Assembly (NCBI GenBank): GCA_002840735.1
Contig: PHBY01000024.1
Location: 1-36,902, forward strand
DNA: 36,902 nt
Reading direction: 5' to 3'
Source of the DNA: Chloroflexi bacterium HGW-Chloroflexi-2
GTDB taxonomy: Bacteria; Chloroflexota; Anaerolineae; Anaerolineales; Anaerolineaceae
The notes under the pieces are model-generated. The model was given only the letters and a program-made list of their open reading frames with translations, was not told the origin of the DNA and did not search any database. Made by a program: the position numbers and the translations under genes. Numbering within the stretch: position 1 is the first letter of the stretch; every line of letters begins with the position of its first letter. Shown one piece after another: positions 1 through 36,902 of this stretch.

Positions 1-86
1 AACTTCTGACTATTATTAACGCTATGGTGCGAGCTCAAACATTGTGGAGTCCTGTGGTTAGGTCTTGACATTTAACACAGTTGCTG

Positions 87-278
87 TCAACTGTTAGCTC
101 TTAGTCCATCTTCCAAAGCCACCCCCAAAATATACGCCGCCAGAATCGACACGAACGCCACCGTCTCATTCTCCGGCACATCAAACCCCGGATCAAAATT
201 CCGGATCACCAAAAATACTAACCCCACAAACGCCGCCCAAAACTTCCTCGACCCCAACAACAACTTCCACTTACTCAT
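87..278 (-). CDS. Small two-helix membrane protein, holin-like
   Basis: A 63-residue protein starting MSKWKLLLGSRKFW. I prefer this ATG to one 26 codons upstream because an AGGAG sequence lies about 7 bases before it, whereas the longer form only adds a Lys/Arg-rich stretch. Two hydrophobic segments are visible (about residues 13-26 and 40-55), separated by an acidic Pro/Gly loop (DPGFDVPENE). Size, topology and position downstream of phage head genes suggest a holin or other small phage membrane protein; no catalytic motif is present. It is the last gene of the minus-strand phage module, and no lysin is seen after it. The membrane protein call is firm; the holin role is inferred from context. 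Confidence 0.5.
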   Translation of the reverse strand: MSKWKLLLGSRKFWAAFVGLVFLVIRNFDPGFDVPENETVAFVSILAAYILGVALEDGLRANS

Positions 279-351
279 CCCTTTCTCCTTTCCTTTCTCC
301 TGTATGGGCAAAGCATTTGTGCTCTTCAAATGCTTTGCCCTCTTTCTTTTC

Positions 352-480
352 CTCAAAACTCAAATCTCAAATCTCAAAACTTTTTTCCTATCAGCCATCA
401 GCCATCAGCAAAAAGCTACCAGCTACCAGCTACGAGCTACCAGCTTTTTCCTAACACCCAACCCCTAACACCTAACCCCT
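352..480. repeat. Four adjacent heptanucleotide tandem repeat tracts
   Basis: Four different 7-bp units are tandemly repeated back to back: CTCAAA(A/T) four times (352-379), TCAGCCA two to three times (391-410), AGCTAC(C/G) four and a half times (414-445), and a CTAACAC/CTAACCC-like unit about four times (451-478). They fill the gap between the holin-like gene and the capsid gene. All have period 7, like the short tandemly repeated repetitive sequences known from cyanobacteria. They are non-coding. Confidence 0.85.
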
Positions 481-484
481 GCCG

Positions 485-2782
485 CTAGGCAACGTTAGCT
501 TTGTAAAGCGGCCTATAATCCGCCACAAACACGCTCAAGAAATGCCGCACCTTCAACTGAATCACATCATTGTGAATCATGTCATTCGAAGAAGGACGAT
601 CTGCCACATACAGCTCCGGCATAATCCCGAATCGCTCCGCAATAATGATCCCCGGTGCCAGCTTCGGATCAGCAATCGCAGCCCAGTCATTCGCATCCGT
701 CCAGGCAGGCACCGTGATCACATCGCCCAGTTCGCCGCGCTGCATATTTTCAGAGAAAATATTGCTCTCACGCTCAAAAGTCGGGTACAGAATCCGCATG
801 GCAGTCAACCTTAAATTCCTAGGCACCAGCAGATACTTCGCATCCAGCGCCAGCTTCGGTTTGTCCGTCACATCATTCGAGATCAATTCCTGGTTGTAAA
901 TCGCCATGCTTGCGGCTTCAAATGAAGTTGTAGATAGCGCCGTTGTCCCCAGATTCAAATGCACCAGGTTATCAAACACATGTGCCCCATCCGCCATGAT
1001 CGGTCCCGTTCCCGCCGAACTGGTGAAGATCCCCGAAACCAGCGAGGAGATATTCCGCACCGCACTCGAGATCATCTTCTTGGGTAACTGTCGCAGTTTA
1101 TGCGTCTCGTCCTTATCCATCATCTCCAGCGTGATCGGCAGCAACCCTCCATATTTGCGGAAGGTGTTGGTCTCCCCGGAATCAGTAATCTCCAGCTCTC
1201 CATAAGCAGCACCTTCAGAGATCACACCCAGAGCTGTCACCTCGCCCAACAGCACGCCACTCACCGGTTGCAGCGAGTCCATATGCTCAATACTCACCAC
1301 CTTCTCCCACCAGCGGTATCCAGCCCGTCCCAGCTGATCCCACTGATCCACCATGATCTTGTTGAAGGCGTTCTTCAACACGTTCGATACCGAATCCGAA
1401 TCCGCCAGCATCACGCGCTCCGGGAAATACCCACCCCGCAGTTCAGAATCACCGGTCAATGTGGTGTACAACTCGCGGATCCCCGAAAGTTTGGCCACTT
1501 TCACGCCCTGCATACCCGGGTCCCGTGGAGCGCCCAGCAGATCATCCGCTGCAGCCTGTAGCCGATCGCGCTCATTCACCATCTGTGTCACCGCGCTCGT
1601 TCCCTGGATGATCCCGCCACCCTGCAGCGCCGCAAACAACTCCCGCGCTTCCTGGATTCCCTGTTCCAGTTCCACTTCAGAAAATCGTTTCCCGCTGAAC
1701 TGGTTCCGCACCCGTTTGGCCAGCGCATCCGGCAATTTGGAATTCTCCAGCCGTCTTTCCAGCAGCATCTCCTGCAATGCCAGCATCAATTCTTCTTCTT
1801 TCTGTTGGCCGGATTCCGCTTGTCTTTCTGTCACCACCTCCTTTTTCAATTCTTTTTCTTCCACTTTCTCGCTCATTTTTTCTTTCACTTCTTCTGCCAT
1901 TCCTTCATTCTCCCTGTTCAAATAACTTTCCTGTAACGAGTTGAGCGCTCTCAAAAACGCCCCACCCCGTGCAGGCCGGTACACCAGGTCAACGGAAAAT
2001 ACGCGCACAATCTGTTGCACTTCTTTCCCTTTCCCTGAAAACAACAAATCCGCACTGAACCCGATCCGCGGTTTCACGCCCTCCACATCCAGCCACTCCC
2101 GTCCAATCGCTTCCAGCAGTTGCGCGCTCGGACCAAACGGTCTCAGTCGCACCCGGATCCCCTGTAATGCCTCATCAAACCGTGCCTCAGTACACACCCC
2201 GGCCAGATCCCGCACCGAGCGTCCTCCCCAGTTCATCCCATGGTCAATAAATGTCTCCACCCCTTCCCACAGGCTCACCGACTCCCTCAGCGCACTCGCA
2301 GAGAACTGCCAGCCATTCCCCTCTCCAGCCGTGATCGCCACCACGTCATAGCTAACCTCTTCCTTCTCACCCTTGGTGTTCAGAACAGCCTTGACCGACT
2401 CTCCCTCGAAAGCGATCCTCACCTGTTCTAGCGTATCCTCAGCGCTCTCCACCTCCTCACCATCCTTCGCGCTTGAAAGCATTTCTTTCAAAACTCCACT
2501 CTCAATACTAATAACTTGTTCCACCTCCCCATCACTCATTTCCTCCTTCACCACCTCACCACTCACCGGGTCAAAATCACGCAGCGGGATATCACTCAAA
2601 TTTCCCACCGGCTCGCCATCCACCTCCTCAAGCACACACTTACAGCTTTTCCCACAGAACAACCACTTAGAACCCGGCACAATCCCGGCTTCCACCCACT
2701 CGCTCAGTTCATGCCGTTGCCCGTTCGCCGCCTTGCAGCTCTCACAACTTCCCTCACCAATTAACGCAACCCATTCTTTCAT
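485..2782 (-). CDS. Phage protease-scaffold-major capsid fusion protein
   Basis: A 765-residue head protein that appears to combine several morphogenesis parts. Residues 13-49 carry a Cys cluster (CESCKAANG at the start, FCGKSCKC at the end) like the metal-binding tail of Mu F-type minor head proteins. Residues about 130-290 look like a prohead protease (FIDHGMNWGGRSVRDLAG, then a GFSADLLF segment). Residues about 290-385 are Glu/Lys-rich and helical, as in a scaffold. From about 395 to the end it resembles a major capsid protein (LNLGTTALSTTSFEAA, YLLVPRNLRLTAMRILYPTF). The ATG has GAGGAG six bases upstream. The gene follows the portal gene by 28 bases. Cleavage by its own protease domain to release capsid subunits is inferred. 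The capsid part is the surest assignment; the protease part rests on the His motif and gene order. Confidence 0.75.
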   Translation of the reverse strand: MKEWVALIGEGSCESCKAANGQRHELSEWVEAGIVPGSKWLFCGKSCKCVLEEVDGEPVGNLSDIPLRDFDPVSGEVVKEEMSDGEVEQVISIESGVLKEMLSSAKDGEEVESAEDTLEQVRIAFEGESVKAVLNTKGEKEEVSYDVVAITAGEGNGWQFSASALRESVSLWEGVETFIDHGMNWGGRSVRDLAGVCTEARFDEALQGIRVRLRPFGPSAQLLEAIGREWLDVEGVKPRIGFSADLLFSGKGKEVQQIVRVFSVDLVYRPARGGAFLRALNSLQESYLNRENEGMAEEVKEKMSEKVEEKELKKEVVTERQAESGQQKEEELMLALQEMLLERRLENSKLPDALAKRVRNQFSGKRFSEVELEQGIQEARELFAALQGGGIIQGTSAVTQMVNERDRLQAAADDLLGAPRDPGMQGVKVAKLSGIRELYTTLTGDSELRGGYFPERVMLADSDSVSNVLKNAFNKIMVDQWDQLGRAGYRWWEKVVSIEHMDSLQPVSGVLLGEVTALGVISEGAAYGELEITDSGETNTFRKYGGLLPITLEMMDKDETHKLRQLPKKMISSAVRNISSLVSGIFTSSAGTGPIMADGAHVFDNLVHLNLGTTALSTTSFEAASMAIYNQELISNDVTDKPKLALDAKYLLVPRNLRLTAMRILYPTFERESNIFSENMQRGELGDVITVPAWTDANDWAAIADPKLAPGIIIAERFGIMPELYVADRPSSNDMIHNDVIQLKVRHFLSVFVADYRPLYKANVA

Positions 2783-2810
2783 CTCAGCTCCTCTCCCTGG
2801 ATCGTCGCAT

Positions 2811-4217
2811 CTAAGCCACCACCGATCCTTTCAAATCTCCCGTTTCCATATCCACTTTCGCTCCCTTCTGGTTCGGGATTCCTTTCTTCCTTCCTCTTGT
2901 CTCAACCTTTTTTGGAGGGTTCACCTTAGCTTTCCTGATCACCTCGTCAATATCCACCACCTCCCCGGCAAAGCGATACACCATCCTCACCAACTCGCTA
3001 CCATCAATCAATCCCCGATCAAACAAATTCACCAGTGCAGACGTGATCGTCGAGGTTGCGATGGCCAGCGCCGCGTTATCTCTGGAACTCAAATCCGCCC
3101 CCACCACCTCAATCAGCGCCTCACCATCCAGCCCGCGCTCATACCTCGCCCGTCGCATCACCGCAATCCGCGCCAGCCGGTTTATAATCTCAATGAAGAA
3201 TTCCTGTCGCTGTTCAAAATGCCGGAATGTCGGTCCCCCCGCGCTTTCCGCCGTTGTCCTGGTCGCACTCTCCGGTTCTGCCAGAAAATGCAGTGGGATT
3301 CCCGTCCCCGCAGCAATCATCTTCTTAATCGCCAGCCCATCCTTACTCGCATCATTGGCCTCCAGTTGAGGATGAATCACCTCCCAGCTCTCGCTCTCAT
3401 CCACCACCAGGATCGAACCCGGCAGCGGAGGATTGGCATTCAAAGTGGACTGTCGCTTTACCCGCTCCGCTTCACTCACAAACCGGCTTTTCACCATGAA
3501 ATAAAATGCGTTGCGATAGCGGTTCAAGCGTGCCCGATCTTCCAGCCAGCTCGCATACCGCGTCAACCACCTTAAGATCGGTGCCAGATCCGACTCCCCA
3601 TGCACAGCTCCCACCGGCCGGTTGATCGCAAAATGTACCATCACGGTTTTCAACCGCCCATCTTCTCCAGCCTCCTCCGCCTCCCCATGGTACGCCTTCC
3701 AGGCACGTTCCTCACTCCCATCCCCATCCATGCTGAACTTCGCCTTCTGCACATATTCCAGCTCCTGCTGCAGATCCCCCTTCGCGGTCCGGATCTCCTT
3801 GATCTCAATCGCCGGGATCGCCCTTACAAACGTCATCCCGGCCGCGTCCGTGGAGAGCAAAAAGAACAGCTCTCCACTCCGCGTCAACTCATCACACCAT
3901 TCATATATCCGCAGTGGCATCTGATTCAGCTCATGTGCCCACCACTTCTTCAAAAACTGATTAACCTTCTCATCCGGCGATCCAATCGAGATACCCCCGC
4001 CCACCACATATTGGCTGGTCAGCTCGACAATTCTTCTTGCCAGTGGATTCAGGCGCCACGCCTCCAGCGCTTGCGAAATTACGTACTCCCGATCGTAATC
4101 CGCCCGATCGCGCTCATTCACCGCAGCACCCAGGTCCGGTTCAATGTAAACCGTATCCAGCTTCAACTGCTTCACCAGCCAATCCCGCCCAACTTCCAAA
4201 ATCGATCGTTTCGCCAT
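2811..4217 (-). CDS. Phage portal protein
   Basis: A 468-residue protein forming the ring at the capsid vertex through which DNA is packaged. The N-terminal half has the usual portal features: an EAWRLNPLARRIVELTSQYV segment near residues 50-70, then VVGGGISIGSP and a 'CDELTRSGELFFLL' segment. The middle contains the LAEPESATRTTAESAGGPTF region typical of portals of siphovirus and Mu-like phages. The tail (KKVETRGRKKGIPNQKG) is basic. Its ATG lies directly after the stop codon of the large terminase gene (TAG at 4218-4220, ATG at 4217-4215), so the two are probably translationally coupled. The terminase-portal-protease/capsid order is the standard head-gene order. Confidence 0.9.
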   Translation of the reverse strand: MAKRSILEVGRDWLVKQLKLDTVYIEPDLGAAVNERDRADYDREYVISQALEAWRLNPLARRIVELTSQYVVGGGISIGSPDEKVNQFLKKWWAHELNQMPLRIYEWCDELTRSGELFFLLSTDAAGMTFVRAIPAIEIKEIRTAKGDLQQELEYVQKAKFSMDGDGSEERAWKAYHGEAEEAGEDGRLKTVMVHFAINRPVGAVHGESDLAPILRWLTRYASWLEDRARLNRYRNAFYFMVKSRFVSEAERVKRQSTLNANPPLPGSILVVDESESWEVIHPQLEANDASKDGLAIKKMIAAGTGIPLHFLAEPESATRTTAESAGGPTFRHFEQRQEFFIEIINRLARIAVMRRARYERGLDGEALIEVVGADLSSRDNAALAIATSTITSALVNLFDRGLIDGSELVRMVYRFAGEVVDIDEVIRKAKVNPPKKVETRGRKKGIPNQKGAKVDMETGDLKGSVVA

Positions 4218-5759
4218 CTAAAATCCTTCCTTATCCATCTCCCGTATCGGATCAACACCCTTAACCACCAGCGCTTCACCACCCACGCTCCACACTTCCC
4301 CATCCAGCACCGCGCACAGCGCAGCCGAGATAATCAGGTCGTCATGCACAAACTCCCCAGCCGTATTCCGCATCCCATCCGGAACACCCCACTTCATTTT
4401 CCGATCAATCCCAGGCGTAATTGCATATTGGCAGGCGTTCAGTTGACTCCAGAACAACGCTTGTTCAGCATCACCAGGAACATATTCCTTGTATCTGCCA
4501 GAATCGATCACAGCCAGGAAATCCCAACCCAATTGGGACTTGGTTGCGACATTAAACCGGAACTGGATCACCATCCCCGGTAATGCCCGCTCCAAAAAGC
4601 TCGACAGCCCGGCACCCACACCGGTTGCATCCACCACCAATTTTTTCACATCCCACAAACGCGCCAGCGCCAGGATCTCGCCGTATAATTTGGTGTGTTG
4701 GGTTCCAACCCACAGCTTCCGGAACATGACCTTATAAGTCGGTGCCTTGATCAGCTCATCCTGCATCGTCTCAAGATCAATTTCGACAATCGTCAAAGCC
4801 GTCGCGTCCCGTTTGGTATTGGCGACCTCTTCACCTACTCCTTCTTTCGCCCCTTCCTCTTCCCCGGCTATATCAATTAAAAATGCATACACCTTGCCGG
4901 CACCTGGTTGGACCTGCTTCTCATGCCCCCCCACCATCAGCGCTCGCCGGCTCTCCGGGAACAGACCGCCTTCCCCGTCGATCTCTTCACTGAAAAATTG
5001 GGTCCGAATCATGGGATGATTCCTCCCGAGCTTCGCAACCTGCTCAGCCACAAAGGCACCATAAGCCGGCACCTCCCGCGCCACATCCTCAGCCGTCAGA
5101 ACAAACACCCGCCGATTTCCATCTCGCTTCTCCGCATCCTTTGCCGCCCTTAACTCCCTTGCCAACAGTGTGTCCGAAGTCCACGCTGTCCCCCAGAAAA
5201 CCCTCGTCGCGTTCGTGCTCGCCGCCATGGGAGCAATGTCTTTGTCGAACTTGCTCACCAGCACATCCTGTGCTTCATCCACTTCTAAGAGATGGCCAGC
5301 AGTAGCCCCAACGATATTCGCTTCCGGGGATCCAGAAAAGAAGAAGATCCTTGCCTTGCCAATTTTGTAGATATACCCACTTTCTTTTTTCCACATGGAT
5401 TGGACCAGGATATTGTTTTCGAGTACTCGCTGCAGCCGACGCATGGCGTTCAGGCTTTGCGGTTTCCAGGTAGGGGATACCTTCACGATCTCGCACTCGA
5501 TTTGGGAAAGCAATGTCAGCAGATAGGTTTCGATTTGAGCTTGCAACTCATTCTTGCCGGATTGCCTGGGGAACATCACCACAAAAGACTTCCCCTCCCG
5601 GAAAATAACAGACTCAGCAACAGACCGCGCCACCATCACCTGGTATTCACGCAGCTTCAATCCAGACGTATGCTCCACAAACAAACACACATCCTTCAAT
5701 ACCGCCTTGATCTGTTCAACCAGCAGCGACAATCTACCCGCCGAAAATGGTTTTGACAT
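4218..5759 (-). CDS. Phage terminase large subunit
   Basis: A 513-residue DNA-packaging ATPase and nuclease. The N-terminal ATPase domain shows a Walker A-like PRQSGKNE (about residues 64-71) and a Walker B LLEVDEAQD (about 158-165). The C-terminal nuclease domain has acidic patches expected for an RNase H-like fold: FLIDIAGEEEG, KRDATALTIVEID and LVVDATGVG. The length is usual for the family. It acts with the small terminase-like protein encoded upstream and the portal encoded directly downstream. A perfect 10-bp hairpin (5785-5818) lies just upstream. Confidence 0.92.
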   Translation of the reverse strand: MSKPFSAGRLSLLVEQIKAVLKDVCLFVEHTSGLKLREYQVMVARSVAESVIFREGKSFVVMFPRQSGKNELQAQIETYLLTLLSQIECEIVKVSPTWKPQSLNAMRRLQRVLENNILVQSMWKKESGYIYKIGKARIFFFSGSPEANIVGATAGHLLEVDEAQDVLVSKFDKDIAPMAASTNATRVFWGTAWTSDTLLARELRAAKDAEKRDGNRRVFVLTAEDVAREVPAYGAFVAEQVAKLGRNHPMIRTQFFSEEIDGEGGLFPESRRALMVGGHEKQVQPGAGKVYAFLIDIAGEEEGAKEGVGEEVANTKRDATALTIVEIDLETMQDELIKAPTYKVMFRKLWVGTQHTKLYGEILALARLWDVKKLVVDATGVGAGLSSFLERALPGMVIQFRFNVATKSQLGWDFLAVIDSGRYKEYVPGDAEQALFWSQLNACQYAITPGIDRKMKWGVPDGMRNTAGEFVHDDLIISAALCAVLDGEVWSVGGEALVVKGVDPIREMDKEGF

Positions 5760-5784
5760 TCTTTTCTGTCAAAACTACCCTGAG

Positions 5785-5818
5785 AAAAATTTCTACGTCG
5801 CAGACAGCAGAAATTTTT
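5785..5818. promoter_or_regulatory. Hairpin before the terminase gene
   Basis: Arms AAAAATTTCT (5785-5794) and AGAAATTTTT (5809-5818) form a perfect 10-bp stem around a 14-base loop that begins ACGTCGCAGACAGC. A/T runs on both outer sides would allow it to act as a terminator or attenuator in either direction. It sits 26 bases before the terminase ATG. Its inner part resembles a hairpin inside the upstream gene at 6209-6283, so a packaging or regulatory site is also possible. Confidence 0.5.
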
Positions 5819-5863
5819 TGACGGGTACCTAATGAAATCAAAAGTTTTTGAGGACCAATCATT

Positions 5864-6163
5864 TCAACCTCCGAAAAAACTTTTTACCAAAGCAATAATC
5901 GACAACAACCCCGACCCGCCATTGGCCAATCCGGAGTACATCTTAAATTGGGTGACACCTTCAGTTGCAGACCTGATTCTCGTCTCATGATCATCCTTGG
6001 CTTTTCTCAAATCTCCAACCTCAACCCTCAAAGCTCTTAACCGTTCTTCACTGATCTCGTTCTGGTGGTTGATCAACGCCTCGATCCGCTGAAAGCGTGA
6101 CTCGATATTGTCCTTCAACCGTCCCAACTGCTCTGAAATTACCGCCGCCTGATCCTCGGACAT
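5864..6163 (-). CDS. Coiled-coil protein with C-terminal membrane segment
   Basis: A 99-residue protein starting MSEDQAAVISEQLGRLK. A longer GTG start at 6205 was not chosen because it has no ribosome binding site and would overlap the preceding gene. Residues about 5-70 are charged and heptad-patterned (coiled coil); the last 20 (NGGSGLLSIIALVKSFFGG) form one amphipathic or membrane helix. This layout resembles XhlA/haemolysin-like small phage proteins that assist holins. It lies between two small packaging-module genes, eight bases after the 79-residue gene. The function is not established; a structural accessory role is equally possible. Confidence 0.6.
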   Translation of the reverse strand: MSEDQAAVISEQLGRLKDNIESRFQRIEALINHQNEISEERLRALRVEVGDLRKAKDDHETRIRSATEGVTQFKMYSGLANGGSGLLSIIALVKSFFGG

Positions 6164-6171
6164 GGTTTTCC

Positions 6172-6411
6172 CTACCTTTCTTTTTCCAATAAAGGGGAAA
6201 ACCACGCCGCATGTTTTTCTACGTCCGGGGATTCAGCCAATTCCAACCGATACTCTCCGGATCGGACAGCAGAAAAATCATGCGGTGATCGATCTTTTAC
6301 CCGTGAACCAAAACCCAATTCCTTTATCGCTACATTTAAAGCCACTCGTATTTCTGAATCGGAAAACTTCCTGACATCTAAGGTCATCTCAACTCCTGCA
6401 CAAGGATTCAT
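6172..6411 (-). CDS. Small hypothetical phage-module protein
   Basis: A 79-residue protein of unknown function. The ATG at 6411 has a strong AAGGAG five bases upstream; an internal ATG at codon 9 also has a GGAGTTGAG before it. The sequence contains MTLDVRKFSDSEIRVALNVA and FGSRVKDRSPHDF and ends HAAWFSPLLEKER. It looks like a compact mixed alpha/beta protein with no Cys and no membrane segment. The gene ends eight bases before the coiled-coil gene. Part of its coding sequence (6209-6283) can form a long hairpin. Confidence 0.6.
   Translation of the reverse strand: MNPCAGVEMTLDVRKFSDSEIRVALNVAIKELGFGSRVKDRSPHDFSAVRSGEYRLELAESPDVEKHAAWFSPLLEKER
6209..6283. other. Long imperfect hairpin within the 79-residue gene
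   Basis: Outer arms GCATG-TTTTTCT (from 6209) and AGAAAAA-T-CATGC (to 6283) pair around a core with CCG/CGG. The arms carry TTCTACGTC on the left and GACAGCAGAA on the right, the same pair of motifs found in the shorter hairpin at 5785-5818. Two related hairpins upstream of a large terminase gene could be packaging-recognition or mRNA-control sites; this role is inferred. Confidence 0.4.
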
Positions 6412-6479
6412 TTATCTCCTTGTGTCTTTAAATTCTTTCCTTGGCGATCTTTGCGCTCTTTGCAGCCTTTGCGTCCTCG

Positions 6480-6833
6480 TCATTTGCATCCGAACTCCCG
6501 AGTGACCTCGCCCAATGCCTGGCTGAGAGCCGATAGTGCATCACTATTACTCCCCCCAAACAACTTCTGGTTCCGTAGCATCCCGGCCAGCTTGGTAGAC
6601 GCAGACCCCAGCACATTCAACGTCTCCATCCAATCTTCCAGATCCCCCGCATTATCATTCGCATAATCGAACACTCGCCGGATCATCACCCGCATCAAAG
6701 CAATCTCATCTTCCAACCCCTCACGCAACACCGTCTCCAAATCCTTGGCTTCCAGATCCAGAAACCTCCGGGAATAAAACCCATGTTTTATCGCATTAAT
6801 ATTTCCAGGTTGCCCACCGCGACTTCGTGCCAA
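6480..6833 (-). CDS. Small terminase-like DNA-binding protein
   Basis: About 117 residues and the first gene of the phage module. The N-terminus has RGGQPGNINAIKHGFYSRR, the 'G-N-x-N-A-x-K-HG-F-S' style common in small terminase-like and related phage proteins. The rest is helical (residues 30-117), with VLREGLEDEIALMRVMIRRVF and ALSALSQALGEVTREFG. No ATG exists at the 5' end. TTG at 6833 is favoured because AAGGA lies six bases before it; TTG at 6839 is also possible but sits directly on that sequence. It would recognise DNA and hand it to the large terminase. The family call rests on the N-terminal motif and gene position. Confidence 0.6.
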   Translation of the reverse strand: MARSRGGQPGNINAIKHGFYSRRFLDLEAKDLETVLREGLEDEIALMRVMIRRVFDYANDNAGDLEDWMETLNVLGSASTKLAGMLRNQKLFGGSNSDALSALSQALGEVTREFGCK

Positions 6834-6867
6834 ATCCAATCCTTTTTATTGTTTTGGGTATTTTTTT

Positions 6868-6895
6868 CTATCAGCCATGAGCTATCAGCTATGAG
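6868..6895. repeat. Heptanucleotide tandem repeat
   Basis: Four 7-bp units: CTATCAG, CCATGAG, CTATCAG, CTATGAG. It lies just upstream of the first phage gene. It uses the same CAGC/ATGAG vocabulary as the tract at 391-410, so similar repeats border both ends of the phage module. Confidence 0.75.
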
Positions 6896-7068
6896 CGATA
6901 ATATACTCCCCTGGAGTATATTATCTAGATTCATTATACACAGATCCCACAAAATTCCAATACTAAATTAGAAATTATTTTCCAAAATTCATCCCCCAAT
7001 TTCACTTGCACTCACAGTGAATAATGTTAAAATAGTTGTTCAATTATGTCTTCGGACACAACTGAACT

Positions 7069-7095
7069 TGCCGGTGCGCCCCCCTCGCATCGGCA
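7069..7095 (+). terminator. C-loop hairpin followed by a T tract
   Basis: Arms TGCCGGTGCG (7069-7078) and CGCATCGGCA (7086-7095) pair over 10 positions with one G-T wobble around a CCCCCCT loop, then ATTTATAATTTTTTT follows. As a plus-strand terminator it would face the end of the oxidoreductase gene. A sister hairpin with the same loop lies at 17328-17354, and a half copy (CCCCCTCGCATCGGTAT) follows at about 7144. The remainder of 6840-7329 holds no gene that I can see. Confidence 0.6.
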
Positions 7096-7109
7096 TTTAT
7101 AATTTTTTT

Positions 7110-7144
7110 CTAAAACCTAAAACCTAAATTCTAAACCCTAATCT
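7110..7144. repeat. Heptanucleotide tandem repeat (CTAAAAC-type)
   Basis: Five 7-bp units: CTAAAAC, CTAAAAC, CTAAATT, CTAAACC, CTAATCT. It resembles the CTAACAC/CTAACCC tract at 451-478. Non-coding, in the gap between the phage module and the catabolic locus. Confidence 0.75.
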
Positions 7145-7329
7145 CCCCCTCGCATCGGTATCTGCTTTAATGTAGAATTTCCTAAAAAAAATTAAATATG
7201 TAAAGCTTTTTTAGGATGGGTTACACAGTCAACTCTTATTTATCTTATTTTTTAAGAGATTCAAATAAAAATTAAAAAGAGCATTCGTTGGAATGCGGTG
7301 TCTCCAAAATCTATAGAAGAATGGAGATA

Positions 7330-8688
7330 TCAGAATACTCTTACATTTTGTTTTTCCAAAGCATTTTGTACTTTTTGAATGTTTACATTCAAAGTTGACA
7401 AATTGTCTTTTACAGAAACGGCTGCAGCTATTCCAGCTCCTTGACCGGTTACAACACAACAACTCATGTTTCTAAATGAAGCATGAGCCATTACATCACC
7501 GGAAATACATCTTCCTGCTACCAATAGGTTGTCGATTTTCCGAGGTAAAATGGATCGGTAAGGTACATGGAAATAGCGTCCTGTTGTCGGCACCCATAAT
7601 ACCCCATTACCATCAATAAATTCTGGATAAATACCAATCGAATCTTCAAACCTCGCTTGGTGCATAACATCCTTTCCAGACATTTTATAGTGGCCATCAA
7701 TCTGGCGGGATTCCCTCGTGCCAAGGGTCATTCCAAAGTTCCTCAATCGGGCTTTTTCAAAACCTGGTACATATCTCTTCAAGACTTCGATGCCTTTTAT
7801 TACAGCTTCTCGTCCATCCATCTCACCACGAGTCAAATCCTCTACTTTTGTACAATCTACCCCTGTAATGTGAACAATATTTAACATGGTTACTTCTCCC
7901 TCAGGAGTAATCGTACTGTATGTCCCTCCATAATCGATATTCCCCCTCTTCTCTAAAAATCCGTCATTAGCGGCTTTAACAAATGGTTGCACGAGATAAG
8001 GACTAAACATATCATCTTCTTTCCCATCAGTCTCCATTTCCCAGAAACCCTTCCAGTCAGAATATGTTGGTTTGAGTACTTCATGGACATAATTTTGAAA
8101 TTTTTCAATATCAACACCCCGGCAATTAAACATCTGCGTAACGAAAGTTAGCTCCTCCCGCTTAGTATAAGGTGCTCCTGCTAAAGCAGCTATATCACCG
8201 TCTCCAGTACAGTCTATTACCCTCTTAGCCAATATTGCCTGTCTTCCAGATTTACTCTCCGTTATAATACCTTTGATTACGTCATCCTCGACGATAGCTT
8301 CCACACCATAACAATGCAAAATAGGTCTAACACCTGCACTTTTCACCATGGTATCAGCAACATATTTGAACATATCTGGATCTAGCGCTTGGCTGTTAGA
8401 TTGACTTTCTTTAGAACTTGCACCTTGTGATTGTGCCATTTCTTCAAATTCAAATACTAAACCACCACCTTCAACGGTCCCCTCATGCCGGTACCAGGCA
8501 ATGCCCTCAACTCCCACTTGAGTTAGAACACCTCCAAAGCACCCATACCGTTCAACCAACATTGTACTCACACCTTCTCGGGCAGATGAAATTGCTGCAG
8601 CCAAACCTGCAGGACCACCCCCGACCACCATTACATCTGTTTCAGCAAGCACAGGAATCTTTTTAGGTTTTTCATTAATATATTTCAT
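7330..8688 (-). CDS. FAD-dependent oxidoreductase
   Basis: A 452-residue flavoprotein. The N-terminal dinucleotide-binding fold is clear: VMVVGGGPAGLAAAISSARE (about residues 19-38) ending in an acidic residue after the second strand (LVERYGCFGG). A second nucleotide-contact motif is RVIDCTGDGDIAALAGAP. The C-terminal LLVAGRCISGDVMAHASFRN and GQGAGIAAAVSV motifs match the FAD_oxidored family (succinate dehydrogenase/HI0933-like fold). The substrate is not evident. It is the last gene of the transporter-dipeptidase locus, 42 bases after the dipeptidase gene, so it probably oxidises an imported amino-acid-like compound or its breakdown product. There is no signal peptide, so it is cytoplasmic. 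Confidence 0.85.
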   Translation of the reverse strand: MKYINEKPKKIPVLAETDVMVVGGGPAGLAAAISSAREGVSTMLVERYGCFGGVLTQVGVEGIAWYRHEGTVEGGGLVFEFEEMAQSQGASSKESQSNSQALDPDMFKYVADTMVKSAGVRPILHCYGVEAIVEDDVIKGIITESKSGRQAILAKRVIDCTGDGDIAALAGAPYTKREELTFVTQMFNCRGVDIEKFQNYVHEVLKPTYSDWKGFWEMETDGKEDDMFSPYLVQPFVKAANDGFLEKRGNIDYGGTYSTITPEGEVTMLNIVHITGVDCTKVEDLTRGEMDGREAVIKGIEVLKRYVPGFEKARLRNFGMTLGTRESRQIDGHYKMSGKDVMHQARFEDSIGIYPEFIDGNGVLWVPTTGRYFHVPYRSILPRKIDNLLVAGRCISGDVMAHASFRNMSCCVVTGQGAGIAAAVSVKDNLSTLNVNIQKVQNALEKQNVRVF

Positions 8689-8730
8689 TTGATCAATCCA
8701 TTTATTTATTTATTTATGAAGAATAATTTG

Positions 8731-9729
8731 TCATTTCCACGTTTGTTTTGCAACCCGAAGAAAATTATCGCCAAGAACATTACGTATATCCTTTTCTGAA
8801 TACCCATGAGAATTCATGAGCTCAACAACACCGTAGATATACTCTGGACCCAAGAAATCATAAACTTGGTATTTTCCTGCAGGTGTCATTGGCCATCTGT
8901 GTGGGAATGGATACACACCTGTTTCAAAAAAATGTTCTGGATTTAAAACATAATCTAAACCAAAACCCACATGCTCAGCACCTACCATCTGAGCTATATA
9001 ATCAACATGCTGGAAAATGGTCTCTGAATTTGGGTGCACTTCACCCATATAATCTCCACTACCTGTAATTCCGATTACACCCCCAGTCGATGCACAAGCT
9101 TTAATCTGATCGTCACGAACATTTCGATAATGCTCATATAAATTGTAAACGTTTGTATGGGAGAAAATAAACGGGTGTGTTGATAAATCCATGGCTTCCA
9201 TTGTTGATTTATAACCACTATGAGCACCATCAATGATCATCCCGACTTCATTCATTTCTTTTACGACCATTTTACCAAAATTGCTTAACCCCGCATTCGA
9301 AGACTCTGCACATCCATCAGCAACTGAATTACGCGAATTATATGCTAAAAGCGCTTGTTTGACGCCAATATTGTAATAAAGTTGAATTAGATCAAGATTT
9401 TCCTCAAATGGAAGAGTTTCTTGGAATGTCATAAATGTTGCAATTTTGTCTTCTGTTTTTGCTTTCATAATGTCATCAACGCTTTTCACAATCATTATCT
9501 CATCCTTGTGTTTCTTACAATCCGCAAAAACAGAGGCTATTGCGCGAAAGGTCTTTGCTATGCCTTCAATGTCTCTAAAAAATACAGAAATTGCAACAAC
9601 CTTCACACCGGATTTTTTAAATCTAATCAAATGAGCTGCATCGCCATATCCACCAAGGGCCCACGACAAATTGTTATCCCATACCAAAGCATCACGGTAT
9701 AAATTTTCAAGTTGTTCTGGATTTAACAT
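8731..9729 (-). CDS. M19-type dipeptidase (renal dipeptidase fold)
   Basis: A 332-residue metallohydrolase of the membrane dipeptidase family (M19). Several family landmarks are present: FQETLPFEENLDLIQLYYNIGVKQALLAYN, the buried IIDGAHSG and PFIFSHTN histidine motifs, and a VGFGLDYV motif in place of the usual G-x-D-x-D. The N-terminal His-x-Asp pair that binds the first metal in classical members is missing: the text reads VWDNNLSW instead of a DGHND-type sequence. It may therefore use one metal or another substrate. A strong AAGGAGG precedes the ATG. No signal peptide is present. Linked to the ABC transporter upstream, it likely cleaves or hydrolyses imported dipeptide-like or N-acyl substrates. 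Confidence 0.8.
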   Translation of the reverse strand: MLNPEQLENLYRDALVWDNNLSWALGGYGDAAHLIRFKKSGVKVVAISVFFRDIEGIAKTFRAIASVFADCKKHKDEIMIVKSVDDIMKAKTEDKIATFMTFQETLPFEENLDLIQLYYNIGVKQALLAYNSRNSVADGCAESSNAGLSNFGKMVVKEMNEVGMIIDGAHSGYKSTMEAMDLSTHPFIFSHTNVYNLYEHYRNVRDDQIKACASTGGVIGITGSGDYMGEVHPNSETIFQHVDYIAQMVGAEHVGFGLDYVLNPEHFFETGVYPFPHRWPMTPAGKYQVYDFLGPEYIYGVVELMNSHGYSEKDIRNVLGDNFLRVAKQTWK

Positions 9730-9880
9730 TCTTACATCCTCCTTCGTATTAAATTGCTATTATTTTTCACAAAAAGTGTAATTAATGCTGACCTGGTCAC
9801 TGAAGTAATTTGCTAAGTGTTATCGTTGACATCAAATTTATTATTCAAAATTATTATTTTCGTTTACTATTGTCTTTAAC

Positions 9881-10588
9881 CTAAATTCCTAAATAGGCTT
9901 TTTTAACATAATCATTAGCAACAAGTTCTTGACTAGTTCCTTCGAGGACGATAGAACCAGTTTCAACTAAATACCCTCTTTTGCTAATTCTAAGGGCAAG
10001 CTGGCTGTTTTGCTCAACTAAAATTATGGAGAGCTTTTCTTTATTATTTATCTCATTAATAATTCTTGATATTTCGATTGTTAAAAAAGGGGCTAATCCC
10101 ATTGATGGCTCATCAAGTAATAAAAGTCTCGGTTTACTTAATAGAGCTCTTGCAATCGTAAGCATTTGTTGCTCTCCACCACTCAAGCTACCAGCTCTTT
10201 GTTTCCATCTTTCCTTCAAACGAGGAAAATAAGTGTAGATTCTTTCAATATCCTCCTTGATTTTTTTGTCCTTGCGGGTATACGCTCCTAATAAGAGATT
10301 CTCATAAACTGATAAATCTCTAAAAACTCTTCGTCCTTCAGGTGCATGTGCAATCCCCATCGTAACAATCTGTTGTGGGGACATCTTACAAATGTCTTTT
10401 CCATCAAATATGATTTGGCCAGCCACAGGTTTTAATAATCCCGAAATTGCTTGAAGCAATGTCGACTTTCCTGCTCCATTGCATCCAATAATCGTGACGA
10501 TTTCACCTTCGTCCACACAAATCGATATATCCTTTATAGCTATTGCCTTTTCATACGCAATCTTTAAATTTTTAATCTGCAACAACAC
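9881..10588 (-). CDS. livF: Branched-chain amino acid-type ABC transporter ATPase LivF
   Basis: A 235-residue ATPase, the usual length for LivF. Walker A is GCNGAGKST, the signature is LSGGEQQ (followed by MLTIARAL), and Walker B is LLLLDEPSMGLAP. The GTG start overlaps the stop codon of the livG gene by one base (TAGTG), indicating coupled translation. With LivG it powers import through LivH and LivM. The C-terminus ends AYLGI, typical of LivF. Confidence 0.93.
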   Translation of the reverse strand: MLLQIKNLKIAYEKAIAIKDISICVDEGEIVTIIGCNGAGKSTLLQAISGLLKPVAGQIIFDGKDICKMSPQQIVTMGIAHAPEGRRVFRDLSVYENLLLGAYTRKDKKIKEDIERIYTYFPRLKERWKQRAGSLSGGEQQMLTIARALLSKPRLLLLDEPSMGLAPFLTIEISRIINEINNKEKLSIILVEQNSQLALRISKRGYLVETGSIVLEGTSQELVANDYVKKAYLGI

Positions 10589-11364
10589 TATACTTTTTCT
10601 CCCTCATCAATACCTAGATATGCATCAATAACATCTTTGTTGTTCTGAATCTCAATAGGAATGCCTTCTGCTATCTTGCTACCAAAGTTAAGGACCACGA
10701 TTCTATCGCAAAGTTCCATAACAGCCTTCATGTTGTGTTCCACCATAATAATACTTATTTCCCTCTCCTTTCTAAGCTTTTTAATTATTGAAACAAGTAA
10801 TTCGGATTCTTCTGTGATCATTCCCGTAAATGGTTCATCTAATAGAAGCAGTTTGGGCCGTGTGGTTAAGGCAACTGCAATCCCAAGTAACCTCTGAAAA
10901 CCGTGTGGAAGACTGCCAGCTCGAATATTTCTGTATTCATCCAAACTCATAGTTTTAATGATCTGATCTACTTTGTAATCTAAAGTCGCTGTTTGGTTTT
11001 TTCCAAAAAACGTATAAATTGGTGTCCAAAAACCGACACCCTCACTATTATTCAAGCCAATAAGAATATTTTCCCTAACAGTCATATCCTTAAAAACATT
11101 ATTTGCCTGGAATGTTCTTACAATGCCTTTACAAGCTTTTTTATTCGAAGACAAATTTGTTATATCTTTTTCTTCAAATAAAATCTTACCTGAATTCGGC
11201 TTGAGAAAAGCAGTTATTATATTTAAACATGTTGTTTTTCCTGCACCATTTGGACCAATTAAGCCTATCATTTCATTTTTATAGACTTCTAATGAAAAAT
11301 TGTTAATAGCAGTTAATCCACCAAATTTCTTGACAACATTTTTTACCTCTAACAATTTATTCAT
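10588..11364 (-). CDS. livG: Branched-chain amino acid-type ABC transporter ATPase LivG
   Basis: A 258-residue ATPase. Walker A is GPNGAGKTT (about residues 37-45), the Q-loop VRTFQANNVF is present, and Walker B is LLLLDEPFTGM. The signature segment reads LPHGFQRLLGIAVAL where LSYGQQR-type sequences are usual, so the normally conserved Ser and Gln of the ABC signature are both replaced. It also ends AYLGIDEG, like other LivG proteins. It starts two bases after the livM stop. It should form a heterodimer with LivF. Confidence 0.92.
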   Translation of the reverse strand: MNKLLEVKNVVKKFGGLTAINNFSLEVYKNEMIGLIGPNGAGKTTCLNIITAFLKPNSGKILFEEKDITNLSSNKKACKGIVRTFQANNVFKDMTVRENILIGLNNSEGVGFWTPIYTFFGKNQTATLDYKVDQIIKTMSLDEYRNIRAGSLPHGFQRLLGIAVALTTRPKLLLLDEPFTGMITEESELLVSIIKKLRKEREISIIMVEHNMKAVMELCDRIVVLNFGSKIAEGIPIEIQNNKDVIDAYLGIDEGEKV

Positions 11365-11366
11365 TT

Positions 11367-12377
11367 CTAATCACCACGATTCAGATTGTTTTTTTTGTTT
11401 TTAATTATTTTTATTAATATCGATTTGATGAGTTTTGGAATACCAACCAAGCCATCTGGCAACAACATAATAAATATAATTGCTACTACTCCATAAATTA
11501 TCGATTGATACTGTGCAAATGAAGCAACCGAATTACTAAGAATAGTCATTCCAATAACCCCGACAATTGGTCCAAGTATGTTACCTAATCCACCTATCAA
11601 AGAGAAGAGAACAATATCACTCGACTTCCAAAAATTGAAGTCCCCTGGTGTAATGCTATTTAGGTAATGTGCTAAAAGAGCGCCAGAAATTCCTGTGAAA
11701 AAACATGCGATTATAAATGCATTCATCTTATATCCAATCACATTAATACCAATACTTAACGCTAAATCGTCACTTTGCCTAATTGCATCGATTGTTTTTC
11801 CAGTAGTTGATTTATCCATTTTGTTGAAAATCAAAACAACAATAATCAGTACAATGAGAACCAGATAAAAATACGCAATTCGTGATGAGAAATTGATAAA
11901 TAGAATGTTTTCTGGTCGAGGGATCGATTCAATAGTTGTCTCTCCACCTGGTATACCTGAAGGACCACCACTGAAAGACCAAAAGTTCAAAAGAATTACA
12001 CGAAAAACTTCGCTTAAACCAAGTGTTAGTATTGCAAAATATGCACCTTTTAACCGGAGTGCTGGCCATGCGATGATTAATCCAATTATTGCTGCTACAA
12101 CACCCGCCAAAGGCATTGCAGCCCAAAACGAAATGCCAAATATTCCAACCAAAGTAACCGATGTATATGCTCCAATGCCAATAAATACTCCCTGTGCTAA
12201 CGAAAGATGACCTGTTAATTGAATTAATCTAAAACCTAAAGTAGCAATACAGGTAATCATTGCAAGAACGAGCACATTTATGTAGTATTTGTTGCTGATA
12301 AAAATTGGGGTCAAAATCATTATCAATATAAATATAGTTATTGGTGATTTGATTAAGTTCAGAAATTTTGAATTCAT
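11367..12377 (-). CDS. livM: Branched-chain amino acid-type ABC permease LivM
   Basis: A 336-residue inner-membrane permease with about nine or ten hydrophobic segments. Family motifs include LTGHLSLAQGVFIGIGAYTS (about residues 54-73), the WPALRLKGAYFAILTLGLSE stretch, and SGALLAHYLNSITPGDFNFWKS. The C-terminus has the GGLGNILGPIVG and LPDGLVGIPK motifs. It pairs with LivH to form the transport channel. The gene lies 26 bases after livH. Confidence 0.93.
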   Translation of the reverse strand: MNSKFLNLIKSPITIFILIMILTPIFISNKYYINVLVLAMITCIATLGFRLIQLTGHLSLAQGVFIGIGAYTSVTLVGIFGISFWAAMPLAGVVAAIIGLIIAWPALRLKGAYFAILTLGLSEVFRVILLNFWSFSGGPSGIPGGETTIESIPRPENILFINFSSRIAYFYLVLIVLIIVVLIFNKMDKSTTGKTIDAIRQSDDLALSIGINVIGYKMNAFIIACFFTGISGALLAHYLNSITPGDFNFWKSSDIVLFSLIGGLGNILGPIVGVIGMTILSNSVASFAQYQSIIYGVVAIIFIMLLPDGLVGIPKLIKSILIKIIKNKKNNLNRGD

Positions 12378-12403
12378 CTTTTTTGTATATTCCTTTTCAT
12401 AAT

Positions 12404-13267
12404 CTAAGCCTCCTCATACCCCATAAGTCCACGTGGGCGGAATAACAAAACGGAAATAAAAACAATATATGCTGCAACGTTACCAATGGATCCAAAATAA
12501 GTAGTTGCGATACTATCCAACATACCGATAATCAAACCGGCTACAATTGAACCTGGAATACTACCCAAACCACCTAATACAACAACAACAAAAGCTTTTA
12601 AAATTGGGGTTGCCCCCATTGTTGGGTGAATTGTGAACACCGTGCCGATTAACCCACCTGCAAATGCTGCAAGCGCACAACCAATGCCAAAACCGATCAT
12701 TTGTAATCTCTTAACATTAATTCCCTGAAGTGAAGCAGCTATTGTATCTAGTGATACTGCTCTCATAGCTATGCCAAGTTTATGCTTTTTGAAGAAAATT
12801 ATCACAATGATCAACATTATCAAACAACTTCCTACAATTGCTATCCTTTCATTGGATAAATATACATTTCCAACTTGCATTACACCTGTAATCGGGCTTT
12901 TTACGCTTTTATCCAAAGGGCCAAAAACGATATTTGAAAGCCCAATTAACACACTCGAAAGCGCAAGCGACATGATCAGGCACCTCATTGGGTCTTTCTG
13001 CAGTGGCTGCCATAATGTCAATTGTAACAACGCCCCTATTAAAAACATTACGATGACTGCCAGAGCAAGTCCTATATAATAGGGAAGGCCTAAACCATTT
13101 ATAAATAGCCATGTCGCAAATCCTCCCAGCATGAACATTTCACCGTGGGCGAAAGTAATTAATCTTAGCATGCTGAAGATAACAGATAACCCAACCGCAA
13201 CAAAAATGTATATCATTCCAAGGACAAGACCATTTATTAAAATTTGTATCAAAGCGTTATAAGGCAT
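12404..13267 (-). CDS. livH: Branched-chain amino acid-type ABC permease LivH
   Basis: A 287-residue permease starting MPYNALIQILINGLVLGMIY. I chose the ATG at 13267, with GAGGA about eight bases upstream, over a TTG five codons earlier. Typical motifs are LRLITFAHGEMFMLGGFATW, a GGLIGTVFTIHPTMG segment and VVVLGGLGSIPGSIVAG, ending FRPRGLMGYEEA. There are about eight membrane segments. A hairpin at 13314-13349 separates it from the binding-protein gene, which may set a lower level of permease than of binding protein. Confidence 0.92.
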   Translation of the reverse strand: MPYNALIQILINGLVLGMIYIFVAVGLSVIFSMLRLITFAHGEMFMLGGFATWLFINGLGLPYYIGLALAVIVMFLIGALLQLTLWQPLQKDPMRCLIMSLALSSVLIGLSNIVFGPLDKSVKSPITGVMQVGNVYLSNERIAIVGSCLIMLIIVIIFFKKHKLGIAMRAVSLDTIAASLQGINVKRLQMIGFGIGCALAAFAGGLIGTVFTIHPTMGATPILKAFVVVVLGGLGSIPGSIVAGLIIGMLDSIATTYFGSIGNVAAYIVFISVLLFRPRGLMGYEEA

Positions 13268-13313
13268 TAGGAATATCCTCAACTAATTAAAATTAAGCAT
13301 TTATGCAAGAGAC

Positions 13314-13349
13314 CCTCATGGAAACATATATTTCAATGTCTCCATGAGG
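13314..13349. promoter_or_regulatory. Hairpin between livK and livH
   Basis: Arms CCTCATGGA (13314-13322) and TCCATGAGG (13341-13349) form a perfect 9-bp stem with an 18-base loop. Placed after the binding-protein gene and before the permease genes, it could protect the upstream mRNA 3' end or attenuate readthrough; such a spacer is common in ABC transporter operons. Confidence 0.6.
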
Positions 13350-13423
13350 TAAATCTTAAGATTGTTCAGTTTTTTTGGGGATCGATACTCTTTGGTTATT
13401 CAAAAAAAATTTGTTGCAAATTT

Positions 13424-14692
13424 TTAATATTCAACGGAGTATGCTCCGTCACATACTTCCACGCCAACACCGTCAACCGCTTGCAAAACACCGACACCAA
13501 CGTTGAATATCAAATGGCTATTTCTTCCATAATAGCTTTCTCCGCCAAATTTAACAGGTCCGATAATTGTATTAAACTCTTTGCCACTATCAAGTACAGC
13601 TCTTACTGCATCTGTATCAAGCGAGTTTGCTTCCAAAATTGCCTGTTCTAGTACCTGGGTCATAACATATATGGTACCTGCGAAAGTATCATAACGACCA
13701 TTCTGTTTCCTAAATTTGGCCACGAATTCTTCGTATTCAGCCGGAGCATATTCTCCACTTGGCAAAGAAGTATTGAAGAATCCGATACCAGCATCGCCAG
13801 AAATCTGATAGAAAGCATCCATGTCGAGCCCGCCAACTGTTGCACCCATTAAACCTTGATAACCGAGCTCCCGAGCTTGTTTTGCTAATGATGCACAGTC
13901 TGAAGTAGGGAGGCTTCCAAGAAGAATAAGATCGGGCTCACTAGCTAAAGCTTTTTGAAGAACTGGATAGAAGTCTGTCGTACCTCTATCATAAAGAACT
14001 GTATCAACCAGTTCTCGGTTTTCATTGGGTACCATCGATGTAACCAAATCCAGTTCAGCCTTTGTTTCATCAGAAAGGGTCACAAAAACCATTTTTTTAA
14101 CATTTGGATGTTTCTCATCCAAGTATTTGGAAACAACGTAAGCTTTTTCATATCCAGCTTGATAATAAACGAATTGGTAAGGATATTCAGGTTTATGAAC
14201 AATATCGCTTGTGCATGTGGAAAACTGTAATACTTTGTTTTCGTTTACGATATCTTTAACTGCAATTGTTCCACTAGAAAGGATTGGGCCAAAGACATAA
14301 CGCACTTCATCCTGCAAAATAATTTTTTGCATTGCATCAAGACCACCAGCGGTATTGCTGAAATCATCGTATGCTACTGTTTCTAAAAGCACACGTTTTC
14401 CATCGATTTCCAAACCACCGGCTATGTTTACTTCGTTAACCCACATACCAATAGCCTGCTGTTGATCCATTCCCCAGAGTAAAGCTCCGCCTGAGAGGAA
14501 TCCAATAAGACCGATTTTTTCAGTTGTAACTGAAAGTTCTTCTTCCACATCCACATTAGCAGTATCTTCCGAAGTTTTTGGTTGTTCCATGACTGGTTCA
14601 CTGGTATTTTGGCAACCGGGCATCATGAATACAAATATTAAGCAAATCAATACCGTTAGAACAAAATTCGATTTTTTCGTTTGCATGATCAT
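13424..14692 (-). CDS. livK: Substrate-binding lipoprotein of the Liv-type transporter
   Basis: A 422-residue periplasmic-binding-type lipoprotein. The N-terminus has a basic start (MIMQTKKS), a hydrophobic core and a lipobox ending MMPGC, so the mature protein begins with a lipid-anchored Cys near residue 27. An acidic Thr/Glu-rich linker follows, then the ligand-binding domain begins IGLIGFLSGGALLWGMDQQQAIGMWVNEVN, the standard start for this type I fold. LLGSLPTSDCASLAKQARELGYQG is another typical segment. The ligand may be an amino acid, amide or short peptide, judging from the adjacent aminotransferase and dipeptidase. An AAAAGGAG precedes the ATG. Confidence 0.9.
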   Translation of the reverse strand: MIMQTKKSNFVLTVLICLIFVFMMPGCQNTSEPVMEQPKTSEDTANVDVEEELSVTTEKIGLIGFLSGGALLWGMDQQQAIGMWVNEVNIAGGLEIDGKRVLLETVAYDDFSNTAGGLDAMQKIILQDEVRYVFGPILSSGTIAVKDIVNENKVLQFSTCTSDIVHKPEYPYQFVYYQAGYEKAYVVSKYLDEKHPNVKKMVFVTLSDETKAELDLVTSMVPNENRELVDTVLYDRGTTDFYPVLQKALASEPDLILLGSLPTSDCASLAKQARELGYQGLMGATVGGLDMDAFYQISGDAGIGFFNTSLPSGEYAPAEYEEFVAKFRKQNGRYDTFAGTIYVMTQVLEQAILEANSLDTDAVRAVLDSGKEFNTIIGPVKFGGESYYGRNSHLIFNVGVGVLQAVDGVGVEVCDGAYSVEY

Positions 14693-15208
14693 TTTTCTCC
14701 TTTTCCTGATAACTATTGTTTAAGCCATAAAGGTTAGGAATACAAGTTATATCTCATAATCCATCTTTCTAAGTTCACAAACAACCACCACAATGTAGGA
14801 TTTATGAAGATTTTTAAAATGTTCAGACACCTTGGTAGACTTTTCCATACATCTCTTAAAAATTTATTGCTGGTTTCCAGTTCCAAATTTTCTGATTGTT
14901 CTTCACCTCCAATTGCACCAGTTCTTTCAAATCATATCTTTCAATTTTCGTCATAATTTATTTCACCAATCCATTTCATTCAATAAATTGTTGTGATATA
15001 AAATCTGTGAAATTGAAACGATAATTTTGATTAATTCAAACGGAGGAAAAAGGCTTTAGAAATTTTGGATAAAACTTGCTCCTCAGATCTTGTGAATAAA
15101 GAGGAGTTTTATTTTCTTCTATTTTTCAATTTTGATTATTCTGTAAACAGATTTTTTTATTTCATAGATTATTTTCCTTTCAATTTTTCAATTTTTTTTC
15201 AAATTTTT
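14693..15208. other. Gene-free spacer between aminotransferase and livK
   Basis: About 516 AT-rich bases with no supported gene on either strand. It probably holds the promoter of the liv operon, although I could not single out a convincing -35/-10 pair, and it contains the hairpin at 15071-15110. The regulator's palindrome GTTAACAGTTAAC does not occur here, so control of liv genes by the GntR protein would need a different site or readthrough. Confidence 0.6.
15071..15110 (-). terminator. Hairpin terminator after the aminotransferase gene
   Basis: CTCCTC (15079-15084) pairs with GAGGAG (15101-15106), flanked by AAAAC on one side and TTTT on the other. Read on the minus strand it is AAAACTCCTC, a 16-base loop, GAGGAG, then GCAAGTTTT. 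It lies about 100 bases after the aminotransferase stop codon and may end the gntR-aminotransferase transcript. Confidence 0.45.
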
Positions 15209-16324
15209 TTATGTATTTTGCAAAATTCTTGAAAGAGCACCTGTAAGCAATACGATATTCTCTTTTGAAGATGAATAACCCATAAGGCCAACTCTCCATA
15301 CTTTGCCTTTTAATTCACCCAACCCGCCTGCAATTTCTATGTTGTATTCATTTAATAATTTCTTGGTCACTTCATCCCCATTAACACCAACTGGAACTTT
15401 AACTGTTGTTAGCGAAGGCAATCTATATTTTTCTTCTACAAAAGGTTCTAATCCAATTTCAGACAAACAATGCCAAAAGAATTCAGCGTTCTCTTTGTGT
15501 CGTATAAATCTAAGATCAAGTCCTTCTTCTTGAATAAGTCTCAGGCTTTCTCTCAGAGCATAATTCATTGAAATAGGAGCCGTATGATGATAAGTTCGTT
15601 CATTCCCCCAATAACATTCAATTAATGAGATGTCTAAATACCAACTTGGATTTTTTGTTTTTCTATTATGAATTACTTGTCTTGCTCTATCATTGATTGT
15701 AATTGGCGAAAGCCCTGGGGGACAGCTTATGCACTTTTGAGTACCACTATAAGCTATATCGATTCCATTCGAATCGACAGAAACTGGAACACCTCCTAAT
15801 GAAGTAACACAATCCACCAATAGTAAAGCACCAAACTCATGAACGATTTCAGCTATTTTATCTAAAGGCTGCAAAACTCCTGTTGAAGTTTCTGCCATGA
15901 CAATCATTACTACCTTTACATTTTTTTTTAATAACGCTTTTCTTATCTCATCTGGGGAGAAAGCCTCTCCCCATTTTTTATCAATCCTTGTTAATTCCCC
16001 ACCATACCGTTTCGTCATATCACATAAACGTTCACCAAAATATCCATTAACACACACTAAAACCGGATCTCCTGGCTCGACAAAATTACCAACCACAGCG
16101 TCCATTCCTGCACTACCTGTTCCTGATAAAGGAAAAGTAATTTCATTTTTAGTTTGAAAAACATATCTTAATAAATCTTGAACTTCATTCATTAAGTAAA
16201 CAAATTGTGGATCCAAATGCCCCACAAGAGGATGCGCCATCGCTCGTAAAACACGGGGATGTACCATGCTCGGTCCCGGTCCTAATAATATTCTTGGTGA
16301 AGTGTTTAAGTCTTTGTAAACCAT
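15209..16324 (-). CDS. Class V aminotransferase (alanine-glyoxylate/serine-pyruvate type)
   Basis: A 371-residue PLP enzyme. The N-terminal ILLGPGPSMVHPRVLRAM motif, the cofactor-binding LSGTGSAGMDAVVGN (about 67-80), the Asp of LLVDCVTSLGG (D171) and the PLP lysine in YSGTQKCISCPPGLSPI (K197) are all in place for the AGXT-like subgroup. I prefer ATG 16324, with AAGGA six bases upstream, over an ATG eight codons earlier that overlaps the regulator's stop. It would transfer an amino group between a small amino acid and a keto acid such as glyoxylate or pyruvate. It lies 11 bases after the GntR gene in the same transcript. Exact substrates cannot be read from the sequence. Confidence 0.88.
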   Translation of the reverse strand: MVYKDLNTSPRILLGPGPSMVHPRVLRAMAHPLVGHLDPQFVYLMNEVQDLLRYVFQTKNEITFPLSGTGSAGMDAVVGNFVEPGDPVLVCVNGYFGERLCDMTKRYGGELTRIDKKWGEAFSPDEIRKALLKKNVKVVMIVMAETSTGVLQPLDKIAEIVHEFGALLLVDCVTSLGGVPVSVDSNGIDIAYSGTQKCISCPPGLSPITINDRARQVIHNRKTKNPSWYLDISLIECYWGNERTYHHTAPISMNYALRESLRLIQEEGLDLRFIRHKENAEFFWHCLSEIGLEPFVEEKYRLPSLTTVKVPVGVNGDEVTKKLLNEYNIEIAGGLGELKGKVWRVGLMGYSSSKENIVLLTGALSRILQNT

Positions 16325-16335
16325 AACATTCCTTT

Positions 16336-16977
16336 CTAACTCCAGCATTTGTGTTTATTCAGTAATTCACTTGTTTTTTCAATATCTCCCTTTTTTATGG
16401 CACTGATAATCTCAATATGTTGGTTCAAAGATTCATTGAGTGAAATGTATCCTTGCCTAGAATTTAGAAAAAAGTATCTCCTCAGCCTACTGCTAATAGG
16501 TTTCCACATTTCGTTAAGTAAGTGATTATTTGAATTTACAACTAAAGATTCATGAAATTGAAAATCTAATGTCAAAAAGTAAGAAAGATCTGATTTCCTG
16601 TTTGCTTCCTTCATTTCATCAAGAATTTGGTCAAATTCCTCTAGTAAACTTGGATTATTATGGCTTTTTTCAATTATTAATTTAGCTGCCAATTTTTCAA
16701 CAACCATTCTACAAGATCGTAATTCCTCAATGTCTTTTTCTGTAAGTTGAGACACCACTGCGCCTTTATATGGTATGTGTTCAACCAATCCTCGACCTTC
16801 AAGTTCCTGAATGGCTTCACGGATAGGACCACGACTTACACCAAATTTTTCACTAATTTCAGTTTCGATTAGTCTATCTCCTGGCTTTAAAAGTAATTTG
16901 ATTATTGATTCTTCGAGCATGTTAAAAACACTATCTCGTAATGGGTTTTTACTTATTAATGAAGTCTGTAAATTCAT
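16336..16977 (-). CDS. GntR/FadR-family (FCD domain) transcription regulator
   Basis: A 213-residue regulator. The winged helix-turn-helix is clear at about residues 30-75 (GDRLIETEISEKFGVSRGPI, then REAIQELEGRGLVEHIPYKGAVV). The C-terminal helical FCD ligand domain has the metal or ligand residues expected in LDFQFHESLVVNSNN and the later LNQHIEIISAIKKGD. It is the first gene of the catabolic locus and is preceded by a promoter with a perfect palindrome (17041-17102), suggesting autoregulation. The effector is likely an amino or keto acid handled by the neighbouring enzymes. Confidence 0.92.
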   Translation of the reverse strand: MNLQTSLISKNPLRDSVFNMLEESIIKLLLKPGDRLIETEISEKFGVSRGPIREAIQELEGRGLVEHIPYKGAVVSQLTEKDIEELRSCRMVVEKLAAKLIIEKSHNNPSLLEEFDQILDEMKEANRKSDLSYFLTLDFQFHESLVVNSNNHLLNEMWKPISSRLRRYFFLNSRQGYISLNESLNQHIEIISAIKKGDIEKTSELLNKHKCWS

Positions 16978-17040
16978 TTGTGTCCTTAATGAATAATAGA
17001 ATTTTGTAATTTAGTGTCTGGAAAAAAAGAAGGAAGAAAA

Positions 17041-17102
17041 ATTGTTAACAGTTAACAATAAATCGTTAACAATATAATAGCTATTATAAATACATTTGTC
17101 AA
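17041..17102 (-). promoter_or_regulatory. Promoter and palindromic operator of the gntR gene
   Basis: On the minus strand TTGACA (17102-17097) and TATTAT (17079-17074) are separated by exactly 17 bases, a near-consensus sigma70 promoter. Directly downstream lies a half-site GTTAACAAT (17065-17073), then a perfect 9+1+9 palindrome, ATTGTTAAC-A-GTTAACAAT (17041-17059). Placement over the start of transcription is that of a repressor operator. Binding by the GntR protein encoded 64 bases further on is inferred. Confidence 0.75.
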
Positions 17103-17327
17103 CTATATTTTTCAAGAAATATAAAACGATCGAAATACTGTTTTTTCTCAATGGTAAAAAATTATTTACTTTAAATCTTGACTTACCCAAAATTATTTTG
17201 AATGATCAAGAGTAATTCTTTATTATGTTTCTCGGTAAAGATACAGAATCTCCACCACTTCACTAAGGTTTATCCTGATAAATGCTAAAAATCCTTTCTG
17301 TGATGTCCTTCCAGATATCACACATAA

Positions 17328-17354
17328 TGCCGACTCGCCCCCCTCGAGCCGGCA
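17328..17354 (+). terminator. C-loop hairpin downstream of hsdR
   Basis: Arms TGCCGACTCG (17328-17337) and CGAGCCGGCA (17345-17354) pair at nine of ten positions around CCCCCCT, then TTTGTTTAAAT. The loop and the outer TGCCG/CGGCA are the same as at 7069-7095, while the inner pairs differ (GTGCG/CGCAT versus ACTCG/CGAGC). It lies between the 3' end of hsdR and the gntR promoter. The rest of 16978-17415 holds only the promoter described above. Confidence 0.55.
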
Positions 17355-17415
17355 TTTGTTTAAATACCCAGAATTTGATTTTTCACCTCTTCATAACTTC
17401 TGAAGTTTATTCGTT

Positions 17416-20400
17416 TTAATCCTCTTTGATATCAAAACCGCCGCGGATGATAAAGTCTTTGAGTAGCTTTTCGATTTTGATGCTCAGCCGGAATGCCGGG
17501 ATACTCGTACCCTCTACCGCTTCAAAGTAGGCTTTTGCTACGTCCCTGTCTACTGTTTTCTTCAGGTCGTCGAACCTGCCATATTCATTGATGTTTGCTT
17601 CGGTAGGACCAACATTCATAAGATTTTCCAGCTTTGGAATATCAACCCCTAGAGCATTAGCTAATTGGCGGACTTGCTCGTTCTTAGCACGAAACTGATA
17701 TTCAGTGATGTAGTCCCTGAAAGGCTTACCGTCCTCGATTTCAGCATTTCCGCTTTGAACATCATGGATAAAGATGTTCGCGTACTTTTGTTCTTCCTGG
17801 GTAAGGGTTGCAAAAGATTTATGCAGCTCGTCCAGAGTTGCCTGAAGCAGCTCTTGGTCAATATCATCTTGGCGCAACACTTTGAGATATTTCTCAAAAC
17901 GCGAGTTCATGTAATTAGTATCAATTCTGCCAGTATCGATGGCTACAAGATAGCCATCAATATCGAATGGGATGTCACCGCTGCCGCCGTCACCTGCTTC
18001 TGTAAATAGCTCTTTGTAACGTAATGCTAAGATCAGATAGGTGTTCTCGTCGTATATCATTTCCATGACTTTTTTCGGATTCTTAAAAGTATAGATTCGT
18101 TGCTTCCAGGTGAAACCTTGAATCTTTGCGGCTTCCAGATAATCATTAAGACTACTGAACAGCTTAGCGAACCTGCCACACTCGTCTAAATCGTCTGGCA
18201 GGCGGGAAAAATCCGAGATGCCAACCACAGTAAACAGACGTGAAATATCTGCGAAGATTTGATTCATCTTCTCCAGGTTGTAGTCCAGATGTTCCACAAA
18301 CAATCCAAGTGGCTTATTGCCTGAGTATAAAGCTACCGCTTTGTTTATGTTTCTTTCCATTGTGTTTGGATACCGGTAGTATCGAATCGTGCCAAAAGGC
18401 TTATCTGGACCAAACAATCGGTTCGTGCGAGAAAACGCCTGAATGATGTTCTCGTATTTGAGCAACTTATCCATGTATAGTGTGTTCACCCACTTGGAAT
18501 CAAATCCCGTGAGCATTTGATCTACAACAATCAACAGATCAATTTGTTTTTCAGGGGTTCGTTCGATACGTTCATAAGGCTTTTTGTGTGCCAGGCGCGA
18601 GGCTATATCCTTTTTAAATTTTCCGTGATTTGCTAATGTAAAGTCCTGCTCATACCTTGCATTGTAATCTTCCAGAATCTCAACCAAGCCATCTTCCTTG
18701 AACTTCACACCACCGTTATTGTCGATATACGGATCAAACAGCGCAGTAATTTTTAAATCAGGTTTTGAGTCTCTAAAGAGCCTGTAATAGTCTATGGCTT
18801 CCGGAATACTACTCGTAGCAAAAATCGCATGAAACTTCGAGGCATGGCTCAATCGCAACCAGTTATCCAAAATGTCCTGTATAACCATTTTATGGTGTTC
18901 GGCACGCTTATACTGTTCTCTCGGCAGATAGTCTTCAATGCCTTTGATGTATTTTCCACTCTTTTCACGGTATCCGGCCATTTTGACTTTGACAGTATCC
19001 ATGTAGTAGTAATATTTTTTCGATTTCTCCAGATCTTTAATCGCTTCTTCTTCTGTAGCAGCATTCGCCATCTTCAGTGACACCGCTTTTCGCAGATCGA
19101 TGTCCCTATATGTCAATACCTTATACGGATCGAAGCCAAGCACATTCCCATCACGAATGCCGTCGGCGATGCTATAGCGGTGTAGCTCATTACCAAAGAC
19201 GGTTGAAGTCGTATTCATCTTTTTCTGGTTTTCCTTCTGAATTGGTGTGCCAGTAAATCCAAAAAATACGGCACCAGGGAAGGACTGTTTAACAGTGATC
19301 AACATTTCACCAAATGTAGAGCGATGTGCTTCATCCACAATGAACACGATCCGCTTGGAGTTCATTGATTCAATATCAGCAGAATTTAATCCGCCTTCTT
19401 CATCCTTTATATTGCTCATCTTTTGAATAGATGTGACGATTAGGGTGTCGGCAGGGTTCTTACTTTTCAGCTTCGTGATGAGAGCGTGAGTGTCTTCAGT
19501 CGCTTGTACTTCTTCATTGTCCTCGGCGAAAGCACGAAACTCTCGAAGCGACTGCGTACCAAGCTCAATCCTGTCGACCAGGAAGATAACCTTATCGGCA
19601 TCCTTCGAATTAGCAATCAGCTGGGCAGACTTAAAGCTTGTCATCGTTTTACCAGAGCCTGTTGTGTGCCAAATATAACCCCCAAGCTGCTGTTTATCAC
19701 GCCAATCAATCTTTGAGACACGGTCAGAGATTGCATTGGCAGCATAATACTGATAACTACGCATGACCTTAAGTACGCTATCCGAATCATCAGCAACCGT
19801 ATAAAAACCGATCATCTGATGCGCCATTGGAATCGACAAAAGATAGGTCGCGATATCTCTCCAATTGTTGATCAGCTCGTTATTAAAATCAGCCCAATGG
19901 AAATAAAAGTCCCTATTAAAGACACCATCAGGTCCGGGGTTAGCAAAATAAACCGTTTCTTCAGGCTGCATCGCCACAAATATCTGCACCAAAGAAAAGA
20001 TCCCTGTGAAGATTCCCTCATTGGAGTACTTTTCAATCTGGTAATGAGCCTGACTCACAGGAATGCCACTCTTTTTCAGTTCCAAATGAAACACCGGCAT
20101 GCCATTAATGAGCAGCATCAAATCGCCCCGACGGTCATTCAGAATTTTCGATTTAGATTTATATTTAGGCTGCTGGGCTATTTGATATCGACTTTGCCCA
20201 GCGGCAATTTCGCGGCGGTCATAAATCTTGAGGCTCACTTCTTTGCCAAGATGGAAAGGATCATTAGGGTTATCTCGGGTAATGGAGACTGTCTTGCCAT
20301 TAATAAAACCATTGAGCTTTAAGGGAGTACGAAGAGCCAAAACTTGCTCAAGAATCTGCTGCATCTCCGTATCTGTCAAAGGAGCATCATTCAACCGATC

Positions 20401-20550
20401 TATACCACGATTATTTTCAAACAGAATATTCGCCCAGTTTTTGAGCAATTCTTCTTCTGTCGGATATTTGAGAACCTGATTTTCCCAACCTTTATTTTGT
20501 AAGGCAGCAATCATGGCAGCTTCAAATTCTGCTTCGGTTTTAAATATCAT
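17416..20550 (-). CDS. hsdR: Type I restriction enzyme, HsdR motor/nuclease subunit
   Basis: A 1044-residue subunit of normal length. The N-terminal nuclease (about residues 50-200) shows a D...ExK arrangement in RRGDLMLLINGMPVFHLELKKSG. The translocase has Walker A HTTGSGKTM, a DEAH box in FIVDEAHRST, motif III FGFTGTPIQ and motif VI QAFSRTNRL. A helical C-terminal domain for contact with the methylase follows, ending FIIRGGFDIKED. It cleaves unmodified DNA at a distance after ATP-driven translocation, in complex with HsdM and HsdS. Its gene starts 17 bases after the hsdS stop, so the three genes form one operon. No frameshift or missing key motif is seen, so the system is probably active. 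Confidence 0.96.
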   Translation of the reverse strand: MIFKTEAEFEAAMIAALQNKGWENQVLKYPTEEELLKNWANILFENNRGIDRLNDAPLTDTEMQQILEQVLALRTPLKLNGFINGKTVSITRDNPNDPFHLGKEVSLKIYDRREIAAGQSRYQIAQQPKYKSKSKILNDRRGDLMLLINGMPVFHLELKKSGIPVSQAHYQIEKYSNEGIFTGIFSLVQIFVAMQPEETVYFANPGPDGVFNRDFYFHWADFNNELINNWRDIATYLLSIPMAHQMIGFYTVADDSDSVLKVMRSYQYYAANAISDRVSKIDWRDKQQLGGYIWHTTGSGKTMTSFKSAQLIANSKDADKVIFLVDRIELGTQSLREFRAFAEDNEEVQATEDTHALITKLKSKNPADTLIVTSIQKMSNIKDEEGGLNSADIESMNSKRIVFIVDEAHRSTFGEMLITVKQSFPGAVFFGFTGTPIQKENQKKMNTTSTVFGNELHRYSIADGIRDGNVLGFDPYKVLTYRDIDLRKAVSLKMANAATEEEAIKDLEKSKKYYYYMDTVKVKMAGYREKSGKYIKGIEDYLPREQYKRAEHHKMVIQDILDNWLRLSHASKFHAIFATSSIPEAIDYYRLFRDSKPDLKITALFDPYIDNNGGVKFKEDGLVEILEDYNARYEQDFTLANHGKFKKDIASRLAHKKPYERIERTPEKQIDLLIVVDQMLTGFDSKWVNTLYMDKLLKYENIIQAFSRTNRLFGPDKPFGTIRYYRYPNTMERNINKAVALYSGNKPLGLFVEHLDYNLEKMNQIFADISRLFTVVGISDFSRLPDDLDECGRFAKLFSSLNDYLEAAKIQGFTWKQRIYTFKNPKKVMEMIYDENTYLILALRYKELFTEAGDGGSGDIPFDIDGYLVAIDTGRIDTNYMNSRFEKYLKVLRQDDIDQELLQATLDELHKSFATLTQEEQKYANIFIHDVQSGNAEIEDGKPFRDYITEYQFRAKNEQVRQLANALGVDIPKLENLMNVGPTEANINEYGRFDDLKKTVDRDVAKAYFEAVEGTSIPAFRLSIKIEKLLKDFIIRGGFDIKED

Positions 20551-20567
20551 ATAATGACGTTCCTTTC

Positions 20568-21755
20568 TTAGATAAACATCTTCTCAAGACAAGCTTTTTT
20601 AATATTATGCAATTTTTCCAGCTTACACTGATGAAGGGTGATGAGGTTGTCGAGGCTATGAAAATAAGTCCCGATTTTTGCTTGCTCATCTTGGTTCGGA
20701 ATCGAAATGCTAAAAGTTGAGAATTTTGAAATCCAGTGCCGCTCGTGGTTTTGAGGTGTGTAATTAAAATTTTTCAATGTATATAAAGCAAAATAGAAAT
20801 CATCTTGTTCATCCCTTAGTGTAAGCAATTTCATCGCTGAACTCTTAACTTTAAAAGGAAAATCAACAATATGCGAGGAAGTAGTGAAGTCATCAAAGAT
20901 AATGACTGGGTTTTTTTTATCAGCCATTTTTATCCCGTAATCTTCATCAGTGTAGCCTAGAATAAAGCTCTGTCCAGCGGTCAAAACAGGAGTCAAATAC
21001 TCATTAGAATATTCTGTGCTATTTACAATATAACTAGTTGGTTGTTCATATTTTAATATTTCACCCAACTTACGCTGTTCCCAGGCATAAGTAAATCCAG
21101 CGAATCGAATTTCAGGAACGTTTCTTCCGTTTTTTGGAAACATTTTTTCAAGCATTGCTTTTTTAACATTTTTTAGTTTCATTACCTTACTCTGATGAAG
21201 GTTGATAAGGTTGTCTAGCTCTAAAAGAAATGCCGATATTCTATCCTGTTCTTCGTTTTGAGGCACAGCTATTGTCACAGTTTTATATGCTTCAAAGGAA
21301 ATGTTCAGCAATCCATCCATCCGTGCCCCAGAAGAAACTAGACGTTTTAATTGCTTATCTATCCGTGGATCGTTCAATTCTCTTGCTATGAAATCTGGAT
21401 TATTATGACCAACATCAAAACAGTGATAAACAAAAGGAATCCTTGCTTCATCTACTTTTAGATCAAAGCATGCGCCATATTGTCTGTACTTTGATGCCCC
21501 ATGATTATACGCAAGTTCTCCTTTCCTAAGTAGAATATATTTTGTTAAACTCTGTCCAGCATTGTCACTGGAGTATTTTTCTGATTGATTTATAAAACCA
21601 CTTGCCGCTGATATCATCATAACTGGCGCAGTGGATTCAGAGTCCGTTCTAGAGATTGCCGTTACGAGACTACCCAACTCACGCTGTTCCCAAGCGTCGG
21701 TGAAGCCTTTGAACCGAATTGCAGGTACTTTTGCTTTATCAGGCATTTCACTCAC
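20568..21755 (-). CDS. hsdS: Type I restriction-modification specificity subunit HsdS
   Basis: A 395-residue specificity subunit with two target-recognition domains, each followed by a conserved helix. The protein has an internal duplication: [15 protein letters not shown] near residue 14 is repeated as [15 protein letters not shown] near 217, and [20 protein letters not shown] near 176-195 is repeated as [20 protein letters not shown] near the end. The two recognition halves differ from each other, so the site is bipartite and asymmetric. The gene overlaps the end of hsdM by eight bases. The near-identical repeats could allow domain swapping by recombination. Confidence 0.95.
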
Positions 21756-24333
21756 CTCCCAACAAGGTTTTTAGCTCAGCCAGACCCTTAATATCCACAT
21801 CGCTACCTGTAAGCTGTTCAATCATGGACGAAAGAGTTGCTTCTGTCTCTTCAATTTGGTCTTCCACATCCGCGAAGGTAATTGCGTATTTATCAGCAAG
21901 AGCCTGCACCTTGGCTGCGAGTTTGTCGAGGATGACTTCAGGCATCTGTCGTAATTCCACGATCAATGGAGTAATCCATTTTAACGCCAACAAAGAGTAG
22001 ACTTTATCGTCTGCCAGGTTTTCAATGGTTTCTTTTGTGAGTAAGTGCAGTTTTGTTGAATCAGTCTTAATGACTTTCTTAAGTTCCTTTTCCTCATCGA
22101 GCAGGCACATCACTTTAATGATCTTACCTTCTGGGTTGTTTTCGGTGTAGTCTGCAGCATCGTGCCCCTTGAGCAGATCTTTAGCCCTTTTAATTAACGG
22201 GCTTGCCAGAAATGCGCTGTTATCGTCATTCAAAACATCGGTCAATTCTTCTATTTCTTCTTCCGTCAATGAATCAAGGATTTCTTGTTGCTCGGCTGTA
22301 ACCTGCGTGAGGCGTTCTTCTTTTTCTTTTAGGGTTGTCGCTTCATTGTGGAGCAGCGAATCTTGCACCAGGTCAAATGGGATGATTCTGCCCAGCCAGC
22401 CTTCTTGAACTTCAACATCATTTCCATTCTTTTTCTTAATAACCATATTAGGGTCAACTTTTTTAGTAGCCCCGAAACCTTCTGTTTGAATCATTTCTAA
22501 GTCAACGGATATCTTGATCCAGGCATCATTAAAGAGCTGATAGGCATTGTATTCATCCACCAGCGGTACAGATTCCAGACGATTAAAAATTTCATTGCTA
22601 AGCTTAGTCTCTTCCTTGGAGATACTCAAAGTATTCATACCTACCACAAGATCACTGTACAGCTCAGCATCAAAACCTTCGAAAGCCTTCGCGTATTGTT
22701 CTTTGAAAGAGACTACATTCGGATGGTTTTTGATGATATCTTTGACATTACCCGCTGCAATATGTACATGTTCACCAGGGTCATTCGTAAACAAATCCGC
22801 CTTCAGCTCAGTGAAAGTCTGCCAATAAGCAGAGAGTTCCTCAATTTCCTTTTTGGGTATACCCCCAAACATGGAAGCGTAAATATCCCAACTTTCAGGA
22901 GCCTCGGAAGAATCCACATATCGTGGAATGTTGAGATTGTATTCATTCTTTCGAATCTCATCACGACTAACTACACGAGCAAACTTTGACACATCTTTAC
23001 GATCAGCTACCGTATCGGAGATTCGTTTTATATCCGAGGCTTTAAGCATGTTATTTTTGCCGACCTTCGTAAAACCCTTTGATGCGTCGATAATCAGCAC
23101 GTTAGTATTTTCACGTTTTTGTTTAAGCACCATAATAATGGTTGGTATTCCTGTGCCGTAAAAGATATTGGCCGGCAGTCCAATGACGACATCGATATGA
23201 TTGTTCTCGATCAGGTTCTTACGAATAGCACCTTCTTCACCACCTCGGAATAAAACACCGTGGGGAAGAACGATGGCCATGATACCATTCGGCTTTACGT
23301 GAAAAAGGTCGTGCAGTAAAAAGGCATAGTCTGCTTTCCCTTTTGGTGCCAGACCAAAACGGGCATAACGCGGGTCAGTCTCTTTGCCTTCTGGGTCCCA
23401 TTGTTGCGAATAGGGTGGATTGGAAACAACCGCGTCCACATACAGCGGGTTATAAGTGCCGACCGGGTCACTATCTTCAAAATATGGCCAATCGTCCTCC
23501 AAGGTATCGCCGTTGCGTGTCGTAATATTTGAAGGCAAAATACCACGCATGACCAGATTCATACGGGTAAGGTTATAAGTGTTTTGTTTCAGCTCTTGGG
23601 CGTAGTATTTGATGTTGTCATCATCATCGATGTGTTTGGCAACGCTGCGCCCAATATTAATGAGCAGGCTCCCCGAACCGCTTGTCGGATCGTAGATCTG
23701 GATTTCCTTACGATCTTTTAGGTGATCAGCGACGATTTCGCTCATCAAAAGCGATACTTCATGGGGGGTGTAGAATTCACCGGCTTTTTTACCTGCGTTA
23801 GCTGCAAAGTTGGAAATGAGATATTCGTATATGAAACCTAAGACATCATAGTCCTGTTTGCCGTCCATCGGGATATCTTTAATCAGCTGAATGAGATCAC
23901 TGATAGCTTTCGTCTGTGAGCCGGAGCTCTCGCCTAGCTTGGATAAACCTGTTTGCAGGGTCTCAAAAATGTTGTTAAAGACTTTTTTGTAATTGCTATC
24001 AATTAGGCGGTTGAAAGCAGAGAGCGCATCACGCACATTGGAAACGTCAAAATCTTTGCCTAATGATAGCCAGGTAGAAAGCAAGTCTTTATAGGCAATG
24101 AAATAGCCGATATTGCCCTGAATATACTTGACAGTTTCAGTATCTTCTTCGCTTAATTGCTTGATCTCCTCAATTGTAGCGCCTTTGCTTAGCATGAAGC
24201 GGATTTCTTTATCCGATAGGAATTTATAAAAGATAAAGCCAAGAATGTAGTCCTTGTATTCATTGGCCTCTATTTTGGAACGCATCTTATTTGCAGATTC
24301 CCATATTTTATTTGCAAGTTGTTGCTTATTCAT
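21748..24333 (-). CDS. hsdM: Type I restriction-modification DNA adenine methylase HsdM
   Basis: An 861-residue N6-adenine methyltransferase. The N-terminal helical domain covers about residues 5-150 ([35 protein letters not shown]). The catalytic domain has the SAM-binding [12 protein letters not shown] (about 215-226) and the catalytic NPPYSQQW (about 307-314). A long C-terminal extension (about 490-861), rich in Glu and Lys, makes it clearly longer than classic 500-residue HsdM proteins, as in one subfamily found with this kind of HsdS. First gene of the hsdMSR operon. Confidence 0.95.
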
Positions 24334-24369
24334 TAATGTAACCTCACTTTCAAAATAAGAGAATCACTG

Positions 24370-24456
24370 TTATGCGTTCTCATCGTCTTCATCATTAAAA
24401 GTCTCGAACAGATCCTCAACCAAGCTGTCGAGCACAGTGGCTATTATTATTATCAA
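24370..24456 (-). CDS. Possible 28-codon ORF upstream of hsdM
   Basis: Starting at a TTG with GAAGGGAAA before it, the ORF reads IIIIATVLDSLVEDLFETFN followed by DEDDENA. The acidic C-terminal end looks protein-like, but no longer reading frame continues upstream, so this may be the remnant of a decayed gene or a small regulatory leader of the hsd operon. No function can be assigned. Confidence 0.25.
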   Translation of the reverse strand: MIIIIATVLDSLVEDLFETFNDEDDENA

Positions 24457-24609
24457 GCATTTCCCTTCGATGTTTGTTCTTCATTTACTCAATTATTTTA
24501 TAGTCTCAATGATCTAAGAAGCAGGCATGGCTATCCTCCTCTTGTGCATGCGGTGGAGACTGTGTTAATTATAGGAGTATAGAAGAATGAGGGCAAGCAA
24601 AATAGTAGA

Positions 24610-24671
24610 GGCGCAAGCAGGCGGTAATTTACACAGCCTTTTGCCAGTTACATCTTTCCGCCTGCTTCGCC
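24610..24671. other. Strong 14-bp hairpin in the hsdM upstream spacer
   Basis: GGCG-C-AAGCAGGCGG (24610-24624) pairs with CCGCCTGCTTCGCC (24658-24671), 14 base pairs with one bulged C and a 33-base loop. It lies in the roughly 490-base gap between the divergent hsdM and small-protein genes, where nothing else is clearly visible. No T tract follows, so it is not a standard terminator; an operator or a remnant inverted repeat is possible. Confidence 0.5.
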
Positions 24672-24825
24672 CTTTCCTGATAAAAAACATCAGAATCAAT
24701 AAAATCACCCAACACATCTTAACAGAACTTAATTAATAATTCACGCAATAGAATGAATCTTAATATTTTCCAGATTTCTTGCAATTATACTAGAATATTT
24801 TTTCTATTTATCGTATAATGAAAAC

Positions 24826-25107
24826 GTGCCATCTTATCCCACCAAACTCCAACTCGCCTACCTCAAAAACCTATACTACTGGACCCGTATCTGCAAAGTC
24901 CTCGAAGAACCCTTCACCTTCACTTGGGAATACAAAATTGCAGAATTTTCTCCCACCAGAAAACAACAACGCATCGCCTCCTGGTGGCCAACCATCCACG
25001 AAGACTTCGCCGCCCTCGTCTTTGGTGGTTACATGATCGAAACCGAAAAAGACGGAACCAAATACTATCAGCTTACCGAAGCCGGAATCCAGGCTGGACA
25101 CTGGTGA
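24826..25107 (+). CDS. Small conserved-looking hypothetical protein
   Basis: A 93-residue protein starting at GTG (PSYPTKLQLAYLKNLYYW...). A TATAAT lies at about 24813-24818, only eight bases before the start, and no ribosome binding site is visible, so the message may be leaderless. The sequence is rich in aromatic residues and ends TKYYQLTEAGIQAGHW, which resembles the 'Y-x-L-T-x-x-G' end of small winged-helix proteins. A damaged copy of its last 36 codons lies at 26553-26660 with mostly synonymous changes, which supports the reading frame. The function is unknown. Confidence 0.65.
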   Translation: MPSYPTKLQLAYLKNLYYWTRICKVLEEPFTFTWEYKIAEFSPTRKQQRIASWWPTIHEDFAALVFGGYMIETEKDGTKYYQLTEAGIQAGHW

Positions 25108-25140
25108 TCAATTTTGAAATTATTTATAAGGAGATCTGAA

Positions 25141-26427
25141 GTGACTGAATCTGAAAAACTTAAGGATGTATATAAAATTAAAAAAATCTTAGATGAAATA
25201 GAATCATTAGATTCTTTTAGAAATAGTTTTCCAATAATCAAGCCGTATCTAAAAGCATTTAATGTTGATGTATCTACTATAGAAAAAGCATTTCAAGATT
25301 CATTAAACCTTATTCCAAAGATCAAGGAATTTTCAGAAATTCCAGATCGCTTTAATGATTTACTATCCACTAAAGGTTGGATTATGTTTGAAAGAATGAA
25401 CATTGAAATTGTAAAAGATGCAATAAAACAAGCAGAGCTAGGTAATTTTGAAAATGCAGATGAAATTCTAATTAGTTATTTTAACCCAGAGTTTGTTGAG
25501 AGAGAATTAAAAACAATGGCAACAGTAGCTGCTTTTCGGCCGAGAATGACCCTGGCTGAATTAGCACTTGAAGATTATCGAAATGAACGATACCATGCAT
25601 GCATTCCTGTATTGTTAGCTCAAATTGATGGATTAGTTAACGATTTACACGAGAAACGTATAGGTTTTTTTGCTGAAGGAGCTAAAATGGAAGCCTGGGA
25701 TTCAATCGCTGCTCATAGTAAAGGTTTAAACCAATTAACAAAAATATTTGGAAGTAGTAGAACTAAAACCTCATCTGAAGAAATTAGAATTCCATTTAGG
25801 CACGGCATAATGCATGGTCGTGATTTAGGATATGCTAATAAAACTGTTGCAGCAAAATCATGGGCTGCACTCTTTGCTGTGCGAGAATGGGCAATTAAAG
25901 TAGAACGTAACGAGTTAGGTGCGCCACCTGAAAAGCCTGAGTTAAGTTTTGGAGAAACAATCAATAGCATTGTTGAAATAAATAATGAAACAAAACGTTG
26001 GAAGAATTGGGAACCAAGAATTGTTAGTTTTGAAAATATTGGTATATCTCCTTCATCTGATAATTTCGGTGATTGCACTCCTGAAAAGGCAGTTTCAGAA
26101 TTCTTATTCTATTGGAAAAGAAAAAATTATGGATTCATGGGGAGATATATACCTAAGATTTTTATTGAGTACTCAGAGAAACCAATTGCTGCTCAAATCA
26201 GAGAAAATTTTGTACACAAAAATCTAATCGAATACACATTCAAAAGTATTGATCACACTATTCCATCATCAGCTAAACTTGTCATAAACATTATTGTCGA
26301 AATAGATGGAAAACTTGAAAATAAAGATATATCCATTAATGTGATTAATGAAAATTCAGAAGGTGAGTATGTGGCTTATGGTAACCCAAAAGGAAAATGG
26401 GTCATTTTTAATTGGAATTCAATATGA
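25141..26427 (+). CDS. HEPN-like and NTF2-like two-domain protein
   Basis: A 428-residue AT-rich gene. I chose GTG 25141 because AAGGAG lies seven bases before it; the frame is open further upstream only from a weak TTG. Residues about 135-260 contain IPFRHGIMHGRDLGYAN, whose R220-x4-H225 fits the R-x4-6-H motif of HEPN ribonuclease or RNA-binding domains. Residues about 320-428 (TPEKAVSEFLFYWKRKNYGF through GKWVIFNWNSI) look like an NTF2-like domain. HEPN proteins are frequent in antiviral and toxin systems, and this one sits beside a type I restriction operon, so a defence role is plausible but unproven. It lies between two copies of the same 108-bp segment. Confidence 0.7.
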   Translation: MTESEKLKDVYKIKKILDEIESLDSFRNSFPIIKPYLKAFNVDVSTIEKAFQDSLNLIPKIKEFSEIPDRFNDLLSTKGWIMFERMNIEIVKDAIKQAELGNFENADEILISYFNPEFVERELKTMATVAAFRPRMTLAELALEDYRNERYHACIPVLLAQIDGLVNDLHEKRIGFFAEGAKMEAWDSIAAHSKGLNQLTKIFGSSRTKTSSEEIRIPFRHGIMHGRDLGYANKTVAAKSWAALFAVREWAIKVERNELGAPPEKPELSFGETINSIVEINNETKRWKNWEPRIVSFENIGISPSSDNFGDCTPEKAVSEFLFYWKRKNYGFMGRYIPKIFIEYSEKPIAAQIRENFVHKNLIEYTFKSIDHTIPSSAKLVINIIVEIDGKLENKDISINVINENSEGEYVAYGNPKGKWVIFNWNSI

Positions 26428-26552
26428 TTCTATTAAAAGCCAATTTCTGATCATTAGATGAATGGTAGCCAACCCACCACCACCATATCACTGTAAGGGC
26501 ATAGCTTTCACGACCTTCGAATGCTATCCCCCCTGACCGCTAAATCCTACCT

Positions 26553-26660
26553 GAAGACTTCGCCGCTCTGGTCTTTGGAGGTTATATGTCCGAAACCGAA
26601 ATAGACGGAACCAAATACTATTAGCTCACTGAAACCGGCATCCAGGCTGGACACTGGTAA
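26553..26660 (+). pseudogene. Broken second copy of the 93-residue gene's 3' end
   Basis: These 108 bases match 25000-25107 with about 13 differences by eye (about 88% identity). The reading frame is kept, but a CAG codon has become TAG, and nothing upstream corresponds to the first 57 codons. Most changes are at third codon positions, so the copy diverged under selection before it decayed. The pair brackets the HEPN-like gene. Confidence 0.8.
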
Positions 26661-26730
26661 TCCGACACTCAAGCCAACTTCCCGGCCGGCCCCCTTGTGG
26701 ACTCGTGCCCCATCGCTTTTATCCTTCCCA

Positions 26731-26890
26731 TGAGGTCAAATCGTGGCCAGCCTGGAAAATCATCCAGGCACGCCACCATTTGCCCATGTTAAGCTCATCC
26801 GCAGAACAGACGCACCAAAACGGCTTCAGCATGGATCAGCACTTCCCTTCGCTCAGGGCTTCCCATGCTTCAGGTCGTTTTCGTGCTCAA
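26731..26890. repeat. Structured repeat modules S3-S4, copy A
   Basis: S3 runs GTCAAATCGTG, a variable hairpin (GCCTGG AAAATCAT CCAGGC), then CACCATTTGCCC. S4 follows with GCACCAAAACGGC, an inner variable hairpin and GGTCGTTTTCGTGC. The conserved outer strings pair with each other and reappear at 28031-28190 and 34666-34830 with other inner hairpins. Short ORFs across this stretch are not kept in frame between copies, so it is read as non-coding. The preceding spacer (26428-26730) otherwise holds only the broken gene copy. Confidence 0.75.
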
Positions 26891-26936
26891 AAGATCGTGA
26901 CAGTAAATTATTAGTTCTATTCAAAACTGGCTCTCA

Positions 26937-26980
26937 GTGGACAGCAGCTCCAGGGAAAGCATCCTGGAGCTGCTGTCCAC
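26937..26980. repeat. Module H5, perfect 18-bp hairpin
   Basis: GTGGACAGCAGCTCCAGG (26937-26954) and its exact complement (26963-26980) enclose GAAAGCAT. A sister hairpin with 19 perfect pairs lies at 28241-28287; both begin GTGGAC and end GTCCAC, but the inner stem differs. A run of A/AT-rich bases (GAAAAAAATTTA) follows both. Confidence 0.8.
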
Positions 26981-27039
26981 GTCGAATTGAAAAAAATTTA
27001 TAAAACAATTCTCCCGTCATTCTCCTCCCACACCAGGTA

Positions 27040-27158
27040 GTGCTGGACACCCGTCCCTCGTTCCTCAGGACGGCTGTCCAGCACTTAATTTTTAAAGTTT
27101 TTCCTTCTATCCCCTTCGGTCGGGGCTGGAAGAGCATCCAGCACCTCCCATCAGAACT
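27040..27158. repeat. Modules H1-H2, copy a
   Basis: H1 (27040-27084) has the stem GTGCTGGACA.../...TGTCCAGCAC around a loop with CTCGTTCCTCA and is followed by TTAATTT. H2 (27111-27158) is CCCC-TTCGGTC-GGGG immediately followed by GCTGGA-AGAGCA-TCCAGC and CACCTCCCATCAGAACT. Both modules recur in the same order elsewhere in the window with altered but still paired stems. Confidence 0.8.
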
Positions 27159-27227
27159 AAACTTCCGATTTGCTTTTTAGATTAGTTGCTATAATTATTA
27201 AATCTTCTTCCCATAGAATTGGTCACC

Positions 27228-27755
27228 ATGAAAAAAATAATAATGTCTTTCTTATATTCCCTCGCTGCATTATCGCTCTCATTTATCTTGAGTACTGAAA
27301 TTCAAAATGTGGTTGCTGATTCCTCCGCTAACCAGATATTTTTACCTTTGGTTATGAGATCAGAAGGTATACCAACACCAATTCCCACTCAACAACCAAC
27401 ACCAATTCCCACCCAACAACCACCCATTATTTCCGGAAATATCCAAATCACCACAATTTTCTTCGATGGAGTTGTCAGTATCGACGAACCAGATGAATAT
27501 GTTGAAATCAAGAACTTCGATACTCGCTCTATCCAGGTCGAAGGTTGGACCCTCCGTGACATCGCCAACCACATTTTCACCTTCCCCAACTTCGTCATGG
27601 CACCGAACCAGGTCTGTAGAGTGTACACCAACCAGAACCACCCCGAATTTTGCAGCTTCAATTACGGATCCAGCCAAGCAATCTGGAATAACTCAGGTGA
27701 CACTGCTTACCTTCGGGATTCCTCTGGAATTCTGATTGATGAATACAGTTATTAA
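27228..27755 (+). CDS. Secreted lamin-tail-domain protein
   Basis: A 175-residue exported protein. ATG 27228 (MKKIIMSFLYSLAALSLSFI) gives a good signal peptide with likely cleavage after about residue 31 (VVADSS region). The mature start carries IFLPLVMR, followed by a Pro/Thr/Gln linker with two copies of PTPIPTQQP. The rest (about residues 70-175) is a lamin-tail domain: ISIDEPDEYVEIKN-type strand, IQVEGWTLRDIANHIFTFPN, and GDTAYLRDSSGILIDEYSY at the end. Such domains are found on surface or secreted nucleases and on stand-alone extracellular proteins; here no catalytic domain is present. It sits alone between hairpin repeat modules. Confidence 0.88.
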   Translation: MKKIIMSFLYSLAALSLSFILSTEIQNVVADSSANQIFLPLVMRSEGIPTPIPTQQPTPIPTQQPPIISGNIQITTIFFDGVVSIDEPDEYVEIKNFDTRSIQVEGWTLRDIANHIFTFPNFVMAPNQVCRVYTNQNHPEFCSFNYGSSQAIWNNSGDTAYLRDSSGILIDEYSY

Positions 27756-27865
27756 GTGATTTAATCCTGATCGCCCGGTCCCTTACATTTTCCCAGCCAG
27801 CAAGCTCCGCGGACGCGCGTCCTTGCACTCCGCGTGTCCACTTCGCTTTTTAAAACAAAAGTCTT

Positions 27866-27975
27866 GCTGGACATTCACACTCGTTCCTCAGGTGAATGTC
27901 CAGCGCTTAATTTAATAAACTTATTCCCCCTTCGGTCGGGGCTGGAAAGAACATCCAGCACCTCCCATCAGAACT
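27866..27975. repeat. Modules H1-H2, copy b
   Basis: H1: GCTGGACATTCAC (27866-27878) pairs perfectly over 13 bases with GTGAATGTCCAGC (27892-27904) around ACTCGTTCCTCAG. H2: CCCC-TTCGGTC-GGGG then GCTGGA-AAGAACA-TCCAGC, followed by CACCTCCCATCAGAACT as in copy a. Relative to copy a the inner part of the H1 stem has changed on both arms together. Confidence 0.8.
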
Positions 27976-28030
27976 ATATTATCCATCGGCTCGGTTCCTG
28001 ACCTGAACCCCTTCGACTTGTTCCATCCCG

Positions 28031-28190
28031 TGAGGGGCAAATCGTGTTTTGCTCATAAATCCAAAACACCATTTGCCCCGCCTTATCCCCAGCCGCAGAG
28101 AAAGCGCGCCAAAACGGCTTTAGTTGCTGGATGCTGGAGCCACAAGTGCATGTGGGTCCAGCTCCAGCGCCTGCAGGTCGTTTTCGCGCG
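28031..28190. repeat. Structured repeat modules S3-S4, copy B
   Basis: S3: GGGGCAAATCGTGTTTTG, a 10-base loop, then CAAAACACCATTTGCCCC. S4: GCAGAGAAAGCGCGCCAAAA, an inner hairpin carrying GCTGGAG/CTCCAGC, then GGTCGTTTTCGCGCG. Both match copy C at 34666-34830 almost base for base in the outer strings while the inner hairpins differ. Confidence 0.8.
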
Positions 28191-28240
28191 TTAAAAGAAG
28201 TGAACCAAACATCACCGTTCTAAGTTAAGGTGGTTCGAGC

Positions 28241-28287
28241 GTGGACGTGGTGTCCAGGAGAACTACATTCCTGGACACCACGTCCAC
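28241..28287. repeat. Module H5, perfect 19-bp hairpin
   Basis: GTGGACGTGGTGTCCAGGA (28241-28259) pairs with its exact complement (28269-28287) around GAACTACAT. Upstream GGTTCGAGC and downstream AAAAGAATTTA also occur around the related hairpin at 34997-35085, so the module boundaries extend beyond the stem. Confidence 0.85.
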
Positions 28288-28341
28288 ATCGCACAGAAGA
28301 AAAGAATTTATCAGGCTTTCTTCTGAACTCCCGGCTTGGGG

Positions 28342-28382
28342 TCTGGACGCCCGTCCCTCGTTCCTCAGGACGGCCGTCCAGC
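28342..28382. repeat. Module H1, copy c
   Basis: TCTGGACGCCCGTC pairs with GACGGCCGTCCAGC around CCTCGTTCCTCAG. It keeps the same single C-C mismatch in the stem as copy a but has GACG where copy a has GACA, with the opposite arm changed to match. It is followed directly by the module that carries the short ORF at 28460-28591. Confidence 0.8.
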
Positions 28383-28459
28383 CCTTAATAAATTTTCTCA
28401 AATGGACCATCAATTTTCCGTAACCCATCAATGATCCAATCCCAACAACGACGGCACCC

Positions 28460-28591
28460 TCAACCAAACCATAATCCATATCCATAGCACATCCCATCCC
28501 AGCTATCCTTGTGCCTTGATCGATACTTAACCCGAACAGAGCCGGCTGCTTCATGCCAGTTGTTTCCGAAGAACCCCTTGGCGCGTGCCAT
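28460..28591 (-). CDS. Short repeated ORF (43 residues), copy 1
   Basis: Starts MARAKGFFGNNWHEAAGSVR and continues VKYRSRHKDSWDGMCYGYGL, then WFG and stop. A second copy lies at 35195-35413 (MARARGENNWHEAAGEVRVK...). Between the copies, in the block from WHEAAG to MCYG, four of the codon changes are synonymous and only one residue differs; the length difference near the start is six bases, so the frame is kept. This pattern suggests a real peptide, or part of a larger protein now fragmented. GAGGGGT lies directly before the ATG. No known domain is recognised. It sits within the repeat module placed after H1. Confidence 0.45.
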   Translation of the reverse strand: MARAKGFFGNNWHEAAGSVRVKYRSRHKDSWDGMCYGYGLWFG

Positions 28592-28648
28592 ACCCCTCTC
28601 TCAAAATCGAGTTCATTGCAAACCCAAAAAATTTACTCTATCTTCCAG

Positions 28649-28720
28649 TTCGGTTCCTGACCTGATCCCTTTCGATCTGTTCCATTCTGTAATGGACAAA
28701 TCGTGGCCACCATTTTGCAT
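28649..28720. repeat. Truncated S3 module, copy D
   Basis: GGTTCCTGACCTGATCCCTT, then TCGATCTGTTCCAT, and GGACAAATCGTGGCCACCATTTTGC. The lead-in matches the sequence before S3 copy B (GGTTCCTGACCTGAACCCCT), but the inner hairpin is reduced to GTGGCCAC and S4 is absent. Confidence 0.6.
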
Positions 28721-28740
28721 TCCATCCCCAGAAATTCATA

Positions 28741-29149
28741 CATGAATTTCGTAGATTTAAACATTACAAAAAAAATGTCATCAAAAATAATTTTCCTAAT
28801 TAATTTATAATTTTGATTAGTTTAAAATCTTGTAGGTCTTTATTGTAGGATTGGAATTATTGCAAATTAATCCAGAACTCAAAGTCTGGTTAATTTCCAT
28901 TTATATTTGGGTAAAATCATTGTGATTAGCGCTAGATAAGACGAACAAACTGTTGTTGGAGAAATAGGAATTTTTATAATTTTCTCAGGGTTTCAGTAAT
29001 ATTGCATTATTTCTACAAAATTCTAAATGTTATCTTTAATTTTCTATAAAGGAAAAATGAATATTTTCAAGAAAATTATATAAAGATTGATAGAAGATTT
29101 AATTGAAAACTTCACAATAAAGTAATATTGGGTCCTTGAAATTAAAATG
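28741..29149. other. AT-rich gene-free spacer
   Basis: About 410 bases with no supported gene on either strand and no strong hairpin. It marks the switch from the GC-rich repeat block to the very AT-rich RiPP locus. It would contain the end of the minus-strand RiPP transcript, but I see no clear terminator. Confidence 0.6.
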
Positions 29150-30001
29150 TTATTCTTTATTTGCTAAAAAAGAGAATGATGGCAAAGGTTCAACAGAATA
29201 CGTCTCTGTATATCTCCTTAAGGCATCAATTTGCCAACTTATGTTGTCATAAAATTTTTTAGGAATCCCTGTTTGTTTACTATCCGTGAGAAGCTGGTCA
29301 AGGCAAATATCAACCTCCCAGTTTACATATTCTTTCATTGGAGAAGAGTCTATTTTAAATTCTTCGGTGATAATCCAACCGGCTTTATCAAGAAGATTTT
29401 CAATTTCTTGTTTTGAGAAAGGTGATCTTATATTCGCAAAACTTTGTTGTTTAAACGATTCAAATTGTCCTTGTATAATAATTGCAAGCAAATGGGGAAT
29501 TTGCATTATATTATCTGCAACAATATCCCATTCTGAAAAACATAATTTTTTTGAATACTTTTTTGAATTAATAAATGAATTTAATAAAATTTCTCGACTT
29601 TCAAAATAATATGAACAATGGGCAAATACAACAAAATCGAAAACATTGTTAGTGAAAATGTTATGAGTATTGTTGATATTAAAGTTGAAGAGAAATTTTA
29701 TTCGGGATCCTAATCTTGATTCAGACAAGAATTTTGCCGCTTCTCCTATAGTGATAGGGCTACCATAATTAGCATCAGCAATATCAGTAGCGATTACTTG
29801 TCCATTATTTCCAACAGCTTCTGCGAGTATGGCTGTAGTGTCTCCTTGGCCACAACCAATTTCTAAAACAGATGCACCATCAAAAATCCCCCATCTATCC
29901 ACAAATTTTGATTTAAAAGTAGTAATGGCATTTCGTTCTCGAGCATTTAAATTGTACATAGCAATGCATTTAGAAATATTTTCGATATTCAACACAGGCA
30001 T
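29150..30001 (-). CDS. SAM-dependent methyltransferase, RiPP locus
   Basis: A 283-residue class I methyltransferase. The SAM-binding motif is VLEIGCGQGDTTAILAEAVG (about residues 43-62), followed by the acidic VIATDIADANYG and the motif IV-like FDFVVFAHCSYYF. The C-terminal part (about 180-283) has SPFSKQEIENLLDKAGWIIT, as in small-molecule or peptide methyltransferases. The ATG has AAAGG just upstream. It is the last gene of the minus-strand RiPP locus, 40 bases after another methyltransferase gene. Acting on a modified peptide is inferred from position only. Confidence 0.8.
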   Translation of the reverse strand: MPVLNIENISKCIAMYNLNARERNAITTFKSKFVDRWGIFDGASVLEIGCGQGDTTAILAEAVGNNGQVIATDIADANYGSPITIGEAAKFLSESRLGSRIKFLFNFNINNTHNIFTNNVFDFVVFAHCSYYFESREILLNSFINSKKYSKKLCFSEWDIVADNIMQIPHLLAIIIQGQFESFKQQSFANIRSPFSKQEIENLLDKAGWIITEEFKIDSSPMKEYVNWEVDICLDQLLTDSKQTGIPKKFYDNISWQIDALRRYTETYSVEPLPSFSFLANKE

Positions 30002-30041
30002 AACCTTTCAATCAAAAATCCAATAAGTAATAAAAATATAT

Positions 30042-30623
30042 TTAATTTTTAATATAGCTAACAATGATTGTTAGATTAGTCTCTATAATTTTAATGGTAC
30101 CAAGTTCTAATTTATTCCAAGTTTGGATAAAATCCTGGAAATAATTAGAGCCTTTATAATCATATAGTATCAATTTTCCCTTTGGCTCAATCCACCCAAA
30201 ACACCTTTTCACATAATCTTTCATATCCGACTCGAAAGTATAATCAGGACTAGTTATTACATACCCAAATCTCTTTTCAATTGGATCATATTCATCTACA
30301 TTTGATACATAAAAATTTGAGTAGAATCTGGGGAGGATAATATTTCTAGCTTCTTGTATTGATTTAACCAAGAAATCAACACCGTAGGGGCATAAGCTTA
30401 ATGAGATATTAGATATTATATATTTTAACAAACTCCCATTTCCACAACCTAAATCTAATATATTCCCACCTTTGTCAAATAGTTGTAAAAAAGCACTATA
30501 TGCTAAGTTTTGTGCATCTTCAGATGACCATCCATTATGCATTGAGAGAGGAGCATTGGAATCGTTATAGTATGTTTTTAGGTAATTATTTTTTGCTGCT
30601 ATTATTTTTTCATCTTCAATCAA
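30042..30623 (-). CDS. Second SAM-dependent methyltransferase, RiPP locus
   Basis: A 193-residue class I methyltransferase of minimal size. Motif I is NILDLGCGNGSLLKYI (about residues 54-69), and a motif IV-like stretch is RFGYVITSPDYTFESD. The start is TTG at 30623 with GGAG eight bases before it; no suitable ATG exists in frame nearby. It is encoded 227 bases after the second precursor gene and 40 bases before the other methyltransferase gene. Its substrate could be the peptide, but no sequence feature proves this. Confidence 0.72.
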   Translation of the reverse strand: MIEDEKIIAAKNNYLKTYYNDSNAPLSMHNGWSSEDAQNLAYSAFLQLFDKGGNILDLGCGNGSLLKYIISNISLSLCPYGVDFLVKSIQEARNIILPRFYSNFYVSNVDEYDPIEKRFGYVITSPDYTFESDMKDYVKRCFGWIEPKGKLILYDYKGSNYFQDFIQTWNKLELGTIKIIETNLTIIVSYIKN

Positions 30624-30850
30624 AACCTAATCTCCATAAATGGGGAATTTTTTTATTATTTTTAATCACTACTATAAATTTCTATTTGAAAATCATAAAA
30701 TATAATCTATAAATTCTGGAAAAAAATTATCTAATTGCTAGCATTTATATGAGTTAATAAATCCTTTTGTGAAGGAAAAATACAAATTGATAGCCATGAA
30801 ACTTTGCTGCAATATCAATATAGAAAATTTTCAAACCTTATTAACTTTTA

Positions 30851-31030
30851 TTAATTTCGATCTCTAAAGTGTTTTTGATGGTTCGTATGTGCTTGTAGTT
30901 CTGGATTATTCTTTTCTTTTTCGAGACGCTCGATAAGATTTGAAATGACAACAGAACCAGGACTACTACTTGCTTTTAAACGCTTGATGTCATTTTTTGT
31001 GAAAGAAACAACCGGCATTTTCTTTTTCAT
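30851..31030 (-). CDS. RiPP precursor peptide B (candidate triceptide substrate)
   Basis: A 59-residue peptide with a very good ribosome binding site (GGAGG four bases before ATG). The leader is basic and helical (MKKKMPVVSFTKNDIKRLKA, then SNLIERLEKEKNNPE). The C-terminus is His-rich and reads LQAHTNHQKHFRDRN, with His-Thr-Asn and Phe-Arg-Asp triads. Three-residue cyclophane maturases of the Xye/Grr/Fxs group join an aromatic or His ring to the residue two places on, often Asn or Asp, so this tail fits as core. The gene begins 26 bases after the stop of a radical SAM/SPASM gene. It contains no Cys, Ser/Thr cluster or Gly-Gly that would favour a lanthipeptide. Confidence 0.72.
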   Translation of the reverse strand: MKKKMPVVSFTKNDIKRLKASSSPGSVVISNLIERLEKEKNNPELQAHTNHQKHFRDRN

Positions 31031-31056
31031 ATTACCTCCAGTAAATTTAGGAATAA

Positions 31057-32190
31057 TTAACTATATTGTTTCATAGCTATCAATTTCGCATTAATGTGCT
31101 TGATCAATTTATACAAATCGACACAGTATATACTAGGATTGTCGAACTCACGAGATATTGAATACCGGTGTGGAAGATAACCACCACCACATACATTTAC
31201 AATATCACAATTTTTACATTTTTCTGATAGGCTTTTATAACCACCAGCTTGAACCCTTCCTAATTTATTCTCATTTATAGTTGAATAATTTAAATCATTA
31301 GTTAGAATATTAGCTCCTAAATAAGTCGATACTGATGCTTTTAATGAGTCCAAAGCATGTAAATCTCCATTTGTGGCGATAACAAGTATCTCTATCGGTG
31401 TAATTCCATAAACATCCATATTGTGCTTGTATCCAAGACATAAAGTCATTAAGACATCAAATAACCTAATTGAAATATTAGAATTATTTAAGTTGAGGTA
31501 TTCATCGAACATTTCCAGTAACCAGTCTCCATAGTGAGTATCAAGAAAATCACCTTTGCCTGGCGGGAGATTAGAATAATTAGAATCCGGAAAAAGGAAA
31601 TCGACATTTTTTATCCCCATATTTAAAAATTCATGTAATGTTTCCAACGGGTTAGAATTAATATTGATAACACTTAGCGTACCACTAAAAACTTCTCTAT
31701 TTTTTTCTGTTGAAAGGCATAAATTTATTGCTCTTCTTACCTTTTCATATGAACCTTCCCCAGAGTGAAACTTCCGGTTTGTGTCGTGCACAACTTGATT
31801 TCCATCTAGACTTATACCAATTCCCACATTATATTTATGAAAAATGTCAATCCACCCTTGATCCAATAAAGTACCATTTGTTTGTAATCCGAAACTTATA
31901 TTGATTCCAGTTTGCCTAAAGATTGATTCAAAATAATTAAACAAGTCCTCTGTATTTTTCTTTCCAAAAAGTAAAGGTTCACCACCGTGTAAATTAATAC
32001 CAATAGATTTTAATTGGTGATTGATAGCGTAATCCTTGATTTTATTAGCCGATGTTTGCCAAATCTCAGTACTCATAAAAGGAGGTTGTTTTTTCCAAGA
32101 TTTGTCTGCGAGTTTAAATACGTAACAATAACTACAATTTAAATTGCATTTACCCGAAACTTTTAATAAAAACGTTGTAAATTCAGACAT
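31057..32190 (-). CDS. Radical SAM/SPASM peptide maturase B (FxsB/Xye-like)
   Basis: A 377-residue iron-sulfur enzyme starting MSEFTTFLLKVSGKCNLNCS. I chose ATG 32190 because the family begins a few residues before the first cluster; an upstream TTG would add ten residues. The radical SAM cluster is C15-x3-C19-x2-C22, with the SAM-contacting LHGGEPLL after it. The C-terminal SPASM part has CKNCDIVNVCGGGYLPHRYS and FDNPSIYCVDLYKLIKHI; the 'CGGG...HRYS...FDNPSIYC' arrangement is the one I associate with FxsB/Xye-type maturases that form three-residue cyclophanes. The ATG overlaps the end of the upstream unknown gene's frame, and precursor B follows 26 bases downstream. The catalytic type is well supported; the exact crosslink is inferred. 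Confidence 0.85.
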   Translation of the reverse strand: MSEFTTFLLKVSGKCNLNCSYCYVFKLADKSWKKQPPFMSTEIWQTSANKIKDYAINHQLKSIGINLHGGEPLLFGKKNTEDLFNYFESIFRQTGINISFGLQTNGTLLDQGWIDIFHKYNVGIGISLDGNQVVHDTNRKFHSGEGSYEKVRRAINLCLSTEKNREVFSGTLSVININSNPLETLHEFLNMGIKNVDFLFPDSNYSNLPPGKGDFLDTHYGDWLLEMFDEYLNLNNSNISIRLFDVLMTLCLGYKHNMDVYGITPIEILVIATNGDLHALDSLKASVSTYLGANILTNDLNYSTINENKLGRVQAGGYKSLSEKCKNCDIVNVCGGGYLPHRYSISREFDNPSIYCVDLYKLIKHINAKLIAMKQYS

Positions 32191-32779
32191 TATTCTTAAC
32201 ACCCCATAATCTAAATTCAAGATACGAAATTTCTAAGAACTTCTGGTAGATTTCTTCTAGGAAGATAAAATAATAGTTTTCATACCCTTGTTTTGGAAGG
32301 AAGAAAATGTCAATACAAGGCATAATAAGGGTTTCGGAGGTAACAAAAGTCTTATCAATAAAGATTTCTACGCAATAATCATCCATACTTTTATTAACAC
32401 GATCACCGATAAGGGTAAATTTTTTTTCAAGTTTATCGTATTCTTCTTGATTTCTAGGTAAAATACCGACGTTACGATATTTTATTAATTTTTTTTCCTT
32501 ATCAATAAGATGCCCTTCACAACTTGAATAAGTAATTAAATCTAAGGAATAGATTAGGTATAAAACTAATGATTTAACGCCTTTTTCAATTGCTTCTTTT
32601 AGGAATTTATTGTTCTTTGTAAATATTGATGCCTCCAAACACGATAATTCTCCATTCAGGTTAATCGCACCTTCTTTCCCTTTAACATATGTTGGATTTT
32701 TATTTTTCGATTCTTCAATAGAAACTCTATCATCCCAGTTGTTTATAAAATTTTCTAATCCACCAAAGAAATTATCCAT
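32183..32779 (-). CDS. Unknown protein of the RiPP locus (SCEGH motif)
   Basis: A 198-residue protein I do not recognise. Visible features are an acidic N-terminus, a helical segment LKEAIEKGVKSLVLYLIYSL (about residues 60-80) and a striking ITYSSCEGHLID (about 82-93). A Cys and His so placed could bind metal or form an active site. Later come YRNVGILPRNQEEYDKLEKKF and a hydrophobic C-terminus (NYYFIFLEEIYQKFLEISYL). No membrane anchor is certain. Its stop codon lies three bases inside the maturase B gene (ATGTCTGA), so the two proteins are probably made in equal amounts and may interact. It could be a partner protein, a leader-binding protein or an immunity protein. Confidence 0.65.
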   Translation of the reverse strand: MDNFFGGLENFINNWDDRVSIEESKNKNPTYVKGKEGAINLNGELSCLEASIFTKNNKFLKEAIEKGVKSLVLYLIYSLDLITYSSCEGHLIDKEKKLIKYRNVGILPRNQEEYDKLEKKFTLIGDRVNKSMDDYCVEIFIDKTFVTSETLIMPCIDIFFLPKQGYENYYFIFLEEIYQKFLEISYLEFRLWGVKNNV

Positions 32780-32959
32780 TTAAAAATCCCAGAGTTCTTT
32801 TTTTGTGTTTTCAAATGATCCTATTGAACATTTTCAATTTTTCGAATTAATCATATAAATTGAGGATAAAAAAATATGAATTATTTGCTATTATTTTTTT
32901 ATTAAGAGTGTTATTGATAATATTCTGATAAAAATATTAAATTGAAAGATTTTGATTTA

Positions 32960-34057
32960 TTATTCTCTAATTAGGTTCCCCTCAAGTTCAGATTCAAGTA
33001 TTTTAAATACATAAGTAAAAAATTCTCGATAATATTCACAAAAATAATTTGATTCCCCTACCCAATTTCTTTGACATCCACCATTACAGATAACATTGAC
33101 ATCACATTTCTTACAATTAACGTTATTACTTACTCTACTGAGAGCAATATTTCTACACTGATTAAATAATTCACTGTTTATGATTTGTGTTAAATTGTCT
33201 GTTTTAATATTACCCAAATTAGGTAAAATGTCGGCATTATAATCATCACAAAAAGAAATATCCCCATTACCTTCTACAGTTAAGAAGCTTCCACAGCTTT
33301 TTCCACTGATAGTACAAACGCCTCCTGTTCCTCCTAAAAATCTTTCAATTATGGATACAATTGTTCTTATTTTTATTTCAGGATCATCATAATCTAAATA
33401 CCAATCTAATATTTTCTTCATAAATTCAGCAAAATTTTTCGGGGAAATTGAAAATATGTTTTTGTTTTCCCCACAATTGTATGCGGGTAGAAAATCAAAA
33501 TTTTTGATATTATTGTCAAGAAAAAAATTTAATAGTTCTGTAGAAAATTGAGATGAAGTCTCTGTTATCACACATAGTATCCCAACTCTTAAATCGTTAT
33601 CTAGGCAAAGATTGATAGATCGCAATACCTTATCAAAAACACTCTTACCATCTTTTGTATATCTTTGTTTATCATTTATAAAAGCAGGACCATCGATACT
33701 AATTCCTACACTTGTTTTCAAAGATTTAAATATTTCGATCCAATTATTATCAATTAGTGTTCCATTTGTCTGAATTGAATTACTAAATTCTATTCCTGTT
33801 TCTTTTTGAAATTTGCTTACTTGTTCATAAAAGTTTTTTCCTGCTAAAAGTGGTTCTCCCCCATGCCATGTTACACGAGCATGTTTATTATTTCGAGATT
33901 TTTCAAAATCTGCTATTTTATTAATAATCAACCTTGCATCATTAATTGACCAAATTGAATTATTAAATTTGTTATCATAATTTTGTAAATAATAACAATA
34001 AGAGCAACTTAAATTACATTTACTGCCTACTGGTTTTAGAATGAAGTCAAAAATCAT
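32960..34057 (-). CDS. Radical SAM/SPASM peptide maturase A
   Basis: A 365-residue enzyme with the radical SAM motif C14-x3-C18-x2-C21 (KCNLSCSYCYY) and WHGGEPLLAG. The SPASM domain shows the classic seven-Cys spacing: a Cys in GKSCGSFLTVEGNGDISFCD, then C-x2-C-x5-C-x3-C in CKKCDVNVICNGGC and a last Cys in FCEYYREF. This resembles anaerobic sulfatase-maturase-type and peptide-maturase SPASM proteins and differs from maturase B, whose fourth Cys of the C-x2-C-x5-C-x3-C set is replaced. Precursor A lies 10 bases upstream. It should crosslink the aromatic-X-Asn/Asp/Glu triads of that peptide. The start has only a short AGGA spacing, so it may be made at a lower level than the precursor. Confidence 0.85.
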   Translation of the reverse strand: MIFDFILKPVGSKCNLSCSYCYYLQNYDNKFNNSIWSINDARLIINKIADFEKSRNNKHARVTWHGGEPLLAGKNFYEQVSKFQKETGIEFSNSIQTNGTLIDNNWIEIFKSLKTSVGISIDGPAFINDKQRYTKDGKSVFDKVLRSINLCLDNDLRVGILCVITETSSQFSTELLNFFLDNNIKNFDFLPAYNCGENKNIFSISPKNFAEFMKKILDWYLDYDDPEIKIRTIVSIIERFLGGTGGVCTISGKSCGSFLTVEGNGDISFCDDYNADILPNLGNIKTDNLTQIINSELFNQCRNIALSRVSNNVNCKKCDVNVICNGGCQRNWVGESNYFCEYYREFFTYVFKILESELEGNLIRE

Positions 34058-34067
34058 TTCCTAATTA

Positions 34068-34295
34068 TTATCTATGGGTGTTTGCGTGATCTGAATGATC
34101 AGGGGCAGCATAATCTCTATATGACTCATTGATGTGTTCAGACCATGCTGGTTGATCAATCCATCTTTCGTTGTAATCTGTATACCCATTTTGCCACTCA
34201 GATGATTGTCGAGAATATAATGACTTAGCAATTCTAGAGATTGTTTTAAGGCGAATATCATTAATATTTTTTACAGAAAAAATCGAAATTCCCAT
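34068..34295 (-). CDS. RiPP precursor peptide A with nine aromatic-X-Asn/Asp/Glu triads
   Basis: A 75-residue peptide. AAAGGA lies about eight bases before ATG 34295. The leader (about residues 1-33) is basic and helical (MGISIFSVKNINDIRLKTIS...). The last 42 residues contain nine three-residue units beginning with Trp, Tyr or His and ending with Asn, Asp or Glu: WQN (34), YTD (38), YNE (41), WID (45), WSE (51), HIN (54), YRD (59), HSD (67), HAN (70). Of all aromatic or His residues in this part only Tyr62 and His74 fall outside such a unit. This is the pattern of three-residue cyclophane substrates. The gene is first in the locus and is followed within 10 bases by maturase A. An alternative frame (34061-34261) has no such pattern. 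Confidence 0.82.
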   Translation of the reverse strand: MGISIFSVKNINDIRLKTISRIAKSLYSRQSSEWQNGYTDYNERWIDQPAWSEHINESYRDYAAPDHSDHANTHR

Positions 34296-34350
34296 ATTTA
34301 AATCCTTTCTTACTTATAGAATAATTATTGTTTCAAAAAATTCTTTTTAC

Positions 34351-34362
34351 GTAATATATTAC
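34351..34362. promoter_or_regulatory. 12-bp palindrome upstream of the RiPP locus
   Basis: GTAATATATTAC is a perfect palindrome centred about 60 bases before the precursor A start codon, in the AT-rich region where its promoter should lie. It may be an operator for the peptide locus. No regulator gene is seen nearby, and I could not define -35 and -10 boxes with confidence. Confidence 0.4.
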
Positions 34363-34494
34363 ATTGATATAAAACAAAAAACAATAGTTTTTCTTCTTTA
34401 ATTTTAGAAGGCATAATTTTTATTACGATTTTAAATCTAGTGAAATGTTATATACATATACCTCATTCCTATGTTTCTTTTTAATACTTAGCCC

Positions 34495-34604
34495 TGTGCT
34501 GGACAACCTGCATCATTCCTCTGAGAATGTTCAGCACATAATTTAATATTTTTTTTCCTTTCGATCGGGGTGAGACGTAAAGGCTTCAAGCGGTATCTCA
34601 CACA
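34495..34604. repeat. Modules H1-H2, copy e
   Basis: H1: TGTGCTGGACA (34495-34505) pairs with the 3' arm TGTTCAGCACA (34528-34538) with one wobble around a loop containing CATTCCTC. H2: CCTTTCGATCGGGG, then GTGAGA (34570-34575) paired with TCTCAC (34596-34601). In copies a and b the H2 stem is GCTGGA/TCCAGC, so both arms have changed together. Confidence 0.7.
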
Positions 34605-34665
34605 GTTCCTTACCCTGCCGGCACCCTGGTGGATTCGTACCCCATCGATCTGTTCCCTCCAGTGA

Positions 34666-34830
34666 GGGGCAAATCGTGTTTTACTCATAAAAATGTAAAA
34701 CACCATTTGCCCCACCTTAACCCCGGCCGCAGAGAAAGCGCGCCAAAACAACAGCAGATCGTTTTATTGCCTGTCCCACAAAAAGCGTGTGGGGCAGGAC
34801 AAAAAACGCCTGCAGGTTGTTATCGCGCGC
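34666..34830. repeat. Structured repeat modules S3-S4, copy C
   Basis: S3: GGGGCAAATCGTGTTTTAC, a 10-base loop, then GTAAAACACCATTTGCCCC, perfectly paired in the GTGTTTTAC/GTAAAACAC part. S4: GCAGAGAAAGCGCGCCAAAA and CAAC pair with GGTTGTTATCGCGCGC, enclosing a hairpin CCTGTCCCACA-AAAAGCG-TGTGGGGCAGG. Compared with copy B, the S4 outer pair has changed from CGGC/GTCG to CAAC/GTTG on both sides. Confidence 0.8.
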
Positions 34831-34996
34831 GAATCCCCGTCGTTCTGTTCCCTTCGATGGATTTGGTACGCATAGAATTTTCTGGAAAACATTTCGAATA
34901 GCTTGTCCACGAGCGAGTTGTTCCATGCGATTGCCGCCGCGCGCTAGAAAGCCAGGAAACGACACCTGGCAGGCGCGCGTCTTGTTGGGCGGGTTC

Positions 34997-35085
34997 GAGC
35001 TCCCCGTTCTTTTTGCCATGTTCTTTGTGTTTAAATTTCTATTTTTTTATTCAGGTTTCCTCTGCAAAACGGGTGTGGGGAGCTC
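34997..35085. repeat. H5-like module in the third repeat block
   Basis: GAGCTCCCC (34997-35005) and GGGGAGCTC (35077-35085) are perfect complements, 71 bases apart, preceded by GGGTTC and followed later by AGAAAAAGAATTTTT. In the second block the sequence GGTTCGAGC leads into the 19-bp hairpin and AAAAGAATTTA follows, so this is the corresponding module with a longer loop. Confidence 0.5.
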
Positions 35086-35167
35086 TTCCCCGCTGCCCGA
35101 ATGTTTCCAGAAAATAGAAAAAGAATTTTTACAATTTGATCCCAGGCTATCTTTTCCATTCCGTGTT

Positions 35168-35216
35168 AAGCTGCGGATTGCTCTCTCTCGTTCCTCAAGA
35201 TGGCAATCCGCAGCTT
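35168..35216. repeat. Module H1, copy d
   Basis: AAGCTGCGGATTGC (35168-35181) and GCAATCCGCAGCTT (35203-35216) pair perfectly over 14 bases, with TCTCTCTCGTTCCTCAAGATG as loop. The stem shares little sequence with the other four copies apart from GCTG/CAGC, but the CTCGTTCCTCA loop is kept. The repeated short-ORF module follows, as after copy c. Confidence 0.8.
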
Positions 35217-35413
35217 AATCCCGATCTCCATTGGTCCATAACCTTACCATTCCAATCCATAACCAAATCCAAACAACTACGGCACCCACCACCAATCCCT
35301 AATCCAGATCCATAGCACATCCCATCCCAGCTATCCTTGTGTCTCGATCGATACTTCACCCGAACTTCGCCGGCTGCTTCGTGCCAGTTGTTTTCCCCCC
35401 TGGCGCGTGCCAT
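35195..35413 (-). CDS. Short repeated ORF (72 residues), copy 2
   Basis: Starts MARARGENNWHEAAGEVRVK and continues YRSRHKDSWDGMCYGSGLGI. About 38 residues match copy 1 at 28460-28591; the frames then diverge, copy 1 stopping early while this one runs on through GGGCRSCLDLVMDWNGKVMD into hairpin H1. The true end of the shared protein is uncertain, and the last 25 codons may be fortuitous. AAAGGGGGG lies directly before the ATG. Function unknown. Confidence 0.4.
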   Translation of the reverse strand: MARARGENNWHEAAGEVRVKYRSRHKDSWDGMCYGSGLGIGGGCRSCLDLVMDWNGKVMDQWRSGLSCGLPS

Positions 35414-36902
35414 ACCCCCCTTTCAAAAGCGCGCTCCGGCTGACCACTCCGCTGCCTCCGCGCGCAATAAGGTAAATTTAAACGCTCTTAGGGGGTAAAA
35501 CATTTCCGCGGCGTATTTCGCCTTTGCAGGCGCGCCGCCTGGCACGGCAGCCGTGCTTCTTTGCATCTCCAACGATTCCTTTGCCGGCACCTTTGAAAAG
35601 ACATTTCCAGATCCGACTCTCATGCCAGCACCGTTCCGCACTTCACCTTCCGTCATTCCGTCCTTTGCGGATGGCTCAGCCCTTGCAGCTTACAAAGCGG
35701 AAGTACATCCGCATTGTACCGCGCCCGGACAATTTGCTACTGCGGAAAAGCATCCGCAGTCATCCCGGTATTTGCAAACCCCAACATACAATCCCTTGGG
35801 GTTTGCCAAAACCGGGTAACGCAAATTGGGCGCTAGCTGCTGCAGGCTGGCCACCGCTGCACTCCTCCACTCCTCCAGTGTTCACCGCGTCACTTCTACA
35901 CAGCAAATCGTGGATCATCCATCACCGAGCTCCAAGCCACACCGGCACCCTGGAATGATCCAATACGTGTCTTAGGTCACTCACCAGCCGGATGGGCAGA
36001 CCTCCCCCGCCGTTCCGGACGACGTCGCCCTGCCCACCGGCTTTCGACACTTGCAAACGTGCGCAGAGAACCCGCCGCCACATCTAATCCCGAATTGATC
36101 TCGATTGCAAATTGTCTATATGGTTAAACCCGTTCGCCTGGCCGGACGCTTCCCCCGCAGTTCCTGCATACGTCGCGCCGGCCGACCTCACTTGTCCGCT
36201 TGCAAATAGTCTCCATAATTCACCAGTTCCATTACTGCCATCTCCGCGATCGCAATCACGCCATATCCCATCCAAACCCACATCCGCAAATACGCCGGCC
36301 GACATCCACCACCACAGCCACAGCATATCCTCGACTTATCCGCAGAGTATCCCGACAGCATCCCTTCCCCTACCCGATCTCCATCACCCCCCCGATCCGC
36401 AGTTCACGCAGCTAAGCGTTTCACCTTGCTGCGCTTCTCCCCGCCGGGCGCGAACGCGCCTTAAGACGGCTGTAGGTAGTTTGAAAGAAAAAGAATTGAC
36501 AGTAAACTCATTCCAATTACCAACAGGTTTCTACAAGCGAACAGATGCAGGGCTACTCTTGCTATCGAAGTATATTGTCACCGAATCCCGCCGTTTTCCG
36601 TTTTTATTTTTCAGTATACAGCAGCAAAAAAAAAGACAAGGTGTGGGGGGTATTCGGTTTAACTTAACCGATTTCGTTGACCCAAAGTGTTGATTCACAA
36701 GCATAATTCCGCGCACCCCCCCCAACCTCGCGTCGTTCCTAGCGCCTTTCAGGTGTCTTTTTTTTTGACTTTGCTGTCTGAAAAATTTAAAAAACTCCAA
36801 ACGGCTTTGATTGCAAACGTGACTAAATAATTTAGTGCTTTGGGATAGTAAGCTTTTTTGTTTTATTTCCAGGTTTTCTTAAATCAGAAAAAAAAAAAAA
36901 AA
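35414..36902. other. Gene-free GC-rich terminal region with nested hairpins
   Basis: I see no gene that I would support in these 1.5 kb; the open frames are short, overlap one another and look compositional. The first 400 bases hold several hairpins: GCGGA-AGTACA-TCCGC (35697-35712), CTGCGGA-AAAGCA-TCCGCAG (35740-35759), and a nested structure with outer CCCGGT/ACCGGG and inner GCAAACCCCAA/TTGGGGTTTGC (35764-35816). A CAAATCGTGGATCATCCAT stretch near 35905 recalls module S3. The window ends in a run of 15 A, which may be a sequence end artefact. Confidence 0.6.

Follow-up and report, generated by a model that had tools for sequence, protein, structure and literature searches.

We analysed the whole of contig C27 (the window; 36,902 nt), from the 4.1 Mb genome of Chloroflexi bacterium HGW-Chloroflexi-2, where a minus-strand gene cluster opens with a short open reading frame, precursor A (Table 1). 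Reading downstream on the same strand, precursor A is followed by the radical SAM (rSAM) gene matA, ORF198, matB, precursor B and two methyltransferase-like ORFs. The precursor A stop codon lies 10 nt from the matA ATG (34057), and the Pfam scores of matA bear out the sequence-only reading's claim of a radical SAM/SPASM gene at this distance. The ORF198 and matB genes overlap. The ATG of precursor A is preceded by AGAAAGGA TTTAAAT, and that of precursor B by GGAGG. When eight cluster proteins were scanned against NCBIfam and Pfam, none matched a transporter, protease or sulfatase family. The 283-aa methyltransferase-like protein has at most 41% identity to Streptomyces plasmid methyltransferases, while the 193-aa protein had no match among plasmids; both could possibly be tailoring enzymes.

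Table 1. Features of the cluster, in window coordinates
Feature	Position	Strand	Remarks
Precursor A	34068..34295	-	75 aa, ATG start; 33-residue leader and 42-residue core with nine [WYH]-X-[NDE] triads
Precursor A core, residues 34-75 and stop	34068..34196	-	Coordinates derived from the ORF
matA, radical SAM/SPASM protein	32960..34057	-	365 aa; Pfam Radical_SAM 55.8 bits, SPASM 34.6 bits, both above cut-off
ORF198, accessory protein	32183..32779	-	Matches rSAM proteins of Kitasatospora and Streptomyces in their C-terminal part
matB, YhhB/FxsB-type radical SAM protein	31057..32220	-	TTG start listed; homology from residue 14; ATG at residue 11
Precursor B	30851..31030	-	59 aa; ends AHTNHQKHFRDRN; YhhA-like, three consecutive H-X-[N/K/R] triads
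Methyltransferase-like ORF, class I, small	30042..30623	-	193 aa; Pfam Methyltransf_31 and Methyltransf_25 barely above cut-off
Methyltransferase-like ORF, class I	29150..30001	-	283 aa; Pfam Methyltransf_23 35.5 bits

The G+C content, in 500-base windows, is 26-33% at 29.0-34.5 kb versus 49-57% at 34.5-36.5 kb. We set aside a recent transfer of the cluster, since coding sequence at 25.0-26.5 kb is likewise low (32-38% G+C) and composition by itself is insufficient to establish one. GC-rich direct repeats, partly collinear, flank the cluster (28007-28609 and 34612-35436), and further copies are found on contig C12 of the same genome. Elsewhere, the window holds complete-looking type I restriction-modification genes (HsdR, HsdS and HsdM by Pfam; 17416-24333) and phage genes (485-5759) that include a capsid protein (Pfam Phage_capsid_4) and a weak, sub-cut-off portal match, followed by an ORF with no Pfam family. 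An anti-phage reading of the cluster was also set aside: PADLOC returned only viperin (pVip) and mad2, reflecting common rSAM and methyltransferase folds.

Translation of precursor A yields the leader MGISIFSVKNINDIRLKTISRIAKSLYSRQSSE and the core WQNGYTDYNERWIDQPAWSEHINESYRDYAAPDHSDHANTHR. The core contains WQN34, YTD38, YNE41, WID45, WSE51, HIN54, YRD59, HSD67 and HAN70, numbered by first residue, with no overlaps, and residues 1-33 are free of triads, exactly as the sequence-only reading had described. Triads start at 9 of the 11 core W/Y/H residues, the exceptions being Y62 and H74. The residue classes in our shuffle tests, W/Y/H/F and N/D/E, came from that earlier motif, and the figures therefore carry some post hoc choice: nine triads were reached in 0 of 100,000 shuffles of the 42-residue core (shuffle maximum, 8) and, when the best of 12 offsets between -6 and +6 was taken, in 12 of 50,000. 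Nine pairs occur at offset +2, and one to five at each of the 11 other offsets. Among the 430 ORFs of at least 25 codons in the window, precursor A has the highest triad count; the runner-up is matB, with six in a 45-residue stretch. Neither precursor A nor precursor B contains a cysteine, so that neither can carry a thioether, and the core Cys that marks sactipeptides and ranthipeptides is missing from both. What precursor A does have is the signature of a triceptide precursor, namely aromatic-X-acceptor triads at i/i+2 beyond chance, adjoining a SPASM-type gene. Precursor A is thus a genuine candidate for a RiPP precursor, in a fitting position beside the gene of an orphan maturase.

We then consider its relatives. 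At E <=0.1, precursor A matched 16 of 301 phylum genomes, source genome included. The 16 match places outside the window (L005-L020) are taken as chance because their best E was 0.003 and no matA-like ORF was present at any of these loci. A scan of the genome collection with the precursor A peptide returned no relative, as did one with matA, a weak negative whose query consisted of two short patterns only; tblastn of precursor A against plasmids and phages gave nothing at E 1. With no precursor A homologue in the collections searched, neither covariation nor conserved spacing stands behind a ring-forming reading, and we count this against it.

No NCBIfam cut-off was reached by matA in the 25 matches listed of 60. 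Its highest score is to the sulfatase maturase model sulfatase_rSAM TIGR03942 (246.8 bits, cut-off 349.45), followed by DynA (195.3, cut-off 450), PRK13758 (180.9, cut-off 441) and YhhB (177.9, cut-off 445); the other families score GrrM 142.9 (cut-off 310), FxsB 141.8 (cut-off 370) and XyeB 116.2 (cut-off 450). In the PDB, the first match is anSME 4k37 (E 1.4e-47), and the next by name is ChlB (E 6e-32). The closest relatives of matA in 400 phylum genomes have about 30% identity. Six sequences went into a structure model of matA, which proved mediocre (mean pLDDT 61.1) and is left out of the evidence.

To place matA, we used a 39-row tree of author-chosen sequences, comprising 8 of 13 phylum relatives from other genomes, sequences from 16 of 80 viral loci and named plasmid references, but no DynA or DarE sequences. 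matA falls outside a 16-row sulfatase-maturase-like clade (fork 100/96) and also outside a 7-row clade (99/96) with XyeB, YhhB, FxsB and matB; it sits at an open fork with GrrM, a Cetobacterium rSAM protein and two actinomycete proteins. This position needs confirming, as the tree program flagged long branches, GrrM and XyeB among them, and a deviating residue composition in 11 rows, including matA and matB. matA has the radical SAM and SPASM cysteines, together with C248, C255 and C270, which we take to be the Aux I cysteines, the name and residue roles following the anSME literature. In a 19-row alignment, these three are shared by matA and all five anSME-like rows, and are missing from matB, two YhhB, FxsB, XyeB, GrrM, Calothrix and Gloeobacter rows. 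D271, which follows C270, was dropped as a mark of sulfatase maturases: the YhhB, FxsB and XyeB rows carry Asp there too, as do most rows lacking Aux I, and the residue does not discriminate. Judged from these comparisons of sequence, matA is most likely a SPASM enzyme with two auxiliary clusters and of another lineage than the named triceptide maturases. The earlier assignment to the Xye, Grr and Fxs maturase families is consequently not upheld, with matA below their cut-offs, outside the Xye/Yhh/Fxs clade and in possession of its Aux I cysteines.

The second maturase in the cluster is of a more familiar kind. In the same tree, matB shares a clade (100/98) with YhhB, FxsB and two plasmid proteins of cyanobacteria. 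It scores 375.7 bits to YhhB (cut-off 445) and 333.4 bits to FxsB (cut-off 370), both below cut-off, and matches the rSAM domain of ChlB (9gm3) with E 4e-67. Precursor B carries HTN-HQK-HFR, near the annotated YhhA C-termini of Vibrio and Rhizobium, YDRTHNRHNRGQ and YDRMHHRHNRS. As far as sequence can tell, matB and precursor B are very probably an ordinary triceptide pair, and the presence of such a pair in the cluster supports the same reading for matA and precursor A.

ORF198 has no Pfam or NCBIfam family and was found in 1 of 400 phylum genomes, its own. Two matches came out of a tblastn search of 72,556 plasmid records. Both fall within annotated radical SAM genes, where the matching region is the C-terminal third of 628- and 631-aa proteins (L131:3501-3962; L132:3501-4031). 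ORF198 is thus free-standing here and a fused C-terminal domain of rSAM proteins in actinomycetes. The motifs Y-x-S-C-x-G-H and V-G-x-L-P-R are common to both forms, and HEXXH putative peptide modification genes lie near the actinomycete genes. Because ORF198 matches a domain of rSAM proteins in such surroundings, it is likely the partner of an rSAM maturase. The rSAM parts of the fused proteins are slightly closer to matA (110 and 82 bits) than to matB (77 and 69 bits), and that partner is more probably matA. A structure model of ORF198 was worthless (34.1 pLDDT) and is not used as evidence.

We now compare precursor A and matA with known systems. According to the sections of PMC11002830 on which we draw, the bond made by 3-CyFEs runs from an aromatic carbon of residue i to the C-beta of residue i+2, in the pairs Trp-Asn/Asp/Arg, Phe-Asn/Ser, Tyr-Asp/Arg and His-Ala/Arg. 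The triceptide/3-CyFE maturases treated there (XncB, OscB, MscB, YxdB, HaaB and YhhB) share with matA a small precursor beside a SPASM-type rSAM gene, and their substrates share with precursor A an aromatic residue or His at i and Asn or Asp at i+2, with precedents for Trp, Tyr and His. The acceptor is Asn or Asp in seven of the nine triads of precursor A; it is Glu in YNE and WSE, and Glu is not among the acceptors described in those sections. Unlike these systems, precursor A, known here from genes alone, mixes nine W/Y/H triads with Asn, Asp and Glu in a single core, and its maturase is of a different lineage. PMC9062424, in the portion used here, reports uncharacterized precursors with Aro-X-Asn and with a Tyr-Asn-Arg-X-(His-Asn-Arg)2 repeat.

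Closer at hand are peptides in our own comparison set. Ahead of the annotated grrM of a Phaeobacter piscinae plasmid (L126), a 114-aa peptide assigned by position has the dense triads WLN, WSN, WNN, WSN, WHN, FSN and WGN; unlike precursor A, its acceptors are uniformly Asn, with no His or acid in the triads, and GrrM, unlike matA, is without the Aux I cysteines. The annotated YhhA/YhhB pairs of Vibrio echinoideorum and Rhizobium etli plasmids, near to precursor B and matB, have three consecutive [YH]-X-R triads, whereas the acceptors of precursor A are N/D/E, and its triads include Trp and are three times as numerous. XyeA has three (WVN, FAR and WDK).

Dense triads recur beside rSAM genes in viruses. 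Viral contigs were scanned with an alignment built on matA, and the best 80 of at least 300 confirmed places were examined; we called an ORF dense when it had at least six [WYHF]-X-[ND] triads, over more than 4% of its length, with z >4. By this definition, 59 of 7,026 ORFs, in 42 of these best 80 loci, are dense, and each of the 59 is encoded on the same strand as its rSAM gene; the 42 loci are not independent, as some are near copies of one another. In the 59 dense ORFs, Asn or Asp follows an aromatic residue or His at +2 2,160 times, versus 244-986 times at 11 other offsets, while the other viral ORFs longer than 100 aa show much the same count at every offset (3,010 at +2 versus 2,664-2,899 elsewhere). 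The end of the dense ORF lies within 60 nt of the start of the rSAM match in 17 of the 42 loci and within 80 nt in 27. As a control, none of the 14 loci around sulfatase-maturase-like genes of the phylum contains a dense ORF. Four of the 23 plasmid and phage loci retrieved do, one being the grrM locus and the other three from Thermus phages. In the Thermus phages Cumys, phiMa and phiLo, the rSAM genes have 49-50% identity to the enzyme of viral locus L095.

Cumys gp13 (343 aa; L133:3961-4992) and phiMa gp29 (342 aa; L135:3964-4992) each contain 61 [WYHF]-X-[ND] triads, mostly H-X-D. In Cumys, genes annotated as tail collar fiber and baseplate come before that for gp13, and a gap of 8 nt separates it from the rSAM gene that follows. 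For Cumys, the part of PMC11437467 used here places two proteins without a known function in an rSAM module and proposes an as yet unknown modification of DNA; in searches of the open-access literature, no title or abstract was recognizable as dealing with such crosslinks in phage proteins. Further viral poly-triad proteins near rSAM genes (for example L061:2358-3953, L087:2753-3988, L095:3045-3983 and L106:2875-3972) have dozens of H-X-D, H-X-N, F-X-N or Y-X-D triads. A 450-aa viral ORF (L043:334-1686) has 44, with Y-X-D alternating with H-X-N or W-X-N, and thereby the residue mix of precursor A (Y-X-D/N, H-X-N/D and W-X-N/D); the best NCBIfam model of its rSAM gene is DynA (147.3 bits, cut-off 450). 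On two Nostoc plasmids, rSAM genes adjoin large ferritin-like-domain genes (L143:566-3568 and L144:651-3604) without dense triads. The phage proteins resemble precursor A in their dense +2 triads ahead of an rSAM gene; unlike it, they are large, with tens of triads, and their rSAM enzymes belong to another clade. It is possible that they are poly-cyclophane virion proteins. The sequence-only reading had described known substrates as having few or more uniform motifs; the seven triads of the GrrA-like peptide, the 61 of Cumys gp13 and the mixed Tyr/His/Trp triads of L043 speak against this. Its triceptide-type interpretation accordingly stands in part: the non-random i/i+2 pattern beside a SPASM gene and the YhhB/FxsB-type pair in the cluster favour it, while its family assignment and its claim of rarity are lost.

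We consider it moderately probable that precursor A is a RiPP precursor in which matA, its likely maturase, makes several aromatic-to-C-beta three-residue cyclophanes, the pairing, the bond and the ring number being what we infer. Precursor A would be made ribosomally, with its last 42 residues as the modified core. Most likely, matA would remove a hydrogen from the C-beta of a triad's third residue, and this carbon would then be bonded to the W, Y or H ring two residues earlier, at several triads and once at each, with two hydrogens lost per ring. ORF198 would probably assist one of the two rSAM enzymes, and matB would do the same kind of job on precursor B. This chemistry is read by analogy with published 3-CyFE work, and the ring count may lie anywhere from a few up to nine. 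The reading is supported by the excess of triads at +2 only, the 10-nt spacing, the lack of Cys, the neighbouring YhhB/YhhA-type pair, the ORF198 match and the matA cysteines, and also by the dense +2 triads found beside other rSAM genes and not around the sulfatase-maturase-like genes of the phylum. We count against it the sulfatase maturases at the top of the NCBIfam and PDB matches, the retained Aux I cysteines, the Glu acceptors and the lack of a recognized protease or transporter. A bolder version, which we regard as doubtful, is that matA stands for a new family of enzymes that make multiple cyclophanes, equipped with the auxiliary clusters of sulfatase maturases and able to close Trp, Tyr and His rings on Asn, Asp and Glu, as many as nine in one short peptide, and that precursor A and the phage poly-triad proteins belong to one wide, so far unnamed polycyclophane world that includes virion proteins.

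The same residues of precursor A could be modified by matA in another way, through crosslinks of the four-residue or the C-N/C-O type known from dynobactin and darobactin, or by epimerization or desaturation. DynA is the second best NCBIfam model of matA, well below its cut-off, and matA does lie outside the Xye/Yhh/Fxs clade; however, a single pair occurs at +3 versus nine at +2, and DynA and DarE were compared by model score alone. We think such a reaction unlikely. Less likely still is that matA is a divergent anaerobic sulfatase maturase, or another oxidase, and that the adjoining peptide is not its substrate. TIGR03942 and anSME are indeed its best NCBIfam model and PDB match, and the full SPASM cysteine set, Aux I included, is retained. 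Yet matA scores under every listed model cut-off, lies outside the sulfatase-maturase-like clade and belongs to a cluster without a sulfatase among the eight proteins scanned. Of the five matches to the sulfatase family in the source genome, four lie on contig C18 around a second matA-like gene, which has 31% identity to matA and falls inside the sulfatase-maturase clade; this separate gene supports the view that matA is not a plain sulfatase maturase.

We give only a slim chance to an exchange of partners, in which matB is the main enzyme to recognize and modify precursor A, or the two maturases do so one after the other, and matA and ORF198 act on precursor B or an unseen substrate. The overlap of the ORF198 and matB genes would fit such an arrangement, and the nearest solved relative of matB is ChlB, reportedly a multiple cyclophane synthase by the title of its paper. 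Nonetheless, precursor A adjoins matA and precursor B adjoins matB, the latter peptide ends like YhhA, and matB groups with YhhB and FxsB.

If our preferred reading, cyclophane formation on precursor A by matA, is true, one enzyme accepts three ring types and three acceptors in one substrate, and matA would be a useful peptide stapling tool. The comparison set also draws attention to phage proteins that carry these motifs by the dozen; any crosslinking of them could be tested directly on isolated Thermus phages. Our preferred reading, if true, would also mean that ring-making SPASM enzymes are not confined to families with a reduced auxiliary site.
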